Shown in pieces: positions 1-64,000 of a stretch of DNA of 64,000 nt; the stretch's first letter is position 1, and each line of letters begins with the position of its first letter. A program made the position numbers and the translations under genes. The stretch is from Gelidibacter mesophilus DSM 14095. GTDB lineage: Bacteria > Bacteroidota > Bacteroidia > Flavobacteriales > Flavobacteriaceae. The DNA lies in contig NZ_AUHD01000005.1 of assembly GCF_000423005.1 (NCBI RefSeq), positions 248,001-312,000 of the forward strand, written 5' to 3'. The notes beneath the pieces were generated by a model, which was not told the DNA's origin, ran no database searches, and was given only the letters and a program-made list of their open reading frames with translations.

Positions 1-132
1 CTCTTCCGGTTTTGAGTTTTGGGCATCCGGGAAACCAAAACGCTCCAAAAGTTCTATATAATCGGCATTCGTCCATGCCTCTTTAAATTCTTCAACAGTT
101 TTTACACTATTGATAATGATATGATAAGTCAT
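1..132 (-). CDS. Hypothetical protein, N-terminal 44 codons only
   Basis: An open frame starts at an ATG (132-130) two bases downstream of the stop of the GNAT-nitrilase gene and runs off the left edge. The visible part begins MTYHIIINSVKTVEEFKEAW, with an acidic stretch at the edge. The very tight spacing suggests translation from the same mRNA as the upstream hydrolase. I do not recognise the family, and 44 residues are too few to assign a function. The start codon and reading frame are clear; the rest lies outside the window. Confidence 0.55.
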   Translation of the reverse strand, partial: MTYHIIINSVKTVEEFKEAWTNADYIELLERFGFPDAQNSKPEE

Positions 133-134
133 AA

Positions 135-1667
135 TTACTTCTTTTTTAATTCAAATAAATCTTTTCTTCTGTCTTTCAAATTTCTAACGCTACCAAATTG
201 GTTCAGCTCTCTTAAAAGATCAATATCCACATCAGCAATGAGGATCATTTCGGAATTCTGTGTGGCTTCTGCCTTTACCCCATTGGTAGGAAACGCAAAA
301 TCACAAGGTGTAAATACGGCAGATTGCGCGTATTGAATGTCCATATTTTGAACATTCGGCAAATTACCTACGCTTCCTGCAATGGCGACATAGCATTCGT
401 TTTCAATGGCTCTGGCTTGTGCGCAATGGCGGACTCGAGAAAAACCGTTTTGAGTATCGGTTAAAAATGGTACAAACAAGATATCCATGCCTTCATCTGC
501 CAAAATACGACTCAATTCAGGAAACTCCACATCATAACAAATGAGGATGCCAATTTTGCCGCAATCGGTGTCAAAAGCTTTCAACACGTTGCCACCAACC
601 ATGCCCCAAACTCTGGCCTCATCTGGTGTGATATGTAATTTTTCAAAACGTTCTGTGCTACCATCCCGTCGGCATAAATAACCCACATTAAAAAGTTGGC
701 CATCTACCACTTCCGGCATACTGCCGGTTATGATATTGATATTGTAAGAAATAGCAAGTTTTGAAAAACGCTGTACCATTTCTGGAGTATGCTTTGCCAA
801 TTCTCTGATGGCTTCAGGAGTTGATAAGTGATTGTTTCCCGCCATTAATGGGGCGTTGAAAAACTCAGGAAATAATGCAAAATCACTTCGATATCCAGAA
901 ACAGAATCAATGAAAAATTCAGCTTGCTGCATCATTTCTTCAATGTCTTTATACAATCGCATTTGCCATTGTACCAATCCGAGGCGTACAACCTTCTTGA
1001 TGGTGGTTGCCTTTTTTGATTTTTTCTCGTAGTAAATATTACTCCATTCCAACAACACCGCATAATCCTGGGAAGAAGCATCACCTTCGAGATAATTTTT
1101 CAGAATACGTGTGGGATGGAAATCATTGGAGATTTGGAAATTAAGCACGGGATCATGAATTTCCTTACGTCGTACCTTATCGATGTATTGTTTGGGTGTT
1201 AATGTATCTGCAAATTTGTGATAGTTGGGAATGCGGCCACCAAATGCCAAACCTCTCAGGTTTAAACGTTCACACAGTTCTTTGCGATAGTCATACAAAC
1301 GTCGTCCCAATCTTAAGCCTCTGAATTCTGGTTTAATGAACACATCAATTCCGTAAATCACATCGCCGTTGTTATTATGGGTGCTGAAGGTGTAATTTCC
1401 CGTAATGTCTTTATAGGTATGGTTGTCATCAAATTGATCATAATCAACGATAATACTCAAAGCGCAACCTGCAATTTGATTGTTTATTTTAATGACCACC
1501 TGACCTTCTGGAAACTCTTCGGTCAGTTTTTTAATTTGATGCTCTTGCCAGAAGGCATCAGGCATTGTGGTATAAGAAGCAATCATCGCTTCTTTTAACT
1601 CTTGGTAATCTTCTAGGTTTAAATATTTTAATTCGATATTTTCAATGTCTTCCATGGTGTGATTCAA
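135..1667 (-). CDS. GNAT acetyltransferase / carbon-nitrogen hydrolase (nitrilase superfamily) fusion
   Basis: This 510-residue protein joins two domains. Residues about 10-220 form a GNAT-like N-acyltransferase with an acetyl-CoA loop-like segment (PEFRGLRLGRRLYDYR). Residues about 228-505 form a carbon-nitrogen hydrolase with the nitrilase Glu-Lys-Cys set: FPEFF (Glu), KLHITPDE (Lys) and ILICYDVEFPE (nucleophile Cys). Such enzymes hydrolyse amides or nitriles in the cytosol; the substrate of this fusion type is not known to me. A TAnnTTTG-type box lies just upstream. The ATG at 1655 (MEDIENIELK) is an equally plausible start. The next gene begins 2 bp after its stop, so the two are probably co-transcribed. 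The family call is secure, the substrate is not. Confidence 0.88.
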   Translation of the reverse strand: MNHTMEDIENIELKYLNLEDYQELKEAMIASYTTMPDAFWQEHQIKKLTEEFPEGQVVIKINNQIAGCALSIIVDYDQFDDNHTYKDITGNYTFSTHNNNGDVIYGIDVFIKPEFRGLRLGRRLYDYRKELCERLNLRGLAFGGRIPNYHKFADTLTPKQYIDKVRRKEIHDPVLNFQISNDFHPTRILKNYLEGDASSQDYAVLLEWSNIYYEKKSKKATTIKKVVRLGLVQWQMRLYKDIEEMMQQAEFFIDSVSGYRSDFALFPEFFNAPLMAGNNHLSTPEAIRELAKHTPEMVQRFSKLAISYNINIITGSMPEVVDGQLFNVGYLCRRDGSTERFEKLHITPDEARVWGMVGGNVLKAFDTDCGKIGILICYDVEFPELSRILADEGMDILFVPFLTDTQNGFSRVRHCAQARAIENECYVAIAGSVGNLPNVQNMDIQYAQSAVFTPCDFAFPTNGVKAEATQNSEMILIADVDIDLLRELNQFGSVRNLKDRRKDLFELKKK

Positions 1668-1684
1668 TCTTGGTTGGTTTTCTG

Positions 1685-1692
1685 CAAAGATA
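1685..1692 (-). promoter_or_regulatory. Bacteroidota -7 box (TATCTTTG) of the GNAT-nitrilase gene
   Basis: The minus strand reads TATCTTTG, matching TAnnTTTG, 17 bp upstream of the ATG at 1667. I see no clear TTTG -33 element at the usual distance, so this is a single-element match. Confidence 0.4.
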
Positions 1693-1717
1693 GTCGTTTG
1701 GACATCTTCATTTTGTT

Positions 1718-2170
1718 TTATTTTAAAGTCTTAATACCTTCGTAAGCTACAATGGCCACGGCATTGGCAAGGTTTAAACTGCGCACATGTGGACTAAATA
1801 ATGGTATTTTGTAAAGATGTGCTTTATGGGATTCAAGAATAGTTTTGGATAGACCTACAGACTCCTTTCCAAAAACTAAAAACAAATGATCCTCAAATGG
1901 AATGTCCCAATAGTCTTTGTCGCCATGACTTGATAGAAATGCCATTTTTTTATCGTGATGTTCCTCAAAAAAGATGGCGACATTGTCATAGGTGCGAATG
2001 TTGACGTGTGGCCAATAATCTAATCCGGCACGTTTTAAACGGGCATCGGTAATTTCAAATCCGAATGGTTTTACCAAGTGCAAATGTGCTCCGGAAGCTA
2101 AGGCTAATCTGCCGATATTTCCCGTATTATTTGGGATTTCAGGTTCGATTAGTACGATATTTAATGGCAT
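1718..2170 (-). CDS. trmL: tRNA (cytidine(34)-2'-O)-methyltransferase TrmL
   Basis: A 150-residue SPOUT-class methyltransferase, the normal size for TrmL. It methylates the ribose of the wobble nucleotide of certain tRNA-Leu species using S-adenosylmethionine, in the cytosol. Visible motifs are the N-terminal IVLIEPEIPNNTGNIGRLAL, the central LVFGKESVGL and the C-terminal VRSLNLANAVAIVAYE, which builds the trefoil-knot SAM site. It lies between the GNAT-nitrilase gene and a small charged protein, all on the minus strand. Housekeeping gene; the assignment is confident from the three knot motifs and the length. Confidence 0.93.
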   Translation of the reverse strand: MPLNIVLIEPEIPNNTGNIGRLALASGAHLHLVKPFGFEITDARLKRAGLDYWPHVNIRTYDNVAIFFEEHHDKKMAFLSSHGDKDYWDIPFEDHLFLVFGKESVGLSKTILESHKAHLYKIPLFSPHVRSLNLANAVAIVAYEGIKTLK

Positions 2171-2259
2171 AAATAAAGGATGTTATTTAAAATAAATGGT
2201 AGTTTAAGAAAATTGTTTATCAAAAGTTATTTTTGGCAATTCGCGCTATTTATAACCAA

Positions 2260-2296
2260 AAAGAAACCTATTCATTAAATAAGAATAGGTTTCTTT
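2260..2296. terminator. Bidirectional intrinsic terminator
   Basis: A 14-bp perfect stem (AAAGAAACCTATTC / GAATAGGTTTCTTT) with a 9-nt AT loop, followed by a T run on the plus strand and, reading the minus strand, by T-rich sequence. It ends minus-strand transcripts from the small gene at 2314-2457 before trmL. Confidence 0.75.
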
Positions 2297-2313
2297 TTTA
2301 AAAATACGAAAAA

Positions 2314-2457
2314 TCATTTTTTCGATTTTTGATCTTTTATCGTTTTTTTGTCAATATCAAACGTATTGGTGTCCATTTTTGTATCCGCTGTCGGATTTGT
2401 AGGATTGGTTTGATCTTTAGTAGTTTTAAACTTTTTATTATCTTTTATAATTCCCAT
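2314..2457 (-). CDS. Small Lys/Asp-rich hypothetical protein (47 aa)
   Basis: From the ATG at 2457 the product is 47 residues (MGIIKDNKKFKTTKDQ...), rich in Lys, Asp, Thr and Asn, with no hydrophobic segment or cysteine. An in-frame upstream ATG would give 61 residues. A strong terminator lies 18 bp after the stop, which supports a real transcript. Composition suggests a soluble, disordered protein. A second protein of the same style sits at 52981-53190. Function unknown. Confidence 0.45.
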   Translation of the reverse strand: MGIIKDNKKFKTTKDQTNPTNPTADTKMDTNTFDIDKKTIKDQKSKK

Positions 2458-2618
2458 GATTTCTATGTTTTTAATTGAATCATAAGATAAGAAAATCATC
2501 AGCGATTTCTATTAAAACTATCATAAAATACGTACCTAATTATTAAAGGATCGTAGAGCCGTAAATGATGGAACAAAGTCTTGGACAATTAAAGTTATAA
2601 AACTGTTGAAGAATAACT

Positions 2619-3029
2619 TCAAAATTGGGATACCTTTCCTATTTCATTAATTTCTATTTCATTTGGATTTTTTGGATCTGGACCATATTGGTTGGGACCT
2701 TTATCACCTTCTGTTAGTAATAAAACCAGTAACCAAATACTGCCAATTAAAGGGATTAAAGCTATAAAATAGAACCATCCACTTTTATTGACATCATGCA
2801 ATCTTCTAACTACGACGGCTATACTTGGAATTATAATTCCAAGGAGATAAATAACATAAAGTCCAAAAAATGCCTCAGTATCGGTTAGGGTCGCTAAAGT
2901 TCCAGAAATCATGGCAACGCCAATAATAAAAAGACAATTAAATAATACAAACATCCAGTATTCTTCACGTCTGGCACGTCCTTTAAAATTTGCATAATTG
3001 TCTCTGACTACTTTTAAATACCATTTCAT
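2619..3029 (-). CDS. DUF805 family inner-membrane protein
   Basis: A 136-residue protein opening with MKWYLKVVRDNYANFKGRAR and REEYWMFVLFN, the hallmark start of DUF805. It has about four hydrophobic segments (residues 25-45, 50-70, 80-90 and 95-110), the conserved VVRRLHDVNKSGWFYF block and a polar C-terminal tail with PDPKNPNE. It would sit in the inner membrane; the biochemical role of the family is not established. It has its own promoter overlapping the end of trpA, so it is probably transcribed separately from the trp operon. Confidence 0.85.
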   Translation of the reverse strand: MKWYLKVVRDNYANFKGRARREEYWMFVLFNCLFIIGVAMISGTLATLTDTEAFFGLYVIYLLGIIIPSIAVVVRRLHDVNKSGWFYFIALIPLIGSIWLLVLLLTEGDKGPNQYGPDPKNPNEIEINEIGKVSQF

Positions 3030-3060
3030 AAGTTGATTAGTTTAGGGTTGATTAGGGGGG

Positions 3061-3092
3061 CAAATATATATTTTAATTTAGAATAGAGCGAA
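3061..3092 (-). promoter_or_regulatory. Promoter of the DUF805 gene
   Basis: On the minus strand a -7 box TATATTTG (3061-3068) lies 32 bp before the DUF805 ATG. A TTCG element (3089-3092), close to the TTTG -33 consensus, is 20 bp further upstream, inside the 3' end of trpA. Confidence 0.5.
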
Positions 3093-3849
3093 CGAAGTTA
3101 CCGATATTATCTGTAGTATTGCTTGTAAGATCTTTAATGAATGCACTTCCAATAATGGCACCTTTTGCATACGTAGTGGCTTGCGTAAAGGATTCATGAT
3201 CAGAAATTCCGAAACCTATGATTTGCGGATTATTCAGGTTCATATCAGCTATACGTTTGAAATAATCTGTTTGAGTGTCTCCAAAACCAGAACTGCTTCC
3301 AGTAACACTGGCGCTACTTACCATATAAATAAAACCTTTTGAAATGGAATCGATAAAACGAATGCGCTCCTCGGAAGTTTGTGGTGTAATCAAAAATGCG
3401 TTGATGATGTCATGTTGCTCAAAAATAGCTTTATAGTGCTGGTTATAAACATCTACGGGCAGATCTGGAATAATAAGTCCGTCAATGCCAACTTCGGCAC
3501 ATTTCTTACAAAATGCTTCCACACCGTATTGCAAAATCGGATTAAAGTATCCCATAATAATGAGTGGAATTGTGACTGTTTTTCTGATGTCTTTAAGTTG
3601 TTCAAAAAGAAGTTCTGTAGTCATCCCATTTTTTAAAGCTTGGGTTGAACTTGCCTGAATGGTTGGTCCATCCGCCAAAGGATCACTAAAAGGCAATCCG
3701 ATTTCTATCATTTCCACACCGTTTTTTTCCAAATCTTGGATGATGCCTGCTGTTTCATTGAGATTTGGGTAGCCGGCGGTGAAGTATATTGAAAGTAGCT
3801 TTCCGTTACTGTTTTCTTGTAGTTTTTGATTTATTCTATTCATGTTCAC
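3073..3849 (-). CDS. trpA: Tryptophan synthase alpha chain
   Basis: A 258-residue TIM-barrel protein that cleaves indole-3-glycerol phosphate to indole and glyceraldehyde 3-phosphate and channels indole to TrpB. Motifs: residues 47-62 MIEIGLPFSDPLADGP (catalytic Glu and Asp region), GIDGLIIPDLP near 125, and FGISDHESF with GSAFIKDL at the phosphate site. Length is normal. It is the last gene of the trp operon and is separated from trpB by 341 bp of repeats and hairpins. A second ATG two codons in is also possible. No missing catalytic residue was seen. Confidence 0.96.
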   Translation of the reverse strand: MNMNRINQKLQENSNGKLLSIYFTAGYPNLNETAGIIQDLEKNGVEMIEIGLPFSDPLADGPTIQASSTQALKNGMTTELLFEQLKDIRKTVTIPLIIMGYFNPILQYGVEAFCKKCAEVGIDGLIIPDLPVDVYNQHYKAIFEQHDIINAFLITPQTSEERIRFIDSISKGFIYMVSSASVTGSSSGFGDTQTDYFKRIADMNLNNPQIIGFGISDHESFTQATTYAKGAIIGSAFIKDLTSNTTDNIGNFVRSILN

Positions 3850-3867
3850 TTCCCGCGAAAACGGGAA
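3850..3867. repeat. Palindromic repeat, trp copy 1
   Basis: TTCCCGCGAAAACGGGAA: 7-bp arms (TTCCCG / CGGGAA core), directly abutting the trpA start codon. It belongs to the same family as the copies at 3887, 5381, 5545, 8123, 8366 and 8952. Confidence 0.75.
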
Positions 3868-3886
3868 TCATTTTTAGTTAAACTTC

Positions 3887-3906
3887 ATTCCCGCGAAAGC
3901 GGGAAT
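3887..3906. repeat. Palindromic repeat, trp copy 2
   Basis: ATTCCCGCGAAAGCGGGAAT, a near-perfect 20-bp palindrome in the trpB-trpA gap, 19 bp from copy 1 and in the same orientation, so the two form a tandem pair. Confidence 0.8.
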
Positions 3907-3969
3907 CTCATCTTGTTAATTTCAATTTTAGTTCTTCTCCTTTTGATGGAGGATTGGCTTTTACCTTCC

Positions 3970-3999
3970 GTATTCAGTTTCTTAATAGAAACTGAATAC
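3970..3999. repeat. 12-bp perfect hairpin in the trpB-trpA gap
   Basis: GTATTCAGTTTC and GAAACTGAATAC pair perfectly around a 6-nt loop (TTAATA). No T tract follows on the minus strand, so it is not a typical terminator. It could stabilise or process the trpB mRNA 3' end or be another dispersed repeat. The rest of 3850-4190 holds only purine-rich degenerate sequence and no convincing gene. Confidence 0.6.
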
Positions 4000-4190
4000 A
4001 CTTTCCGTTTAAAAAAGGAAGGAATTCTTATTAGTAGCACTTTAATCACAATTATTATTCAAATCAGCCGTGACCGCATTAAGGATTGCTCACGATTTAA
4101 TTATTAATCGAATGTTGTCGGAGCTGATAGAAGCGAGCGACTATCAAAAGCGCAACCCATTAACATGACATCCTAACACTAATTAAAACA

Positions 4191-5372
4191 TTACAATTTA
4201 AAGTGCTTTATATAAGTCTCCAAATCCTTATCGCCACGACCTGACAAACTAACCACAACGATGGCATCAGGTGGAAACTTTTTATGTTGAAGAACGGCCA
4301 AGGCATGAGAACTTTCAATGGCCGGAATAATTCCTTCCATTTTACAGAGTTCCAAACCTGATGTCATAGCATCATCATCGGTAATGGCTATGAATTCTGC
4401 CCGTCCACTTGTGTACAAATGGGCATGCATAGGTCCTACACCAGGATAATCCAATCCCGCAGAAATACTGTAAGGCTCGGTAATTTGCCCATCTTGTGTT
4501 TGCATTAAAAGTGTTTTACTACCATGAATAATCCCTTCCTTTCCTAAAACGGAAGTAGCCGCACTTTCACCGGAATGTACTCCTTTCCCGGCTGCCTCCA
4601 CGGCAATAAGCTTGACGTCTTTATCCTCCAAGAAGTGATAAAAGGCCCCCGCAGCATTACTGCCACCACCCACACAAGCCACTACATAATCGGGTTTTGA
4701 GGTGCCTTCTTTTTCTTTGAGCTGCCATTGGATTTCTTCAGAAACAATAGCCTGAAAACGCGCCACCATATCTGGATAGGGGTGCGGGCCTACCACGCTG
4801 CCTATAATATAATGGGTGTCCACAGGGTTGTTGATCCAATCGCGAATGGCTTCATTGGTTGCATCCTTTAAAGTACGGCTCCCAGAAAGTGCAGGAAGAA
4901 CTTTAGCGCCCAGCATTTTCATTCGGGCGACATTGGGCGCTTGTCGGGCAATGTCAATTTCGCCCATGTAGACAATACATTCCAATCCCATCAGGGCACA
5001 AACCGTTGCTGTGGCCACGCCATGCTGACCAGCGCCAGTTTCCGCAATGATTCTATGCTTGCCAAGACGTTTAGCCATTAATATTTGACCAATGGTGTTG
5101 TTGATTTTATGAGCACCCGTGTGGTTAAGATCTTCGCGCTTCAAATATATTTTGGTATGGTATTTCTCACTTAATCTTTTTGCGAAGTAGAGTGGGGAAG
5201 GACGGCCTACATAATCTTTAAGCAGCGCATTGAATTCTTCTTGGAATTCTGGTTCTGCCATAACTTTTAGATAGTTTTGGCGCAATTCTTCCACATTGGG
5301 ATAAAGCATTTCTGGAATGAATGCGCCACCAAATTCCCCATAATATCCTTTTTCGTCGATGTTGTATGTCAT
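4191..5372 (-). CDS. trpB: Tryptophan synthase beta chain
   Basis: A 393-residue PLP enzyme that condenses indole with L-serine to give tryptophan. I place the start at 5372 ([18 protein letters not shown]), which matches the family N-terminus. The in-frame extension to 5420 is repeat-derived sequence (KISAFAG). Motifs: [13 protein letters not shown] with the PLP-binding Lys, [19 protein letters not shown] at the phosphate loop and SGRGDKDL near the C-terminus. With this start trpF no longer overlaps it; the gap is 44 bp and contains a degenerate palindrome. Confidence 0.95.
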
Positions 5373-5380
5373 AATGTTTG

Positions 5381-5399
5381 TTCCTGCGAAGGCAGAAAT
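5381..5399. repeat. Palindromic repeat, trp copy 3 (degenerate)
   Basis: TTCCTGCGAAGGCAGAAA retains most of the family palindrome with one arm mutated. It sits between trpF and the true trpB start and creates a false in-frame extension of trpB. Confidence 0.6.
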
Positions 5400-5416
5400 C
5401 TTGCTTTTTTGAGACT

Positions 5417-6196
5417 TCACGGGTTTTCAAAACCTTTGAGGTCAGGGTTAATGTTATGTTTAAATTTTTTTAACAATGCGATGTTTTTCAATCCGGGTTC
5501 CATCTCGAATTTACTGTTGACGTCGATGGCGTGGCAATACTGAGATTCCTGTTTTTGCAGGAATTTGGCGAGCTTGTCTGCTTCCTCCAAGCCAATCCCT
5601 CCGCTTAAAAAATAAGGTTTGGTGGAAGGGTAATTTTTCAAAACTTCCCAATTGAAAGCATACCCGTTGCCGCCCGGTAATTTCCCTTTGGTATCGAACA
5701 AATAATAATCACACACCAATTCGTAAGGCTGTAATTTGTCAAAATTGAAATGGTTTTTGATGGAGAACACTTTAATTATTCCAATTTGTACGTCATTGCG
5801 AGCGAAGCGTGGCAATCTTTTTTCCTTTATAGAGCTCACTTCGTCAATTCTCTCTTCAAAAAGACGTCTTAACTTCAAGCAAAACTCCGGTGGTTCCTCC
5901 CCATGCAACTGCACCAGATCCAAACCGTGTTTTTTTGTCTTTTCTAAAATTTCCTCAATTGACGCATTCACAAATACGCCCACTTTCTTAATATGTGAAG
6001 GTAATTCTGGAATGGTACCATCGAAAAACCGCGACGATTTTTCATAAAATATAAATCCAAGATAATCGGGCTGGAGCAAAGCAATTTCAGCGATATTGTC
6101 GCTGTATTTCATGCCGCAAACTTTGATTCTTACCCCAGCTTTCTCAAAAGGAGAGGGGGTTTGATCCGGAATGTTTATGGTATTTTTGCTGCTCAT
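5417..6196 (-). CDS. trpF: Phosphoribosylanthranilate isomerase with repeat-derived insertions
   Basis: It isomerises N-(5-phosphoribosyl)anthranilate to the carboxyphenylamino-deoxyribulose intermediate. The core is recognisable: [12 protein letters not shown] with the catalytic Cys (residues 24-35), LVQLHGEE (94-101), IIKVFSI after the insert, [13 protein letters not shown] with the catalytic Asp, and AIDVNSKFE near the end. At 259 residues it is about 50 longer than the usual 205-215. The excess is an N-terminal stretch before IKVCGM, an in-frame block at about residues 114-136 containing RLPRFARND, and a short palindrome encoding FLQKQES. All the catalytic motifs remain and the frame is open, so it may still work. 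The 3' neighbour is trpB. Confidence 0.9.
5545..5564. repeat. Palindromic repeat inside trpF (copy 4)
   Basis: ATTCCTGTTTTTGCAGGAAT: 7-bp arms around TTTTTG, within the coding sequence and translated in frame as part of FLQKQES just before the conserved AIDVNSKFE segment. Confidence 0.65.
5791..5818. repeat. GCGAGCGAAGC-type repeat inserted in trpF
   Basis: The core CATTGCGAGCGAAGCG followed by TGGCAATCT resembles a dispersed palindromic repeat seen in several bacterial genomes (from memory, not searched). It differs in sequence from the TTCCTGCG family. Here it encodes RLPRFARND in frame within TrpF. Confidence 0.65.
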
Positions 6197-6252
6197 TTAA
6201 GTCTTGGTTAAACTGAGTTTTATATAAGTAATGCCCTCCTTTTTTGGAGGAA

Positions 6253-7035
6253 TTAGAGGAGGTTTTTAATGAATGATTTTGCACTTTCTCCTGCATTATC
6301 TGTTTTCATGAAATTTTCTCCAATTAGAAAACCTTGATAGCCGTATGGTTGTAATTCTTTGATAGCTTCAACGTTGCTGATACCGCTTTCTGAGATCTTT
6401 ATAAGATCGTTCGGAATTAACGTGCTCAAATGTTTGCTTGTTTCGAGACTGACCTCGAAGGTTTTTAAATTTCTATTATTAACGCCCATCATGTCTAAAC
6501 TGGGCATGACAGATTTGTGCAATTCTTCCTCGTTATGGATCTCTAGAAGCACTTCGAGGGTTAGGTTTTTTGCCAGTTCTGACAATTGCTTAATTTCTTT
6601 TTGGGTTAAAATAGCAGCAATAAGCAAAATAACATCGGCGCCATACGCTTTGGCTTCCAATATTTGGTACGGATCGATGATAAATTCTTTTCGTAACAAT
6701 GGTAAATTACAACTGGCCCTTGCCAATAGTAAATCGTCTAAAGAGCCCCCAAAATATTTCCCATCGGTCAAAACCGACATCCCGCAAACTCCAGCAAATT
6801 CATAACCTTGCGCGACGTCAAATACGTTGAGGTTTTGATTTATAATGGACTTCGATGGCGAACGACGCTTGTGTTCAGCAATAATGCCTGAATCACTATT
6901 CTTTAAATTATCAACTAGAGAAATCGTTTCTCTTTCAAACAACACCGATTGCTCCAATTGTGAAGTAGGAATAATTGATTTTCTTAAATCAACTTCTTTT
7001 CGTTTATCAGTAACTATTTTATCTAGAATATTCAT
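6253..7035 (-). CDS. trpC: Indole-3-glycerol phosphate synthase
   Basis: A 260-residue TIM-barrel enzyme that closes the indole ring to make indole-3-glycerol phosphate, the TrpA substrate. I chose the ATG at 7035 (MNILDKIVTDKRKEVDLRK), the usual start. The in-frame ORF to 7104 adds ACPSETFAEAGRL, which is translated repeat. Motifs: IIAEHKRRSPSKS (catalytic Lys), LRKEFIIDPYQ (second Lys), VLLEIHNEEEL and GVNNRNLKTF, then ISESGI near the phosphate site. All catalytic positions look intact. trpD ends 86 bp upstream. Confidence 0.95.
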   Translation of the reverse strand: MNILDKIVTDKRKEVDLRKSIIPTSQLEQSVLFERETISLVDNLKNSDSGIIAEHKRRSPSKSIINQNLNVFDVAQGYEFAGVCGMSVLTDGKYFGGSLDDLLLARASCNLPLLRKEFIIDPYQILEAKAYGADVILLIAAILTQKEIKQLSELAKNLTLEVLLEIHNEEELHKSVMPSLDMMGVNNRNLKTFEVSLETSKHLSTLIPNDLIKISESGISNVEAIKELQPYGYQGFLIGENFMKTDNAGESAKSFIKNLL

Positions 7036-7060
7036 TTTTTTCAATCTTGTCTTCAGTCTT

Positions 7061-7087
7061 CCCGCCTCCGCAAAAGTTTCGGACGGG
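7061..7087. repeat. Degenerate inverted repeat between trpD and trpC
   Basis: CCCGCCTCCG and TTTCGGACGGG form an imperfect inverted repeat of about 27 bp. In the minus frame it reads CPSETFAEAGR, giving a spurious N-terminal extension of trpC. Confidence 0.5.
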
Positions 7088-7121
7088 CATGCAGTCTTCA
7101 GCATCTGATTTATACTGCGGA

Positions 7122-8117
7122 CTATTTTTTACTTAGTTCAACCAATTTATTAAATTTCTCGTTTGCTTTACCGCTTAGCAATGCCTCCTTTGCCAATCCA
7201 AAACTGTCTTCCTCAGATTTTTTGGTGACTGTCGCAATGGCCATCGCGGCATTGGCGCAAACCACATTATTTTGTGCTTCACTGCCTTGACCATTTAATA
7301 TTTGGGTAAAAATATTAGCGGCACTCTCTATAGAATCTCCACCGTAAATATCGCTTTGCTTTAAAATCTCTACGCCAAAAAAGTCCGGGGAGATAATGGT
7401 TTCTGAAGTATTGCGAACCACCTTGGCTGGCCCTGTCAATGAGATTTCATCATAACCATCCAAAGCATGCAGAATGGTGTAGTTGATAGCTGTGTTTTGG
7501 TAGAGATAGCTATACATTCTAAGCAATTCCAAATTGAAAACACCCACCAATTGATTTTTTGGAAATGCCGGATTGACCATCGGTCCTAACATATTGAAAA
7601 ATGTTTTCACCGCTAAGTCCTTACGGATGGGTGCCACATTTTTCATGGCAGGGTGGAAGAGTGGCGCGTGTAAAACGCAGATACTAGCCTCGTCCAAAGA
7701 CCGTTTTAGAAAATTAATATCTGAAGTGAATTTAATGCCCAAATACTCCATGACGTTCGAAGAGCCACAAGCAGAAGAAACGCCGTAATTGCCATGTTTG
7801 GTTACATTGACGCCTGCTCCTGCAGTGACAAAAGATGCTAAGGTAGAAATATTAAAAGTGTCTTTTCCATCGCCGCCAGTGCCGCATAAATCGATGCCGT
7901 TGTATTCGTCCAAATCTACGTGTAGGCATAATTCCAAAAGTGCATCCCTAAAACCTTGCAATTCTTCAATGGTGATGCTTCGCATCATATACACCGTAAG
8001 GAAAGATGCTATCTGGCTTTGATTATAATGTCCTTTCGAGATATTGACCAAGACGTGTTTCGCTTCTTCGCTAGAGATGCTTTCTTGGTTGATGAGTCTG
8101 TTGAGTATGTGTTTCAT
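7122..8117 (-). CDS. trpD: Anthranilate phosphoribosyltransferase
   Basis: A 331-residue enzyme that transfers phosphoribose from PRPP to anthranilate. The N-terminal helical domain (residues 1-65) precedes the PRPP-binding signature CGTGGDGKDTFNIST at about 80-95. The downstream TKHGNYGVSSACGSSNVME holds the KHGN anthranilate/PRPP contacts. Length and motifs are normal, and no insertion was seen, unlike trpF and trpG. It is a stand-alone TrpD, not a TrpGD fusion. The trpG-trpD gap of 226 bp contains a palindromic repeat and pyrimidine-rich degenerate sequence. Confidence 0.96.
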   Translation of the reverse strand: MKHILNRLINQESISSEEAKHVLVNISKGHYNQSQIASFLTVYMMRSITIEELQGFRDALLELCLHVDLDEYNGIDLCGTGGDGKDTFNISTLASFVTAGAGVNVTKHGNYGVSSACGSSNVMEYLGIKFTSDINFLKRSLDEASICVLHAPLFHPAMKNVAPIRKDLAVKTFFNMLGPMVNPAFPKNQLVGVFNLELLRMYSYLYQNTAINYTILHALDGYDEISLTGPAKVVRNTSETIISPDFFGVEILKQSDIYGGDSIESAANIFTQILNGQGSEAQNNVVCANAAMAIATVTKKSEEDSFGLAKEALLSGKANEKFNKLVELSKK

Positions 8118-8122
8118 ATTAC

Positions 8123-8140
8123 TTCCTGCGTAGGCAGGAA
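8123..8140. repeat. Palindromic repeat, trp copy 5
   Basis: TTCCTGCGTAGGCAGGAA, an 18-bp near-perfect palindrome, begins 6 bp upstream of the trpD start codon. The remainder of the 8118-8343 gap is pyrimidine-rich with a further degenerate copy near 8211-8235. Confidence 0.75.
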
Positions 8141-8343
8141 TCTTTTATTGTTAAACTTTATTCATTCTATATTAACTAAGGTTTGGATTATGTAAACCCT
8201 TCTCTTTTTTTTTCCTGCTTCCGCGGATTCCATCCACCTTCCATTTAAAAGGTGAGAATTTTTACAACTACTTAATTTTTGACATCTTTTATTAGATTTT
8301 ACATTTTAAAACTGAAGTAGTTACTTTCCCATAACTTCAAGGA

Positions 8344-8943
8344 TTAGCGCTGTAGATCTTCTGAGATTCCTGCCTTCGCAGGAATGCGAATCCAATTTTC
8401 CAATATCTTTTTCCCATCTGGTGTCAACACCGATTCGGGATGAAATTGCACTCCTTTTAAATCGTATGTTCTGTGGCGCAAGGACATCACCTGACCATTT
8501 TCATCATAGGAAGTAGCCTCCAATTCATCAGGAAGACGAGGATCAACTACCCAGGAGTGGTAACGTCCAACTTCAATGGTTTTATCCAATCCGTTGAAAA
8601 GAGATTCGTCGGTAACGCAACTTGTGACTTTGGTGGCCACACCATGATATACATTATCTAGATTGATTAAGGTGCCACCATAAACTTCACCAATGGCTTG
8701 CTGACCTAAACATACGCCCAAAATACTTTTTGTAGAAGCATAGGTTTTAATGATGGCTTTGAGCAATCCGGCTTCGTCAGGAATTCCTGGTCCTGGGGAT
8801 AGTACAATTTTTTCAAAGTTGTCTACTTCTTCAAGTGTGAGTTGGTCGTTTCGTTTTACAGTGACCTCGCAACCTAAATCTTCAAGATAATGAACGAGAT
8901 TGTAGGTAAAACTGTCGTAATTGTCTATAACTAGTACTTTCAT
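8344..8943 (-). CDS. trpG: Anthranilate synthase component II (glutamine amidotransferase)
   Basis: A class I glutamine amidotransferase that hydrolyses glutamine and passes ammonia to TrpE. Motifs: VIDNYDSFTYNLVHYL at the start, SPGPGIPDEAG, ILGVCLGQQAIGE with the nucleophile Cys, and GVQFHPESV with the His-Glu pair. At 199 residues it is about 10 longer than typical. The last 13 residues (RIPAKAGISEDLQ plus R) come from a palindromic repeat at 8366-8385 that overruns the normal end after ILENW. The catalytic core is intact. TrpE lies 66 bp upstream. Confidence 0.95.
   Translation of the reverse strand: MKVLVIDNYDSFTYNLVHYLEDLGCEVTVKRNDQLTLEEVDNFEKIVLSPGPGIPDEAGLLKAIIKTYASTKSILGVCLGQQAIGEVYGGTLINLDNVYHGVATKVTSCVTDESLFNGLDKTIEVGRYHSWVVDPRLPDELEATSYDENGQVMSLRHRTYDLKGVQFHPESVLTPDGKKILENWIRIPAKAGISEDLQR
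8366..8385. repeat. Palindromic repeat overlapping the trpG 3' end (copy 6)
   Basis: ATTCCTGCCTTCGCAGGAAT, a 20-bp palindrome with 8-bp arms, supplies the codons for IPAKAGI at the TrpG C-terminus. Confidence 0.8.
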
Positions 8944-8951
8944 TTCTATTG

Positions 8952-8964
8952 CCCGCGAAGCGGG
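8952..8964. repeat. Palindromic repeat, trp copy 7 (short)
   Basis: CCCGCGAAGCGGG, a short perfect-arm palindrome in the 66-bp trpE-trpG gap, just upstream of the trpG start codon. Confidence 0.65.
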
Positions 8965-9009
8965 ATTTCTGTTAAAATGTTAATTATTTGGTTGTGTCTT
9001 GCAGGGTCT

Positions 9010-10413
9010 TTATATGTCTTTTGCCATTTCAATGGCCTTGGTCAGTGCGCCCAACTTATTATATACTTCCTGCAGTTCATCATCAGGATTTGATTTTGAA
9101 ACCAAGCCCGCGCCAGCTTGCCAATGCAATTGATGGTTTTTGCTCAAAAAAGTTCTGATCATAATGGCATGATTAAAATTACCTTCAAAATCCATAAATC
9201 CAATGGCACCACCGTAAAAATCGCGACTCGTTTTTTCGTATTTTTCAATAAGTTGCATGGCCTTGTGTTTTGGTGCGCCACTCAACGTACCAGCGGGAAA
9301 TGTATCGGCTACCATTTGCATGGTGGTCGTGCCCTTATGTTTTGTGCCCGTAACCTTACTCACGAGGTGGATGACGTGGGAAAAGAACTGCACTTCTCTG
9401 TATTTATCAACGGTAACTTTACTGCCGTTGCGGCTCAAATCATTTCTTGCCAAATCGACGAGCATCACATGTTCTGCATTTTCTTTGTCATCAACCGCTA
9501 GTTGTTTGGCGAGTTCCGCATCTTTTTCGTCATCACCAGTCCGTTTAAAAGTACCTGCAATTGGATGGATTTCCGCGAGATCTTCTTTGATAACGAGTTG
9601 TGCTTCTGGAGAACTTCCAAAAATCTTGAAATCGCCATAATCAAAATAGAAAAGATAAGGAGACGGATTGATGCTACGTAAAGCACGATACACATTAAAT
9701 TCATCGCCTTTAAATTGCTGTGAGAACTTTTTGGAGAGAACCAATTGAAACACGTCCCCTCGGGCACAGTGTTTTTTTGCTAAGGCAACATTGTTTTTAT
9801 AGTCGTCATCAGTTAAATTTGAGGTCGTTTCACCAGCGGTCGAAAAATTGAAAGCCGCAAAGTTCTTTGATTTGATCAGTTGTAAAATCTCGTCAATATT
9901 ATTATCGGTATCATAACAATGGGCAAATACATAAGCCTCATTTTTAAAATGGTTGATGGCGATAATGTTTTGGTATACCGCATAAGAGATATCCGGAATA
10001 TCTTGGTGGCCTTCCTTTTTTGAGATCTCTACGTCTTCAAAATAGCGCACCGCATCATAAGCAATATATCCAAAAATACCATTGTTGATAAACTTAAACG
10101 ATTTGTCAGAATGGGTTTTAAAACGCTGTGTGAATTGATGGATAACATTGGTAACGTTGGTATGGTCATCAATGTTTTGGGTAACGACGCTTTTATCAGG
10201 AAAGCTTTCCGTGATCACTTCATCCTTTACTTTTATAGACGCGATGGGATTGCAACAGATATAGGAAAAACTATTGTCATTGCCATGATAATCGCTACTT
10301 TCCAGAAGAATACTGTTAGGGAATTTATCTCTGATTTTTAAATAAATACTTACTGGCGTGATCGTATCTGCAAGTATTTTTTTATAATGGGTGTATAGAT
10401 TATAAGACTTCAT
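9010..10413 (-). CDS. trpE: Anthranilate synthase component I
   Basis: A 467-residue chorismate-utilising enzyme that makes anthranilate with TrpG ammonia. The N-terminal part has SILLESSDYHGND, which includes the LLES element of the tryptophan feedback site. The C-terminal chorismate domain shows FQLVLSKKF, NPSPYLFYFD, IHPIAGTFKRTG, LVDLARNDL and FPAGTLSGAPK. Length is normal. It is the first structural gene of the operon; its ATG lies 26 nt after the attenuator hairpin. Enzyme level is probably controlled by attenuation and activity by Trp binding (family knowledge). Confidence 0.96.
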   Translation of the reverse strand: MKSYNLYTHYKKILADTITPVSIYLKIRDKFPNSILLESSDYHGNDNSFSYICCNPIASIKVKDEVITESFPDKSVVTQNIDDHTNVTNVIHQFTQRFKTHSDKSFKFINNGIFGYIAYDAVRYFEDVEISKKEGHQDIPDISYAVYQNIIAINHFKNEAYVFAHCYDTDNNIDEILQLIKSKNFAAFNFSTAGETTSNLTDDDYKNNVALAKKHCARGDVFQLVLSKKFSQQFKGDEFNVYRALRSINPSPYLFYFDYGDFKIFGSSPEAQLVIKEDLAEIHPIAGTFKRTGDDEKDAELAKQLAVDDKENAEHVMLVDLARNDLSRNGSKVTVDKYREVQFFSHVIHLVSKVTGTKHKGTTTMQMVADTFPAGTLSGAPKHKAMQLIEKYEKTSRDFYGGAIGFMDFEGNFNHAIMIRTFLSKNHQLHWQAGAGLVSKSNPDDELQEVYNKLGALTKAIEMAKDI

Positions 10414-10438
10414 AAGTTCAAAATGGTTATAAAAAATG

Positions 10439-10470
10439 AAAAAGGCCTGTCGTGAATGACAAGCCTTTTT
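10439..10470 (-). terminator. trp attenuator terminator
   Basis: On the minus strand AAAAAGGCTTGTC pairs with GACAGGCCTTTTT (13 bp with one G-U) around the 6-nt loop ATTCAC, and a T run follows. It lies between the leader peptide and trpE. The loop and top of the 3' arm contain TCACGA, complementary to TCGTGA at the leader-peptide stop, giving a plausible alternative (antiterminator) pairing. Confidence 0.85.
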
Positions 10471-10502
10471 TATATTAGATTTAAATATACTCTAGCATTA
10501 CC

Positions 10503-10559
10503 TCACGAATGTTGTTTCGAAAAGTTCCACCACCAAGTATGATTTAAAATTGTGTACAT
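10503..10559 (-). CDS. trpL: trp leader peptide with three tandem Trp codons
   Basis: An 18-codon ORF starting at ATG 10559-10557 encodes MYTILNHTWWWNFSKQHS and stops with TGA at 10505-10503. Codons 9-11 are TGG TGG TGG (10535-10527), an arrangement expected almost only of a trp attenuator. It starts about 8 nt after the predicted transcription start and is followed by a terminator before trpE. A ribosome stalled on the Trp codons would leave TCGTGA at the stop codon free to pair with TCACGA in the terminator. A ribosome reaching the stop would cover it and let the terminator form. The sequence is direct; the mechanism is inferred from classical attenuation. Confidence 0.88.
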   Translation of the reverse strand: MYTILNHTWWWNFSKQHS

Positions 10560-10572
10560 ATTTTTGTTTTGT

Positions 10573-10603
10573 CAAATATAGAAATCAATATTTAGTTATC
10601 AAA
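10573..10603 (-). promoter_or_regulatory. trp operon promoter (TTTG-N19-TATATTTG)
   Basis: The minus strand has TTTG (10603-10600), a 19-bp spacer and TATATTTG (10580-10573), a full match to the Bacteroidota sigma-A consensus. Transcription should start at about 10567, only about 8 nt before the trpL ATG. Confidence 0.8.
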
Positions 10604-10629
10604 TAATTTGGCAAAAAAATATAAAAAAG

Positions 10630-10670
10630 AATCCCGCTTCCGAAAAAAACTTCAGAAGCAGGATTTTTTT
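10630..10670 (-). terminator. Terminator of the MarR-YceI transcript
   Basis: AATCCCGCTTC and GAAGCAGGATT form an 11-bp stem with one mismatch around a 14-nt loop. On the minus strand the stem runs into a T-rich tract. It lies between the yceI stop and the trp promoter. Confidence 0.7.
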
Positions 10671-10702
10671 CTGCTAAATAGTTATAGAACCTAATTATAA
10701 GT

Positions 10703-11257
10703 TTAGAACTTAAGATTTACGTTTAAATCAAATTCGTCATAAATAGCTTTGTCTTTTAGATTGTCAAAGAAACTTGCCGATCTGAATTTGATGTCATATT
10801 TGGTACGGTCAACTTTAAGATCTGCGGTAGCTGTGTTTCCAACAACAAGCATATCAAAAGAGTTTGGGTGGGTGATGCCTTTGATGGTTAAATCGCCAGT
10901 TACTTTATATTTTCCGTCTTTTCCTGACACATTTGTGATTACGAACGTTGCAGCTGTATGCTTGTCTGTGCTGAAAAAATCATCTGATTTTAAATGCCCT
11001 TCAAGTTTGCCTTTCATTTCGCCATCGAGATCAGTTACCGTCAGGGTTGACATATCCATAGTAAAAGAGCCGCCGGTCAATTGTTTGCTATCGTTAAATT
11101 TAAGCGTGCCCTTTTGAAGCGTGATATGGCCTTCATGCTCGCCGGTTACTTTATGACCTTTCCAAGTGACTTTACTATTTTGAACGTCAACTTTAGTTTC
11201 GTTTGAAGTGATTACTGAACTGGCTACAAATGCCATTGCTAAAATGATTGTTTTCAT
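10703..11257 (-). CDS. YceI family periplasmic lipid-binding protein
   Basis: A 184-residue YceI-like protein with a signal peptide (MKTIILAMAFVASSVITSNE, cleavage near residue 18-20). The YceI lipocalin-like beta barrel shows VDVQNSKVTWKGHKVTGEHEG at the start, LKSDDFFSTDKHTAATFVIT in the middle, and the TIKGITHPNSFDM block. Members bind isoprenoid-type lipids in the periplasm; the ligand here is unknown. It follows the MarR gene by 37 bp with no promoter box seen between, so the two are probably one transcript controlled by MarR. Its own terminator is at 10630-10670. Confidence 0.9.
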   Translation of the reverse strand: MKTIILAMAFVASSVITSNETKVDVQNSKVTWKGHKVTGEHEGHITLQKGTLKFNDSKQLTGGSFTMDMSTLTVTDLDGEMKGKLEGHLKSDDFFSTDKHTAATFVITNVSGKDGKYKVTGDLTIKGITHPNSFDMLVVGNTATADLKVDRTKYDIKFRSASFFDNLKDKAIYDEFDLNVNLKF

Positions 11258-11294
11258 AAAAATTCTTTTTGTTTAAGTGTAATTGAAATAATGT

Positions 11295-11750
11295 TTAATT
11301 TCTGAGTTTTGTTAATAAAATATTTAGGGTACTGAGTTCTTCCTGAGATAGCGGAGAGGTGATGTTTGTTTCTGCGTTTTGAACAACCGGATCGAGTTCA
11401 TTTAATAATTCCAACCCTTGGGTGGTAATGAAAATTTCAACTTTTCTACGATTTTTTTCACAAACAAAACGCTCCACAAAGCTTTTTAGAATAAGCTTAT
11501 CCACCAATCTTGTGGTATTGCTCATCTTGCTGACCATTCTATTTTGAATGTCCTGAAGGTTTGCAGCCTTGCCTTTTTTTCCCCTTAAAATTCTGAGAAC
11601 ATTAAACTGCTCAATGGATAAATCAAAAGGCTTCAGTGCGTTAGAAATGCTATCCTTAATACTATTACTTGTATAAGAAATGTTTAAAACCGTCTTCTTG
11701 GCCAAAGGTATTTGGGAGGTGGTCATTAATATATCTTCTAACTCTTTCAT
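11295..11750 (-). CDS. MarR family transcriptional regulator
   Basis: A winged-helix repressor of 151 residues from the ATG at 11750 (MKELEDILMTTSQIPLAKK). The longer ORF to 11807 cannot be the start because a -7 box lies inside it at 11769-11776. The DNA-binding wHTH covers about residues 55-115: LSIEQFNVLRILRGKKGKAA, NRMVSKMSNTTRLVDKLILK (recognition helix) and CEKNRRKVEIFITTQG (wing). MarR proteins bind palindromes as dimers and respond to small ligands or redox. A palindrome overlaps its own start codon and -7 box, suggesting autoregulation together with yceI. Confidence 0.9.
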   Translation of the reverse strand: MKELEDILMTTSQIPLAKKTVLNISYTSNSIKDSISNALKPFDLSIEQFNVLRILRGKKGKAANLQDIQNRMVSKMSNTTRLVDKLILKSFVERFVCEKNRRKVEIFITTQGLELLNELDPVVQNAETNITSPLSQEELSTLNILLTKLRN

Positions 11751-11776
11751 GTACAACAATTGTATGTACAAATGTA
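11750..11776 (-). promoter_or_regulatory. Candidate MarR operator overlapping -7 box and start codon
   Basis: Positions 11750-11770 form a 21-bp near-palindrome built from TGTACA half-sites flanking ACAATTGT. It overlaps the -7 box TACATTTG (11776-11769) at its outer edge and reaches the ATG of the marR gene. A repressor bound here would block transcription start. Confidence 0.55.
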
Positions 11777-11864
11777 AACGTATTTTGATGATTCTAGCGT
11801 TGTTCATGCCTTAATGTTTTGTTAAATTTTCTTAGGTCTTCAAAGGGAACTCTATTTTTATAGC

Positions 11865-12392
11865 ATGAGAACTTTAGTATTGGTTTTAATGGTAGCGATT
11901 ATGGTGTCCTGTAAAAATGAGGACCAAAACAATCCTCAGGATACAAATGTCTTGGAAACTAATAATTACGTAGCTCCAACTTTAGAGATTTATGATTTTG
12001 AAGGTTTGAAACCATTTTTGGAGACAGCAACTGATACGATTTATGTGGTTAATTTTTGGGCGACCTGGTGTGCGCCTTGCATAAAAGAATTACCTTATTT
12101 TGAAGCTTTAAATGCGGCCTACAGTGAAAAAAATGTAGAAGTTGTATTGGTGAGTTTGGATTTTCCTAAAAAATATGATTCTCATTTGAAGCCTTTTATT
12201 GCGAAAAACGAATTGAAATCTAAAGTTATAGCTTTGAATGATATGGATTCCGCTATTTGGATTCCGCAGATTGATTCTGATTGGTCGGGCGCTATTCCTG
12301 CAACGCTTATTTTTAATAAGGATAAGCGCCAATTTTACGAGCAGACCTTTACTTATGAAGAATTGGAGGCAGAGATCAAACAATTTTTATAA
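11865..12392 (+). CDS. TlpA-like thioredoxin-fold lipoprotein
   Basis: A 175-residue extracytoplasmic thiol-disulfide oxidoreductase. A short signal peptide ends in a lipobox (IMVSC, Cys 16), so it is probably lipid-anchored. The thioredoxin fold carries the active site WCAPC in VNFWATWCAPCIKELPYFEA (about residues 62-80), and the cis-Pro region is SGAIPATLIFN. It likely reduces or isomerises disulfides in exported proteins. It is transcribed away from marR and starts the run of plus-strand redox genes. Partner proteins are unknown. Confidence 0.88.
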   Translation: MRTLVLVLMVAIMVSCKNEDQNNPQDTNVLETNNYVAPTLEIYDFEGLKPFLETATDTIYVVNFWATWCAPCIKELPYFEALNAAYSEKNVEVVLVSLDFPKKYDSHLKPFIAKNELKSKVIALNDMDSAIWIPQIDSDWSGAIPATLIFNKDKRQFYEQTFTYEELEAEIKQFL

Positions 12393-12472
12393 TGGCTATC
12401 CCGTTTTGTTCTTTTAGAGATTGGAACAATTCTTGAGTAGATACATCCGAATAAATATCTAAAATAAAACAT

Positions 12473-13078
12473 ATGAAATATATAAAAGGAATTTTCGCTG
12501 TCGTGGCAATAGTCATCCTATCTGCATTTACAACACTAAATAGCGGTTATAAGATTGGCGACGTTGCGACTGATTTTAAACTTGAGAATATTGATGGTAC
12601 CATGGTGTCCTTATCCGATTATAAAGATGCCAAAGGGTTTATTGTGATTTTCACTGCTAATACCTGCCCTTATGCGGTGGCTTATGAAGATCGAATTGTG
12701 GCACTTGACAAGAAATACGCATCACAAGGATTTCCTGTAATTGCTATTATGCCAAATAATACGGACATCCAACCTCGAGATAATATGGAGGCCATGCAGC
12801 ATAGAGCGCAACAAAAAGGCTTTACATTTCCGTATTTAATAGACAAAAATCAAGATGTTTTTCCGAAATTTGGTGCTACAAAAACGCCTCATGTCTATAT
12901 CTTACAAAAGACGACTAAAGGGAATGAGGTCAAATATATTGGTGCAATTGACGATAATTATCAAGATGCAAAAGCCGTCAAAACGAAATATGTCGAAAAT
13001 GCTGTAGATGCGTTGTTATCTGGCCAATCCGTTAAAGAAACTGAAACGAGAGCCATAGGTTGTTCTATAAAAATATAA
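12473..13078 (+). CDS. Peroxiredoxin/thioredoxin-like exported protein
   Basis: A 201-residue protein with an N-terminal signal segment (MKYIKGIFAVVAIVILSAFT) and an AhpC/TSA-type thioredoxin fold: KIGDVATDFKLENIDGTMVSLSDYK, then FTANTCPYAVAYEDR with a single Cys in a CPYA motif, and ATKTPHVYIL with the cis-Pro. The only other Cys in the mature part is near the C-terminus (AIGCSIKI). Without CxxC it is probably a one-Cys or atypical two-Cys redox protein. It follows the TlpA-like gene by 80 bp and ends before a terminator. The family is known in Bacteroidota, with no specific substrate that I know. Confidence 0.82.
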   Translation: MKYIKGIFAVVAIVILSAFTTLNSGYKIGDVATDFKLENIDGTMVSLSDYKDAKGFIVIFTANTCPYAVAYEDRIVALDKKYASQGFPVIAIMPNNTDIQPRDNMEAMQHRAQQKGFTFPYLIDKNQDVFPKFGATKTPHVYILQKTTKGNEVKYIGAIDDNYQDAKAVKTKYVENAVDALLSGQSVKETETRAIGCSIKI

Positions 13079-13133
13079 TTTGGATGGTGATCCAAATTTT
13101 GGACTCCACGGAGGGGTTAAATGTTAAAAATTG

Positions 13134-13164
13134 AATCCGAGGTGTAACACTTCGGATTTTTTTT
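13134..13164 (+). terminator. Intrinsic terminator after the thioredoxin-like genes
   Basis: AATCCGAGGTGT and ACACTTCGGATT form a 12-bp stem with one mismatch and a 1-nt loop centre, followed by eight T residues. It separates this transcript from the rhodanese genes. Confidence 0.75.
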
Positions 13165-13186
13165 CGTCTTTATCCTAAAGAAATGT

Positions 13187-13194
13187 TAATTTTG
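13187..13194 (+). promoter_or_regulatory. -7 box (TAATTTTG) of the rhodanese gene
   Basis: TAATTTTG matches TAnnTTTG and lies 20 bp before the ATG at 13215. It includes the GTG at 13194, so that GTG cannot be the translation start. Confidence 0.45.
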
Positions 13195-13214
13195 TGCCTT
13201 CAAAAATAATTATT

Positions 13215-13526
13215 ATGGCAGATTTAGCACAAGACGTATGGGCCTCTCAATTGGAGAACGATACGAACGCCGTCATTTTAGACGTGAGAACAGAAGAGGA
13301 AGTTAGTGAAGGCTACATTCCAGAAGCAATAAATTTAGACATACATAAAGGTCAAGAATTCTTAGATGAAATTAAAAAACTTGATACGGACAAAAACTAC
13401 TATGTGTATTGCAGATCAGGAGCAAGAAGCGGTCAGGCCTGTTCAATCATGAACCAATTAGGTTTTGAAAATGCTTATAATTTAATTGGAGGCTTTAGTA
13501 ATTGGAACGGGCCATCCACGGAGTAA
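13215..13526 (+). CDS. Single-domain rhodanese-like protein
   Basis: A 103-residue cytoplasmic rhodanese (MADLAQDVWASQLENDTNAV...). The sulfurtransferase fold shows VILDVRTEEEVSEGYIPEAINLD and the active loop YCRSGARSGQA with the persulfide Cys. It carries sulfane sulfur for thiosulfate or persulfide chemistry; the acceptor is unknown. No signal peptide is present, unlike the neighbouring paralogue, so the pair may act on both sides of the membrane. The start is the ATG at 13215, since the upstream GTG lies in the promoter. Confidence 0.9.
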   Translation: MADLAQDVWASQLENDTNAVILDVRTEEEVSEGYIPEAINLDIHKGQEFLDEIKKLDTDKNYYVYCRSGARSGQACSIMNQLGFENAYNLIGGFSNWNGPSTE

Positions 13527-13567
13527 CCTACAATTTTCTTATTTCAGAGAAAACCAAGTCAAGTATT

Positions 13568-13966
13568 ATGAAACGTATTGTATTTATTTTTATCATAATG
13601 TCTGCTTTATTCCTGACGGGATGTAAGGATGATATGGACGGTGAGATAAACGTTGTTACACCCGAAGAAATGCAAGCTTTGATGGAGTTGGAAGATGTGC
13701 AATTGGTTGATGTAAGAACTCCAAAGGAACGGCAGGACGGATTTATAAAAAATTCCCAAAATATTGATTTCAACTCGCCAACCTTTGATGAGGACATTTT
13801 AAAGTTGGATAAAAACAAACCTGTTATCTTATATTGTCGCTCTGGTGGACGTAGTGCGAAATGCGCCGAAAAACTTAGGGAAGCTGGCTTCGTAAAAATC
13901 TATGATCTTCAAGGCGGAATAACCCAATGGAGCTTTAAAGGCTATGATGTTGAGGTTGAAAATTGA
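13568..13966 (+). CDS. Rhodanese-like lipoprotein
   Basis: A 132-residue lipoprotein with signal MKRIVFIFIIMSALFLTGC: the lipobox is LTGC, followed by acidic residues (KDDMDGE). The rhodanese domain has VQLVDVRTPKERQDGFIKNS and the active loop YCRSGGRSAKC, so the persulfide Cys is present and a second Cys closes the loop. It is predicted to be anchored in the periplasm or at the cell surface. The start ATG follows the upstream rhodanese stop by 41 bp and the two are probably co-transcribed. The longer in-frame ORF from 13502 overlaps the previous gene and would hide the signal peptide. Confidence 0.88.
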   Translation: MKRIVFIFIIMSALFLTGCKDDMDGEINVVTPEEMQALMELEDVQLVDVRTPKERQDGFIKNSQNIDFNSPTFDEDILKLDKNKPVILYCRSGGRSAKCAEKLREAGFVKIYDLQGGITQWSFKGYDVEVEN

Positions 13967-14141
13967 TTGTTATGCTTTTTTAAAAGTCTAATTTTTCCGA
14001 AGGCTTCATTCTATTGGTGTTAAATGAGCTGATGAATTTAACTTATCATATTAGGAAATATTTAATAAATAACTCTATTCAGAAATCGCTCAACAAACCT
14101 TTAAATTTATAAAAAAATAACCATCCCTTAATTTATATTGA

Positions 14142-14176
14142 AACCTTGCATGTCTAACAACTGCGAGGTTTTTTTT
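14142..14176 (+). terminator. Intrinsic terminator
   Basis: AACCTTGCA and TGCGAGGTT pair with one bulged base around an 11-nt loop, followed by eight T residues. It ends the rhodanese transcript in the 314-bp gap 13967-14280, which otherwise holds no gene that I can see. Confidence 0.7.
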
Positions 14177-14280
14177 GTGGAATTAAAAGACTAAATTATC
14201 GGTTTCAATCGGCTTGGCTTAAAAAATGTTGAAAGGTGCCAATACTTCTGAAATAATAATTAAACCATTAAATTGAAATT

Positions 14281-14727
14281 ATGAAAAATTTTATATGTCT
14301 TATGCTGATTTTATTGAGTACACAAGCAATCTCTCAAATTCACGATCCTGTAAAATGGAAAACATCGGTGAACAAAATTTCCGATACAGAGTATGAGCTT
14401 GTTGCCACTGCCTCAATTCAGGGGAATTGGCATATGTACTCACAAAGTGTTCCTAAAGGTGGACCTAACCCCACAAGTTTTATTTTTAAAGGAAGTTCTG
14501 ATTATTTAAAACGAGGCAATACTACAGAAGGGTCTGGCTATGAAGTTGATGATAAAACCTATAATATGCGCATCAAATCTTTTGTGAAGACCGCTGATTT
14601 TAAACAGCGTATCAAGGTGAAAAATAAAATCCCTTTTAAAGTAAATGCAGTAGTGGAATTCATGGTCTGTAATGATATGCAGTGTTTACCGTCAAAAGAG
14701 GTCGACTTAGTTTTTGATGTAAAATAG
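14281..14727 (+). CDS. DsbD N-terminal (alpha) domain-like periplasmic protein
   Basis: A 148-residue exported protein, signal MKNFICLMLILLSTQAIS. The rest matches the DsbD alpha/thiol:disulfide interchange N-terminal domain: DPVKWKTSVNKISDTEYELV, NWHMYSQSVPKGGPNPTSF, and the Cys pair in VVEFMVCNDMQCLPSKEVDLVFD. In DsbD this domain receives electrons from the membrane domain and passes them to periplasmic partners. Here it stands alone, without the transmembrane and thioredoxin domains, so it needs a partner encoded elsewhere or works as a soluble redox module. A terminator precedes it. Confidence 0.85.
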   Translation: MKNFICLMLILLSTQAISQIHDPVKWKTSVNKISDTEYELVATASIQGNWHMYSQSVPKGGPNPTSFIFKGSSDYLKRGNTTEGSGYEVDDKTYNMRIKSFVKTADFKQRIKVKNKIPFKVNAVVEFMVCNDMQCLPSKEVDLVFDVK

Positions 14728-14992
14728 TTTAGAACTATAAGCTATATTGAGGTTTCCAAATAATGTCCGTTTTTTTATAATGAGATTATTGAATTATGCT
14801 TGAAATAAAAGGAATGAAAAGCATTGTTGAAGCCGCGCTTTGTTGTGATTATAGGTGTAAAGATATCTGGTTTAATAGTTGAAAAAACGTTAGGGCGAGT
14901 TACCGGTATTTTTGATAAATAAAAATACAATTGCCTCAACTCAAATGGTTTAATCCGTATCTTTATGTGTCAATCTTCTAAAAATATCGTGT

Positions 14993-15700
14993 ATGAAAAA
15001 GCTTGGATTTGCATATATGAAATTATTTTTGATGGTCATGTCGCTATATCTTTTTTCTTGTGGCAATGATGATGATTCTGTAGAGTTTGAGCGTCTAAAA
15101 ACGACAGTGAAAGGAAAGGTTTCTGATGTTCAGCGAGAGATCAATATGCGAGATTTTGAAATTAAAATTATCCGGTTTTGGCCGTGTAGTAGTTTGGGGG
15201 GCAGTGGGATTTGCTCTGAGGATGTGGCAACAGTCATGACTGATGAATTTGGCAATTACGAAATAGAATTTGATTACATCAAGGACGGCGTAGGTTACGG
15301 GTTTGAAAAAGTGTACTATGGTAGTCCTTACCATTCCGAGTTTATTAAAAAATACGGACCAATAATTCCAGGAGGTATTAACATTAGGGATATGGACGCA
15401 TGGAGACCTGTAAAAATAAAGCTTAGCCTAAATGTTAAGAACAATAATTACCCGCCTTTACGAGTGGATAATAAAATTGTAGAAACTGGCTACTTCAGCT
15501 TTCCTCAAGCCAGTATTTTTAATAGTACTAAAGATTCTATAGTTTATTTGGACAGTAAGCCAAATGCAGAAGTGGAGTTAAATTTTCATTACATGACTGG
15601 GAATAGCACAAGCGATCATCACACCAAGAAAGAGCTTATTCAGACCACTTTGAAAGACACTATTGCGTTTTCATATGTTATCGATTGTTCTTCGTTTTAG
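14993..15700 (+). CDS. Hypothetical lipoprotein, probable carboxypeptidase-regulatory-like fold
   Basis: A 235-residue lipoprotein: signal up to the lipobox LFSC (Cys about 23), then acidic GNDDDS, a typical surface-export-like tail in this phylum. The segment RLKTTVKGKVSDVQREINMRDFEIKI... ATVMTDEFGNYEIEFDY resembles a carboxypeptidase-regulatory or transthyretin-like beta sandwich. The C-terminal half has no motif that I recognise. It stands alone between gaps of 265 and 589 bp. Function unknown. The Met at residue 9 is another possible start, but the first ATG gives a better positively charged n-region. Confidence 0.7.
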   Translation: MKKLGFAYMKLFLMVMSLYLFSCGNDDDSVEFERLKTTVKGKVSDVQREINMRDFEIKIIRFWPCSSLGGSGICSEDVATVMTDEFGNYEIEFDYIKDGVGYGFEKVYYGSPYHSEFIKKYGPIIPGGINIRDMDAWRPVKIKLSLNVKNNNYPPLRVDNKIVETGYFSFPQASIFNSTKDSIVYLDSKPNAEVELNFHYMTGNSTSDHHTKKELIQTTLKDTIAFSYVIDCSSF

Positions 15701-16289
15701 ACTAGGTTTTGATTGCTATAAAATTTAAAAGTTAAGGATGTAAATTGCGGGAATTACTGTAATTTTTAAACGGATAGGTCTTTTGAAACGGTCAGGTTAT
15801 GAGGTGTCATTATTTTTTAGATGCATGGATTTTAGAACCTCCACTTAACATATTCAACCATTTAATTAAAACTATATTATTGTATATCTGTTTTTAGCCA
15901 TACGATTAATAATTTGGCGAATAGCTGCGAAATCAGCAGAAAACAAAAACTTAAGTTTGTAAAATCTATCCCACGGATCCATTGGATTAACGCAGGCTAA
16001 CAGCCAGTTTGTTATTAATTACCTTACCTAAAAATTGCTTTAATAGCACAATCATGACTTTATAATATTTTACGGACCATCATATTCAATAAAATCATTC
16101 CCTTAGGATTGAGTCCATGGTGATAAATTTTTAATAGTTGAAATGACATTATTTTATCAAGTTTCGTTTAAAAGAAAATAATGGGTTTGCCAAACTTCTC
16201 AACCATTCCGCTTCAAATAATTTCTGCAAAGTCACCAGTCAAATTTGAAAAATCCTGTATATTCGAAGAAACCTTTATAATTCCACTGC
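15701..16289. other. 589-bp gap without a recognisable gene
   Basis: AT-rich sequence with stop codons in all frames except short ORFs. The 67-aa ORF starting at 16181 overlaps the sulfatase signal sequence in another frame and is not credible. I saw no hairpin terminator or tRNA-like fold. Confidence 0.5.
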
Positions 16290-17783
16290 ATGAAATCAGT
16301 TATAAGTTTGACGCTCATATTTTTTGTTTTTCTAAAATTATCAGCGCAACAAAAACCAAACGTCATTTTTATTCTTGCGGATGATTTGGGCTATGGAGAC
16401 GTCAGCAGTTATGGTGCCACAAAAATAAGCACTCCAAATCTTGATAATTTGGCAGCTCAGGGGGTTCGCTTTACGAATGCACACGCCACTTCTAGCACCT
16501 GCACACCATCGCGTTATGCGATCATGACGGGTGAATATCCATGGCGTAAAAGCGGCACCAGAATCTTACCGGGAGATGCAGCATTGATTGTTCCAACAGA
16601 GGGCCCAACCTTACCTAAAATTTTTAAACACGCAGGATATACAACTGCCGTTGTTGGTAAATGGCATTTAGGTCTTGGTGATGCCGTAGCAAAAAACTGG
16701 AATGGCGCAATTAAACCTGGTCCCAACGAGACGGGTTTTGATTATTCGTTTATCTTTCCAGCCACTGCTGATCGTGTGCCTACGGTTTTTATGGAAAATC
16801 ATCATGTTGTTGCTTTGGACAGTGACGATCCTATTGAAGTCAATTATCAGAAGAAAGTAGGGAATGATCCCACAGGTCTTGAAAATCCGGAATTATTAAA
16901 AATGAAATCCTCTCCAAATCATGGCCATAATAATACGATTGTAAATGGTGTTGGGAGAATTGGGTATATGAGTGGCGGTCATCGTGCGCGATGGACTGAT
17001 GAGGAGATGCCGATGACGTTTCTCTATAAAGCCAATTCATTTATTGAAGATCATAAAGACAAACCGTTTTTTCTATTTTATGCGTTGACAGAACCCCATG
17101 TGCCGCGCATGCCGTCAACCATGTTTAAGGACCAAAGCGGATTGGGCTATCGCGGCGATGCCATTCTGCAATTGGATTGGGCGGTCGGTGAGATAATGAA
17201 ACAGTTGACCTATTTAGGAATTGAAGATAATACCCTGATCATTTTTTCAAGTGATAATGGACCGGTATTGGATGATGGTTATGTGGATGGTGCGGTCACC
17301 CAATTGAACGGTCATACACCTTGGGGGCCATTGCGAGGAGGGAAATATTCCACCTATGAAGCTGGAACGCGAGTTCCGATGATGGTCAGTTGGCCAGGCA
17401 CAATAAAGCCGTCAGTTTCGGACGCACTATTTTCACAAATAGATTTAATGGCTTCATTCTCAAAAATGTTCGGGATTGTTTCTGAAACTACAGACAGCCA
17501 CGATATGCTTGAGGTAATGTTGGGAAACTCTACACAGGATCGTGATTATTTGATTGAGCAGGGGAGTTCGGATAATTTAGCGATCATACAAGGGGATTGG
17601 AAATACATTGCGCCATCAAAAGGACGTGAAATTAATGAATTGGTCAATATTGAGCTTGGGAATTCGATAAAACCACAGTTGTTTAATTTAAGCGACGACC
17701 TTGGAGAGACCACAAATCTTGCTGAGAAATATCCAAATAAAGTCAAAGAACTTCAAAAGAAATTGGAAGAGGTCAGAAAGTAG
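16290..17783 (+). CDS. Secreted family S1 (arylsulfatase-type) sulfatase
   Basis: A 497-residue formylglycine-dependent sulfatase with a signal peptide (MKSVISLTLIFFVFLKLSAQ). The first metal site is ILADDLGYGD (Asp 31, 32) and the maturation motif is C71-T-P-S-R, where Cys is converted to formylglycine, followed by TGEYPWR. FSSDNGPV supplies the second Asp-Asn metal pair, and VGKWHLG and HTPWGPLRGGKYSTYEAG the Lys and His contacts. It removes sulfate esters from polysaccharide or glycan in the periplasm. The substrate cannot be read from sequence; sulfated fucans, agarans and host glycans all fit the locus. The SUMF1-like gene in this window lacks FGE cysteines, so its activator must be elsewhere. 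Confidence 0.92.
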   Translation: MKSVISLTLIFFVFLKLSAQQKPNVIFILADDLGYGDVSSYGATKISTPNLDNLAAQGVRFTNAHATSSTCTPSRYAIMTGEYPWRKSGTRILPGDAALIVPTEGPTLPKIFKHAGYTTAVVGKWHLGLGDAVAKNWNGAIKPGPNETGFDYSFIFPATADRVPTVFMENHHVVALDSDDPIEVNYQKKVGNDPTGLENPELLKMKSSPNHGHNNTIVNGVGRIGYMSGGHRARWTDEEMPMTFLYKANSFIEDHKDKPFFLFYALTEPHVPRMPSTMFKDQSGLGYRGDAILQLDWAVGEIMKQLTYLGIEDNTLIIFSSDNGPVLDDGYVDGAVTQLNGHTPWGPLRGGKYSTYEAGTRVPMMVSWPGTIKPSVSDALFSQIDLMASFSKMFGIVSETTDSHDMLEVMLGNSTQDRDYLIEQGSSDNLAIIQGDWKYIAPSKGREINELVNIELGNSIKPQLFNLSDDLGETTNLAEKYPNKVKELQKKLEEVRK

Positions 17784-17863
17784 TCGTTAATTTGCCTGAA
17801 TCCTTATTAAAGTATTAAATAGAAGCCTTGATTGCCAACGGGGCTTGAACTTAATAAAGGTTG

Positions 17864-17892
17864 TTTGGATTCTCTATATAGAATTATCTTTA
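17864..17892 (+). promoter_or_regulatory. Promoter of the CBM9-like gene
   Basis: TTTG (17864-17867), a 17-bp spacer and TATCTTTA (17885-17892). The spacer contains the inverted repeat ATTCT-N6-AGAAT, which may be an operator. Confidence 0.5.
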
Positions 17893-17923
17893 TTAGAATT
17901 GGAGCTATTTGATTTTTGAAATT

Positions 17924-18568
17924 ATGAAAACATACAAAGTGAATAAGGTTGATGATAATGATATGGATATCAACGGTAAAGGCGATCATCCTTTATGGGA
18001 AAAGGCGATGTTATTAAAAGATTTCTCTTCCCCGTGGCATCATGAATCGGTTGAAAATATTGAGTTTCGTGCGCTCTACGATAGTGAAAACTTATACGTA
18101 TCCTATAAGGTGAAGGACGACTCGCTACATATTGATAGATCGGATAATTCTAAGAAAAGTGTTGACAATTCCGATAGGGTGGAGCTGTTTTTAAGATCAG
18201 ACCACCATCTTGATCCTTATTATTGTCTTGAGATGGATCCGTTGGCAAGGGTTCAGGATTTTATCGCCCGGCCCAACCGACAGTTTGATTTCAAATGGGA
18301 CTGGCCCAAAGATGGGATTTCTTTAAAATCCCAGATTACACCAACCTATTTTTGTGTGGAATTAGCTCTCAGCCTGAAATCTCTTATACAATTTGAACTT
18401 ATTCAGCCCGATGGAAGCATTGAAGCGGGAATTTATCGCGCCAAATATAATCAGCAACCCAATGGTTTATTTGAGCCTACGTGGATCACTTGGGTAGATC
18501 CTCAAACAGACAGACCAGATTTTCATATTGCCTCTTCTTTTGGCAAATTACAGCTCGAAGAATATTAA
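17924..18568 (+). CDS. CBM9-like carbohydrate-binding protein, cytoplasmic
   Basis: A 214-residue protein from the ATG at 17924 (MKTYKVNKVDDNDMDINGKG). It looks like the family 9 carbohydrate-binding-like beta sandwich: HPLWEKAMLLKDF, NIEFRALYDSENLYVSYKVKDD, DSDRVELFLR-type DRVELFLRSD, and EAGIYRAKYNQQPNG near the end. These domains bind sugar chain ends, usually as parts of exported enzymes. Here there is no signal peptide and no enzyme domain, so it may act in the cytosol as a sugar sensor or chaperone, or use an unseen export route. Its last 4 bases overlap the stop of the convergent LacI gene. Fold call moderate, role unknown. Confidence 0.7.
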   Translation: MKTYKVNKVDDNDMDINGKGDHPLWEKAMLLKDFSSPWHHESVENIEFRALYDSENLYVSYKVKDDSLHIDRSDNSKKSVDNSDRVELFLRSDHHLDPYYCLEMDPLARVQDFIARPNRQFDFKWDWPKDGISLKSQITPTYFCVELALSLKSLIQFELIQPDGSIEAGIYRAKYNQQPNGLFEPTWITWVDPQTDRPDFHIASSFGKLQLEEY

Positions 18569-19605
18569 TCTCTTAAAAAGGGCGTCACGTTCTCTGAGTT
18601 GATGATGTCTATCGGAAGAAGAAATTTATTTGGAATCTGCTTTTCAAATACCAAATGTTCAATTAAAAACTTCAGACCCAAATAAGCCTGTTGTCTTGGG
18701 TTCTGATGAATCAAGAAATCAATGACCCCAACTTTAAGATAGTTGACATTCTCAGCTAGGAGGTCATAGCCAACCAGTTTTATATGGTTTTTATTTTCGG
18801 TTTCTAATAGTCGTGCCACGTGAAATGCTTTTGAGTTGGTTACAAAAACACCTTTTAAATTGGAATTATTGATTAAGAACGCCCTGAGTTTGTCCTCGGT
18901 TTCGGTATACCTTATTTTACATTTTAAGATATGGTCTTGAAAACCACTTAAATCGTCAAAATAACTTTTAAAACCTCTTTCCTTTTCTTGCATATGCACC
19001 GCATTCTTATATTTCTCGTCAATATGTATGATGGCCATGTCACCTTTATCCGCAATGGTATGAAGTAGTTTGGCAGCTACGCGCCCACTTTGATAGAGGT
19101 CTTGACCTATGAAATTTGCTTTTGAAACTTCAATCTGATTGTTGAAAGTACAGACCTGAATGCCTGCTTCTTCATAATTTTTTAATACACTTTTGGCCTC
19201 TTTATAGAATAATGGCACCATTAAAATAATATCGGGAGCAGAGGTCATCAGCTGCTGATGACTCTTTATGAACGATTCTGTGTCGGTTGGATCAAACAAC
19301 ATGGTATGCAATCTAATATCGAAAGCGCTGAACTCAGATAGCGCTTGATTGATACCATCAGTACAAACTTCCCAATAAGCATCTTTTTTAGGATCTGGCA
19401 ATAATGCGCCAATTTGATAAATGCGATTGTTTTTCAAATTTCTGGCAATGAGGTTGGGTTGATAGTTGATGTCTTCAAGCAATCGTTTCACCTTATTTTC
19501 AACATCTTTGGCTACGTTACCACGGTTATGGATCACTCTGTCAATAGTGCCTTTGGAAACGCCTGCTAATTGGGCAATATCTTTAATGGTATATTTTTTC
19601 ATCAT
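18565..19605 (-). CDS. LacI family transcriptional regulator
   Basis: A 346-residue full-length LacI/GalR regulator. The helix-turn-helix is KYTIKDIAQLAGVSKGTIDRVIHNRG (residues 4-29), followed by a hinge (NLIARNLKNNRIYQIGAL) and a periplasmic-binding-protein-like effector domain to the C-terminus, with VGYDLLAENVNYL late in the domain. The effector is a sugar or sugar phosphate in family members, unknown here. It is divergent from the amino-sugar genes starting at 19800, which it probably controls; a TGTG-N6-CACA palindrome with a central CG lies between them. The start could be the second Met. Confidence 0.9.
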   Translation of the reverse strand: MMKKYTIKDIAQLAGVSKGTIDRVIHNRGNVAKDVENKVKRLLEDINYQPNLIARNLKNNRIYQIGALLPDPKKDAYWEVCTDGINQALSEFSAFDIRLHTMLFDPTDTESFIKSHQQLMTSAPDIILMVPLFYKEAKSVLKNYEEAGIQVCTFNNQIEVSKANFIGQDLYQSGRVAAKLLHTIADKGDMAIIHIDEKYKNAVHMQEKERGFKSYFDDLSGFQDHILKCKIRYTETEDKLRAFLINNSNLKGVFVTNSKAFHVARLLETENKNHIKLVGYDLLAENVNYLKVGVIDFLIHQNPRQQAYLGLKFLIEHLVFEKQIPNKFLLPIDIINSENVTPFLRD

Positions 19606-19648
19606 TCAGATTTGTAAAGTACACAAGAGATGTGTATATTCGCATTAC

Positions 19649-19662
19649 TGTGTTCGAGCACA
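19649..19662. promoter_or_regulatory. Candidate LacI-type operator
   Basis: TGTGTTCGAGCACA pairs at 6 of 7 positions around a central CG, the typical organisation of LacI-family sites. It lies in the divergent gap between the LacI gene and the nucleotidyltransferase operon. Only one copy was seen. Confidence 0.4.
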
Positions 19663-19799
19663 ATTTATGAAAAATTCTGTAGCCTATCAAAATTATACGT
19701 TAGGATTGTCATAAATCAATAGATTGTACCGGTCGAAATTACAATAATTTCCAAATGACTCTCAATCGTTTGAGGTTATAAAGGATTAAAATAAAAACC

Positions 19800-20711
19800 A
19801 TGGTAGAAATAAACAAACCGACATTAGTGATCCTAGCCGCAGGAATGGGGAGTAGGTACGGCGGTTTAAAACAAATTGATGGCTTTACTCCAGAAGGTGA
19901 TACCATTATGGATTTTTCAATATACGATGCACTTCAAGCTGGATTTGGAAAATTTGTTTTCATCATAAGAAAAAGTTTCGAAGAAGATTTCAAAAAAATA
20001 TTTAATGAAAAATTAAAGGGAAAGGCTGAAGTGGAGTATGTGTTTCAGGAATTTGACAGCGTTCCCAAAAAATATATTGATCCCAATAGAACCAAGCCTT
20101 GGGGTACGGGACATGCCCTTTTAATGGCTAAGGATGTCGTTAACGAAAATTTCGCCATCATTAACGCGGATGACTTTTATGGAAGGGAAGCGTTTATGGT
20201 CATGGCAAAATCCTTGTCTGAAAAGAATAAAGATTCGTATGATTTTAACATGATGGCATATCTGCTTAAAAATACGGTTTCTGATCATGGACATGTTGCG
20301 AGGGGTGAATGTGAGGTTGATGGCAATGGTTTTTTAGTTGATATCACGGAGCGTACACATATAGAAAAAGTGGATGGCCAACTCATGTGGATGGATCCTA
20401 ATGGGAAATATTTTCCTATTGATGGCGATACCATCGTATCCATGAATTTTTGGGGTTTTACTCCTAAATGTTTTGAATTTGGTGGCGAATTGTTTGATGC
20501 GTTTCTGGAGGTGAATAAGAACAATCCGAAAGCGGAATTCTTCATTCCATATGTAATTAATGAAATATTGAGATCTGATAAGGCAAGCGTTGAGGTTTTG
20601 AAATCTGATGCGAAGTGGTTTGGAGTGACTTATTTGGAGGATAAAGAAATTGTACAAGCAGCTATAATGAAACTTAAGGAGAGCGGCGTCTATCCAAAAA
20701 AAATATGGTAA
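19800..20711 (+). CDS. Sugar-1-phosphate nucleotidyltransferase
   Basis: A 303-residue Rossmann-like nucleotidyltransferase. The signature VILAAGMGSRYGGLKQID (residues 10-27) binds the nucleotide, FAIINADDFYGREAF carries the metal-binding Asp and KPWGTGHALLMAKD contacts the base. It would couple UTP or another NTP with a sugar 1-phosphate. The kinase that could supply that phosphate starts 1 bp after this stop codon. MurU-type enzymes are shorter (about 220 residues), so I do not call it MurU. The reaction class is confident, the sugar is not. Confidence 0.88.
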   Translation: MVEINKPTLVILAAGMGSRYGGLKQIDGFTPEGDTIMDFSIYDALQAGFGKFVFIIRKSFEEDFKKIFNEKLKGKAEVEYVFQEFDSVPKKYIDPNRTKPWGTGHALLMAKDVVNENFAIINADDFYGREAFMVMAKSLSEKNKDSYDFNMMAYLLKNTVSDHGHVARGECEVDGNGFLVDITERTHIEKVDGQLMWMDPNGKYFPIDGDTIVSMNFWGFTPKCFEFGGELFDAFLEVNKNNPKAEFFIPYVINEILRSDKASVEVLKSDAKWFGVTYLEDKEIVQAAIMKLKESGVYPKKIW

Positions 20712-20712
20712 G

Positions 20713-21777
20713 ATGGGGACAGACAGGCTAAAATTTATTTTCGGACAATTTGAGCATTCAGGTGAATTTGAAAACTTTACGGAATTGGCATCTGGCCATA
20801 TTAACGATACCTATTTAATTAGGACCAAAGAAAAACCATATTACGTGCTCCAACGCATTAATCACGGTGTTTTTCAGGACGTTCCAGGACTCATAGAGAA
20901 TAAGGTCGCCATTAGTCAGCATATCAAAGAAAAACTACAACATCTTTCTCCAAAAAAGCAAAAACGACGCATTCTTAAATTCTTCAGAACAAATACCGAA
21001 GCGTCTTATTATAGAGGTGACGAAGGTAACTACTGGAACCTTATGCAATTTATAGATAAAAGTGTGACTCATGAATCTGTATCAAATGAAAAAATCGCCT
21101 ACGAGGGCGGACGTCTTTTGGGTCAGTTTTTAACACTAACAGATGATTTTGATGCATCTCAATTAGTGGAGGTGATTCCGAAATTTCATGATATGCCCTT
21201 TAGATATTTTGAATTTGATGAAGCGTTACGATTGGCTTCTGAAGAACGTAGAGAAAAAGCCAAAGCGTCTATCGAATTAGTGCAAAATGCAAAGGAAGAA
21301 ATGCACATTCTACAAAACATGAAGGAATCTGGCGCAATCAAAATGCGCGTAACGCATAATGACACCAAAATATCCAACGTCCTTTTCAATAAAAAAGACA
21401 AAGGCTTGTGTCTGATAGATTTAGATACTGTTATGCCTGGTATCGTACATTATGATTTTGGTGATGCTATCCGAACCATTTGCAACACCGCGGCAGAAGA
21501 TGAGACCAATTTGGATCTGGTAGAATTTAATCTCGATTATTACAATGCCTATCTCAAAGGGTTTTTAAAGAAAATGGAAAATTCTCTAACGCCATTAGAA
21601 ATAAAATACCTACCGTTGGGAGCTAAAACGATGATCTTCATTATCGGATTACGATTCTTAACGGATTATCTCAATAATGATATTTACTTTAAAACGAAAT
21701 ATCCTGAACATAATTTAGACCGTGCCAAAAATCAGTTCAAACTATGGCAGAGCCTTGCAGAAAAATTGAACGTATAA
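20713..21777 (+). CDS. Aminoglycoside-phosphotransferase-fold sugar kinase (NahK-like)
   Basis: A 354-residue kinase of the aminoglycoside phosphotransferase/choline kinase fold. The N-lobe includes ELASGHINDTYLI and YVLQRINH (Lys-equivalent region). The catalytic loop is RVTHNDTKISNVLFN (HNDxKxxN) and the metal Asp lies in CLIDLDTVMPG. Homologous enzymes include N-acetylhexosamine 1-kinase (NahK) and the anomeric MurNAc/GlcNAc kinase AmgK, which feed a nucleotidyltransferase. Direct linkage (1-bp gap) to the nucleotidyltransferase gene fits a two-step salvage of a free sugar to NDP-sugar. Which hexose or hexosamine is used cannot be told from sequence. Confidence 0.82.
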   Translation: MGTDRLKFIFGQFEHSGEFENFTELASGHINDTYLIRTKEKPYYVLQRINHGVFQDVPGLIENKVAISQHIKEKLQHLSPKKQKRRILKFFRTNTEASYYRGDEGNYWNLMQFIDKSVTHESVSNEKIAYEGGRLLGQFLTLTDDFDASQLVEVIPKFHDMPFRYFEFDEALRLASEERREKAKASIELVQNAKEEMHILQNMKESGAIKMRVTHNDTKISNVLFNKKDKGLCLIDLDTVMPGIVHYDFGDAIRTICNTAAEDETNLDLVEFNLDYYNAYLKGFLKKMENSLTPLEIKYLPLGAKTMIFIIGLRFLTDYLNNDIYFKTKYPEHNLDRAKNQFKLWQSLAEKLNV

Positions 21778-21835
21778 ATCGATTAAAAAATAAATAACAT
21801 TGTAAAACCATTAACATCTAACTAATCTAAAGCTT

Positions 21836-23152
21836 ATGAGCACGAGTACAAAATCACAAAACAATCTAGTCCCAATCCTTATTATTGGAGGACTCTTCGC
21901 TATTTTCGGTTTTGTAACCTGGATTAATGGAGCCCTCATTCCTTTTATGAGGACCCTGAATGAATTAACGGAAGCACAATCTTATTTTGTTGCAACAGCC
22001 TCTTATATTTCGTTTGTGGTCATGGCCTTACCAGCATCGTATATTATTAACAAGATCGGGTATCGCAACGGCATATCATTGGGGTTGGCAATTATGGCCG
22101 TTGGTGCATTAGTGTTCATACCAGCCGCAGATGCACGTACGTACTGGGTGTTTTTACTTGCTATTTTTATTCAAGGTATCGGGATGACTATCTGTCAAAC
22201 TGCCGCAAATCCTTATATCACAATATTAGGGCCAATTGAAAGTGGAGCCAAACGTATGGCGATGATGGGTATTGCCAACAAAGTAGCGGGAGCTCTTGGA
22301 TCTGTGATTTTTGGAGCCTTGTTGTTATCAGGAATTGATGAGGTCAATGAGAAATTAACGACTGTTTCCGATGATGAGAAAAATGTCTTGTTAGATGCCA
22401 TGGCCGATAGTGTACATACCCCATATATTGTAATGGCTGTGGTGCTATTCATCTTTGCGTTCTTTATTAGAAAAGCCAATTTGCCTCACGTTGAAGCGGC
22501 TGAAGAGGAAGTCGTTGTTGGTGGTACAAAGACCAACAAAACCATATTTCAATATCCACAACTATGGTTGGGTGTTTTAGCCTTGTTTGTTTATGTTGGC
22601 GCAGAAGTCATTGCTGGTGATACGATTATCTCTTACGGTATTTCACTGGGAATTTCTGCTGACGACGCAAAATGGTTTACAACCTACACCCTAATGGCGA
22701 TGGTCGGAACTTATGCGTTGGGTGTCTTTTTAATTCCAAAATATCTTAAACAAAAAACAGCCTTGATTATCAGTGCCATTTTAGGAATTGTTTTCAGTCT
22801 CTGTATTTTATCCACTACCGGATTTACATCGGTCCTTTTCGTTGCAGCATTAGGTATTGCTAACGCCTTGGTGTGGCCTGCAATTTGGCCGTTGACTTTA
22901 GATGGCTTAGGAAAACATACCAAAACAGCATCGGCATTACTGATTATGGCAATTTCTGGTGGTGCCATCATTCCACCTTTATATGGTCGTTTGGTTGATT
23001 CTGGAAAACATGAGATGATGGCTAACGGCGTTCAAGATGTTTCAGAGTTGTCTGCGGCATCAACCAGCAGTTACTGGATTTTGATTCCTTGTTACCTTAT
23101 CGTTCTGTTTTTTGCGATTAAAGGCCATAAAATTAAAAGTTGGACAAAATAA
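21836..23152 (+). CDS. MFS sugar:H+ symporter (FucP/GluP/NagP type)
   Basis: A 438-residue major facilitator with about 12 transmembrane helices. Its opening (NLVPILIIGGLFAIFGFVTWINGALIPFMR) and the QTAANPYITILGP motif are typical of the FucP/GluP family of hexose symporters in the inner membrane. It lies between the kinase and a Gfo/Idh/MocA oxidoreductase in an amino-sugar block, so N-acetylglucosamine or a related hexosamine is the most likely substrate, by context only. It is distinct from the fucose permease at 36545, which has a different first helix (NDLTNPMVSAF). Confidence 0.9.
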   Translation: MSTSTKSQNNLVPILIIGGLFAIFGFVTWINGALIPFMRTLNELTEAQSYFVATASYISFVVMALPASYIINKIGYRNGISLGLAIMAVGALVFIPAADARTYWVFLLAIFIQGIGMTICQTAANPYITILGPIESGAKRMAMMGIANKVAGALGSVIFGALLLSGIDEVNEKLTTVSDDEKNVLLDAMADSVHTPYIVMAVVLFIFAFFIRKANLPHVEAAEEEVVVGGTKTNKTIFQYPQLWLGVLALFVYVGAEVIAGDTIISYGISLGISADDAKWFTTYTLMAMVGTYALGVFLIPKYLKQKTALIISAILGIVFSLCILSTTGFTSVLFVAALGIANALVWPAIWPLTLDGLGKHTKTASALLIMAISGGAIIPPLYGRLVDSGKHEMMANGVQDVSELSAASTSSYWILIPCYLIVLFFAIKGHKIKSWTK

Positions 23153-23191
23153 ATGAAATTATATATCATTGAATTATAGGAAAAGGTCATC

Positions 23192-24190
23192 ATGAAGGGG
23201 AGTAAAACATATAAATGGGGAATGGTTGGTTGTGGAAGTGTCACTGAATTAAAAAGTGTTCCTGCTTATCAGAAAACTGAAGGCTTTGAGCTTTTTGCAG
23301 TCATGTGCAGAGATATCGCAAAAGCAGAAGATTATGCTAAACGGCATAATGTTCCTCACTTTTATGATGATGCCGATGCGCTAATCAACCATCCAGAAGT
23401 TGATGCCATCTATATTGCCACACCGCCTGACTCTCATGAATACTATGCCTTAAAGGTAGCAGAAGCAGGTAAAATATGTTGCATTGAAAAACCAATGGCC
23501 CCAAGTTATGAGTCATGTTTAAGAATCAATGCAGCCTTTGAGGACAGAAAACTGCCTTTATTTGTAGCTTACTATAGAAGATCCTTGCCCAGGTTTTTGC
23601 AGGTAAAGGAATGGATTGATCAGAATAAAATAGGAACTATTAGACATATTCATTGGCATTTTAGTAAGCCCGCAAATGCTATTGATAAATCAGGATCCTA
23701 TAATTGGCGTACTGACGCCAAAATTGCCCCAGGAGGCTATTTTGATGATTTAGCTTCCCATGGCTTAGATTTGTTTGTCCATCTTTTAGGGCCTATCAAA
23801 TCGGCAAATGGCACGGCTGAAAACAAGCAGGGTTTATATACTGCGAAAGACTATATTAAAGGACAATGGGTCCATAATTCGGGTGTTACGGGATATGGAA
23901 CCTGGGATTTTGGTGCAGAGAAAAGGGAAGATATCGTTAAAATCTATGGCAATGAAGGAAATATTACGTTTTCTGTTTTTGGAGAAGCTCCAATTGTTTT
24001 AGAACGTGATGATGACACCAAAAGTTTGAACGTTGCAAACCCTGAGCATGTGCAATGGAACCACGTTCAGAATATAAAAGCCCATTTATCGGGAGAATCG
24101 CAGCATCCATCATTAGGAGATACGGCAACGCATACCGCATGGGTCATGGATCAGATATTAGAACATAAAATTGAAGTCATTAATAATTAA
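23192..24190 (+). CDS. Gfo/Idh/MocA family NAD(P)-dependent oxidoreductase
   Basis: A 332-residue oxidoreductase. The N-terminal Rossmann fold has WGMVGCGSVTELKS, then DAIYIATPPDSHEYYALKVAEAGK and the hallmark CIEKPMAPSYESC with the catalytic Lys (EKP). GGYFDDLASHGLDLF in the second domain has the conserved His. No signal peptide, so cytosolic. Family members oxidise or reduce sugars and inositols at one hydroxyl. It lies 12 bp before the NagB fusion gene and is presumably part of the same hexosamine operon. The substrate is unknown. Confidence 0.9.
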   Translation: MKGSKTYKWGMVGCGSVTELKSVPAYQKTEGFELFAVMCRDIAKAEDYAKRHNVPHFYDDADALINHPEVDAIYIATPPDSHEYYALKVAEAGKICCIEKPMAPSYESCLRINAAFEDRKLPLFVAYYRRSLPRFLQVKEWIDQNKIGTIRHIHWHFSKPANAIDKSGSYNWRTDAKIAPGGYFDDLASHGLDLFVHLLGPIKSANGTAENKQGLYTAKDYIKGQWVHNSGVTGYGTWDFGAEKREDIVKIYGNEGNITFSVFGEAPIVLERDDDTKSLNVANPEHVQWNHVQNIKAHLSGESQHPSLGDTATHTAWVMDQILEHKIEVINN

Positions 24191-24202
24191 ATTCGTTAGG
24201 AA

Positions 24203-26131
24203 ATGTTAAAAAGCACAATCGATAAGGCAACTGATTTCGAAAAAAGATTCGAAAATATAAATACGGTTATGTTTGAGGATTCTCAAGTAGCCTCTAAAGC
24301 CGTTGCTAAAGAAATAGCAGATCTTATTAAGGTTAAACAATCCCAAAAACAACCCTGTATTTTAGGATTGGCAACAGGTTCCTCACCAAAAGGACTGTAT
24401 GCCGAATTAGTACGACTGCACAAAGAAAAAGGTCTAAGTTTTAAAAATGTGGTGACTTTCAATTTGGATGAGTACTATCCTATGGAGCCAGATGCTGTGA
24501 ACAGCTATGTGCGTTTTATGAAGAAAATGTTGTTTGATCAAGTAGACATTCTTCCTGAAAACTGCTATATCCCAGACGGTACACTTCCTAAAGATAAAAT
24601 TGCCAGTTACTGTAGTGATTACGAAAAGAAAATTGAGGCGCTTGGCGGCATCGATCTTCAAATCTTGGGTATTGGTGGTAACGGACATATTGGATTTAAT
24701 GAATCGGGATCTTTACAGAACTCGAAAACGCGTTTAGTGGCCTTGGATCATATTACACGAGTTGCGGCAAGTAAAGATTTTGCCGGTTTGTCCAACACGC
24801 CGAGAACTGCTATTACTTTAGGAGTTAAAAAGATTATGGAAGCTAAGCGTGTCATCCTTTTGGCTTGGGGCGAAAGTAAAGCGGCCATTATCAAAACAGC
24901 GTCGGAAGGCCAAGTGACCAATCAAGTACCGGCCTCCTTTCTGCAAGAGCATAATAATGTCACGTTTGTAATCGATAAAGAAGCGGCTTCAAAACTGACC
25001 CGTGTGAATGCACCGTGGTTGGTTGAAAAAGTAGTTTGGACGGATAGATTGATACGTAAAGCAGTTTTAGGGCTGGCAATGCATCTTAACAAGCCTATTT
25101 TAATGCTGACTGATGCGGATTATATTGAGAACGGGATGAGTGATCTTTTGGCAGAGTTTGGTCAAGCGTATGATATTAATATCAAAATTTTCAACAAACT
25201 ACAACATACTATTACCGGTTGGCCAGGTGGGAAACCCAATGCTGATGATTCCCATAGACCTGAAAGAGCCGAACCAGGTAAAAAACGCGTTTTAATTTTC
25301 AGTCCGCATCCTGATGACGATATTATCAGTATGGGTGGCACTTTTAAAAGACTCCACGAGCAAGGTCATGAAGTACACGTTGCCTATCAAACCTCTGGAA
25401 ACATTGCCGTTGCCGATGAAGAAGCCTTGCGTTTTGCAAACTTTGTCATTGATTACAATGAAAAGTTTGAAATCAAAAGTGATGCCACCGAGAAAATTTA
25501 TAAAAAGGTAGTGAAGTCCCTTATTGACAAAAAACCGAGTGAAATTGATATTCCTGAAGCACGTTATATCAAAGGATTGATCAGAAAAGGAGAGGCAAGA
25601 GCAACGAGCCATTTTGTTGGGCTGAAAGACTCACATATCCATTTTATGGAAATGCCCTTTTATGATACGGGAACTATTGATAAACACCCTTTAGGCGAAG
25701 AAGATATTCAAATGACGGTTGATTTGATTGACAGCATAAAACCACATCAAATTTATGCCGCAGGAGATTTGGCTGACCCCCATGGAACACATAAGGTGTG
25801 TTTGGACGCTGTATTTGAAGCAGTGAGAAGATTGAAGGAAAAACCATATATGAAAAATTGCTGGGTTTGGCTTTATAGAGGCGCTTGGCAAGAATGGGGC
25901 ATCGACGAAATTGAAATGGCTGTACCAATGAGTCCAGATCAAGTATTGGAAAAACGTCATGGCATTTTTAAGCACCAATCACAAAAAGATGGTGTGGTAT
26001 TTCAAGGAACAGATGCGCGGGAATTTTGGCAACGTGCAGAAGATAGAAATAAAGAAACCGCAGGACTTTATGATCAATTGGGCTTAGCACATTACGCTGC
26101 GATGGAAGCCTTTGTAAGATGGCATTTTTAA
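24203..26131 (+). CDS. nagB: Glucosamine-6-phosphate deaminase fused to PIG-L deacetylase
   Basis: A 642-residue two-domain protein. Residues about 20-270 are NagB: LGLATGSSPKGLYAEL, VTFNLDEYYPM, and GIGGNGHIGFNESGS with the active-site residues. Residues about 360-640 are a PIG-L/LmbE-type zinc deacetylase: VLIFSPHPDDDIISMGGTF (metal motif HPDD) and DPHGTHKVCL (second His site). NagB converts GlcN-6-P to fructose-6-P and ammonia. The fused domain could deacetylate an N-acetylated sugar first, giving one polypeptide for both steps. I believe such fusions occur in other Bacteroidota but have not checked. Cytosolic; follows the Gfo/Idh/MocA gene by 12 bp. Confidence 0.9.
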   Translation: MLKSTIDKATDFEKRFENINTVMFEDSQVASKAVAKEIADLIKVKQSQKQPCILGLATGSSPKGLYAELVRLHKEKGLSFKNVVTFNLDEYYPMEPDAVNSYVRFMKKMLFDQVDILPENCYIPDGTLPKDKIASYCSDYEKKIEALGGIDLQILGIGGNGHIGFNESGSLQNSKTRLVALDHITRVAASKDFAGLSNTPRTAITLGVKKIMEAKRVILLAWGESKAAIIKTASEGQVTNQVPASFLQEHNNVTFVIDKEAASKLTRVNAPWLVEKVVWTDRLIRKAVLGLAMHLNKPILMLTDADYIENGMSDLLAEFGQAYDINIKIFNKLQHTITGWPGGKPNADDSHRPERAEPGKKRVLIFSPHPDDDIISMGGTFKRLHEQGHEVHVAYQTSGNIAVADEEALRFANFVIDYNEKFEIKSDATEKIYKKVVKSLIDKKPSEIDIPEARYIKGLIRKGEARATSHFVGLKDSHIHFMEMPFYDTGTIDKHPLGEEDIQMTVDLIDSIKPHQIYAAGDLADPHGTHKVCLDAVFEAVRRLKEKPYMKNCWVWLYRGAWQEWGIDEIEMAVPMSPDQVLEKRHGIFKHQSQKDGVVFQGTDAREFWQRAEDRNKETAGLYDQLGLAHYAAMEAFVRWHF

Positions 26132-26158
26132 TAGCAAGTAACTTGTATATAAGATAGG

Positions 26159-26184
26159 GTCTGTCACATCATGCCGTGACAGAC
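26159..26184. repeat. Hairpin after nagB
   Basis: GTCTGTCAC and GTGACAGAC form a perfect 9-bp stem around ATCATGCC. No T tract follows; instead comes CTCCTTCTAAAGGGAGG, a purine/pyrimidine inverted element similar to other intergenic stretches here. It may be a dispersed repeat or a weak terminator. Confidence 0.5.
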
Positions 26185-26226
26185 TCCTTCTAAAGGGAGG
26201 CATGGATTAATTAAAAGAGAAGAACT

Positions 26227-26784
26227 ATGATGGAAGTAACCATGAAAACCTTGTCGCAAATGAGTGGCTATTCTGTGTCAACGGTATCCAAGGCATTGCG
26301 GGACAAAAAAGATATTAGTATCAAAACAAGACAGATTATAAAGGAGCTGGCAGAGAGTTATGACTTTGTGCCCAACAACTCAGCCATTGCCTTAAGATCT
26401 CAGAAAAGTAATACCATTGCCGTTATTGTACCTCAAATTGACTCGATGATTTACGGCAGTATGTTGCACAGTATCCAAATGGAAGCCTATAAACAAGGCT
26501 ATCGCGTGGTAGTGCAACAATATTTAAATTACGAAAATGGCGAAATTGAGTGTTTGAAGAGCCTAAGGAATGGTGGCATTGACGGTGTTATTGTTATTGG
26601 AACTTCAACAAGATTGGAAGCCCTTAAACAAAGCACCGATGATCAATTTTTTCCGACCATTATTAAAATTGTTGAGGATTTAACATTGAAAGCTCAGGAT
26701 TATAAGCTTTTTGGAAATAACATCATCACCTCCTTGTTTTCAAAAATAAACAGAAATGATGACATGCGATTAAATGTCGTTTAA
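26227..26784 (+). CDS. Short LacI-type regulator lacking half of the effector domain
   Basis: A 185-residue protein. The HTH is complete (TMKTLSQMSGYSVSTVSKALRDKK, then ISIKTRQIIKELAESYDFVPNN), followed by the hinge and the first subdomain of the effector fold (NTIAVIVPQIDSMIYGSML, GGIDGVIVIGTS). After about residue 126 the sequence no longer resembles LacI, and the usual 340 residues are not reached. No remaining LacI piece was found downstream in any frame. It is a degraded regulator or a genuine short form that could bind DNA without full ligand control. Three candidate start Met lie within 6 codons. Confidence 0.75.
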   Translation: MMEVTMKTLSQMSGYSVSTVSKALRDKKDISIKTRQIIKELAESYDFVPNNSAIALRSQKSNTIAVIVPQIDSMIYGSMLHSIQMEAYKQGYRVVVQQYLNYENGEIECLKSLRNGGIDGVIVIGTSTRLEALKQSTDDQFFPTIIKIVEDLTLKAQDYKLFGNNIITSLFSKINRNDDMRLNVV

Positions 26785-26862
26785 ATTGCCTATAAATGCT
26801 GCTTTGACTGAGATTGCCGCAGGTAGTCATTATATTTCTCTAGAGTAAAAAAGATATTGAAG

Positions 26863-27192
26863 ATGGTAAATAGGACAGATTTAATGGATACAAACCAACA
26901 CCTTTGGTTTTTGGAGATGAGTTTTCCGTGTTCTAATAACTACGATCAATTCATCAATTGGTTACGAACAGAATTTTATTTTTTTCAACAGGACAATGGG
27001 GCGTTTTTGACGATTTATTTCCCAAACGGACATGTCAAGATCGAAAAAATACTGAAGCAGGATAACCTGTTTATTTCTGAGATTACCGTTGAAAGTAAAT
27101 GTCGAAAATTCGGTTTAAAAATGCGAAAAAACCTTTCAGCTTTTCTAGATTATATAGAACGTTATCATAGACTTAGTGAGCTTAAATATTAA
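26863..27192 (+). CDS. Hypothetical protein (109 aa)
   Basis: From ATG 26863 the product is 109 residues (MVNRTDLMDTNQHLWFLEMS...). Met 8 at 26884 is an alternative start. It is soluble, rich in aromatic residues in the middle (FYFFQQDNGAFLTIYF) and basic in the C-terminal third (SKCRKFGLKMRKNLSAFLDYI). I recognise no domain. It sits between the short LacI gene and a terminator, so it may belong to that transcript. Confidence 0.5.
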   Translation: MVNRTDLMDTNQHLWFLEMSFPCSNNYDQFINWLRTEFYFFQQDNGAFLTIYFPNGHVKIEKILKQDNLFISEITVESKCRKFGLKMRKNLSAFLDYIERYHRLSELKY

Positions 27193-27216
27193 GCTTTCCA
27201 TTTTACAAAACATAGT

Positions 27217-27251
27217 AAAACCTATTGATTATTTATTTATAGGTTTTTTTT
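27217..27251 (+). terminator. Intrinsic terminator
   Basis: AAAACCTAT and ATAGGTTTT form a 9-bp perfect stem followed by T residues. It separates the amino-sugar/LacI region from the sodium symporter gene. Confidence 0.7.
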
Positions 27252-27348
27252 GAATTTAAAACTAGATATATCTCTTTAGTTCATATAGGCTATATAAATT
27301 GAAAGTCTTAAATTTACTTACTTGCCCATTTTAGATTCATTATCCTCG

Positions 27349-28803
27349 ATGCAAAGAACTACACTAACCATAATCTTATTAGCAGTTTATGTCATCGCCA
27401 TAATTGGCATAGGGTTATGGAACAGGAAAAATGAAAACAGCGAAGACTATTTTTTAGCTTCTCGCAAATTACCTGCATGGTTGCTGGCCATCACATTTAT
27501 CGCGTCATGGTGGGGTGGAGGTTCTGCTATTGATTTGGTGGATCATGCGCACAAAAATGGATTGAGCTCTTTTTGGATCTATGGCGTACCAGTTTTAATC
27601 GCTACAGCCTTGATGTATTTGTTTTCTAAAGGTATAAGAAACGTCGGAACTATTTCGCAACCTGAGCTTATGAGTCAGCGATATAATGACAAGGTGGCTT
27701 TAATGCTGACCATATTCATCATTATTTTTATGGTCATTGCCTCAGCCGTTCAGGTCATTGTGATGGGACGGTTTTTTCATGCCTTCTTTGACATGGGTTA
27801 CGAGAATGGCGCCATTTTAGGAACCATGATAGTGCTTACCTATTCCATGTTTGGCGGATTTAAAGGGGTGGTGTTAACCGATTTGTTACAGTTCGTTTTC
27901 TTTTTATTCACGGCGCTATTTTTGTTTTTTCTTGCCTATTCCCAATCTGGCGGATTGGAAGTTGTTAAGATAAATGCGATGGCCAATGCTAAGGACGGCT
28001 ATACCTCTTTTTTTTCCAACGTAGCCGATAACTTGGCCTATGTGATTACTTTCGGGACGTCTTGGATGATTCAAGCTAATATTTGGCAACGCATCTCAGC
28101 CGCAAAACAGGGTTCAGACGCAAAAAAAATGATGTTCATTAGTTTCTTGGCGTTCATTCCATTGTATCTGATGGTGACCTATACTGGAATGTTCAGTTCA
28201 GTAATCTATGAAACTGTACCAGAAACTGGAATTATTCCAGATATGGTCAGTAACCTCAGTAACCCATTGCTGAGTGCTATTTTGTTTGTTGGATTATGTT
28301 CGGCAATTATGTCCACGATGGATTCGCTAATTAATACAGGAGCTTTATCAATAACTGTAGATGTGTTTCAAAAATACATAAAACCCCATGCCAAACCTAA
28401 AACAGGGGTTATAGTGGCCAGAATTGCAACGTTTGCCATGGCCGCCTTGGCGCTGTTTATGGCTCTAAAAATTCAGTCCGTACTTACAATTTCTTGGATC
28501 GCATCAGACTTTCTTACCAGTGGCGCTTTTGTACCCTTGGTTTTGGGCTTCCTATGGGCCAGAGGGACTTCTAAAGCGGCTTACGTGTCCATGATTTTTG
28601 GATTGCTGTTTTCTACTTATAATCTTATGGTGGCCTTGGAACTTGATCTGCCAGTGGCATGGGAAATAGCATCGGCTAAGCAAGCCATTATCGGTATTTC
28701 AATTTCCTTAATCATTTTTGTGGGTATTAGTCTGTTAGCCCCATCAGATACTGAAAAAAGTAGCCGATTTATCCGGAAAGCAAATGTATTTGGTCGGTAC
28801 TAA
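27349..28803 (+). CDS. Sodium:solute symporter (SSS family)
   Basis: A 484-residue membrane protein of the Na+/solute symporter family with about 13 helices. The start at ATG 27349 (MQRTTLTIILLAVYVIAIIG) puts the first hydrophobic segment at the N-terminus; the ORF extension upstream begins with TTG. Visible SSS traits: SEDYFLASRKLPAWLLAITFIASWWGGG, where GGGSAI precedes the Na+ site, and MSTMDSLINTGALSITVDVF (Na2-site region). The cargo is a sugar, amino acid or organic anion in relatives. Next to GGT and an amino-sugar block, a peptide- or sugar-derived solute is possible. Substrate unknown. Confidence 0.9.
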   Translation: MQRTTLTIILLAVYVIAIIGIGLWNRKNENSEDYFLASRKLPAWLLAITFIASWWGGGSAIDLVDHAHKNGLSSFWIYGVPVLIATALMYLFSKGIRNVGTISQPELMSQRYNDKVALMLTIFIIIFMVIASAVQVIVMGRFFHAFFDMGYENGAILGTMIVLTYSMFGGFKGVVLTDLLQFVFFLFTALFLFFLAYSQSGGLEVVKINAMANAKDGYTSFFSNVADNLAYVITFGTSWMIQANIWQRISAAKQGSDAKKMMFISFLAFIPLYLMVTYTGMFSSVIYETVPETGIIPDMVSNLSNPLLSAILFVGLCSAIMSTMDSLINTGALSITVDVFQKYIKPHAKPKTGVIVARIATFAMAALALFMALKIQSVLTISWIASDFLTSGAFVPLVLGFLWARGTSKAAYVSMIFGLLFSTYNLMVALELDLPVAWEIASAKQAIIGISISLIIFVGISLLAPSDTEKSSRFIRKANVFGRY

Positions 28804-28925
28804 GTCAATCGCACCCTCACTACTGAAATTTCAATAAACCGTGCAGTTGTTAACTTATTTTCAATTGCTATAGGTATATACATCAACACTTATTAATTTT
28901 ATGGCGATATCATTAACTAGAAAAC

Positions 28926-30653
28926 ATGAAACATAGTTTGAAATTATTGAGCGCTACATTTATTTCTGTACTTTTTTTAACATGCGGAGGAAGCAAGCAT
29001 CAAGGCGATGCCTTAACGCATTCCGGAAAATCGGCAATTGCCACCAATGGCATGGTGGTTACTGCGCATCCTGAAGCGACCAAAGTAGGCCTGGAAATTC
29101 TAAAACAGGGTGGAAATGCAGTTGATGCTATGGTAGGTGTTCATTTTGCTTTGGCAGTAGTGTTTCCAAATGCTGGGAATTTGGGAGGGGGCGGTTTTAT
29201 GATGTATAGAAAACACGAAGGCGACGTGTTCTCTTTAGATTTTAGAGAGAAAGCGCCGGGCAATGCTTATGAAGATATGTATTTGGATGAGCTAGGCAAT
29301 GTTATTGAAGGCGAAAGTTTATACGGTCAAAAGGCATCAGGTGTTCCAGGTTCGGTAGATGGGATCCTAAAGGCGCATGACAAGTTTGGTTCTTTGCCGC
29401 TGCCCACATTAATAGAACCAGCGGTTCAACTTGCAACGAAAGGGTTTTCCATTTCATCACAACAGGCTGGAAATTTCAATTATTATAAGGAAGATTTCAT
29501 CAAAAATAACCGCCACCCAAACAAGGTCACTTTGATTAAGGAAAGTCCATGGAAAATGGGAGATATCTTGGTTCAAAAGGATTTATCAGAAACCTTAGAA
29601 CGTATAAAACAGAACGGAAGGTCCGGGTTTTATGAAGGAAAAACGGCCGAGTTGATGGTTGCCGAAATGAACGCAGGAAATGGGATTATTACCTTGGAGG
29701 ATCTCAAGAACTATGATTCCGCCTGGCGAGATCCAATCGCAGGGAATTTTAGGGGCTATAAAGTTTATAGTATGGCGCCTTCAAGTAGTGGAGGGATCGC
29801 ATTGGTACAGCTTCTGAAGATGTCTGAACATTTTCCATTTTCGGAATATGGATCGAAATCTGCAAAAACCATTCATCTTATGACAGAAATGGAACGACGT
29901 GTCTATGCGGACAGAGCAACGCATTTGGGAGATTCTGATTTTTGGGAAGTACCAGTGAAAGAACTTTTGGATGATGATTATATCGCCGAAAGAGTTGCAC
30001 AAATAAATCTATTGCAAGCCACTAAAAGTGAGGACGTACGAGCCATGGAACTCAAAAATAGTATTCAAAGTGAAGAAACGACACATTATTCCATTGTGGA
30101 CAAATATGGCAACGCTATTTCCTTAACCACTACTATTAATGATTCCTATGGTTCTAAAGTTTTTGTAGAGGGCGCGGGGTTTTTATTGAATAATGAAATG
30201 GACGACTTTAGTGTTAAGGCGGGCGTACCAAATATGTACGGTTTATTGGGAGGTGCGGCAAATTCAATTCAACCGGAAAAACGAATGTTAAGTGCTATGA
30301 CACCAACCCTTGTTGAAAGGGACGGAAAATTATTTATGGTTGTGGGGACGCCAGGAGGTTCGACTATAATTACTTCTGTTTTTCAAACCATAATCAATGT
30401 TATAGATCATGGAATGACTATGAGTGAAGCCGTTTCAGAGAAAAGATTTCACCATCAGTGGCAACCCGATTTGATTTATATAGAAAAGGGCGCTTTGGAT
30501 AGTTCAGTGCAAAAGCAATTGCAAGACATGGGGCATATCATAAAAGAACGGGGTTCAATTGGACGGGTGGATGCCATCCTGGTAAGGCCTGATGGTTCAT
30601 TTGAGGGGGCTGGAGACCCACGAGGTGATGATTGGGCAATGGGATTGGATTAG
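28926..30653 (+). CDS. ggt: Gamma-glutamyltransferase lipoprotein
   Basis: A 575-residue Ntn hydrolase that cleaves gamma-glutamyl bonds of glutathione or gamma-glutamyl peptides. Lipobox FLTC at residue 20 anchors it to the envelope. The large-subunit part has LGGGGFMMYRKH and FSLDFREKAPGNA; the small subunit begins at the conserved SEETTHYSIVDKYGNAISLTT, where Thr in TTHYS is the autoprocessing nucleophile. GGSTIITSVFQT occurs near the end. It lies 122 bp after the symporter and just before an AraC gene. It could help recycle glutathione or D-Glu-containing peptides. Confidence 0.93.
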   Translation: MKHSLKLLSATFISVLFLTCGGSKHQGDALTHSGKSAIATNGMVVTAHPEATKVGLEILKQGGNAVDAMVGVHFALAVVFPNAGNLGGGGFMMYRKHEGDVFSLDFREKAPGNAYEDMYLDELGNVIEGESLYGQKASGVPGSVDGILKAHDKFGSLPLPTLIEPAVQLATKGFSISSQQAGNFNYYKEDFIKNNRHPNKVTLIKESPWKMGDILVQKDLSETLERIKQNGRSGFYEGKTAELMVAEMNAGNGIITLEDLKNYDSAWRDPIAGNFRGYKVYSMAPSSSGGIALVQLLKMSEHFPFSEYGSKSAKTIHLMTEMERRVYADRATHLGDSDFWEVPVKELLDDDYIAERVAQINLLQATKSEDVRAMELKNSIQSEETTHYSIVDKYGNAISLTTTINDSYGSKVFVEGAGFLLNNEMDDFSVKAGVPNMYGLLGGAANSIQPEKRMLSAMTPTLVERDGKLFMVVGTPGGSTIITSVFQTIINVIDHGMTMSEAVSEKRFHHQWQPDLIYIEKGALDSSVQKQLQDMGHIIKERGSIGRVDAILVRPDGSFEGAGDPRGDDWAMGLD

Positions 30654-30727
30654 AAATGATCCGGCAAAGCAATACTTTTTTTGCATTTAAAGAGACGATA
30701 TGACTAAAAAGTGCTATTTTCATAGCG

Positions 30728-31606
30728 ATGAAATTACATTTATTAGACCGTAGCCATACCACTTCTGCTGTATCCGTCAGAAAAAATAGTTATGCCAATT
30801 TTCTCAAAATTTGGCACTACCATCCAGAATTGGAGTTGGTGGTTGTTCTGAAAAGTAAGGGTACCCGTTTTATTGGCGATAGCATTAAGAAATTTCAGCC
30901 CAAGGACGTGGTGCTCATTGGTAAGAATCTTCCGCACATGTGGTTAAATGATCCAAAGTACTTTCAGGACGATAAAACCTTAAGTGCTGAAGCTATTTCT
31001 ATTCATTTTAAGGAAGACTTTTTAGGATCGTCCTTTCTTGAATTACCCGAGATAAAACCTATTGTCGATCTTTTTAAAAAAGCAGAACAGGGCATTCAAT
31101 TTAGAGATGTTCCAAAATCGTTACGACAAGCAATTGTCAATCTGCATACAGAAACAGAATTCAATAAAACCCATATTTTCATTGGAGTATTACATCAATT
31201 GGCGATGCATGAAGACTTCAAATTGTTGTCAAGCTCCGGTTATGTGGCCTCATTGAAACTTGAAGAACCTAAATTGTCCAGCAAAGTGATTGCCTATATT
31301 TTTAAGAATTTTAATAAAAATATGGATCTCAATACAGTCGCAGAGATTGTCGAAATGAATCCCTCTGCATTCAGTAGGTCTTTTAAACGTGTACATCGGA
31401 AAACATTTTCAAAATATGTCAATGAAATCAGAATCGGTTATGCCTGCAAACTGCTCATGGAGAATGAATTAAACGTAGCGGCAATTGCCTACGAGTCTGG
31501 TTTCAATAATCTTTCAAATTTCAATAGACAGTTTAAAATTATTAAAAAAATGTCGCCTACAAGTTATTTGAAAAAACATAGTAATTATACAAATTACTCC
31601 TTGTAA
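30728..31606 (+). CDS. AraC family transcriptional regulator
   Basis: A 292-residue activator. The N-terminal cupin-like domain carries HYHPELELVVVLKSKGTRFIGD and KPKDVVLIGKNLPHMW-type QPKDVVLIGKNLPHMWLND (residues 50-80), where a sugar or other ligand would bind. The C-terminal double HTH spans about 190-285: MDLNTVAEIVEMNPSAFSRSFKR (first HTH) and NVAAIAYESGFNNLSNFNRQFK (second). It lies immediately upstream of the fucose genes in the same direction, so it is the best candidate for their regulator; whether it responds to L-fucose or fuconate is untested. Confidence 0.9.
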   Translation: MKLHLLDRSHTTSAVSVRKNSYANFLKIWHYHPELELVVVLKSKGTRFIGDSIKKFQPKDVVLIGKNLPHMWLNDPKYFQDDKTLSAEAISIHFKEDFLGSSFLELPEIKPIVDLFKKAEQGIQFRDVPKSLRQAIVNLHTETEFNKTHIFIGVLHQLAMHEDFKLLSSSGYVASLKLEEPKLSSKVIAYIFKNFNKNMDLNTVAEIVEMNPSAFSRSFKRVHRKTFSKYVNEIRIGYACKLLMENELNVAAIAYESGFNNLSNFNRQFKIIKKMSPTSYLKKHSNYTNYSL

Positions 31607-31674
31607 TGTTGCTGAATGCAAAAAAAGTATTAGTTGAGGTGGAATAATTAGTGGACTTTATACATTTCATTCTG

Positions 31675-31682
31675 TAGATTTG
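31675..31682 (+). promoter_or_regulatory. -7 box (TAGATTTG) of the fucose operon
   Basis: TAGATTTG matches TAnnTTTG and sits 7 bp before the upstream ATG at 31690 and 58 bp before the ATG at 31741. Transcription should start near 31688, which favours 31741 as the fucD start. No clear -33 TTTG was seen, as would fit an AraC-activated promoter. Confidence 0.5.
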
Positions 31683-31740
31683 TGAGGTTATGAAATCATT
31701 ACAGATTTTATACAGTCTCTTAAACACAACAAATCAAGAA

Positions 31741-33060
31741 ATGAAAAAACCAATTACCATTACTGAAGTCTTGAGCAAAGACGTTCGTTTTCCTACAAGC
31801 GATGCCTTGGACGGTTCTGATGCCATGAATCCTGATCCGGATTATTCAGCAGCCTATGTGATTATAAAAACTGATCACCCGGAATATGAAGGACACGGCT
31901 TAACTTTTACAATTGGTCGTGGGAATGAACTCTGTGTCTCGGCAATTGAGTCGCTTTCCTATTTGATTATTGGAAAAACTTTGGAATCGTTTACTCAAAA
32001 CATGGGGGATTTTTGGAAGATGATTACCGGCGATAGTCAATTACGCTGGTTGGGTCCTGAAAAAGGGGTGATTCATCTCGCCACGGGTGCCGTTGTAAAT
32101 GCTGTTTGGGATTTATATGCGAAAGTTGAAGGCAAACCGCTCTGGAAACTAATTGCAGATATGACTCCTGAGGAATTTGTAAAGTGTATTGACTTTACCT
32201 ATATCACTGATGCCATAACGCCTAAGGAGGCTTTGGAACTTCTTAAAAGCAATCAAGAAACAAAGCAAGAGCGTATTGATCATTTACTTAAAAACGGCTA
32301 TCCTGCCTATACCACCTCTGCTGGTTGGTTGGGATATAGCGACGCTAAAATGCGTAAATTATGCCAAGAAGCTAAAGCCGATGGCTTTAAACATATGAAA
32401 ATTAAAGTCGGATCTGATTTGCAGGATGATATGCGCCGCGCGCAAATTATCCGTGAAGAAATTGGGGACGATCTACAGTTAATGATGGATGCCAACCAAA
32501 AATGGGATGTGGATGAGGCGATAGAAAATATGGCAGCACTCAAAAAATTTAAGCCTTATTGGATTGAAGAACCTACAAGTCCTGACGATATTTTGGGGCA
32601 TGCCAAAATTGCAAGGGCCGTAGCACCCATAAAAGTTGCCACCGGAGAACATTGCCAAAACCGTGTCATGTTCAAGCAGCTTATTATGGCAGATGCGCTT
32701 CAAATTTGCCAAATAGATAGCTGTCGTGTTGGTGGAGTCAATGAAATATTGGCTATCTTACTAATGGCGGCGAAATATAAGGTCCCCGTGTGTCCGCATG
32801 CTGGGGGTGTGGGATTATGCGAGTATGTCCAGCATTTATCCATGATCGATTATATTTGTGTGAGTGGCACTATGGAAGGCCGCATAATAGAATATGTCGA
32901 TCATTTGCATGAACATTTCTTTGATCCTGTCATTATTAAAAATGGGGCCTACATGGCACCAAAGTTACCGGGTTATAGCATTACCATGAAACCGGAGTCG
33001 TTAGAGGAATACAGCTTTCCAAACGGAGAGGTTTGGGCTAAAAAATTAAAAAAAGCATAA
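31741..33060 (+). CDS. fucD: L-fuconate dehydratase (enolase superfamily)
   Basis: A 439-residue enolase-superfamily dehydratase converting L-fuconate to 2-keto-3-deoxy-L-fuconate with Mg2+. Start at 31741 (MKKPITITEVLSKDVRFPTS). The catalytic Lys motif is HMKIKVGSDLQDD. Metal ligands are MMDANQKW (Asp), IEEPTSPDD (Glu) and the ATGEHCQNR region (Glu), followed by CRVGGVNEILA and HAGGVGLCEYVQH. Length fits the family. It is the first gene of the operon and is followed by an SDR two bases after its stop. Confidence in the reaction is helped by the complete downstream pathway. Confidence 0.93.
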   Translation: MKKPITITEVLSKDVRFPTSDALDGSDAMNPDPDYSAAYVIIKTDHPEYEGHGLTFTIGRGNELCVSAIESLSYLIIGKTLESFTQNMGDFWKMITGDSQLRWLGPEKGVIHLATGAVVNAVWDLYAKVEGKPLWKLIADMTPEEFVKCIDFTYITDAITPKEALELLKSNQETKQERIDHLLKNGYPAYTTSAGWLGYSDAKMRKLCQEAKADGFKHMKIKVGSDLQDDMRRAQIIREEIGDDLQLMMDANQKWDVDEAIENMAALKKFKPYWIEEPTSPDDILGHAKIARAVAPIKVATGEHCQNRVMFKQLIMADALQICQIDSCRVGGVNEILAILLMAAKYKVPVCPHAGGVGLCEYVQHLSMIDYICVSGTMEGRIIEYVDHLHEHFFDPVIIKNGAYMAPKLPGYSITMKPESLEEYSFPNGEVWAKKLKKA

Positions 33061-33062
33061 TT

Positions 33063-33839
33063 ATGATATTCAGTTTGAAAGGAAAAACTGCCATTATCAC
33101 TGGTGGCGGTAGCGGCATAGGTAAGGCAATTGCCGCCACATTTGCAAAGCAAGGCGCCCATGTGTGCATCTTAGATTTTAATGTAGATAATGGCAGGGCA
33201 ACGGTTTCAGAAATTGAAAAGACCAAAGGTTCTGCCAGTTTTTACCAATGTGATGTGGCCAATCAAGAACAAATGGAAGGTGTTTTTAGTGAGATATCTA
33301 AAAATCACCGGATAGCTATTTTGGTAAATAACGCGGGCATTGCCCATGTTGGAAATATAGAAAACACGAATGTAGAGGATCTTGACCGTTTGTATAACGT
33401 GAATATTAAAGGAGTTTATAACGGCATGAAAGCTGCAATTCCATATTTCAAAAAACAGAAAGGTGGGGTGATTGTCAATATGGCATCTATTGCCTCGTGG
33501 GTAGGCATTGATGATCGGTTTGCCTATTCTATGACAAAAGGTGCTGTTTTGACCATGTCCTATTCGGTAGCCAAGGATTATGTTAATGACGGCATCAGGT
33601 GTAATACCATTTCTCCGGCACGCGTTCACACCCCTTTTGTGGACGGATTTATTGAAAAAAACTATCCTGATAACCAAGCGGAAATGTTTGAAAATCTCTC
33701 AAAAACACAGCCTATCGGACGTATGGGGAAGCCTGAAGAAATAGCAAATCTTGCCCTTTATTTGTGCAGCGATGAAGCCTCCTTTATTACTGGAACTGAT
33801 TTTCCTATTGACGGTGGCTTTATTAAGTTGAATGGTTAG
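33063..33839 (+). CDS. SDR oxidoreductase, probable 2-keto-3-deoxy-L-fuconate dehydrogenase
   Basis: A 258-residue classical short-chain dehydrogenase. The nucleotide site is IITGGGSGIGKAIA (residues 11-24), with NNAG in LVNNAGIAHVG and the catalytic YSMTK in RFAYSMTKGAVLT. The C-terminal GTDFPIDGGF is usual. By position after fucD it should oxidise the 2-keto-3-deoxy-L-fuconate carbon to give 2,4-diketo-3-deoxy-L-fuconate. The SDR family alone does not prove this; the operon order does most of the work. Confidence 0.85.
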   Translation: MIFSLKGKTAIITGGGSGIGKAIAATFAKQGAHVCILDFNVDNGRATVSEIEKTKGSASFYQCDVANQEQMEGVFSEISKNHRIAILVNNAGIAHVGNIENTNVEDLDRLYNVNIKGVYNGMKAAIPYFKKQKGGVIVNMASIASWVGIDDRFAYSMTKGAVLTMSYSVAKDYVNDGIRCNTISPARVHTPFVDGFIEKNYPDNQAEMFENLSKTQPIGRMGKPEEIANLALYLCSDEASFITGTDFPIDGGFIKLNG

Positions 33840-34075
33840 TCACATCTCAATCTTCCCAAAGGGAAGGAGATCAGACGGTAGTAAAAATGAATTACGGTTT
33901 ACGACTATTAAAACAAATATTAAAAGGTAATGTGAAATGGTTTCCTCTCCATGTTTTAAAAGGAGATGCCGATAGGCAAAGGAGTTTTGGTTAGATTTAT
34001 TTAATTAGCTCAACGGATATAAAAAATTACCAATCCCAATAAAACATAACAATAAAAATAAACAATACTTTAAAA
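33840..34075. other. 236-bp gap inside the fucose operon, purine-rich inverted elements
   Basis: It contains CTTCCCAAAGGGAAG (33852-33866) and a longer degenerate CTCTCC...AAAAGGAGA element (about 33945-33970). They look like worn intergenic repeats of the kind also present near 3930, 6140, 6230 and 26185. No ORF of note and no clear terminator were seen. Confidence 0.5.
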
Positions 34076-34927
34076 ATGAAACTCATAAGATTCGGCTCGG
34101 AAGGCCAAGAAAAACCAGGACTTCAATTAGAAAAGAAGCGTATAGATGTCAGCGCTTTTGGTGAAGATTTCGACGAAAAGTTCTTCGAATCCAACGGATT
34201 GCAACGCTTGGAAGAGTGGTTGAAAACCAACAAAGCAAATTGTCCTACGGTTGACGATACGGTGCGGTTGGGATCGCCCATTGGAAGACCTTCAAAATTG
34301 GTTTGTGTTGGTTTGAATTATGCGCAACATGCGGCTGAAACTGGTGCCAAAGTTCCTTCAGAACCGGTGTTGTTCTTTAAATCAACGACCGCCATAGTAG
34401 GGCCAAATGATAATGTCATCATACCGAAAAACAGTGAAAAAACAGATTGGGAAGTAGAATTGGCCATCGTTATCGGTAAGAAGGCGTCCTACATATCAGT
34501 AGAAGAAGCAGACGATTATATTGCAGGATATGTCTTGCATAATGATGTGTCTGAACGTGCTTTTCAAATTGAAAAAGAAGGCCAATGGTGTAAAGGAAAA
34601 GGTTGTGATACGTTTGCACCCTTAGGACCATTTATGGCGACAAAAGATGAAATAAAGGATGGAAATAATTTAAAACTGTGGTTAGATGTCAATGGCGAAC
34701 GTTTGCAGGATTCTTCCACTTCAGATTTTATTTTTAATATCCAACACTGTGTATCCTACATCAGCCAATTTATGACTTTGTTGCCAGGCGATGTGATTTC
34801 GACAGGAACTCCTTTTGGGGTTGGATTAGGATTTCAACCACCGCGATATTTAAAGCCCGGAGACGTGATGCGTTTAGGAATTGAAGGTTTAGGCGTTCAA
34901 GAACAAACAGCAGTAGCTTACAAATAA
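34076..34927 (+). CDS. Fumarylacetoacetate hydrolase family, probable 2,4-diketo-3-deoxy-L-fuconate hydrolase
   Basis: A 283-residue FAH-fold hydrolase. The core has VCVGLNYAQHAAETGAKVPSEPVLFFK, then the metal-binding acidic residues in DWEVELAIVIGKKA and YVLHNDVSER, and the Ser/Gly-rich DVISTGTPFGVGLG. It would split the diketo acid into pyruvate and L-lactate, the end of the nonphosphorylative L-fucose route. It overlaps none of its neighbours and is followed 1 bp later by the lactonase. The family call is firm; the substrate comes from operon context and known L-fucose clusters. Confidence 0.87.
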   Translation: MKLIRFGSEGQEKPGLQLEKKRIDVSAFGEDFDEKFFESNGLQRLEEWLKTNKANCPTVDDTVRLGSPIGRPSKLVCVGLNYAQHAAETGAKVPSEPVLFFKSTTAIVGPNDNVIIPKNSEKTDWEVELAIVIGKKASYISVEEADDYIAGYVLHNDVSERAFQIEKEGQWCKGKGCDTFAPLGPFMATKDEIKDGNNLKLWLDVNGERLQDSSTSDFIFNIQHCVSYISQFMTLLPGDVISTGTPFGVGLGFQPPRYLKPGDVMRLGIEGLGVQEQTAVAYK

Positions 34928-34928
34928 A

Positions 34929-35759
34929 ATGCGAATCGATACCCATCAACATTTTTGGAGATTTGATCCGCAAAGAGATGCTTGGATTAGTGAGGACATG
35001 TCGGTAATCCAACGCAATTTCTTGCCTGAAGACTTACAGCCTGTATTGCAAAAACATCAATTTGATGGGTGTATTGCCGTGCAAGCGGATACGTCAGAAG
35101 AAGAGACCAAATTTTTATTGGAGTTGGCAGATCAGCATCTTTTTATCAAAGGTGTTGTGGGGTGGTTGGATTTGTGCAGTGATGCTATTGATGAGCTTTT
35201 AGAACATTATTCAAAATTTAAAAAGCTAAAAGGATTAAGACATATTGTTCAAGCAGAACCGGATGGCTTTCTACTTCGGAAGGATTTTCAACGAGGCATT
35301 GCAGCCTTAGAAACACTTCATTTGACCTATGATATCTTGATTTTTCCGCATCAATTGGAAGAAGCGATTACATTGGTCGAATCATTTCCGAATCAAAGAT
35401 TCATTCTTGATCATTGTGCGAAACCATATATTAAAGATGCAAAAATAAAGATTTGGCAACAGCACATTGTAAAACTGGCAAAGTTTGAAAATGTAGCCTG
35501 TAAAGTATCGGGATTAACTACAGAAGCAGATTGGAACCATTGGGATGCCAATACAATGCAGCCTTATTTGGATGTGGTGTTTAATGCCTTTGGAACAAAA
35601 AGAACACTTTTTGGCAGCGATTGGCCCGTCAGTTTATTGGCTGGGAGTTATGCGGAAACGATCATGCTTATCGAAGATTATATTTCGAAATTTTCAACAA
35701 CCGAACAGCAACAAATTATGGGTCTTAACGCAAAGGCCTGGTACCATTTAAAAGATTAA
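34929..35759 (+). CDS. Amidohydrolase-fold L-fuconolactonase
   Basis: A 276-residue amidohydrolase-2 family protein. The HxH metal motif is at the N-terminus (RIDTHQHFWRFD), followed by ILDHCAKPYI and LFGSDWPVSL with the metal Asp. It should hydrolyse L-fucono-1,5-lactone or 1,4-lactone to L-fuconate for FucD. It follows the FAH hydrolase by 1 bp and precedes the dehydrogenase by 4 bp, a tight operon. The substrate is inferred from these neighbours; family members also include 2-pyrone-dicarboxylate lactonase. Confidence 0.85.
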   Translation: MRIDTHQHFWRFDPQRDAWISEDMSVIQRNFLPEDLQPVLQKHQFDGCIAVQADTSEEETKFLLELADQHLFIKGVVGWLDLCSDAIDELLEHYSKFKKLKGLRHIVQAEPDGFLLRKDFQRGIAALETLHLTYDILIFPHQLEEAITLVESFPNQRFILDHCAKPYIKDAKIKIWQQHIVKLAKFENVACKVSGLTTEADWNHWDANTMQPYLDVVFNAFGTKRTLFGSDWPVSLLAGSYAETIMLIEDYISKFSTTEQQQIMGLNAKAWYHLKD

Positions 35760-35763
35760 AACT

Positions 35764-36543
35764 ATGGATTTAAAACTGAAGGATAAAGTAATTATTGTCA
35801 CAGGAGGTTCAAAAGGTATCGGTAACGGTATTTCTAAGGTATTAGCTAATGAAGGCGCTATTCCCGTGATTATTGGGAGAACTGAATCTGATGTTTTAGA
35901 CGCTGTAGAGGGCATAAAGAACATTGGAGGAAAAGCATTTCACGCCATTGCGGAATTGACCAATAAGGAGGCCTGTAAACTTGCAGTTGAAAGCGTTATT
36001 AAGAAATTTGGCCGTATTGATGGCTTGGTAAACAACGCTGGGGTTAATGATGGAGTAGGGCTTGAATCTGGTAATTATGATGATTTCATGATTTCCATCC
36101 AGCGCAACGTGGCACATTATTATGCCATGGCACATTACGTGTTACCCGAACTTAAAAAGTCAAAAGGCGCCATCGTCAATATTGGTTCCAAGACTTCGGT
36201 AACCGGTCAAGGTGGCACTTCGGGTTACGCTGCATCTAACGGTGCCAGAAACGCACTGACAAGAGAATGGGCATTGGAATTACTGCCGTATAGAATTCGT
36301 GTCAATGCCGTAATTGTGGCGGAATGTGACACGCCGCAATATTCCAAATGGCTGAAAACCTTTCCAAATCCGGAAGAACGTTTGGCAGAAATCACAAAAA
36401 ATATTCCTTTAGAAAACCGAATGACCACCACCACCGAAATCGCCAATACCGTCGTGTTTTTGTTATCTGAAGTTTCAAGCCATACCACCGGACAACTCCT
36501 ATTTGTTGATGGGGGTTATACTCATTTAGACCGCTCTTTATAA
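35764..36543 (+). CDS. SDR oxidoreductase, probable L-fucose dehydrogenase
   Basis: A 259-residue SDR with nucleotide site IIVTGGSKGIGNGIS (residues 10-24) and NNAG in LVNNAGVND. By position it should oxidise L-fucose to L-fucono-lactone, the first step of the pathway. The active-site loop reads SGYAASNGARNALTREWALEL: Tyr155 is followed by Asn159 where classical SDRs have the catalytic Lys (YxxxK). The DNA shows AAC clearly at 36238-36240. Such Asn-containing loops may be a family trait or indicate a different proton relay; I cannot decide from one sequence. Confidence 0.83.
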   Translation: MDLKLKDKVIIVTGGSKGIGNGISKVLANEGAIPVIIGRTESDVLDAVEGIKNIGGKAFHAIAELTNKEACKLAVESVIKKFGRIDGLVNNAGVNDGVGLESGNYDDFMISIQRNVAHYYAMAHYVLPELKKSKGAIVNIGSKTSVTGQGGTSGYAASNGARNALTREWALELLPYRIRVNAVIVAECDTPQYSKWLKTFPNPEERLAEITKNIPLENRMTTTTEIANTVVFLLSEVSSHTTGQLLFVDGGYTHLDRSL

Positions 36544-36544
36544 G

Positions 36545-37873
36545 ATGAAAAATGCCTTAAAACATCCCATCGTTTCCCGAAACATAGTCCTACCATTTAT
36601 ATTGATTACCTCCTTATTTGCACTTTGGGGAATAGCTAATGATTTAACCAATCCGATGGTTTCGGCATTTAAAAAAGTAATGCCTGAGCTTTCCAATACG
36701 CAAGCGTCATTGGTGCAGTTCGCCTTTTATTTTGGATATTTCTTTATGGCATTGCCGGCAGCATTGTTTATTAGGAAATACAGTTATAAATCTGGAATTC
36801 TTGTAGGTTTATCGCTTTATGCCATTGGCGCATTTTTGTTTTTTCCAGCAGCGAAGTTTGAAACTTTTAATTACTTTTTGATTTCTCTTTGGGTAATGAC
36901 CTGCGGATTGGCATTCTTGGAAACCACTTCAAATCCGCTAATTTTAGCATTGGGACCAAAAGAAACGGCCACACAACGCCTCAATTTGGCCCAGGCTTTT
37001 AACCCGATAGGTTCCTTAACGGGAATGATCATCGCACAGGTTTTTATTATTGATGCGTTGCGGTCAGTAGAGTTTTCTGAAGAAACGTATCAGGCACTTT
37101 CTACGGTAGAAAAAGCTGCTATTCGGGAAAATGATTTAAGTGTTATCAGTGTGCCGTACATTGCATTGGGCGTTTTAGTTTTGATAATAATGGTGGCTAT
37201 CATGGCCGTGAAATTTCCGAGGGTAGAGGCACATTCAAAAATAGCGCTATCAAAAACGTTTAAAATATTAGTCAAAAATAAAACCTATGTTACCGGAGTT
37301 GTGGCTCAAATGTTTTATGTAGGTGCACAAATTATGTGCTGGACCTTCATTTTTCAATATGTTGATAATCTGAATGCGGCCTTACCTGCTGAAGAACAAC
37401 TTACAGCAACGTGGTTTAATGTGGGTGCGATGCTGTTGTTCCTTTCTGGAAGATGGTTGGGCACCATATCAATGAAGCGTGTGAGTCCTTCAAAATTATT
37501 GTTCGTATTTGGAATTGGAGGTGTTATAACCACGATGATTACGATATTTATTGGTGGACATATCGGTTTGTATAGTTTGGTAGCCACCTCGCTTTTTATG
37601 AGTATTATGTTTCCAACCATTTATGGAATTGCATTAAATAATATGGGCGACGAAGCTAAAATTGGCTCTGCAGGTCTGGTCATGGCCATTGTTGGTGGTG
37701 CCTTATTGCCGGTATTACAAGGGAGTATATTAGATATTGGTGGACCTGGATTTAATGACAAAGAAATATTGGGTTATATACCTGAAGTTAATTTTTCGTT
37801 TATCCTACCTTTAATTTGTTTGGCCGTAGTGGCCCTTTTTGGATATAAAACTATGAAGAATGAAAACGCATAG
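36545..37873 (+). CDS. fucP: L-fucose:H+ symporter
   Basis: A 442-residue MFS permease with about 12 helices, close to E. coli FucP in motif layout: FALWGIANDLTNPMVSAFKKVM (first helix with Asp), YFFMALPAALFIRKYSYKSG and LAFLETTSNPLILALGP. FucP moves L-fucose, L-galactose and D-arabinose into the cell by proton symport. It starts one base after the dehydrogenase stop and its 3' end overlaps the mutarotase gene by 14 bp. This is the likely uptake step for the pathway; specificity is inferred from context. Confidence 0.92.
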   Translation: MKNALKHPIVSRNIVLPFILITSLFALWGIANDLTNPMVSAFKKVMPELSNTQASLVQFAFYFGYFFMALPAALFIRKYSYKSGILVGLSLYAIGAFLFFPAAKFETFNYFLISLWVMTCGLAFLETTSNPLILALGPKETATQRLNLAQAFNPIGSLTGMIIAQVFIIDALRSVEFSEETYQALSTVEKAAIRENDLSVISVPYIALGVLVLIIMVAIMAVKFPRVEAHSKIALSKTFKILVKNKTYVTGVVAQMFYVGAQIMCWTFIFQYVDNLNAALPAEEQLTATWFNVGAMLLFLSGRWLGTISMKRVSPSKLLFVFGIGGVITTMITIFIGGHIGLYSLVATSLFMSIMFPTIYGIALNNMGDEAKIGSAGLVMAIVGGALLPVLQGSILDIGGPGFNDKEILGYIPEVNFSFILPLICLAVVALFGYKTMKNENA

Positions 37874-38201
37874 ACACTGTTTTGCACTTGATTTGATCAA
37901 TGACGCCGAATTGATCGCGGCTTATAAAAATCATCATGATTCAGTATGGCCGGAAATTGTTGAGAGCATTAAGGAAAGCGGGATCATTGCTTTGGAAATT
38001 TATTTGGTTGAAAACCGACTTTTCATGATCATGGAGGTTAACGATTCGTTTTCTTTTGAAAAGAAAAATACCCTGGATGCCAATAACCCAAAAGTACAAG
38101 AATGGGAAACCTTGATGTGGAAGTATCAAAAAGCATTGCCTACCGCAGAACAGGATGAAAAATGGAAGTTAATGGACCAGATATTTCAATTAAAAGCATA
38201 A
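37860..38201 (+). CDS. L-rhamnose mutarotase family (probable L-fucose mutarotase)
   Basis: A 113-residue protein of the RhaM family: HRHCFALDLINDAELIAAYKNHH at the start (catalytic His region), VWPEIVESIKESGI and LEIYLVENRLFMIMEVNDSF. RhaM interconverts the alpha and beta anomers of L-rhamnose. In this operon the sugar is probably L-fucose. It overlaps fucP by 14 bp, which indicates translational coupling, and is 9 bp before the alpha-hydroxy acid enzyme. FucU-type mutarotases are another fold, so the name is by context. Confidence 0.83.
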   Translation: MKTHRHCFALDLINDAELIAAYKNHHDSVWPEIVESIKESGIIALEIYLVENRLFMIMEVNDSFSFEKKNTLDANNPKVQEWETLMWKYQKALPTAEQDEKWKLMDQIFQLKA

Positions 38202-38210
38202 TATAACGTC

Positions 38211-39359
38211 ATGGAGCTAAAAATAAATCCTAAATATCCTTCGGTAACCGACTTAAGAAAACGGGCTATGGTAAAAATGCCAAAGTTTGCATTTGATTAT
38301 TTAGATGGTGGGTGTAATGAGGATATCAACTTAGATAAAAATCGTTTTGACCTTCAGAAAGTAGAGTTAATGCCACAATATCTATCAAAATTTGATAAGT
38401 CCGACACGCGCACTGAATTGTTTGGCCATACGTATGATGCGCCATTTGGAATTGCTCCTGTTGGTTTGCAAGGTTTAATGTGGCCAAACTCTCCAGAAAT
38501 CCTGGCCAAAGCGGCTTTTGATCACAACATCCCGTTTATACTAAGTACGGTGACCACTTCTAGTATAGAGCGAATTGCAGAAATAACCGAAGGGAAATCC
38601 TGGTTTCAATTGTACCATCCAGCGGATGAAAAAGTGAAACGGGATTTGTTGGATAGAGCCGCCAATGCCGGAACGGGTGTTTTAGTCATTTTAGCCGATG
38701 TTCCCACTTTTGGGTATCGACCTCGCGATGTGCGCAACGGACTGGCCATGCCACCAACCATGAGCCTCAAGAATATTCTTGAAGTTTTTACCAAACCAGA
38801 TTGGGCCATCCAAACCTTGATCCATGGGCAACCCGGTTTTAAAACGATGGAAGCCTATATGCCTAAAGGTTTAAATTTGAAGAGGTTGGGAGAGTTTATG
38901 GATGTGACCTTTTCAGGGCGTTTAAATGAAGACAGAATTGCGTCTCTAAGAGACCAATGGAAAGGCAAACTGGTTATTAAAGGGGTTGTGAGTGAAGAAG
39001 ACACACAGAAAGCGATTGATTTAGGCATCGACGGATTGATTGTTTCCAACCATGGTGGGCGTCAATTGGATGCGGGTCAATCTACAATAGTTCCTATGAC
39101 CCATTTGGCCGAAAAATTCAAAGGTCAAATAAAAATAATGGTCGATTCAGGTTTGCGCGGTGGGCCGGATATTGCAAGAGCCATGGCCAGTGGCGCCGAG
39201 TTCACATTTATGGGACGAAGTTTTATGTATGGCGTTGGTGCTTTGGGGAAAGAAGGTGGCAACCATACCATATCGTTGATGAAAACCGAGTTTCAGCAAG
39301 TTATGGATCAGATTTGTTGTGAAAAAATTGAAGATCTACCTCAGTTTTTAATCAAATAA
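38211..39359 (+). CDS. FMN-dependent alpha-hydroxy-acid oxidase/dehydrogenase (probable L-lactate)
   Basis: A 382-residue TIM-barrel flavoprotein of the L-lactate/glycolate oxidase family. Motifs: FDYLDGGCNEDINLDKNRF (residues 28-46), LVIKGVVSEED with the active-site Lys, IVSNHGGRQLD (His base and Arg) and MVDSGLRGGPDI at the phosphate site. The pathway upstream makes L-lactate, so this enzyme may oxidise it to pyruvate and close the route. It is soluble with no signal. Family confident; whether it uses O2 or the quinone pool is unknown. Confidence 0.88.
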   Translation: MELKINPKYPSVTDLRKRAMVKMPKFAFDYLDGGCNEDINLDKNRFDLQKVELMPQYLSKFDKSDTRTELFGHTYDAPFGIAPVGLQGLMWPNSPEILAKAAFDHNIPFILSTVTTSSIERIAEITEGKSWFQLYHPADEKVKRDLLDRAANAGTGVLVILADVPTFGYRPRDVRNGLAMPPTMSLKNILEVFTKPDWAIQTLIHGQPGFKTMEAYMPKGLNLKRLGEFMDVTFSGRLNEDRIASLRDQWKGKLVIKGVVSEEDTQKAIDLGIDGLIVSNHGGRQLDAGQSTIVPMTHLAEKFKGQIKIMVDSGLRGGPDIARAMASGAEFTFMGRSFMYGVGALGKEGGNHTISLMKTEFQQVMDQICCEKIEDLPQFLIK

Positions 39360-39418
39360 TTTCTGCAAATTTTATCATTATTTTTTGATTCTTACGATCA
39401 CTTTAGGATGTTGACCCA

Positions 39419-40363
39419 CTAATAGCCTTTCGCAAGATCAACAACGTCCACAAGTTTATCACCACTTTTCATAGCATTGTAATTGTCTAGTATTTTTTTG
39501 ATGGCCGATTCAGGAAGCACACTTCCTGCGGTATGGGGTGTTATCGTAATCTGTTTGTTTTTCCAAAAAGAATGCTCCTCGGGCAAAGGTTCATCTTGGA
39601 AAACATCTAAAGCGGCACCGGAAAGTTGTCCGCTTTCAATTGCCATTAACAACTCTTCTTCTGCAAGTTGTGGCCCTCTTCCAACGTTGATCAAATAAGC
39701 GCCTTTTGGAAGTTGATTAAAAACTTCAGTGTTTAAAATGCCTTCTGTTTCTTTGGTCAGAGGCAAGATGCAGACCAAGACATCTGCTGTTTCAAGAAAC
39801 GCTTTTCTTTGTTTCTCTCCGTGAAACGTTGTAATTTGGTCTATGTTTTTTTCTGATCGTGACCATCCTGTTACCTTAAAATTATTTTTCAGCATGACCT
39901 TGCCGATGGTCGTTCCAATGGCTCCAATGCCCATGATCCCAATAGTTGTATCTTCCGGACGCAGGTAGGGGCAAGACTGCCATATTCGCTGGTCTTGTTG
40001 TTGAAAATAGATGGGTAACCGTCTCATATAACTTAAGGTCAAAGTCAAGACAAAATCAGCCATGTCGTCATGATGTTGCGGGTCATTAACTTTGGTAACG
40101 CTCACATCATTCGGAATCTTATGATTGTTTGTGATGTGATTAATTCCAGCGGCCATCGAGGCAATAACTTTCAGGTTGGGGTAATTTACAAAAGCATTTT
40201 CAGGAGGACCGAATGTTAAGACAAATTGAGTCTTTTTTCTTTCGGTATCATTGGGGTAGACTTCAACCACCATATGTGGCGCCTCATTCTTTATCGCCTT
40301 TGTCCAGTCCCGGACAATCTTTTCATCAGCGCATATAATAACTATTTTGTCAGTTTTTTCCAT
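39419..40363 (-). CDS. D-2-hydroxyacid dehydrogenase (glyoxylate/hydroxypyruvate reductase-like)
   Basis: A 314-residue NAD(P)-linked reductase from the ATG at 40363 (MEKTDKIVIICADEK). The Rossmann core has GIMGIGAIGTTIGKVML, and the catalytic set is Arg in LINVGRGPQL, Glu in VFQDEPLP and His in ITITPHTAGS. This resembles GhrA-type enzymes that reduce 2-keto acids such as glyoxylate. It is convergent with the fucose operon 60 bp away. It could process keto acids formed nearby, but no direct link is visible. Confidence 0.88.
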   Translation of the reverse strand: MEKTDKIVIICADEKIVRDWTKAIKNEAPHMVVEVYPNDTERKKTQFVLTFGPPENAFVNYPNLKVIASMAAGINHITNNHKIPNDVSVTKVNDPQHHDDMADFVLTLTLSYMRRLPIYFQQQDQRIWQSCPYLRPEDTTIGIMGIGAIGTTIGKVMLKNNFKVTGWSRSEKNIDQITTFHGEKQRKAFLETADVLVCILPLTKETEGILNTEVFNQLPKGAYLINVGRGPQLAEEELLMAIESGQLSGAALDVFQDEPLPEEHSFWKNKQITITPHTAGSVLPESAIKKILDNYNAMKSGDKLVDVVDLAKGY

Positions 40364-40578
40364 ACTTATTGGATCTCTATGACTTACAAATGTCAGCAAA
40401 AACGCAATAAAAATCCCTATTTAGGAGTAGAATTATGTGTCGTGTAGAAATTGCATGCGTTTTTTTATAACTTTATTGTTGGTATCTTAAACTTGGAAGA
40501 TGAGCTTTTATCCATGTCGAAACCTCGAGGTTATGTGTGATTGAAGTACAATTTTTTTGTGGATTTTTTATTGAGCAA

Positions 40579-41541
40579 TCAAACCTTAAATTCTGCCCAC
40601 AACGGATAATGATCAGAAATGAGCCAAGACAGACTTTGTTTGGTGAGCTTTCGATTGGCAAGCGCATAAGGTACAAAGTCATAATTGCCACCATCCAAAA
40701 ACTCCATTGATAATCTTGGTCCGCTGCCTTGGCTATTAAACCAAGCAATTTGATCGTAGAATTTTGTCGATTTAAAGATGGAACGTGTAACGTCTTCACT
40801 CTGAAGTTGGGGCGGAATATATAGGCCTTCTGAAAGGAAAGTTTCTTCTAGCAAATCACCACGAGCATCGATATTAAAATCGCCCAAAGCGATAAAATCT
40901 TGATGGTATGCATTAATACTTCCTGCCCAACTTTTAAGCCATTTAGCAATACCCCGTAATTCTTCTATTCGATTATCTGCACTTTTGCCGTAAAGTATGT
41001 GTAGGGTGACCAGGATAAACGTGTGCTGGTTTGATTGAAAGCTCACGGCGTACGGAGATCTTACAAATTGTTTAGATAAGGCATGTTCTCCAATCTGATC
41101 TTCCCATTCCTCGGGTACCACCAATTCACCTGCCAAGCCTGATAAATGCACACGTCTGGTATCGAATAAATAAGCCATTCGTTCGCCATTGCCCACTTTA
41201 CCTTTGTTGACATCGGTGAGAATGAAAGACCAGTTCTTACCCAATACCTTTAAAGTGTCCCTTAGGGCTCTAATATTATCCTTCACTTCTTGAATGGCAA
41301 TAACGTCAAAACGACTTATAATTTGAGCAATGCATAAAATAGAATGTAAATCACGTTTGGGAGAATCACCATCAACAGAGTCCCACTTACGTGTTAAGTT
41401 TCCAAAAGCACGAATATTCCAAGTCGCAATTAACAGGTTTTTATCCAATTTTTTAGATGGGATTTTAGCGTCTAAATCTGCTTTTAACAAATTCAAATTG
41501 TTTTGCACCTCAGAAGGCGGTATGTCAGTAATGGAAATCAT
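40579..41541 (-). CDS. Endonuclease/exonuclease/phosphatase family protein
   Basis: A 320-residue metal-dependent EEP-fold protein. Motifs in order: LIATWNIRAFGN (Asn), VIAIQEVKDN (metal Glu), FIALGDFNIDARG (catalytic Asp-x-Asn) and WLISDHYPLWAEF (Asp-His). No signal peptide, so it should be cytosolic. EEP members cut DNA or RNA or hydrolyse phosphate esters, and the substrate is not clear. A second, broken copy of this family is at 54947-55237. A 108-aa ORF overlapping its 3' end in another frame is not considered real. Confidence 0.85.
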   Translation of the reverse strand: MISITDIPPSEVQNNLNLLKADLDAKIPSKKLDKNLLIATWNIRAFGNLTRKWDSVDGDSPKRDLHSILCIAQIISRFDVIAIQEVKDNIRALRDTLKVLGKNWSFILTDVNKGKVGNGERMAYLFDTRRVHLSGLAGELVVPEEWEDQIGEHALSKQFVRSPYAVSFQSNQHTFILVTLHILYGKSADNRIEELRGIAKWLKSWAGSINAYHQDFIALGDFNIDARGDLLEETFLSEGLYIPPQLQSEDVTRSIFKSTKFYDQIAWFNSQGSGPRLSMEFLDGGNYDFVPYALANRKLTKQSLSWLISDHYPLWAEFKV

Positions 41542-41781
41542 ATTTTAAATATAGTGAATTATAGCTTTATAATTTTGAAAGCATCCATATAATGAGAGGT
41601 TTACGGGTTTGTATGAGCTTTGCAAAGTGTACTCACTTAAAAATGATTAGAGTCTGAGAAAGTTAAATAAAAGAACTTAAAAACCGCCTGAGATATTGGT
41701 ATTGTTGTAAAACTCATTATCTTAGTTCACTTGTTTAAAAGTATAGAATCTTACCGCTTTAAAAGAAAAAAATAACTGTTT

Positions 41782-42531
41782 ATGATTGGAATTGTTGGAG
41801 GCATAGGTCCCTATGCCGGGATTGATCTTTTAAAGACTATTTATGATAACACCTTGGCGAAGAAAGATCAAGACCATCTTGATACCTTGCTATTTTCTTT
41901 GCCTTCCAAAATCATGGATAGAACCGAATATCTCTTGGGCATGATAGATGAAAATCCAGGATATTCAATTGCAAAAATTATTTTGGATTTAGAAAAATCT
42001 GGCGCTACAGTTATTGGAATACCTTGTAATACAGCACATTCCTCTGAGATATTTGCTGTAGTTACAGAAGCATTATATAAGCAGGGAAGTCAAATAAAAG
42101 TGCTTCATATGATCAATGAAACGGTCGATTTCATAAAAATTAAGTTTCCTCATTTTTCGAGAATTGGGGTACTATCCACTACTGGCACCTACAAGCATAA
42201 AATTTATTCAAATGTCTTAAAAAGCAATGGTTTTACAGTAATTCAACCAACTTTGCAGATGCAAGAAGAATTTGTGCATCCTGCAATTTATCACTCAGAT
42301 TATGGTATAAAATCGAATTCTAATCCATTTCATCCACAAGCAAAGGAAAACTTAGATCACGCAATGGCTTATTTGAAGGAAAAAGGTGCAGAAGCTGTTA
42401 TTTTAGGTTGTACTGAAATACCATTGGTAGTTACCACTGAACAAGTTCATGGGATGATGGTCATAAATCCTACCAATGTTTTGGCTAGAAAATTAATTCA
42501 ACATATAGATCCGGCGAAACTAAAACCCTAA
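41782..42531 (+). CDS. Aspartate/glutamate racemase family protein
   Basis: A 249-residue PLP-independent racemase-fold protein. It begins MIGIVGGIGPYAGIDLLKTI and carries the two catalytic cysteines in IGIPCNTAHSS (about residue 80) and ILGCTEIPLVV (about 210). It would interconvert L- and D-aspartate or -glutamate. It is 6 bp before a P1 peptidase, and a D-serine ammonia-lyase remnant is nearby, so D-amino-acid use is a plausible theme. Alternative: an arylmalonate decarboxylase-like member of the same superfamily, less likely with both Cys present. Confidence 0.85.
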   Translation: MIGIVGGIGPYAGIDLLKTIYDNTLAKKDQDHLDTLLFSLPSKIMDRTEYLLGMIDENPGYSIAKIILDLEKSGATVIGIPCNTAHSSEIFAVVTEALYKQGSQIKVLHMINETVDFIKIKFPHFSRIGVLSTTGTYKHKIYSNVLKSNGFTVIQPTLQMQEEFVHPAIYHSDYGIKSNSNPFHPQAKENLDHAMAYLKEKGAEAVILGCTEIPLVVTTEQVHGMMVINPTNVLARKLIQHIDPAKLKP

Positions 42532-42537
42532 GAACGC

Positions 42538-43677
42538 ATGACAAAAATTATAATGGTAGTATTGCTTTTAATTGGCATTCCGTTTCACAATAGTGCTCAA
42601 GAGAGACAGAGAGCTCGAGAATTGGGTATTAAGCCTGGGATTTTGACACCTGGTAAATACAACGCTATAACTGATGTTGCAGGTGTGTCTGTGGGCCAAA
42701 AAACCTTGAACATTGGAGATTCCATTCGAACGGGAGTCACTGTTATTTTACCACATCAAGGTAATTTGTTCAGAGAGAAAGTGCCAGCGGGTATTTTTGT
42801 AGGCAATGGTTTTGGAAAGTCGATTGGAACCACCCAAATTGTGGAATTAGGAAATATTGAATCGCCGATAGCCTTAACGAACACATTAAATGCTTTCTTG
42901 GTGGCAAATTCACTGATTGACTACACCTTAAGTATTCCTGAAAATTCAAGTATAAGATCCGTCAATCCAATAGTTGGAGAAACGAATGATGGCTGGTTAA
43001 ACGATATTAGAGGACGTCATGTCACCACTTCTGATGTTTTGGAGGCCATCAATACGGCTTCAACCAAAGAAGTTTTGGAAGGAAATGAGGGCGCTGGTAC
43101 TGGCACGAATACACTTGGTTTTAAAGGCGGCATTGGAACATCATCACGGGTACTCCCCAAAGAAAAAGGAGGCTATACTGTAGGCGTATTGGTTCAGACA
43201 AATTTTGGAGGCATATTGAGAATCAACGGCGCTCCCGTTGGAAAAGAATTGAACAATTATTATATGGCCAATGACGTCCCGTATATTGTGGATGGCTCCT
43301 GTATGATTATTATTGCAACGGACGCTCCACTTTCCAGTAGAAACTTAGAGCGCTTGGCACGACGCTCTTTTTTAGCATTTGGTGCAGTAGGTTCGTTCTC
43401 GTCAAATGGAAGCGGGGATTACAGTATTGCCTTTAGCACCCATAAAGATACCAGAATACCCCATGATGCGAAGACCATTGAAATAAATACGCCCGAAGTT
43501 TTAAATGACTTTATGTCGCCCTTGTTCTTGGCAGCATTGGAAGCCACTGAAGAAGCCATTTACAATTCAATGTTTATGGCTGAAGATATCGTAGGACAAA
43601 AAGGAAGGGAAATGAAGGCATTACCAATAAAGGAAACATTAAAAATATTGGACAAATACAAGGCCCGGAATAAATAG
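42538..43677 (+). CDS. P1 family aminopeptidase (DmpA-like), exported
   Basis: A 379-residue Ntn-type peptidase with signal MTKIIMVVLLLIGIPFHNSAQ. Core motifs RARELGIKPGILTPGKYNAI, DVAGVSVGQKTL and the autoproteolysis region GTGTNTLGFKGGIGTSSRVL, where Thr/Ser after the Gly pair becomes the nucleophile. DmpA enzymes release N-terminal L-amino acids and D-amino acid amides or esters. Located in the periplasm, directly after the racemase gene. It could release amino acids for the racemase. The exact specificity is not readable. Confidence 0.88.
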   Translation: MTKIIMVVLLLIGIPFHNSAQERQRARELGIKPGILTPGKYNAITDVAGVSVGQKTLNIGDSIRTGVTVILPHQGNLFREKVPAGIFVGNGFGKSIGTTQIVELGNIESPIALTNTLNAFLVANSLIDYTLSIPENSSIRSVNPIVGETNDGWLNDIRGRHVTTSDVLEAINTASTKEVLEGNEGAGTGTNTLGFKGGIGTSSRVLPKEKGGYTVGVLVQTNFGGILRINGAPVGKELNNYYMANDVPYIVDGSCMIIIATDAPLSSRNLERLARRSFLAFGAVGSFSSNGSGDYSIAFSTHKDTRIPHDAKTIEINTPEVLNDFMSPLFLAALEATEEAIYNSMFMAEDIVGQKGREMKALPIKETLKILDKYKARNK

Positions 43678-43799
43678 TGCTGACAATCGTAAAGCACAAT
43701 TGTTTTCATGACGTTGGCCAAAAGAGTAAAAGCAAGTTTAATACCCAGTAAAATGGATCTGTCACATAATGACAAGAGCACTTAAGTAATTATAGATAA

Positions 43800-46160
43800 A
43801 TGACCAGATTAAAATTGAAAATGACAACCATTGCATCTTTCATCTTGATGACGATGGTAACTTTTGCACAAGATAATAGCCAACTGGAACTTTGGTATAA
43901 AACACCCGCTACCAATTGGATGACCCAAGCCCTGCCCATTGGGAATGGGTACGTGGGCGCCATGTTTTTTGGTGGCATTCAAGAAGAACAAATTCAATTT
44001 TCGGAAGGGACACTTTGGTCTGGTGGGCCTGATTCTAATCCCGATTACAATTTTGGAATCCGGGAAAACGCCAATCAATATTTACCGGAGGTAAGAACGT
44101 TGCTGAAAGACGGCAAAAAAGCCGAGGCACATAAAATAGCACAAGCTCAATTTACAGGGATTATTGACACGGGTAAACAGTACAATGCTGATTTTGGCGA
44201 TTATGGTGCCCAACAAACCATGGGCGTTATCTTCATCAAAGTAGGACATTCAGAAGACGTGACCAATTACAAACGCAGCCTGAATATTACTAATGCTTTG
44301 GGTAAAGTGGCGTACACTATTGGCAAGGACAACTATAGCCGTAACTATTTTGGAAATTATCCGAGCAATACAATGGTGTACCGTTTTGAAAGTTCTAAAA
44401 AAACGGATTATGAAATTCGCTTTGAAAGCCCTCACGTACAAGTTTCTCAAGATTTTGATGACGGCGTTTTTACGTTCGATGGTAAAGTTGCAGATAACGG
44501 AATGCCATTTGAAACCTTACTATCGCTGAAATTATCAGACGGAGTAATTACCTACAAGAATGGCGTTATTTATATAAAAGGTGCCAAAGATATGGTTATC
44601 TTAAATACGTCTGCTACGGGCTACACACTAGAATCTCCAACCTATAAAGGGAATGATTATAAGGCAGCTACCAACGCTATTTTGAAAAAGTGGACGAATA
44701 CTAGCTTCGATCAATTAAGGAAAGAACATATTTCAGATTATTCAAATTTATTTGATCGAGTCAGTTTGAGTTTGGGAGAACGTCCTACTTTAGATATCCC
44801 AACCAACGAACGCTTGAAAGCCTATGCCAATGGCTCTGATGATAACGCTTTAGAAAGTCTCTACTTTCAGTATGCCCGCTATTTAATGATTTCGGCAAGC
44901 CGACCAAATACGATGTCTATGCACTTGCAGGGCAAGTGGAATAATTCTACCAACCCGCCATGGGCGGCTGATTATCATAGCAATATTAATTTGGAAATGA
45001 TCTATTGGCCCGCTGAAATGACCAATCTCTCGGAATGTCACGTTCCATTTTTAGATTATATTGAAAGCTTGGTAGCCCCTGGCAAATTGGCTGCAAAAGA
45101 ATATTTTGATACCCGTGGTTGGATGGTCAACACCATGACCAATGCTTTTGGTTACACGTCGCCGGGTTGGGGGGTTGATTGGGGGTTCTTTCCTACGGGC
45201 GCCGCTTGGTTCTCACAACACTTATGGGACCATTACGACTTTACACAGGATAAAACGTATCTAAAAGAAAAGGCCTATCCAATTATGAAGGAATCGGCGC
45301 TATTTTGGATTGATTATTTGACGAAGGATGAAAATGGTAAATTAGTGTCAACGCCATCCTATTCTCCAGAACATGGGGGGATCTCAGAAGGGGCTTCCAT
45401 GGACCATCAAATTGCTTGGGATATATTAAATAACTGCATTAAAGCAGCTGCCATTTTAGGGATATATGATGAATTTACAACAACAGCCAAAGCAACAAGG
45501 GATAACATTTTATTACCAAAAATTGGCTCTTGGGGACAGTTGCAAGAATGGACAGAAGATGTGGATGACCCAAAGAGCGACCATCGTCATGTCTCCCATC
45601 TATTCGCTTTGCATCCAGGAAATCAAATCTCAACAGCGCAAACTCCAAAATTGGCAGAAGCTGCGAGAGTTACCTTAAATGCCCGTGGCGATAGCGGAAC
45701 AGGTTGGTCTAGAGCATGGAAGATGAATTTTTGGGCACGTTTGAACGATGGCAATCGCACTCATAAAATGTTAAAAAGTTTATTAAAACCAGTATCTGAT
45801 ACGAGCGTTGAGATGTCCACCGCGGGTGGCACGTATTCCAATTTGTTGTGTGCACATCCACCATTTCAATTGGATGGGAATATGGGAGGCGCCTCCGGAA
45901 TGGTGGAAATGTTGCTCCAATCACAATCAGGAATGATCGAATTATTACCTGCTTTACCCGATGCATGGCAATCAGGAGAAGTAAAAGGATTAAAAGCTCG
46001 TGGAGGTTTTGAATTGGATATCCGTTGGAAAAATGCTCGTGTTGAAGCGGCTAACATCATGGGAAAACCTGATCAATCTGGTCAAATGACAGTCAATGAG
46101 GAGGTGATTGCATTTCAGTTGGATGCAAATGGCAATTATGAGTATTCAGCTAAAAATTAA
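43800..46160 (+). CDS. GH95 alpha-L-fucosidase
   Basis: A 786-residue exported glycoside hydrolase of family GH95 (signal MTTIASFILMTMVTFAQ; start at Met 1 or Met 8). Residues 25-290 form the N-terminal beta domain (LPIGNGYVGAMFFGG, EGTLWSGGPDSN) and the rest the (alpha/alpha)6 barrel. Asn 395 and Asn 397 (DYHSNINLEMIYWPAEM) match the catalytic Asn pair of the family and Asp 692 lies in HPPFQLDGNMGGASG; SPEHG (520s) is near the general-acid region. GH95 removes alpha-1,2-linked L-fucose, or L-galactose in some members. It lies 122 bp after the P1 peptidase. Confidence 0.93.
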   Translation: MTRLKLKMTTIASFILMTMVTFAQDNSQLELWYKTPATNWMTQALPIGNGYVGAMFFGGIQEEQIQFSEGTLWSGGPDSNPDYNFGIRENANQYLPEVRTLLKDGKKAEAHKIAQAQFTGIIDTGKQYNADFGDYGAQQTMGVIFIKVGHSEDVTNYKRSLNITNALGKVAYTIGKDNYSRNYFGNYPSNTMVYRFESSKKTDYEIRFESPHVQVSQDFDDGVFTFDGKVADNGMPFETLLSLKLSDGVITYKNGVIYIKGAKDMVILNTSATGYTLESPTYKGNDYKAATNAILKKWTNTSFDQLRKEHISDYSNLFDRVSLSLGERPTLDIPTNERLKAYANGSDDNALESLYFQYARYLMISASRPNTMSMHLQGKWNNSTNPPWAADYHSNINLEMIYWPAEMTNLSECHVPFLDYIESLVAPGKLAAKEYFDTRGWMVNTMTNAFGYTSPGWGVDWGFFPTGAAWFSQHLWDHYDFTQDKTYLKEKAYPIMKESALFWIDYLTKDENGKLVSTPSYSPEHGGISEGASMDHQIAWDILNNCIKAAAILGIYDEFTTTAKATRDNILLPKIGSWGQLQEWTEDVDDPKSDHRHVSHLFALHPGNQISTAQTPKLAEAARVTLNARGDSGTGWSRAWKMNFWARLNDGNRTHKMLKSLLKPVSDTSVEMSTAGGTYSNLLCAHPPFQLDGNMGGASGMVEMLLQSQSGMIELLPALPDAWQSGEVKGLKARGGFELDIRWKNARVEAANIMGKPDQSGQMTVNEEVIAFQLDANGNYEYSAKN

Positions 46161-46324
46161 ATGTACAAGCTTAACGAAAATTTTTTATCAGATTTGTTCA
46201 TTAACTAATGAATAGCAATTATAAGATCAAAATTCTAAAAGTTCAATAGCCATATTTTTTACCACAATGGTCGGAAAGGATTACGTCAAGGGGCAATGCA
46301 TTCCAAGTATGTATTCTTGAGTTT

Positions 46325-47667
46325 TTATTCCTCAAAATTGTTTTTTAATAGTTGTGCCTTTCCTCTTTCGTAAAATGTTTTCCGTTGGAGTTCAGGAACG
46401 AGAAGACCACCCGTTGCCCATGCCACATGTGTCGCATTTTTCATGCTGAGATGATGTATTTTGGCATATCCTATTTTTGAACACGTTGAGGTCCTATCAA
46501 TCCTGCGGTTGCTGAAGGTTCTAGAAAGATATTTTCGGAATCTTTCAATTGTGCCAAAAGTTGAAACAATTGTTCATCTTCAATAGTGAAAACACCACTG
46601 ACCAAATGTTGGCTAATTTTTGTTGCGAAATGGGAAGGTCGTCCAACGGCCAAACCGTCTGCGTCCGTGATATTGTCAAGTCCAATATCCTGTACGCTAA
46701 TATGGCTCATTTCACCAGTAACCAGTCCGGTCAACACTGCGGGACAATGCGTCGGTTCAATAAAAAAGCAGTGCACATGATCTCCATCAATTTGTTTTAG
46801 ACCAAAGGCGGTACCTCCTGGAGATCCTCCCACACCACAAGGGGAATAGACAAATAACGGATGGTCTGCGTCCACCTTAATGTTTTGCGCTTTTAATTGT
46901 TGCGCTATGCGAAGTGCGCCAACGGTATAGCCCAAAAATAAGTCTTCGGAATCTTCATCATCTACAAAATACGCATTGGGATCTGTCTTGGTTTGTTCGC
47001 GTCCAATTAAAATAGCCTCACTAAAATCGCCATCAAACTCGATGACTGTTACGCCTTTTTCGCGCAATAAGTCTTTTTTCCACGCTTTGGCATCGGCCGA
47101 CATATAGACAGTTACTTGAAAACCAAGTTTGGCACTTATTATTCCTATGCTCAGGCCCAGATTTCCGGTGGATGCAACGCCAATCTTATACGTACTGAAA
47201 AATTTTTGGAATTTAGGAGAGGTCAATCTACTATAATCGTCGTCTTGCTTTAGTAGACCTGATTGAAGGGCTAATTTTTCTGCATAGCTCATAATTTCAA
47301 AAAATCCACCACGAGCTTTAATTGAGCCGGCAATTGGAAGTTCATTATCACATTTTAAGAAGAGTCGCCCTTCAATTTCTCCATTATTTGTTTCTAAAAG
47401 AGATTTCATATTGGCAATTTCGCGGAGTGGCGATTCTAAAACACCGTGGCTTTCTTCGGTTTGTGGAAAAGCTTTTATGAAAAATGGTGCGTACCGAGCC
47501 CATAATTGCTCTGCCGCTCTCATATCGCCGATGTTTATGGGGAATTTAGGAGCATTCTGCATAGATTGAATCTCAGGATTTAACCAAGAAATAGGCTTTG
47601 CATTCATGATTTCATGAAGAATAGGATTGGTTTTTACGAAGGCATTGATTTTGTTTTGTGAGTACAT
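46325..47667 (-). pseudogene. dsdA: D-serine ammonia-lyase, interrupted by a one-base frameshift
   Basis: The ORF of 398 codons ends at a TAG (46473-46471) soon after EPSATAGLIGPQRVQK, while DsdA proteins have about 440 residues. In another frame the C-terminus continues IGYAKIHHLSMKNATHVAWATGGLLVP..., the usual DsdA ending, to a TAA at 46327-46325, for 447 residues. Joining them needs one extra A in the run of five A (minus strand) at 46478-46474. The PLP Lys (IAGSIKARGGFFE), the Gly loop (STGNLGLSIG) and the rest are present. DsdA deaminates D-serine to pyruvate and ammonia. It is a real frameshift or a homopolymer sequencing error. Confidence 0.9.
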
Positions 47668-47932
47668 GAGGAAGTTATTTACATTAGGAAATAATCACTA
47701 TTTAGAATGAGTAAAAATAAGAATATATTTACGATGTTTTCAAATAGAACGATATGTTTTTCCAGTATTTTATTCTCTAATAACTAATCCAAACCATGTA
47801 ATCTCAGCCTGTCCTGATCTTTTCGGGTAATACTCAAATTATTGGATATTTTTCTTCGTTTTTATCCGATATTTCGCGATGTAGACTTAATATTTGTCAA
47901 TATAAAATTATGGGTTTTTAATACATAGAGGT

Positions 47933-48787
47933 TTATTTTAGCTGTTTGATCTTGATGTCTTTAAATTCAACACCTTGACCTTCCGCCTGTAGACCAATGT
48001 AACCATTGGTTAACCGTTTGCCATCGATTTTAATTTCTGGATTATAGCCATTAGCGACACCACCTCCAATTTCCGGTTTGGTATATTCCAAGACTTTCTT
48101 CCCGTTTACTTTATGGATCACCAAAGAATCGCCATAAACGATTAATTCTGAACTGACCCATTCATCCCAGTCGGAAGTATCAGAAGAAGAGTCTATACAA
48201 TGCCTGGGATCCATTTCTCCTTGAAAATACACCTCGGTTCCTGGAGAGCACATATTTCCTGTCGGCCTAGGGACACCATCTTTTTCACGGGCCAGCATCT
48301 GATACTCAATAGAAATAGGCCAGTCCTGTTCTTTTAATATTGTTGCAGGATCCTGAGAATGGAACATCACTCCGCTGTTTCTATAAGTGTAGCCTGGTGC
48401 ATCCGTCATCCATTGATATGTAAATTTGTACTTAAATTTTAAATGGTAGGATGAAAAAGGCTCCTTATAAAATAAATGGCCATAACGCTGGTCAAATTTG
48501 TCATACCCATCGTAATTGACCTGGATCACCCCATCTTTAACTCGGAAGGTATTGGCATAATTGTCACCCACTTCATGATGGTGTATTTTCACGATCCAGT
48601 CTTTTAGATCTGTTCCGTTAAAGAGGGGCTGCCATTCTTCGAGGTTATTTAAAGAGGCGATATCATTTTGTACGGGATTGTGTTTTGTGCCTTTACAGGA
48701 AGTCAATATTATCATCGATATGAGTACGGAAATAATAATTATCACCATCTTGATCAATGGTTGAAATAAATTGGTTTTTGAGGTCAT
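47933..48787 (-). CDS. DUF1080 lipoprotein (3-keto-glycoside hydrolase-like fold)
   Basis: A 284-residue lipoprotein; the signal ends with the lipobox ILTSC. The DUF1080 beta-jelly-roll has LFNGTDLKDWIVK (residues 55-67), SYHLKFKYKFTYQWM, GVMFHSQDPAT, SIEYQMLAREK and the C-terminal GYIGLQAEGQGVEFKDIKI. Recent work on related Bacteroidota proteins describes hydrolysis of 3-keto-glycosides (from memory). It is 54 bp downstream of a Gfo/Idh/MocA oxidoreductase on the same strand, which would make a keto-sugar. A second DUF1080 lies at the other end of the cluster. Confidence 0.85.
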   Translation of the reverse strand: MTSKTNLFQPLIKMVIIIISVLISMIILTSCKGTKHNPVQNDIASLNNLEEWQPLFNGTDLKDWIVKIHHHEVGDNYANTFRVKDGVIQVNYDGYDKFDQRYGHLFYKEPFSSYHLKFKYKFTYQWMTDAPGYTYRNSGVMFHSQDPATILKEQDWPISIEYQMLAREKDGVPRPTGNMCSPGTEVYFQGEMDPRHCIDSSSDTSDWDEWVSSELIVYGDSLVIHKVNGKKVLEYTKPEIGGGVANGYNPEIKIDGKRLTNGYIGLQAEGQGVEFKDIKIKQLK

Positions 48788-48841
48788 GATTTTTGTAAAA
48801 TATGTATGTAAGAATACTGAAAAAGATATGATTTGAAGTGT

Positions 48842-50155
48842 CTACATCACTTGGGTTTTTCCTGGTGTAGGGATAGGGTAAGCGCCATCTTTTCCTGGAA
48901 TGGTTGCTGGCGTAGAATCCCAAGTAACGTCTTTAGGCATCAAAATCTTCTCTGAAGTCATGGCGTCATCCAAATTGATCATCTGTCCAGAATAGGTCGC
49001 CATTCTTCCCATGATGGCCGTCATGGTGCTTTTTGCCGCATTTTCACCATCACTGATCACTTCATTATTTCTGATAGAAGCAAAGAGTTTGTCATGTTCT
49101 ACTTGGTAAGGATTGGGATCTCTTTTGTTTCTATAGTTGTAAATAAGGTTTCCTTGGAGATCGATAATACTGGCGGCACCGGCATCGTTCATTTCAATAG
49201 TTCCTTTGCTTCCTTGAAAATTTTCTCCCACTTTAGACCAGGTTCCGGGTTGATGACGGCACTGGCTAGAAATCACCGCACCACTCGGGTATTTAAACTC
49301 CACAAAATGATGATCAAAGATTTCGCCGTGCTCAGGACCTGTTCGCACCAAACGGCCACCCATCCCTTGTGCAGAGATTGGGTACTCGCCAATAAACCAA
49401 TTTGCTACATCAATATTATGGATGTGTTGTTCCAGAATGTGGTCGCCACAAAGCCAATTGAAATAATACCAATTTCGCATTTGATATTCCATTTCACTTT
49501 GATCAGGCGTTCGAGGGTGTACCCAAACTCCGGAACTGTTCCAGTATACTTGGCCAGAAGTTATAATACCGGCTTTTCCTTCGTCTATCTTTTGTTTCAT
49601 ATCGAGGTAATTATTTTGGTACCGACGTTGCAGACCTACCACCACGTTCAATTTATTTGCTTTGGCAATTTTGGCCATTTCCAGCACTTTCCGAATTCCA
49701 GGAACGTCAGTAGCCACGGGTTTTTCCATGAACACGTGTTTTCCTGCATTGATGGCATACTCAAAATGATAGGGACGAAATCCTGGAGGTGTGGTAAGAA
49801 TGACCACATCTGCCTGATCGATGGCTTTTTTATAGGCATCAAATCCGACATAGCAGTGCTTTGCTTGAACATTAATTTTTTTGCTTCCTTCAAATTCTTT
49901 TTGAAGACTCTGAAGGCTTCCATTTAATCGATCGTCAAAAGCGTCGGCCATAGCTACCAATTGTACATTCTCATCTGCCTTTAAGGCTTGAACCACAGCG
50001 CCAGTTCCTCGACCGCCACAGCCTACAACGGCAAGTTTTAAGGTTTTATCATTAAAAACGTTAGCCATCGCAGATAGTTCCATCGAGGGTAACATCATTC
50101 CTGCGGTAAAAATAGCGGTTGTTTTTACAAAATTTCTACGAGACGAATCCGACAT
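48842..50155 (-). CDS. Gfo/Idh/MocA family oxidoreductase with Tat-like signal
   Basis: A 437-residue oxidoreductase from the ATG at 50155 (MSDSSRRNFVKTTAIFTAGMM). The signal has a twin-arginine-type motif (SRRNFVK), suggesting folded export to the periplasm. LKLAVVGCGGRGTGAVVQAL is the NAD site, DVVILTTPPGFRPYHFEYA and VFMEKPVATDVPGIR (catalytic Lys) follow. HIHNIDVANWF has the conserved His in the substrate site. It would oxidise a sugar hydroxyl, plausibly at C3, feeding the DUF1080 proteins on both sides. Substrate and direction of reaction are not proven. Confidence 0.88.
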   Translation of the reverse strand: MSDSSRRNFVKTTAIFTAGMMLPSMELSAMANVFNDKTLKLAVVGCGGRGTGAVVQALKADENVQLVAMADAFDDRLNGSLQSLQKEFEGSKKINVQAKHCYVGFDAYKKAIDQADVVILTTPPGFRPYHFEYAINAGKHVFMEKPVATDVPGIRKVLEMAKIAKANKLNVVVGLQRRYQNNYLDMKQKIDEGKAGIITSGQVYWNSSGVWVHPRTPDQSEMEYQMRNWYYFNWLCGDHILEQHIHNIDVANWFIGEYPISAQGMGGRLVRTGPEHGEIFDHHFVEFKYPSGAVISSQCRHQPGTWSKVGENFQGSKGTIEMNDAGAASIIDLQGNLIYNYRNKRDPNPYQVEHDKLFASIRNNEVISDGENAAKSTMTAIMGRMATYSGQMINLDDAMTSEKILMPKDVTWDSTPATIPGKDGAYPIPTPGKTQVM

Positions 50156-50202
50156 AGGCTTCTGATTTTTTTTAAAATAAGTCATAATTTTCGTTTAGAA
50201 AG

Positions 50203-51186
50203 TTAAGGGGTTTTTGGCCCCCAATAGTTTTTATAATCGGTTGCTTTCGGTGGGTTTGGGACTCTTACAATTCTAAAGCCTACAAAAGGCGCATCTGTAT
50301 GCCACCATTTACTTTTGGGGAACTGTGGATCACGCATTTTCCAATTGGCATTAGACCCTAACCGGGCTGCACTTCTAAGATATTCGGCGTCGTCATCATA
50401 TGAACCGCCTCTTATTGATCGAGGGTATTCCTTAATAGGAAATTCTATTGGATTATCGGTCAATTCGGCTCTCGTACTATAGGCTTCAAGGAGATATTGA
50501 TCCAAGGTCCATTCGGCCACATTGCCATACATATCATAAAGTCCCCAGGGATTTGGTTTTTTTTGACCCACTTTATGATAGGTGTTCTCACTGTTCTCAT
50601 AATACCAAGCATAGTCTTTCAACAATTTTGAATCATCACCAAAATGAAAGGTTGTTGTGGTTGCTGCACGAGCTGCATATTCCCATTCCCCTTCGGTAGG
50701 TAATCGGTAAAAATAACCTGTTTTGGCGGATAGCCATTCGCAGAATTTTGAAGCTGCGTGATGCGTTACATTGCCCACTGGTAAATCTTCGCTACTTCCC
50801 ATGCCCAAACTCATGTCAACATAAGGAGTGGTTGCTCCTGAAACAGCATCTACATCCATCTCAACATCAGAACCTTTTGTTGGGCTTTTTATAGCGTCGA
50901 TAGCTCGGTTCACGAATAGATTATACAAGTCCCACGTAATTTCATATTTCGACATAAAAAAAGCATCAATGGCCACTTCATGTTGAGGTGCTTCATCTTT
51001 ATAATGGTGGTTTTCGTTTTCTGGACTTCCCATAACAAAGGTTCCTTTTGGAATGGCCACCATGTCAATGACCAAATCAGAACCAGCGATGTCTTGGGTG
51101 TAATTTTTAAGCTCTTTTTCCTGAGTAAAAGCTGAGGTCGTTTTGAAAAGAAAGAGTGATAGAAATAAATAGTGGGTGATCTTCAT
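50203..51186 (-). CDS. SUMF1/FGE-fold protein without the catalytic cysteines, exported
   Basis: A 327-residue exported protein (signal MKITHYLFLSLFLFKTTSAF) of the formylglycine-generating-enzyme fold: VAIPKGTFVMGSPENENHHYKDEAPQHEV, SKYEITWDLYNLFV, YRLPTEGEWEYAAR, NVAEWTLDQ and RGGSYDDDAEYLRSAAR near the end, then GFRIVRVP. In true FGE the last block holds two catalytic Cys; here they are Asp and other residues and the only mature Cys is in KFCEWLS. So it probably cannot mature sulfatases. It may bind or modify a carbohydrate, as in PvdO-like relatives. It lies between two members of the 3-keto-glycoside-like cluster. Confidence 0.85.
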   Translation of the reverse strand: MKITHYLFLSLFLFKTTSAFTQEKELKNYTQDIAGSDLVIDMVAIPKGTFVMGSPENENHHYKDEAPQHEVAIDAFFMSKYEITWDLYNLFVNRAIDAIKSPTKGSDVEMDVDAVSGATTPYVDMSLGMGSSEDLPVGNVTHHAASKFCEWLSAKTGYFYRLPTEGEWEYAARAATTTTFHFGDDSKLLKDYAWYYENSENTYHKVGQKKPNPWGLYDMYGNVAEWTLDQYLLEAYSTRAELTDNPIEFPIKEYPRSIRGGSYDDDAEYLRSAARLGSNANWKMRDPQFPKSKWWHTDAPFVGFRIVRVPNPPKATDYKNYWGPKTP

Positions 51187-51304
51187 TTTTTAATATTATA
51201 ACGTATAGTTAATTTTTAAACGCAGAGAAAATGCCTTTCGGAGAAACGATGAAAAAGTTTGATTTCAAGACACTGTCATTGTTTGTAGAGCAATTTATAA
51301 AGGA

Positions 51305-51994
51305 TTATAAATGGGTGAGGTCTAATTTTCTAAATTCTACTTCGGAACCTTCTGCTTGAAGAGCGATTTGACCTTTGTTTGTTGTTAAATTAAAGCCTTC
51401 GTTTACGAGGTCGCCGTTGACCCATACCTTTAAGGTGTCACCCAGGCATTCAATGACCATCGTGTTCCATTTTCCAAGAGGCGCTTCAGAGCTCTCGGTC
51501 AAGTTTTTGATTCTTCGTTCTTTACCTTCCGTGCCGCCCCAATTTTCTTTAGGACCCCGTCGGGATTCCATATTAGGCACCTCAATATCCTCTACGATGC
51601 ACCAAAAATCGCCTGCATTTTCGTGCTCCATTTGGACTTCAATTGATTTTGGGAACATGCCATATAAAGCTCTTGGGGTGGAAGCGTGTACAAGAACTCC
51701 ACAATTGCCCGGTTGCCCCGGAAATCTGTATTCTATTTCTAGTTTATAATTCTGATAAATACTGTCAGTAATGAGATGTCCGCGGGGATCTCCCAGACTT
51801 ACGAGCATTTTATTGCGAACGATAAATGGGTTTTTGGCTTGTAAGTTTTTGTCCATCTCGGGCACATCAACATGCCATCCCGCGAGGTCTTTTCCATTGA
51901 ACAGGCTATAGGTGTTTTTCTCTTTTTTATTACAGGGAACTTGCCAAGAGAGGAACAAAAAGGCAACAACAAAAAGTAGGATAAATGTCCGCAT
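51305..51994 (-). CDS. DUF1080 exported protein
   Basis: A 229-residue DUF1080 jelly-roll protein with signal MRTFILLFVVAFLFLSWQV, probably cleaved near PCNKKEK; the region before Cys is not a standard lipobox. Motifs: TYSLFNGKDLAGWHVD, YKLEIEYRFPGQPGNCGVLVHAS, KSIEVQMEH, KWNTMVIECLGDTLKVWVNGDLV and LQAEGSEVEFRKLDL. The first gene of the minus-strand cluster, followed by the SUMF1-like gene 118 bp later. Two DUF1080 genes flanking a Gfo/Idh/MocA gene suggests action on the same keto-glycoside, perhaps different anomers. Confidence 0.85.
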   Translation of the reverse strand: MRTFILLFVVAFLFLSWQVPCNKKEKNTYSLFNGKDLAGWHVDVPEMDKNLQAKNPFIVRNKMLVSLGDPRGHLITDSIYQNYKLEIEYRFPGQPGNCGVLVHASTPRALYGMFPKSIEVQMEHENAGDFWCIVEDIEVPNMESRRGPKENWGGTEGKERRIKNLTESSEAPLGKWNTMVIECLGDTLKVWVNGDLVNEGFNLTTNKGQIALQAEGSEVEFRKLDLTHL

Positions 51995-52345
51995 TGCGAG
52001 TTGTTTTTCAATTAACCTACAATATAAGATTAATATCTATAATCTCTATTTTGAATTCCTTTAAAAGTGAATAGAAATTGATTAAGAATTACGATTACGA
52101 TTCGATTCTGTTATGAGATAGAAAATGGAAAATTTAAACCTTTAGTTAAAGTCGACAAACTTCAATTAAAACCTAAATTTGCTTTGTCCATTCCTAGAAA
52201 TGAAAAGTTTTTTCGAAAGACAATGTGTTTTATAGCTATTCGTGATAAGCTGTCCATCCTATCTTTAAATAGTGCCTTCTGATTCTTTCTTCTTCTGCTT
52301 GAATAAGATCAGTTTTATGGCCGTCTTTTGTCTGAAATTCAGAAC
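51995..52345. other. Gap of about 350 bp without a recognisable gene
   Basis: AT-rich sequence between the divergent DUF1080 gene and a small hypothetical gene. It must hold promoters for both, but I find no convincing TTTG/TAnnTTTG pair, hairpin or repeat. Confidence 0.4.
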
Positions 52346-52618
52346 ATGACTTTCGACCTTGGGTATCGGTTACTTATATTTCAATCATTTGGATCCATCC
52401 ACAAGGAGAAAGAATGTTTTAAAATCATTAATGATGGGAGCGTCAATGGCGTTCTGATTATCATGACCTTAAATAATGAATGCATAATAGAAAAGCTTGA
52501 AGTTGAAAATATGGTACCTACCGTTTTGTGGAAATTAAGCCGATCAACATTTGAGGATGGTCTAATCTTGGATGAAGTCAAAATGTATTTTAACCAATTA
52601 CTCGGTAAGATTTTTTAG
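52346..52618 (+). CDS. Hypothetical protein (90 aa)
   Basis: From ATG 52346 a 90-residue product begins MTFDLGYRLLIFQSFGSIHK, with a mixed alpha-beta look and no signal peptide, domain or cysteine-rich region that I recognise. The longer ORF uses a TTG 6 codons earlier. It is isolated, with gaps of several hundred bp on each side, so its reality rests only on open frame and base composition. Low confidence. Confidence 0.35.
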   Translation: MTFDLGYRLLIFQSFGSIHKEKECFKIINDGSVNGVLIIMTLNNECIIEKLEVENMVPTVLWKLSRSTFEDGLILDEVKMYFNQLLGKIF

Positions 52619-52980
52619 AGTGCTTCTTTTGTTCAAAAGATTAACATTTACGCTAAGACGGTAAGATAGGAGTTGATATTCAACTGTTTGGACTTGATAA
52701 GTCTACATCGCTTTTAATTGATAGGAAAGCTCTTTATCCCATTCAATTTTTCATAAAGTACTTGAATGCCAAAAAAAGAATTGGGAGGAATTTAAATAAT
52801 CTCTCACATTGTTCCATTTTCTAAATCAGGTTCTCAATTATTTTTAGAAGCAGCTCTATTTTTCTCACGTCACATGGATTTTGCTGTAAAGTTTCAGAAC
52901 CTCATAAGTTTTAATCCATGGAATTTATATATTCTCACTCCAAAAATTAAACTTTCTTGATACAAAATTTTATAATCGAC
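52619..52980. other. Gap of about 360 bp, nothing recognised
   Basis: No ORF of note, no inverted repeat and no tRNA-like fold were seen on either strand. Confidence 0.35.
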
Positions 52981-53190
52981 TTATTTCTTTTTAAATGGAG
53001 ATTTTTTAATGTTATCCTCATCATCACCGTATCCTGCGGGATCGTTAGATTCTGGAACCTTATCGGGATCTTCTTTTTTAGGTTCTTTAGATTGATCCGG
53101 TCCAGATTTAGGTTCTCGTTGTTTATCCTTATCCTCTATTTTTTGCTCCTTTTTGGTTTTTGGGTCGAGCATAGGTGTCTTTTTAGCCAT
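52981..53190 (-). CDS. Small highly charged hypothetical protein (69 aa)
   Basis: A 69-residue protein (MAKKTPMLDPKTKKEQKIED...) that is almost entirely Lys, Asp, Glu, Pro and Gln, with no hydrophobic core or Cys. It ends with NIKKSPFKKK. It is predicted to be disordered. Similar style to the protein at 2314-2457; direct homology is not evident. The function of such small charged proteins in Flavobacteriia is unknown to me. Confidence 0.5.
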   Translation of the reverse strand: MAKKTPMLDPKTKKEQKIEDKDKQREPKSGPDQSKEPKKEDPDKVPESNDPAGYGDDEDNIKKSPFKKK

Positions 53191-53682
53191 AATTTAAGTT
53201 TTAATGAGCATGCGCGTTTTGTTAGAAGATGAAAGTGACTTTTATCAAATAACAATCTCAATCTATGAGGTTTATGCTTGTTGCTCTTCGTTTTTTGTGT
53301 TTATTTCAACTTTTCCTGTAGTTTGCTCCTTTGGGTTCAAGTGTTCAACTCGAGCAATTCCTTTAGCCTGCGGGAGTATATTTTAACATAATTTATCTTC
53401 GAGTATGAGTGCTTAATTCTGTTTTATTTTTAATTATTCATATGCTTTTTAAGCATTTCGGTACAAGCTACTAAAACTTTGGGAATTCTTGATTTTCGCT
53501 AACAGTATTTAACAGGTGATTTATGATATGAGTTAAAAATACTTCTTAATCAGCTTAATCTGTATCGAGCGCACAAGACTTTTAATAGATAAGGAGCTTA
53601 AGCGAGCATTAGGACATACCACTTATAATCTAGCCTTCTTGTTCCAACCATTCAATCTTTAAATCTTCGCAACAAATACGTC
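53191..53682. other. Gap of about 490 bp, nothing recognised
   Basis: Short ORFs only (for example 60 aa starting at 53204) without supporting composition, promoter or terminator. Confidence 0.35.
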
Positions 53683-54309
53683 CTATAACTCTAAATCTTC
53701 TATAGAAATTACACCCCAACCTTGCGTATAAATAAGCACCCAGATAACATCTTTTTTAATATTAAAATGGCTGATATTAAAATCTTCTATATTCCCCATA
53801 ATTGAAATATTCTTTGTGGCTTTGATCTGTGATGCCAACTTGGCATTGATGCCATCAATTTTTTCCTTTAATATTGGCATTAAATCAACGCTCAAAATGT
53901 TGATGAGTTTATTATAAACAAAGGTGTTTAAAACTGATTTTAGGACGGTATTTGTAATCCAGCTTTCGCCGCTACTGTTAATTTTATAGGCTTTGACATA
54001 TAGTTTTTGGGTACCGACGTCTAATCTTAAATCTGCTAGAACGGACACTTCAATATCTTTCTTGTGGAATAGAAGAGTCAAGGTTTGTAATTTGATTGTT
54101 AGCGCTAAATTATACGGTACAGATTGACTTTCAGAAAGATAAATTTCTAGAATATTAAAATAGTTAGATGCCTTTCCCTTAGCGTCGTTTTTACTGATGG
54201 TGGTACCATTGAATTTTTTTCTCACAAGTTTTTCAATAGCTGTAAAGTCTATTCTTACTGGCAATGTTATTGAAATACTTTGATCAGCTGTTGTTGGATT
54301 GGAATTCAT
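53683..54309 (-). CDS. DUF4403-like protein (tentative)
   Basis: A 208-residue protein from the ATG at 54309 (MNSNPTTADQSISITLPVRI). It shows repeated amphipathic beta strands and the pattern ITLPVRIDFTAIEKLVRKKF, then LINILSVDLMPILKEKIDGINAKLA, which reminds me of DUF4403/SMP-like lipid-binding-type domains of Bacteroidota. Usual DUF4403 proteins are about twice as long, so this would be half-length. No signal peptide is seen with this start. Family identity is tentative and the function unknown. Confidence 0.45.
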   Translation of the reverse strand: MNSNPTTADQSISITLPVRIDFTAIEKLVRKKFNGTTISKNDAKGKASNYFNILEIYLSESQSVPYNLALTIKLQTLTLLFHKKDIEVSVLADLRLDVGTQKLYVKAYKINSSGESWITNTVLKSVLNTFVYNKLINILSVDLMPILKEKIDGINAKLASQIKATKNISIMGNIEDFNISHFNIKKDVIWVLIYTQGWGVISIEDLEL

Positions 54310-54680
54310 ATAAAGTAAATTGTTGGCAAACATGAAATTTAAGGTAAATTTTAAAAGGAACGTACCTCATAGCGATTTTTAACGTGCTGTATAAAGCTAA
54401 TTGATATTTAATTAATGGGAATTTCGGAGGTGTTTTCTATGGTTTTTTCAGCGAGAGGTCACAAAATTCAGATAATGTTCATCAAGCCAGCAAGACAACA
54501 TTTGGAAATGACCTATAAAAAATCAAACCATTGACTTCAACCCTGATTGTATAACTTCTTAAAGTTCGGAATTAAGGGGTTTAAAAGTGGATTCAGAGAG
54601 ATTCGTTTCTTGCTCTGTAAGAGTTCTCATTACGTCAATGTAACTTCCTGTCCTTGCAGTCCAGACGCTTTAAAACAACA

Positions 54681-54709
54681 AAGTGCAATCAAGTAAACTT
54701 GTTGCACTT
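54681..54709. repeat. Strong hairpin in the gene-poor region
   Basis: AAGTGCAA and TTGCACTT pair, with the nested CAAGT / ACTTG closing the loop, giving a 13-bp almost perfect stem. A second hairpin (AAATCACAA / TTGTGATTT) follows at 54720-54742. Neither has a clear terminator T run. Confidence 0.6.
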
Positions 54710-54746
54710 CTTATGTTTTAAATCACAATATGGTTGTGATTTATTG

Positions 54747-54759
54747 TGGAGTCGGAGAC
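54747..54759 (-). other. tRNA 3'-end-like fragment, possible attachment scar
   Basis: The minus strand reads GTCTCCGACTCCA, which resembles the 3' end of a tRNA acceptor/T arm. Only about 13 nt fit; no D, anticodon or acceptor pairing follows. With two hairpins and a broken gene beside it, it could be a leftover of an integration event, but coincidence is possible. Confidence 0.25.
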
Positions 54760-54946
54760 AACGACCATAATTTTAACTCCTAAGTGTTTATAAGCCCTCC
54801 CAAGTGGTCTCTTTTTGCAGGTCACCGTATTGGTCTCGATTTAACAAATTTTAACGTTTGGATTTCATTAAAGATTACAAAATAGAGCAAAAAGTAGCAT
54901 ATTTTAATTTTTGACTTGGAATATGACTAAAGAAATGAGTTGTTAA

Positions 54947-55237
54947 GAGTTTTTTAATTCTATTTTTTCAAAAGATAAAGTCCCAACTATTTTGGCCGGC
55001 GATTTAAATGCCCTACCAGAAAGTGAAACTATGCAGGTTTTTTATAGGGACTGGAAAGAATCATTTTCTGAAAATGCACCTACTTATCCGGCAAAAGAGC
55101 CTAACGTAAAAATTGATTATATTTTATTTAAACCGGCAAACAGATGGCGTGTTTTGGAATCTAAGGTTATTGAGGAAAAAACAGCTTCAGACCACAGACC
55201 GATTTTAAGTGTTTTCGAATTATTAAAGCCAAATTAG
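54947..55237 (+). pseudogene. C-terminal remnant of an endonuclease/exonuclease/phosphatase gene
   Basis: An open frame of 96 codons without its own start encodes EFFNSIFSKDKVPTILAGDL..., then NALPESETMQVF, KIDYILFKPANRW and ASDHRPILSVFE, that is, the Asp-x-Asn and Asp-His motifs of the EEP fold C-terminal half. The upstream two thirds (with the catalytic Asn and Glu) are missing and the frame is closed by a stop just before 54947. A truncated ORF could start at an internal ATG (54992), but it would lack half the active site. A decayed copy left behind upstream of the GH29 gene. Confidence 0.75.
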
Positions 55238-55361
55238 TCAGGAGAATTTATAAAAATAGAACGTACGAATTTTATATATTAATAGGCTAAGAAAAAAACG
55301 CAATAATGAAGTTGTCTTACTATAACAATCAAAAACGCCAAAAACTTCAAATTAACTTGAA

Positions 55362-56852
55362 ATGAAAAAAAATAAAACAAAACTTAGAGGTATCATTTTT
55401 TTACTCATCGTCATGACTTGGGGCGTTTCGAAATCTCAAGAAACATATCAGCCTACTTGGGAATCATTAGATTCACGCCCAATTCCAGAATGGTTTCAAG
55501 ATGCGAAGTTTGGTATATTTATCCATTGGGGACCCTATTCAGTTCCGGCGTGGTCGCCTAAAGGCACGTATTCAGAATGGTATCAATATTGGTTGCAGAG
55601 CAGGACTTTATTTGGAAACGGTGATTTCAAAGGGGATGAAGTTGCTGTTTTTCATGAGAAAACCTACGGAAAGGATTTTACCTATTACGATTTTGGCAAA
55701 CAGTTTACGGCCGATTTTTTTGATGCTGAGGAGTGGGCAGGTTTAATAGAACAATCTGGAGCAAAATATACCGTGTTAACTTCAAAACATCATGATGGTT
55801 TTGCTTTATGGCCAAGTAAGGAGGCCAACGATAGGGGCTTTGCATGGAACAGTATGGATGTTGGCGCTAAGCGGGATTTGGTGGGAGAATTTTCAAACGC
55901 GATTAAAAATACCGATGTAAAATTGGGGTTTTATTATTCGTTATATGAATGGTATCATCCCTTATGGAAAAACGATAAAAAGCAATTTGTTGATGAGCAT
56001 TTTTTACCACATGTCAAGGATTTGGTCACACAATACAATCCGGATGTATTGTGGGGAGATGGCGAATGGGACTTGACGGATGAAGAATGGAAATCGAAAG
56101 AATTTTTAGCATGGTTATATAATGAATCGGTAGTTAAAGATAAAATTGTGATAAATGACCGATGGGGAAAAGATATACGAAAAAATCATGGCGGTTATTT
56201 CACCACCGAATACGAGATTGAAGCACCGGAGTTTGGCCGTCCGTGGGAAGAATGCAGAGGGATGGGCTTTTCTTTTGGATACAATCAAAATGAAGATGCG
56301 GCAGATTATAATTCGCCAAAAGCATTGGTGTTGACATTGGTGAATATCGTAAGTACGGGCGGTAATTTATTACTGGACATTGGACCGGATGCCCGAGGAA
56401 ATATCCCCGTAATTATGCAAGAACGTTTATTACAAATTGGGAGTTGGTTAAAAACAAATGGACAAGCTATTTACGGAACACGACCTTGGAATAATTCGTT
56501 TCAATGGTCTTTGGAAGGTGAAAAAAATTACATACCCAAACAACATTATTTAGGTGGCGATGTCATTCTGAAACAAACCATAGACCCAGAACCAGGTTAT
56601 GCCGTAAAAGAATTGTTTTTTACACAAAATGATAAAGCTTATTTTGCAATTATGCCACAATGGAATTCAGAGATTGTCATAAGAGATTTCAAACCTTCAA
56701 AAGTTGCAACGATTACTTTACTGGCCACTGGTGAAATTTTAAAAGGTCAACAAAAGGGAAAAAATTTTGTTATTACAATGCCGCCATACCAACCGAATAA
56801 AATGATCGCCTGCGAAAGTTATGCATATGCCGTAAAAATCAATAAAAAATAA
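55362..56852 (+). CDS. GH29 alpha-L-fucosidase
   Basis: A 496-residue exported retaining fucosidase (signal to about residue 26: MKKNKTKLRGIIFLLIVMTW). GH29 motifs: WFQDAKFGIFIHWGPYSVPAW (43-64), TVLTSKHHDGFALW (137-150, sugar-binding His pair), LGFYYSLYEW, PDVLWGDGEWD with the presumed nucleophile Asp 233, and RPWEECRGMGFSFGYN in the region of the acid/base. It releases alpha-L-fucose from glycan ends; some GH29 members act on L-galactose. It is upstream of GH16 and close to HTCS and SusC, so it belongs to this utilisation locus. Confidence 0.93.
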   Translation: MKKNKTKLRGIIFLLIVMTWGVSKSQETYQPTWESLDSRPIPEWFQDAKFGIFIHWGPYSVPAWSPKGTYSEWYQYWLQSRTLFGNGDFKGDEVAVFHEKTYGKDFTYYDFGKQFTADFFDAEEWAGLIEQSGAKYTVLTSKHHDGFALWPSKEANDRGFAWNSMDVGAKRDLVGEFSNAIKNTDVKLGFYYSLYEWYHPLWKNDKKQFVDEHFLPHVKDLVTQYNPDVLWGDGEWDLTDEEWKSKEFLAWLYNESVVKDKIVINDRWGKDIRKNHGGYFTTEYEIEAPEFGRPWEECRGMGFSFGYNQNEDAADYNSPKALVLTLVNIVSTGGNLLLDIGPDARGNIPVIMQERLLQIGSWLKTNGQAIYGTRPWNNSFQWSLEGEKNYIPKQHYLGGDVILKQTIDPEPGYAVKELFFTQNDKAYFAIMPQWNSEIVIRDFKPSKVATITLLATGEILKGQQKGKNFVITMPPYQPNKMIACESYAYAVKINKK

Positions 56853-57124
56853 GGGTCATAATAATGATAAAAATAGTTCTTTATGCTGTTTTAGTATGAG
56901 CAATTGCAACATGGTCTAATTAAGAAAAGACATTGGATGTTTTAAACTTACAAATGTTATAAACGTTCTAACCTCAAAAACGTGCTCTTTTCATGAAGTG
57001 ATGGGGTAAGTTTTGTTAGAATGAAATCTAAAACCATTGCTTGATGTAAAAACAAGCAAGAATAGTAGAAATTGATTTTCTTGAATGAATTGTTTTAGCT
57101 AATCAAATGTAAAAAAAGAAATCC

Positions 57125-57949
57125 ATGAATAAATGTATCTTAATTTTGTTTTCTGTTTTGATGATAGTTAGCTGTAAAAGCTCAGACCCAAAAATTTTCG
57201 ATGGGTATATGTATGTCCAGAACAATAACCTTCAAAAAAAGGATTGGAAATTAGTGTGGGAAGATAATTTTGATGGTTCTACTCTAGACACAACGAAATG
57301 GACTAAAATTCCACCCAATAAAGCCGATTGGGGAAATTATATGACAAGTGATCCAAGATGCTATGCTTTTTCCGATAGCAATTTAATTTTAAAAGGAATC
57401 GTCAATCAAGATACCATTAAGGATGCTCGCCCTTTTTTAACAGGAGGAATATATTCCAAAGGTAAGTTTGCATTTCAGTACGGAAAAATCGAAATACGCG
57501 TGAAATTGGAAAGTGCACAAGGGGCTTGGCCAGCAATTTGGATGCTTTCTGAACAAGGTAAATATGGTGAATATCCTAGAAACGGAGAAATTGATATTAT
57601 GGAACACCTCAATTATGATAACCTTATTTATCAGACTACCCATTCTTACTATACATTAGAATTGAAGCAAAAGGATAATCCTCCGTATTATAAGACGTCA
57701 AAGGTAGATACGAAAAAATATAATGTATATGGATTGGAATGGTATCCTGACAGATTGGTTTATACCTTAAATGGAAAGGAAACCTTTACCTATCCAAGAA
57801 TCAAAGACGTGGATGCGTCCCAATGGCCTTTCGGCCAAACTTTTTATTTGTTAATAGATCAACAATTGGAAGGGGATTGGGTTGGTAAAGCCAATCCTGA
57901 CGATCTTCCTGCTCGTATGATAGTGGACTGGGTTAAAGTATATCAATAA
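57125..57949 (+). CDS. GH16 family glycoside hydrolase lipoprotein
   Basis: A 274-residue lipoprotein (lipobox MIVSC, Cys 17). It is a GH16 jelly-roll with the catalytic motif E155-I-D157-I-M-E160 (GEIDIMEHL); Glu 155 is the nucleophile and Glu 160 the acid/base. Other conserved parts: WEDNFDGSTLDTTKW and GAWPAIWMLSE. The EIDIME motif is shared by laminarinases, agarases, porphyranases and others, so the linkage cleaved cannot be fixed from sequence. It is likely on the cell surface, cutting long chains into pieces for the SusC receptor. Confidence 0.92.
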   Translation: MNKCILILFSVLMIVSCKSSDPKIFDGYMYVQNNNLQKKDWKLVWEDNFDGSTLDTTKWTKIPPNKADWGNYMTSDPRCYAFSDSNLILKGIVNQDTIKDARPFLTGGIYSKGKFAFQYGKIEIRVKLESAQGAWPAIWMLSEQGKYGEYPRNGEIDIMEHLNYDNLIYQTTHSYYTLELKQKDNPPYYKTSKVDTKKYNVYGLEWYPDRLVYTLNGKETFTYPRIKDVDASQWPFGQTFYLLIDQQLEGDWVGKANPDDLPARMIVDWVKVYQ

Positions 57950-58030
57950 AAAAATTATTGCCCACATTAAAATGAGCGGTTATTAGCAGCGGGTTATTAC
58001 TATTTACTTTTATTAATTATTAAAAAGGAG

Positions 58031-58047
58031 ATACTAAAATTTAGTAT
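58031..58047. repeat. 17-bp perfect palindrome between GH16 and HTCS
   Basis: ATACTAAA-A-TTTAGTAT, 8-bp arms around a single A, in the convergent gap between the GH16 gene and the HTCS gene. It has no T tract, so it is not a normal terminator; a protein-binding site is possible. Confidence 0.5.
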
Positions 58048-58150
58048 ATGCCGACAAATATAGTATCAAGTGAAGTCATTTTAATTCAAAAGTTAATTAG
58101 TGGTGTAGCCGATTAAATGCGTTTACAGGTTTACTTCTTTTTAATGTTGT

Positions 58151-61100
58151 TTATTTGTTTTTTGACACTTCATAGTCGCTTGGTGATACTCCGAATTCAT
58201 TTTTAAAACATCTGGAAAAGTAAGAGGCATTATTGAATCCTGACATAAAAACGACTTCACCTATGGTGTATTTTTTTTGTGCTAGCAAATCTGCAGCAAA
58301 TTTCAGTCTTATCAATCTAATAAAGTGATTGGTTGATAGACCAGTAAGCGCTTTGATTTTTCTGTAAAGCTGGTCGGTGGTTATATGATGTTTTTCAGCC
58401 AAACTATGGATGGAAAAATCGGGTTCGGATATTTTATCGTGAATATAGGTCACTATATTTTCAATAAAGAGATCATCAACGCTTTTGGAAGCGGTTTCGT
58501 CGCGAACAGAAGTGGAGATTAAAAACTTTTTCTTAAGTGTTTCTCTATGCTGAATTAACTTTTTCACCATCGTTAATAAAAGTTTGCTATTAAAAGGTTT
58601 TTCCAAATAAAGGTCGGCACCTTTTTCATAACCTTCAATTTTCGATTCGGTTGAGTTTTTTGCAGTCAATAAAATCACTGGGATATGGGACGTATTTATG
58701 TTAGTTTTTATATTCTCACAGAGTTCTATCCCATTCATCCCTTCCATCATGATATCGCTGATAACAATATTCGGTGTTTTTTTATTAACAATTGCTTGAC
58801 CGTCATTACCATTAGTGGCGCTCAAAACGCGATAATCGGTCTCTAAGATTTCTTTTAAATATTCTAAAATGTCAGGGTTGTCGTCAACAATTAGCACACT
58901 CAATTTTTTCTGAACTATTTCGGCGGTATCTATTGCGATCGGATTTATGATCTCAAGATTTAAAGAGGGTTCAAAAGCTTCAAAATCAACTGATTTCTGA
59001 TGTATTGGAAACTGGATTGTAAATACAGATCCTATGTTTTCTGTACTTTTAACTGTAATGGTGCCTTGATGCAGCTCTACATATTTTTTTACTAATGCCA
59101 TTCCTATTCCTGTGCCTTGTATACCAGTGCTGCTTTTAGATTGATAAAAACGTGTAAAAATGCTGTCCAGTTCACTTTGTTGTATTCCAATACCGCTATC
59201 TTCCACTTGTATCGTAATGAATTCGTCAGTTGCCGCAACGAGAATCATGACATGTCGGTACCTTGGCGTGAATTTTAAAGCATTTGATAATAAGTTAAAT
59301 AAGATTGATTCTAATTTATAAGGATCTGCAATAAGAATAATATCTTCTTCTGGAATTGATATGTCGAAGTCAATTTCTTTATTATTTGCTGATTCTTTAA
59401 ATTGATAGTAAATATTTTGAATAAACGAATTAAGTTGTATTTGCTTGATTTTCATATCAATATGACCTGTTTCTGCCTTTCTGAAGTCCAAAATCTGGTT
59501 GACTAAATTTAATAACATCCGCGCATTTTTTAACATGCGCTGAAGTTTAACTTCTACTTCTTTTTCTACAGCATGATTACTCAATATTTCCTCAATGGGT
59601 CCTAAAATTAGTGTTAACGGCGTCCTGATATCATGAGAAATATTGGTAAAAAATGAGATTTTTTGTTGGTAAAGGTCGTAATCTCGTTCATGTTTGATTT
59701 TTTCTAATTTCAGTTCCTGCTTTGTCTTATAGCGGTCCTTCACCTCTTTTGCTACCCAATAGAATACACATAATAAAGACAAGGTGTAGATGGCGTAGGC
59801 TAGATTAGTAAACCACCACGCTTTTTTCTTTATAATGGTCAAATTTCGAATGTTTTGACTCCATTCATTACTGGTATTTAAGGTTTGCACCTCCAAATCA
59901 TAAGTTCCAGGCGGCACATTGGTATAAGATACTACAGTAGCAAGATTATTAGAAAGATTCCAAGAATTTTCAAAGTTTTTAAGACGGTAACGAAACGGTT
60001 CCTTAGCATTTTCCCCAAAATATATGGCGTTTATCCCTAAGGAAAAGGTTTGCGCAAAATGAGGTAATACGATGGTGTCAGAATAATTCAGCTTCTTTTT
60101 TAATACAATATGATCCTCGATTGATTCATGCGGAGAAATTTTGCGATCCATTATTTTTAAATCGGAGAATATTAGCTTTGGAAGTGTTTTTTCTTTTTCT
60201 TCGATATGGGTGGGCGACAGTAATAATCCGTGGTTAGAAGCGAGTAGGAGCATGTTTTTCTCAGGATTATAGAGCACACTTGAATAGGTGTCATTTTGAA
60301 TCAGGGAAGTGATTTCTTGAGTGTCTCGCTTTAAAAGTGAGATACCTTTGTAGGTACTTATCCAAAAATTTTTAGCGCTGTCTTCGGCCATTCCAGTTAT
60401 TACGATATCTTTTAAAATAGGCGACTTTTGTGGTCCGTCAGTTTTATCGAAATGCCCCATGCCATCTCTACAAAGAATCCATAATTTGTGGTCGGAATCC
60501 ATAAAAAGATTCTGGACACTAATTTTTTCATTAGAATTTGAAAAAGTAGAAAAATGATCAATTTTAGGTGCAGCGTTGTTTTTGAAAAATTGTATTCGAA
60601 AAAGACCGTGGTTTATTGAGCCAACCCAAAGTTGATTTTTCTCATAATCCATAAGTAAACTGCGTATGTCCAATGTGCTCGAAAAAGTATCATCCGTTAG
60701 AGAGAACCTCTCAAGTTCATTCCTGTTTTTAGAGTATTTGAACAGCCCTTCGGAGAAACTTCCGAACCACAAGTTGTCATCATTTCCTCTAACTATGGAG
60801 TATATACGGCTTTCATCTAAAAATTGAAGATCGAATTTGTTATTAACAAGTTTTTGTTTTATAGGATCGTATATTTTAACGCCTTGACCCCAAGTGCCTA
60901 AATAAAGAAGTTGCGTTTGTTTATCATAGTATAAGGAAGAAATGGATTTTAAATCCTTATCAGTTGATATAGATTTAAAATTTTTATCGGGAAGGGAATA
61001 GCTGCATAAGCCTTTGCCATGAGTCCCTAAGTAGTAGTCGTTATTGGGGCCTTCAGTAATAGTCCAAATAATATTTGAAAATAAATTAACTTCACTCTCA

Positions 61101-62137
61101 GAGTCGTAGACTGACTGAATGCTTTTTTTATGCAGCGATAATAGATTAATTCCGCCATACCAAGTTCCTACCCATAAATTCTCGTTACTATCTATTAATG
61201 TGCAAAGTGCGTAATTAGAGTTTAAAGCATTGCGTTTATTATCAGAATAAAAATAATGTTCTAATTCTTCCCCAAACTCCGAGAATTTAAACAGTCCATC
61301 GCCTTCAGTGCCAATCCATAGGTCCTTATTATGTACGGATAAGCTTCTGACAATCGTGTTTGATAATCGCCAAGGCATCTTTAAAGAAAGGTTCTGTTGG
61401 AGGTTTTGTAAATGATCCACCTTATAAAGTCCTTTATCAGTTCCAATAAACAAGGCCTTATTAATCACTTTCATATCGTAAACTTGGTGGCAATTAATTA
61501 AATCCAGCGGCTGGTCGATAATATAGTTTTTGGAGTCTTTTTTTATTCTAGTAATTCGTGAGCCATTTCCAGCAGAGAAAATAAAGCCATCCAATTCTGC
61601 AAATGATTTTATCGTATTTGCAGTATTGGTAACTTCAATACTATTTATGTCGGAAATAGTATTGTCCTGCGTTATATCCGAACGATTAAAGGTTATGATG
61701 CTACCATTTCCTAAGCCAAGCCAAACCATGTGTTTACTGTCCATAAACATACTTGTGATTGAGGTGGAGCTTGTCGAACTTGAGGAAGATAACTTTAAAG
61801 GTAGGATACGTTGGTTGTACTTATCCATAAGAAAAAGACCTCTGTCCATCGTGCCTATCAGTACAAAGCCTTGTTTTATAGGGAGCGTACACGATATTTT
61901 AAGGCTAAATCCTTCGGTATTATTCGGATTGTAAATTTTAAAATCTGTTCCATTAAAAACATTCAGTCCATCAAATGTTGCAACGTAAATTAAACCTTCA
62001 TCATCTTCGCTGATATGCTCTACATTGTTGAATGACAGGCCATCCTTGGAAGTGTAATTGGTAAATTGTGGATAAGCTTTAGTGCCTAACAGAAGAAAGG
62101 TCAAAGCCATTACAATTAGCAAATTTGAGGTTTTCAT
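58151..62137 (-). CDS. Hybrid two-component system regulator (HTCS)
   Basis: A 1328-residue one-protein sensor and activator. Signal peptide (1-24), a periplasmic sensor made of beta-propeller repeats (about 25-660) and a Y_Y_Y domain (about 690-765), one transmembrane segment near 775-798, a histidine kinase with phospho-acceptor His 835 (FFTNISHDIRTPL) and an ATPase domain (about 950-1055), a receiver domain with Asp 1128 (NIVISDIMMEGMNG) and a C-terminal AraC HTH (about 1215-1325). Such proteins sense an oligosaccharide in the periplasm and turn on the neighbouring glycan-utilisation genes. It is divergent from the SusC-type gene, a usual arrangement. Confidence 0.95.
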   Translation of the reverse strand: MKTSNLLIVMALTFLLLGTKAYPQFTNYTSKDGLSFNNVEHISEDDEGLIYVATFDGLNVFNGTDFKIYNPNNTEGFSLKISCTLPIKQGFVLIGTMDRGLFLMDKYNQRILPLKLSSSSSTSSTSITSMFMDSKHMVWLGLGNGSIITFNRSDITQDNTISDINSIEVTNTANTIKSFAELDGFIFSAGNGSRITRIKKDSKNYIIDQPLDLINCHQVYDMKVINKALFIGTDKGLYKVDHLQNLQQNLSLKMPWRLSNTIVRSLSVHNKDLWIGTEGDGLFKFSEFGEELEHYFYSDNKRNALNSNYALCTLIDSNENLWVGTWYGGINLLSLHKKSIQSVYDSESEVNLFSNIIWTITEGPNNDYYLGTHGKGLCSYSLPDKNFKSISTDKDLKSISSLYYDKQTQLLYLGTWGQGVKIYDPIKQKLVNNKFDLQFLDESRIYSIVRGNDDNLWFGSFSEGLFKYSKNRNELERFSLTDDTFSSTLDIRSLLMDYEKNQLWVGSINHGLFRIQFFKNNAAPKIDHFSTFSNSNEKISVQNLFMDSDHKLWILCRDGMGHFDKTDGPQKSPILKDIVITGMAEDSAKNFWISTYKGISLLKRDTQEITSLIQNDTYSSVLYNPEKNMLLLASNHGLLLSPTHIEEKEKTLPKLIFSDLKIMDRKISPHESIEDHIVLKKKLNYSDTIVLPHFAQTFSLGINAIYFGENAKEPFRYRLKNFENSWNLSNNLATVVSYTNVPPGTYDLEVQTLNTSNEWSQNIRNLTIIKKKAWWFTNLAYAIYTLSLLCVFYWVAKEVKDRYKTKQELKLEKIKHERDYDLYQQKISFFTNISHDIRTPLTLILGPIEEILSNHAVEKEVEVKLQRMLKNARMLLNLVNQILDFRKAETGHIDMKIKQIQLNSFIQNIYYQFKESANNKEIDFDISIPEEDIILIADPYKLESILFNLLSNALKFTPRYRHVMILVAATDEFITIQVEDSGIGIQQSELDSIFTRFYQSKSSTGIQGTGIGMALVKKYVELHQGTITVKSTENIGSVFTIQFPIHQKSVDFEAFEPSLNLEIINPIAIDTAEIVQKKLSVLIVDDNPDILEYLKEILETDYRVLSATNGNDGQAIVNKKTPNIVISDIMMEGMNGIELCENIKTNINTSHIPVILLTAKNSTESKIEGYEKGADLYLEKPFNSKLLLTMVKKLIQHRETLKKKFLISTSVRDETASKSVDDLFIENIVTYIHDKISEPDFSIHSLAEKHHITTDQLYRKIKALTGLSTNHFIRLIRLKFAADLLAQKKYTIGEVVFMSGFNNASYFSRCFKNEFGVSPSDYEVSKNK

Positions 62138-62329
62138 TCTTTCCTTATAATGTTAAGAGTAAATCTAAGGTTTTGAAATGTATAATTTGCGCTAAACCCG
62201 AAAATGTGTTACAGATTTCCGGATCAGTATTAATATTCCGAAAATGTGATAGAATATGAGGAGTATGTTCTAAGAAAATGAATTTAATTAAGATACTATT
62301 GTGACTTGATAACGAAAATTTAATCAAGT

Positions 62330-64000
62330 ATGGAAAAAATATGTTTATTGTTCTTTAGTGTTTTCTTCGGTGCAACTGCCTTTGTTAATGCGCAAAATAT
62401 TACAGTGACAGGAACAGTCACTTATGACGGATCTGAACCCATTTTAGGGGTCAATATTATTGAGAAAAACACCTCTAATGGTGTAGTGTCTGATTTTGAT
62501 GGCAAATTTACGATTTCAGTGAACAATCCCAATGCAACTTTAGTGTTTTCTTTTGTAGGATTAAAATCTAAAGAATTAACACTTGAAGGACAAACTCAGG
62601 TTGATGTCATTTTGGAAGAAGATGCTTCCCGACTTGATGAAATTGTTGTCATAGGATATGGGACTTCTACGAGGAGAGATCTTACAGGTTCTGTGGGAAG
62701 TATCAATATAGAAAACAGTCCCATTGCCAATATAGCAAATGTCAACGCTTTAGATGCAATGAAGGGCAAAGTGGCGGGCTTGAACATTGGAAATGTTACT
62801 TCTGCGGGAGGACAGCCCAGTATTCAAATAAGAGGTCAAAATTCACTTTCTGCTGGTAATTCTCCTTTGCTCGTTGTAGATGGACTTATTTATGATGGCG
62901 GTTTTTCTACTATCAATCCCAATGATATTTCCACCATTGATGTCTTAAAGGACGCTAGTGCTGCTGCGGTTTATGGGTCAAGATCGGCAAATGGCGTGGT
63001 CATTATAACTACTAAAAGAGGAAAGTCTGGTAAGCCTCAAATCAATGTAAGTACTTATAGTGGGATTCAAAATTGGACGAACAAACCAGATATGATGAAT
63101 GCTGAGCAGGCATTGCAGTTTAGGCAGGATGTTTACAGGTCTGGAGGCACTACAGGCAGTGATTTGGACTTTTCGAGAATCTTGGGACAAAAGGAATATC
63201 AGGCCTATCAAGAAGGCCATTCTGTAGACTGGTTTGACGAGGTCACAAGAGCAGCGTCTATACAGAGCTTACAATTAAGTGTATCGGGCGCAGGAGATAA
63301 TGTGAACTATTATGTTTCTGGAAACCTTCTCGATCAAACAGGTATTGTAAAGGGAGATGATTTTAGCAAAAGATCGGTATTGATGAAATTGGATACAGAT
63401 GTTTCTAAGTGGTTAAAAATAGGAACCTCTCTAAATGCTGATATTCGGGATTATTCTGGAAACTCTGCAGATCTTTATACCGCTACCTATATGAGTCCAT
63501 TTGGCTATAAAAATGTTCAGGAACTTGGATTTGAGAATTGGATGGAAAAATATCCAGGAGGTATTACAACTTGGAGCAATCCATTGTCGGCAACACAAAA
63601 TTATAATTTGGATAAGCGCTATACCTACAGAGGTACTGTTTTTGCAGAAGTGAAAATTCCTTGGATAGATGGCCTGAAATATCGTTTTAATTACTCTGCC
63701 AACCGCTACCATGGGGAGTCCGAAGGATTTACGGACGAAAAATATTATGTTAACACCCTTAAAATAGAAGAATTAAATAATCCTGGTAAATATTTAAAAA
63801 ACGCAAATGGTTATAAGAATAATTCAACTGAGGACAGTTATTTATTCAATAATATTCTATCCTATAACAAAACTTTATTTAATGATCACAACATAAATGC
63901 TACTTTAATGTCTGAAAGACAAGAACGAGTTAGCAAATATTCCAACCTTTCAGCTTCTGATTTTGAGGAAGTAGGAAGTACGGCTTTGGGTGTCAATTCA
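62330..64000 (+). CDS. SusC/RagA-type TonB-linked outer membrane receptor, 5' part
   Basis: The first 557 codons of a SusC-family receptor run off the right edge. It has a signal peptide (MEKICLLFFSVFFGATAFVNA), a carboxypeptidase-regulatory-like domain (about 25-98), the LDEIVVIGYGT segment (about 102-112) and the plug domain with QIRGQNSLSAGNSPLLVVDG and DVLKDASAAAVYGSRSANGVVIITTK, followed by barrel strands. SusC proteins import oligosaccharides with a SusD-like lipoprotein, expected beyond the window. It is divergent from HTCS, which probably activates it. The start ATG is at 62330. Confidence 0.93.
   Translation, partial: MEKICLLFFSVFFGATAFVNAQNITVTGTVTYDGSEPILGVNIIEKNTSNGVVSDFDGKFTISVNNPNATLVFSFVGLKSKELTLEGQTQVDVILEEDASRLDEIVVIGYGTSTRRDLTGSVGSINIENSPIANIANVNALDAMKGKVAGLNIGNVTSAGGQPSIQIRGQNSLSAGNSPLLVVDGLIYDGGFSTINPNDISTIDVLKDASAAAVYGSRSANGVVIITTKRGKSGKPQINVSTYSGIQNWTNKPDMMNAEQALQFRQDVYRSGGTTGSDLDFSRILGQKEYQAYQEGHSVDWFDEVTRAASIQSLQLSVSGAGDNVNYYVSGNLLDQTGIVKGDDFSKRSVLMKLDTDVSKWLKIGTSLNADIRDYSGNSADLYTATYMSPFGYKNVQELGFENWMEKYPGGITTWSNPLSATQNYNLDKRYTYRGTVFAEVKIPWIDGLKYRFNYSANRYHGESEGFTDEKYYVNTLKIEELNNPGKYLKNANGYKNNSTEDSYLFNNILSYNKTLFNDHNINATLMSERQERVSKYSNLSASDFEEVGSTALGVNS

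Follow-up and report, generated by a model that had tools for sequence, protein, structure and literature searches.

The trp leader upstream of trpE in Gelidibacter mesophilus: a probable ribosome-mediated attenuator of Rfam family RF01692

In Gelidibacter mesophilus the first gene of the trp operon, trpE, is preceded by a short open reading frame (ORF) with three consecutive Trp codons and by an intrinsic terminator. This raises the question of whether a ribosome translating the leader ORF controls termination before trpE and, if so, by which RNA pairings. We analyzed the locus within a stretch of 64,000 nucleotides (the window) and in the genomes of relatives. An earlier note on this DNA had described a promoter, an 18-codon leader ORF, the run TGG TGG TGG and a terminator before trpE, and every one of these parts was found where it had been placed (Table 1).

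Table 1. Features of the trp leader locus and its surroundings, in window coordinates.
Feature	Position	Strand	Basis
TTTG, -33-type promoter element	10600..10603	-	sequence; 19 nt from the -7 box
-7 box TATATTTG (TAnnTTTG)	10573..10580	-	consensus and -12 to -5 position from PMC9723704
Predicted transcription start	10568	-	-7 box set at -12..-5
Leader ORF MYTILNHTWWWNFSKQHS, 18 codons; span includes the stop	10503..10559	-	sequence; same ORF pattern in 120 leaders
Leader start ATG; stop TGA	10559; 10505-10503	-	sequence
Three consecutive Trp codons TGGTGGTGG, proposed stall site	10527..10535	-	sequence
1:2 hairpin, holds the Trp codons	10480..10548	-	minimum-free-energy fold; overlaps RF01692 consensus hairpin
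Region 2, putative antiterminator element UCGUGA(G), overlaps last sense codon and stop	10502..10508	-	spacing, loop pairing
GCU, minor second part of region 2, pairs GGC 10465-10463 of terminator 5' arm	10494..10496	-	duplex prediction; weak, 3 bp
Region 3, proposed target of region 2: UUCACGA, terminator loop and first two bases of 3' arm	10450..10456	-	
Intrinsic terminator (3:4): 13-bp stem, 6-nt loop AUUCAC, U-rich tail	10439..10470	-	
Rfam RF01692 Bacteroid-trp match	10458..10579	-	58.3 bits; window E-value 0.00017
trpE, first gene of the operon	9010..10413	-	best NCBIfam match TIGR00564 trpE_most, 1.6e-129
trpG, trpD, trpC, trpF, trpB, trpA, in this order	3073..8943	-	NCBIfam matches
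Terminator-like hairpin after upstream same-strand gene (10703-11257)	10630..10665	-	sequence

The genes downstream of the leader were found in the order trpEGDCFBA. Curated NCBIfam cut-offs were exceeded by trpG_papA, trpD, one trpC model, trpB, and trpA, while TrpF stayed below and the trpE_most match reached 432.9 bits against a cut-off of 517.7. TrpF (5417-6196, - strand) is 259 amino acids long, and one NCBIfam profile matched it in two stretches, which suggests an insertion near residues 104-132. A dispersed repeat was suspected here, but at E 0.001 the 101-base stretch matched nowhere else in the genome.

On the - strand from 10760 to 10414, TAnnTTTG has a single occurrence, at 10580, so that no second promoter of this exact type is located between the leader and trpE. 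The terminator-like hairpin behind the upstream gene should, by its predicted role, insulate the trp promoter from upstream read-through.

An Rfam scan of the whole window gave RF01692 as the sole match at gathering score (cut-off 49 bits), with the model aligned end to end (1-131 of 131). The element is a member of Rfam RF01692 Bacteroid-trp ("Bacteroidete tryptophan peptide leader RNA") and hence already catalogued. As aligned, the RF01692 consensus pairs the 1:2 hairpin only and ends inside the 5' arm of the terminator, leaving the terminator loop and the 3' arm outside the Rfam model. A T-box or another Rfam riboswitch was rejected, since the window held no further match at gathering score, and a T-box was also absent from the 28 Rfam matches up to E 10 in 10300-10760. 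The weak Rfam matches in the leader region (BTnc231, Thr_leader) were all below their own cut-offs.

The Bacteroid-trp motif appears in Table 1 of Weinberg et al. 2010 as cis-regulatory "y" and switch "n" (PMC2864571). In Flavobacterium psychrophilum, an RF01692 element upstream of trp was noted in 2019 (PMC6414381), and a transcriptome study published in 2021 pointed strongly to attenuation by leader peptides ahead of amino-acid operons (PMC9723704). We found no description of an antiterminator for Bacteroid-trp in the literature searched, the supplements of which were outside our reach, so one may exist. The earlier note had been unsure how well such leaders are described in Flavobacteriia; the element turns out to be catalogued and to be widespread in the family. 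What we add to it is modest, namely comparative support for an antiterminator and a reach beyond the Rfam model.

We consider it very probable that this RF01692 member is a ribosome-mediated transcription attenuator of the trp operon, working through a ribosome-controlled 1:2 / 2:3 / 3:4 switch. The reading of the locus as Trp-codon leader attenuation, put forward in the earlier note, appears well founded in its parts, in the downstream operon and in the alternative pairing. Transcription would begin some 9 nt ahead of the leader AUG. Under a shortage of charged tRNA-Trp, the first ribosome would stall on the three Trp codons and cover region 1. Region 2 (UCGUGA, 18 nt past the last Trp codon) would then be free to pair with UCACGA of the emerging terminator (2:3), which would delay or block the 3:4 hairpin and allow trpE and the rest of the operon to be transcribed. 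When Trp is plentiful, the ribosome would reach the stop codon and cover region 2, or depart and let 1:2 form, and this hairpin would hide the region-2 element when it is uncovered by a ribosome. With region 2 hidden, the terminator would fold and transcription would end before trpE. Four points are inferred from the sequence: where transcription starts, that ribosomes stall, that 2:3 has kinetic priority, and how trp mRNA responds.

RF01692 matched all 9 genomes of the genus, among them that of the window, at least 178 of 249 genomes of the family, and at least 30 of 296 genomes of a phylum sample, 28 of these 30 belonging to the window's own family; the family and phylum counts are minima because the stricter filter used for them loses weak matches. 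This spread and the promoter type agree with a host of the Bacteroidota, and the promoter type and the Rfam family agree with the Flavobacteriaceae. The conservation within genus and family rules out a chance resemblance. We assembled 124 loci, which after removal of 4 duplicates gave 120 distinct leaders. Sixty of the 124 loci were hand-picked from the RF01692 matches of the family and the rest came from the genus, family, and phylum searches. A script picked the leaders by looking for neighbouring Trp codons, a promoter and a terminator-like stretch; for L043 and L101 its choice of ATG lies 18 nt upstream of a more likely start in the same frame.

Three consecutive TGG codons were present in 117 of the 120 leaders and two in the other 3, a conservation that is partly selection, because the leaders were chosen via RF01692, whose model itself contains UGGuGGUG, and because the script demanded neighbouring Trp codons. 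The commonest promoter arrangement was a TTG 19 or 20 nt upstream of the -7 box (51 and 37 of 120 leaders). In 116 of 120 leaders the gene that immediately follows on the same strand is trpE. L070 had no ORF in the 246 bases downstream, where the locus is cut short. In L006 and L007, both from the window's genus, a 99-aa ORF (MFQEKNFFVYIM...) lies between the attenuator and trpE; we take it to resemble a GIY-YIG nuclease. In a genome of another family (G481, L044/L160) the trp leader precedes a TrpB-like ORF and trpE is found further downstream, from which it follows that the attenuator goes with the first gene of the operon and not with trpE.

Leaders found via TrpE are free of the selection bias of the RF01692 model. 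We tested 22 RF01692-negative genomes of the family (20 named misses, G161, and G500; about 50 further misses were left out), of which 16 encode a TrpE with at least 51% identity. At 14 of these 16 trpE genes, a WW or WWW leader ORF followed by a terminator hairpin was found. The two others were L130, which lies at a contig edge, and L141, which has no such ORF. The same GGCTTGTC 5' arm recurred in 8 of the 14 leaders. Among 20 genomes tested from other families of the order and class, 17 have TrpE at 47% or more, and a WW or WWW leader was found at 15 of these 17 trpE loci, one of them (L157) an RF01692 match. The exceptions were L160, without a W-rich ORF right before trpE, and L149, which has a WLW ORF only and was not counted. 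RF01692 matched in two of the 17 genomes (L157, L160); L157 repeats L062, which left 14 leaders for the pairing tests.

As a control, an ORF of the laxer W.?W type was found in about 8% of random 450-nt stretches of these loci, the leaders themselves included. A rescan with Rfam of six trpE loci from other families and two from the window's own gave no gathering-score match at any of the eight. RF01692 under-counts the putative trp attenuators of the relatives; trpE leaders with WW or WWW that it missed are L126-L129, L131-L140, L146-L148, L150-L156, L158, L159, L161, and L162.

The pairing on which the proposed switch depends is that of TCGTGA (10508-10503) with TCACGA (10455-10450). It had been put forward from the window sequence, and in the relatives it was found conserved, with compensatory change. 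Counted from the last Trp codon, the element begins at 17-19 nt in 114 of 120 leaders and at 16-21 nt in 118. The stop codon, by contrast, varies between 11 nt before and 9 nt after the element's first base, and the ORFs, as picked, have 13-24 codons. The TGA stop was therefore rejected as a conserved feature. A constant element spacing together with a wandering stop codon is as predicted by selection for an RNA element and not for the end of a peptide. A ribosome covers about 12 nt downstream of its A site. One stalled on the Trp codons would free the element, and one at any of the observed stops would cover all or part of it. In 14 of the 14 family leaders missed by RF01692, the best complement to the loop was found 14-22 nt after the Trp run, compared to 23% in shuffles, although one of these complements is only 3 bp. 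A fixed element distance was not found outside the family, where 6 of 14 leaders had it at 14-22 nt compared to 21% in shuffles.

Covariation was assessed by swapping partners between leaders. For the 120 RF01692-type leaders the 2:3 duplex had -13.46 kcal/mol with its own partner and -13.10 kcal/mol with swapped ones; the swap test barely discriminates here, because nearly all of these leaders share one element. Thirty of 148 leaders had no TCACGA in the loop window, and in this divergent set own pairs reached -9.97 compared to -6.49 kcal/mol when swapped (sd 0.45), a difference found in 0 of 20,000 shuffles. Without six near-copies (n=24) the values were -10.28 and -6.49, again with 0 of 20,000 shuffles. 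The shuffles ignore the tree, so these counts are not probabilities, and own pairs ranked 1 to 14 of 30, not every row being supportive. Examples of the turnover in 2:3 sequence are GGATTCAG:CTGAATCC in L138, GTCGCAAT:ATTGCGAC in L116, and GCGATGA:TCATCGC in L134. Complementarity of regions 1 and 2 was likewise kept in the divergent leaders (-14.29 compared to -10.77; 0 of 20,000 shuffles). A search of the window's own genome for TCGTGA-N25..55-TCACGA gave one site and the reversed control pattern occurred 7 times per strand, so this search is not evidence either way. Altogether, the comparison of trpE upstream regions in relatives, a check proposed in the earlier note, gave conserved Trp codons, with the reservation about selection made above, and 2:3 and 1:2 pairings that covary.

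We also folded the leader along the growing transcript. The terminator hairpin was found to have -17.4 kcal/mol (z -7.7 compared to shuffles) and the leader from 10567 to 10431 to have -35.2 kcal/mol (z -5.1). With a ribosome on the Trp codons and the RNA end at 10450-10446, the predicted 2:3 probability was 0.95-0.98. Without a ribosome it was 0.00-0.05, and the 1:2 hairpin held most of the element (0.77-0.81). Once the RNA end reached 10444, the terminator won in the equilibrium fold despite the stalled ribosome, with 2:3 at 0.05 or less. Since the terminator wins at equilibrium, 2:3 must form first or act together with RNA polymerase pausing; our explanation is weakest at this point, where 2:3 would have to act ahead of a finished terminator. 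In the window leader, seven of the 2:3 pairs join region 2 to the loop and the top of the 3' arm, and three more involve the 5' arm. The 2:3 pairing removes the top two of the 13 terminator pairs, or five with the three 5'-arm pairs included, so that in the energy model 2:3 and the terminator exclude each other only in part and a pseudoknot holding both is possible.

We regard it as unlikely, though worth weighing, that the attenuator is the same but UCGUGA:UCACGA is no antiterminator, the stalled ribosome only breaking 1:2 or a loop pseudoknot tuning terminator strength or RNA polymerase pausing. The shortness of the 2:3 duplex (7 bp plus 3), next to which 8 to 11 of the 13 terminator pairs could still form, would fit such a reading, as would a terminator favoured at equilibrium and an RF01692 consensus that shows the 1:2 hairpin only. 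It is opposed by the loop complementarity, which within the family survives sequence change with almost the same spacing to the Trp codons, and by L146, L152, L153, and L162, where 2:3 extends into the 5' arm and does compete with the terminator; the 5' arm is also used by some leaders of other families (L062, L151, L153). That the leader ORF is not the sensor at all, the terminator being constitutive or under another ligand (T-box, TRAP, riboswitch), is very improbable, for although leader translation is itself a prediction here, with no Shine-Dalgarno sequence and a predicted 9-nt 5' UTR, RF01692 and no T-box was matched in the window, WW/WWW leader ORFs recur at trpE genes found via TrpE (14/16; 15/17, compared to about 8% for W.?W in random stretches), and the same genome has a His-rich leader at hisG and an FYFFF leader at pheA, each with a terminator-like hairpin.

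The -7 box of F. psychrophilum spans -12 to -5 (PMC9723704), and placing the window's box accordingly implies a 5' UTR of about 9 nt. Across the 120 leaders the implied 5' UTR peaks at 1 nt (20 leaders; 24 at 0-2 nt) and at 13-15 nt (45 leaders); two of the 120 lacked an exact TAnnTTTG, and two gave negative values from the script-picked start. The predicted transcripts of Flavobacterium johnsoniae have leaders longer than 10 nt in 87% of cases, and an A at -3 favours initiation in this species (PMC6847099). The window leader ORF has an A at -3, and no Shine-Dalgarno sequence was seen. In Sinorhizobium meliloti the trpL attenuator RNA begins at the trpL ATG (PMC7298713). The earlier note had given about 8 nt and called it unusually short for the mechanism; it is indeed short, but has precedent in the 24 leaders with an implied 0-2 nt and in the leaderless trpL of S. 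meliloti.

Two further loci of the window's own genome were found to have a similar layout. Upstream of hisG (L166, G000:C12) a leader ORF MNMTFIQSHHHHHHICTQAK with six His codons is followed by a terminator-like hairpin, in which CGTTTGAGT can pair (9 bp, -12.8 kcal/mol) with ACTCAAGCG, a stretch shortly behind the His codons. Upstream of pheA (L167, G000:C5) the leader ORF MKTINYTYHSLFYFFFSKGNETSYV (FYFFF) precedes a terminator-like hairpin, of which AGGTCTCG pairs with CGAGACTT located after the Phe codons (8 bp, -11.4 kcal/mol). The hisG and pheA leader loci gave no Rfam match at gathering score. F. psychrophilum has a conserved 5' element at hisG and a 5' element at pheA (PMC9723704). The trp, hisG, and pheA leaders differ in the repeated residue, so that residue identity follows the operon, and the similar layout at hisG and pheA suggests that one design could serve several amino acids.

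A broader generalization, which we hold to be evenly poised between right and wrong, is that leader-peptide Trp attenuation is old and common to almost all trp operons of the sampled class, lying mostly outside the present Rfam model beyond the window's family. Within the family, the antiterminator would be an unconventional one: the freed strand would capture the terminator loop, and its spacing would be set by the ribosome footprint from the Trp codons and not by the stop codon. All this would happen in bacteria that make no use of Shine-Dalgarno sequences, on transcripts whose 5' UTR is short or missing. Through the comparison, a motif known from the catalogue becomes a switch that can be tested and whose pairing partners are named. 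The data also point to a system in which to study how transcription and translation are coupled when initiation proceeds without a Shine-Dalgarno sequence and with hardly any 5' UTR.

Among known systems, RF01692 itself is closest; its model matches end to end and represents a Bacteroidota trp leader with the Trp codons in the hairpin, as here. Its consensus has neither a terminator nor an antiterminator, whereas the window leader has both, the antiterminator being predicted. The E. coli trp attenuator has consecutive Trp codons, two in number, the alternatives 1:2 / 2:3 / 3:4, and a terminator before trpE, and its region 2 pairs with the 5' arm of the terminator. With it the window leader shares the Trp-codon leader ORF, the terminator before trpE and, as predicted, the alternative folds. 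It differs in that no Shine-Dalgarno sequence was seen, in a predicted 5' UTR of about 9 nt, in three Trp codons, and in a region 2 that would bind mainly the terminator loop and not the 5' arm. The S. meliloti rnTrpL (PMC7298713) is an attenuator with no or almost no 5' UTR, as predicted here; its RNA starts at the ATG and the ORF as printed has one TGG, compared to about 9 nt before the ATG and three TGG in the window. F. psychrophilum resembles the window in the leader-peptide attenuation proposed at amino-acid operons and in RF01692 upstream of trp (PMC9723704, PMC6414381). We saw no antiterminator for it in these two papers, their supplements aside; one is proposed here for the window leader.
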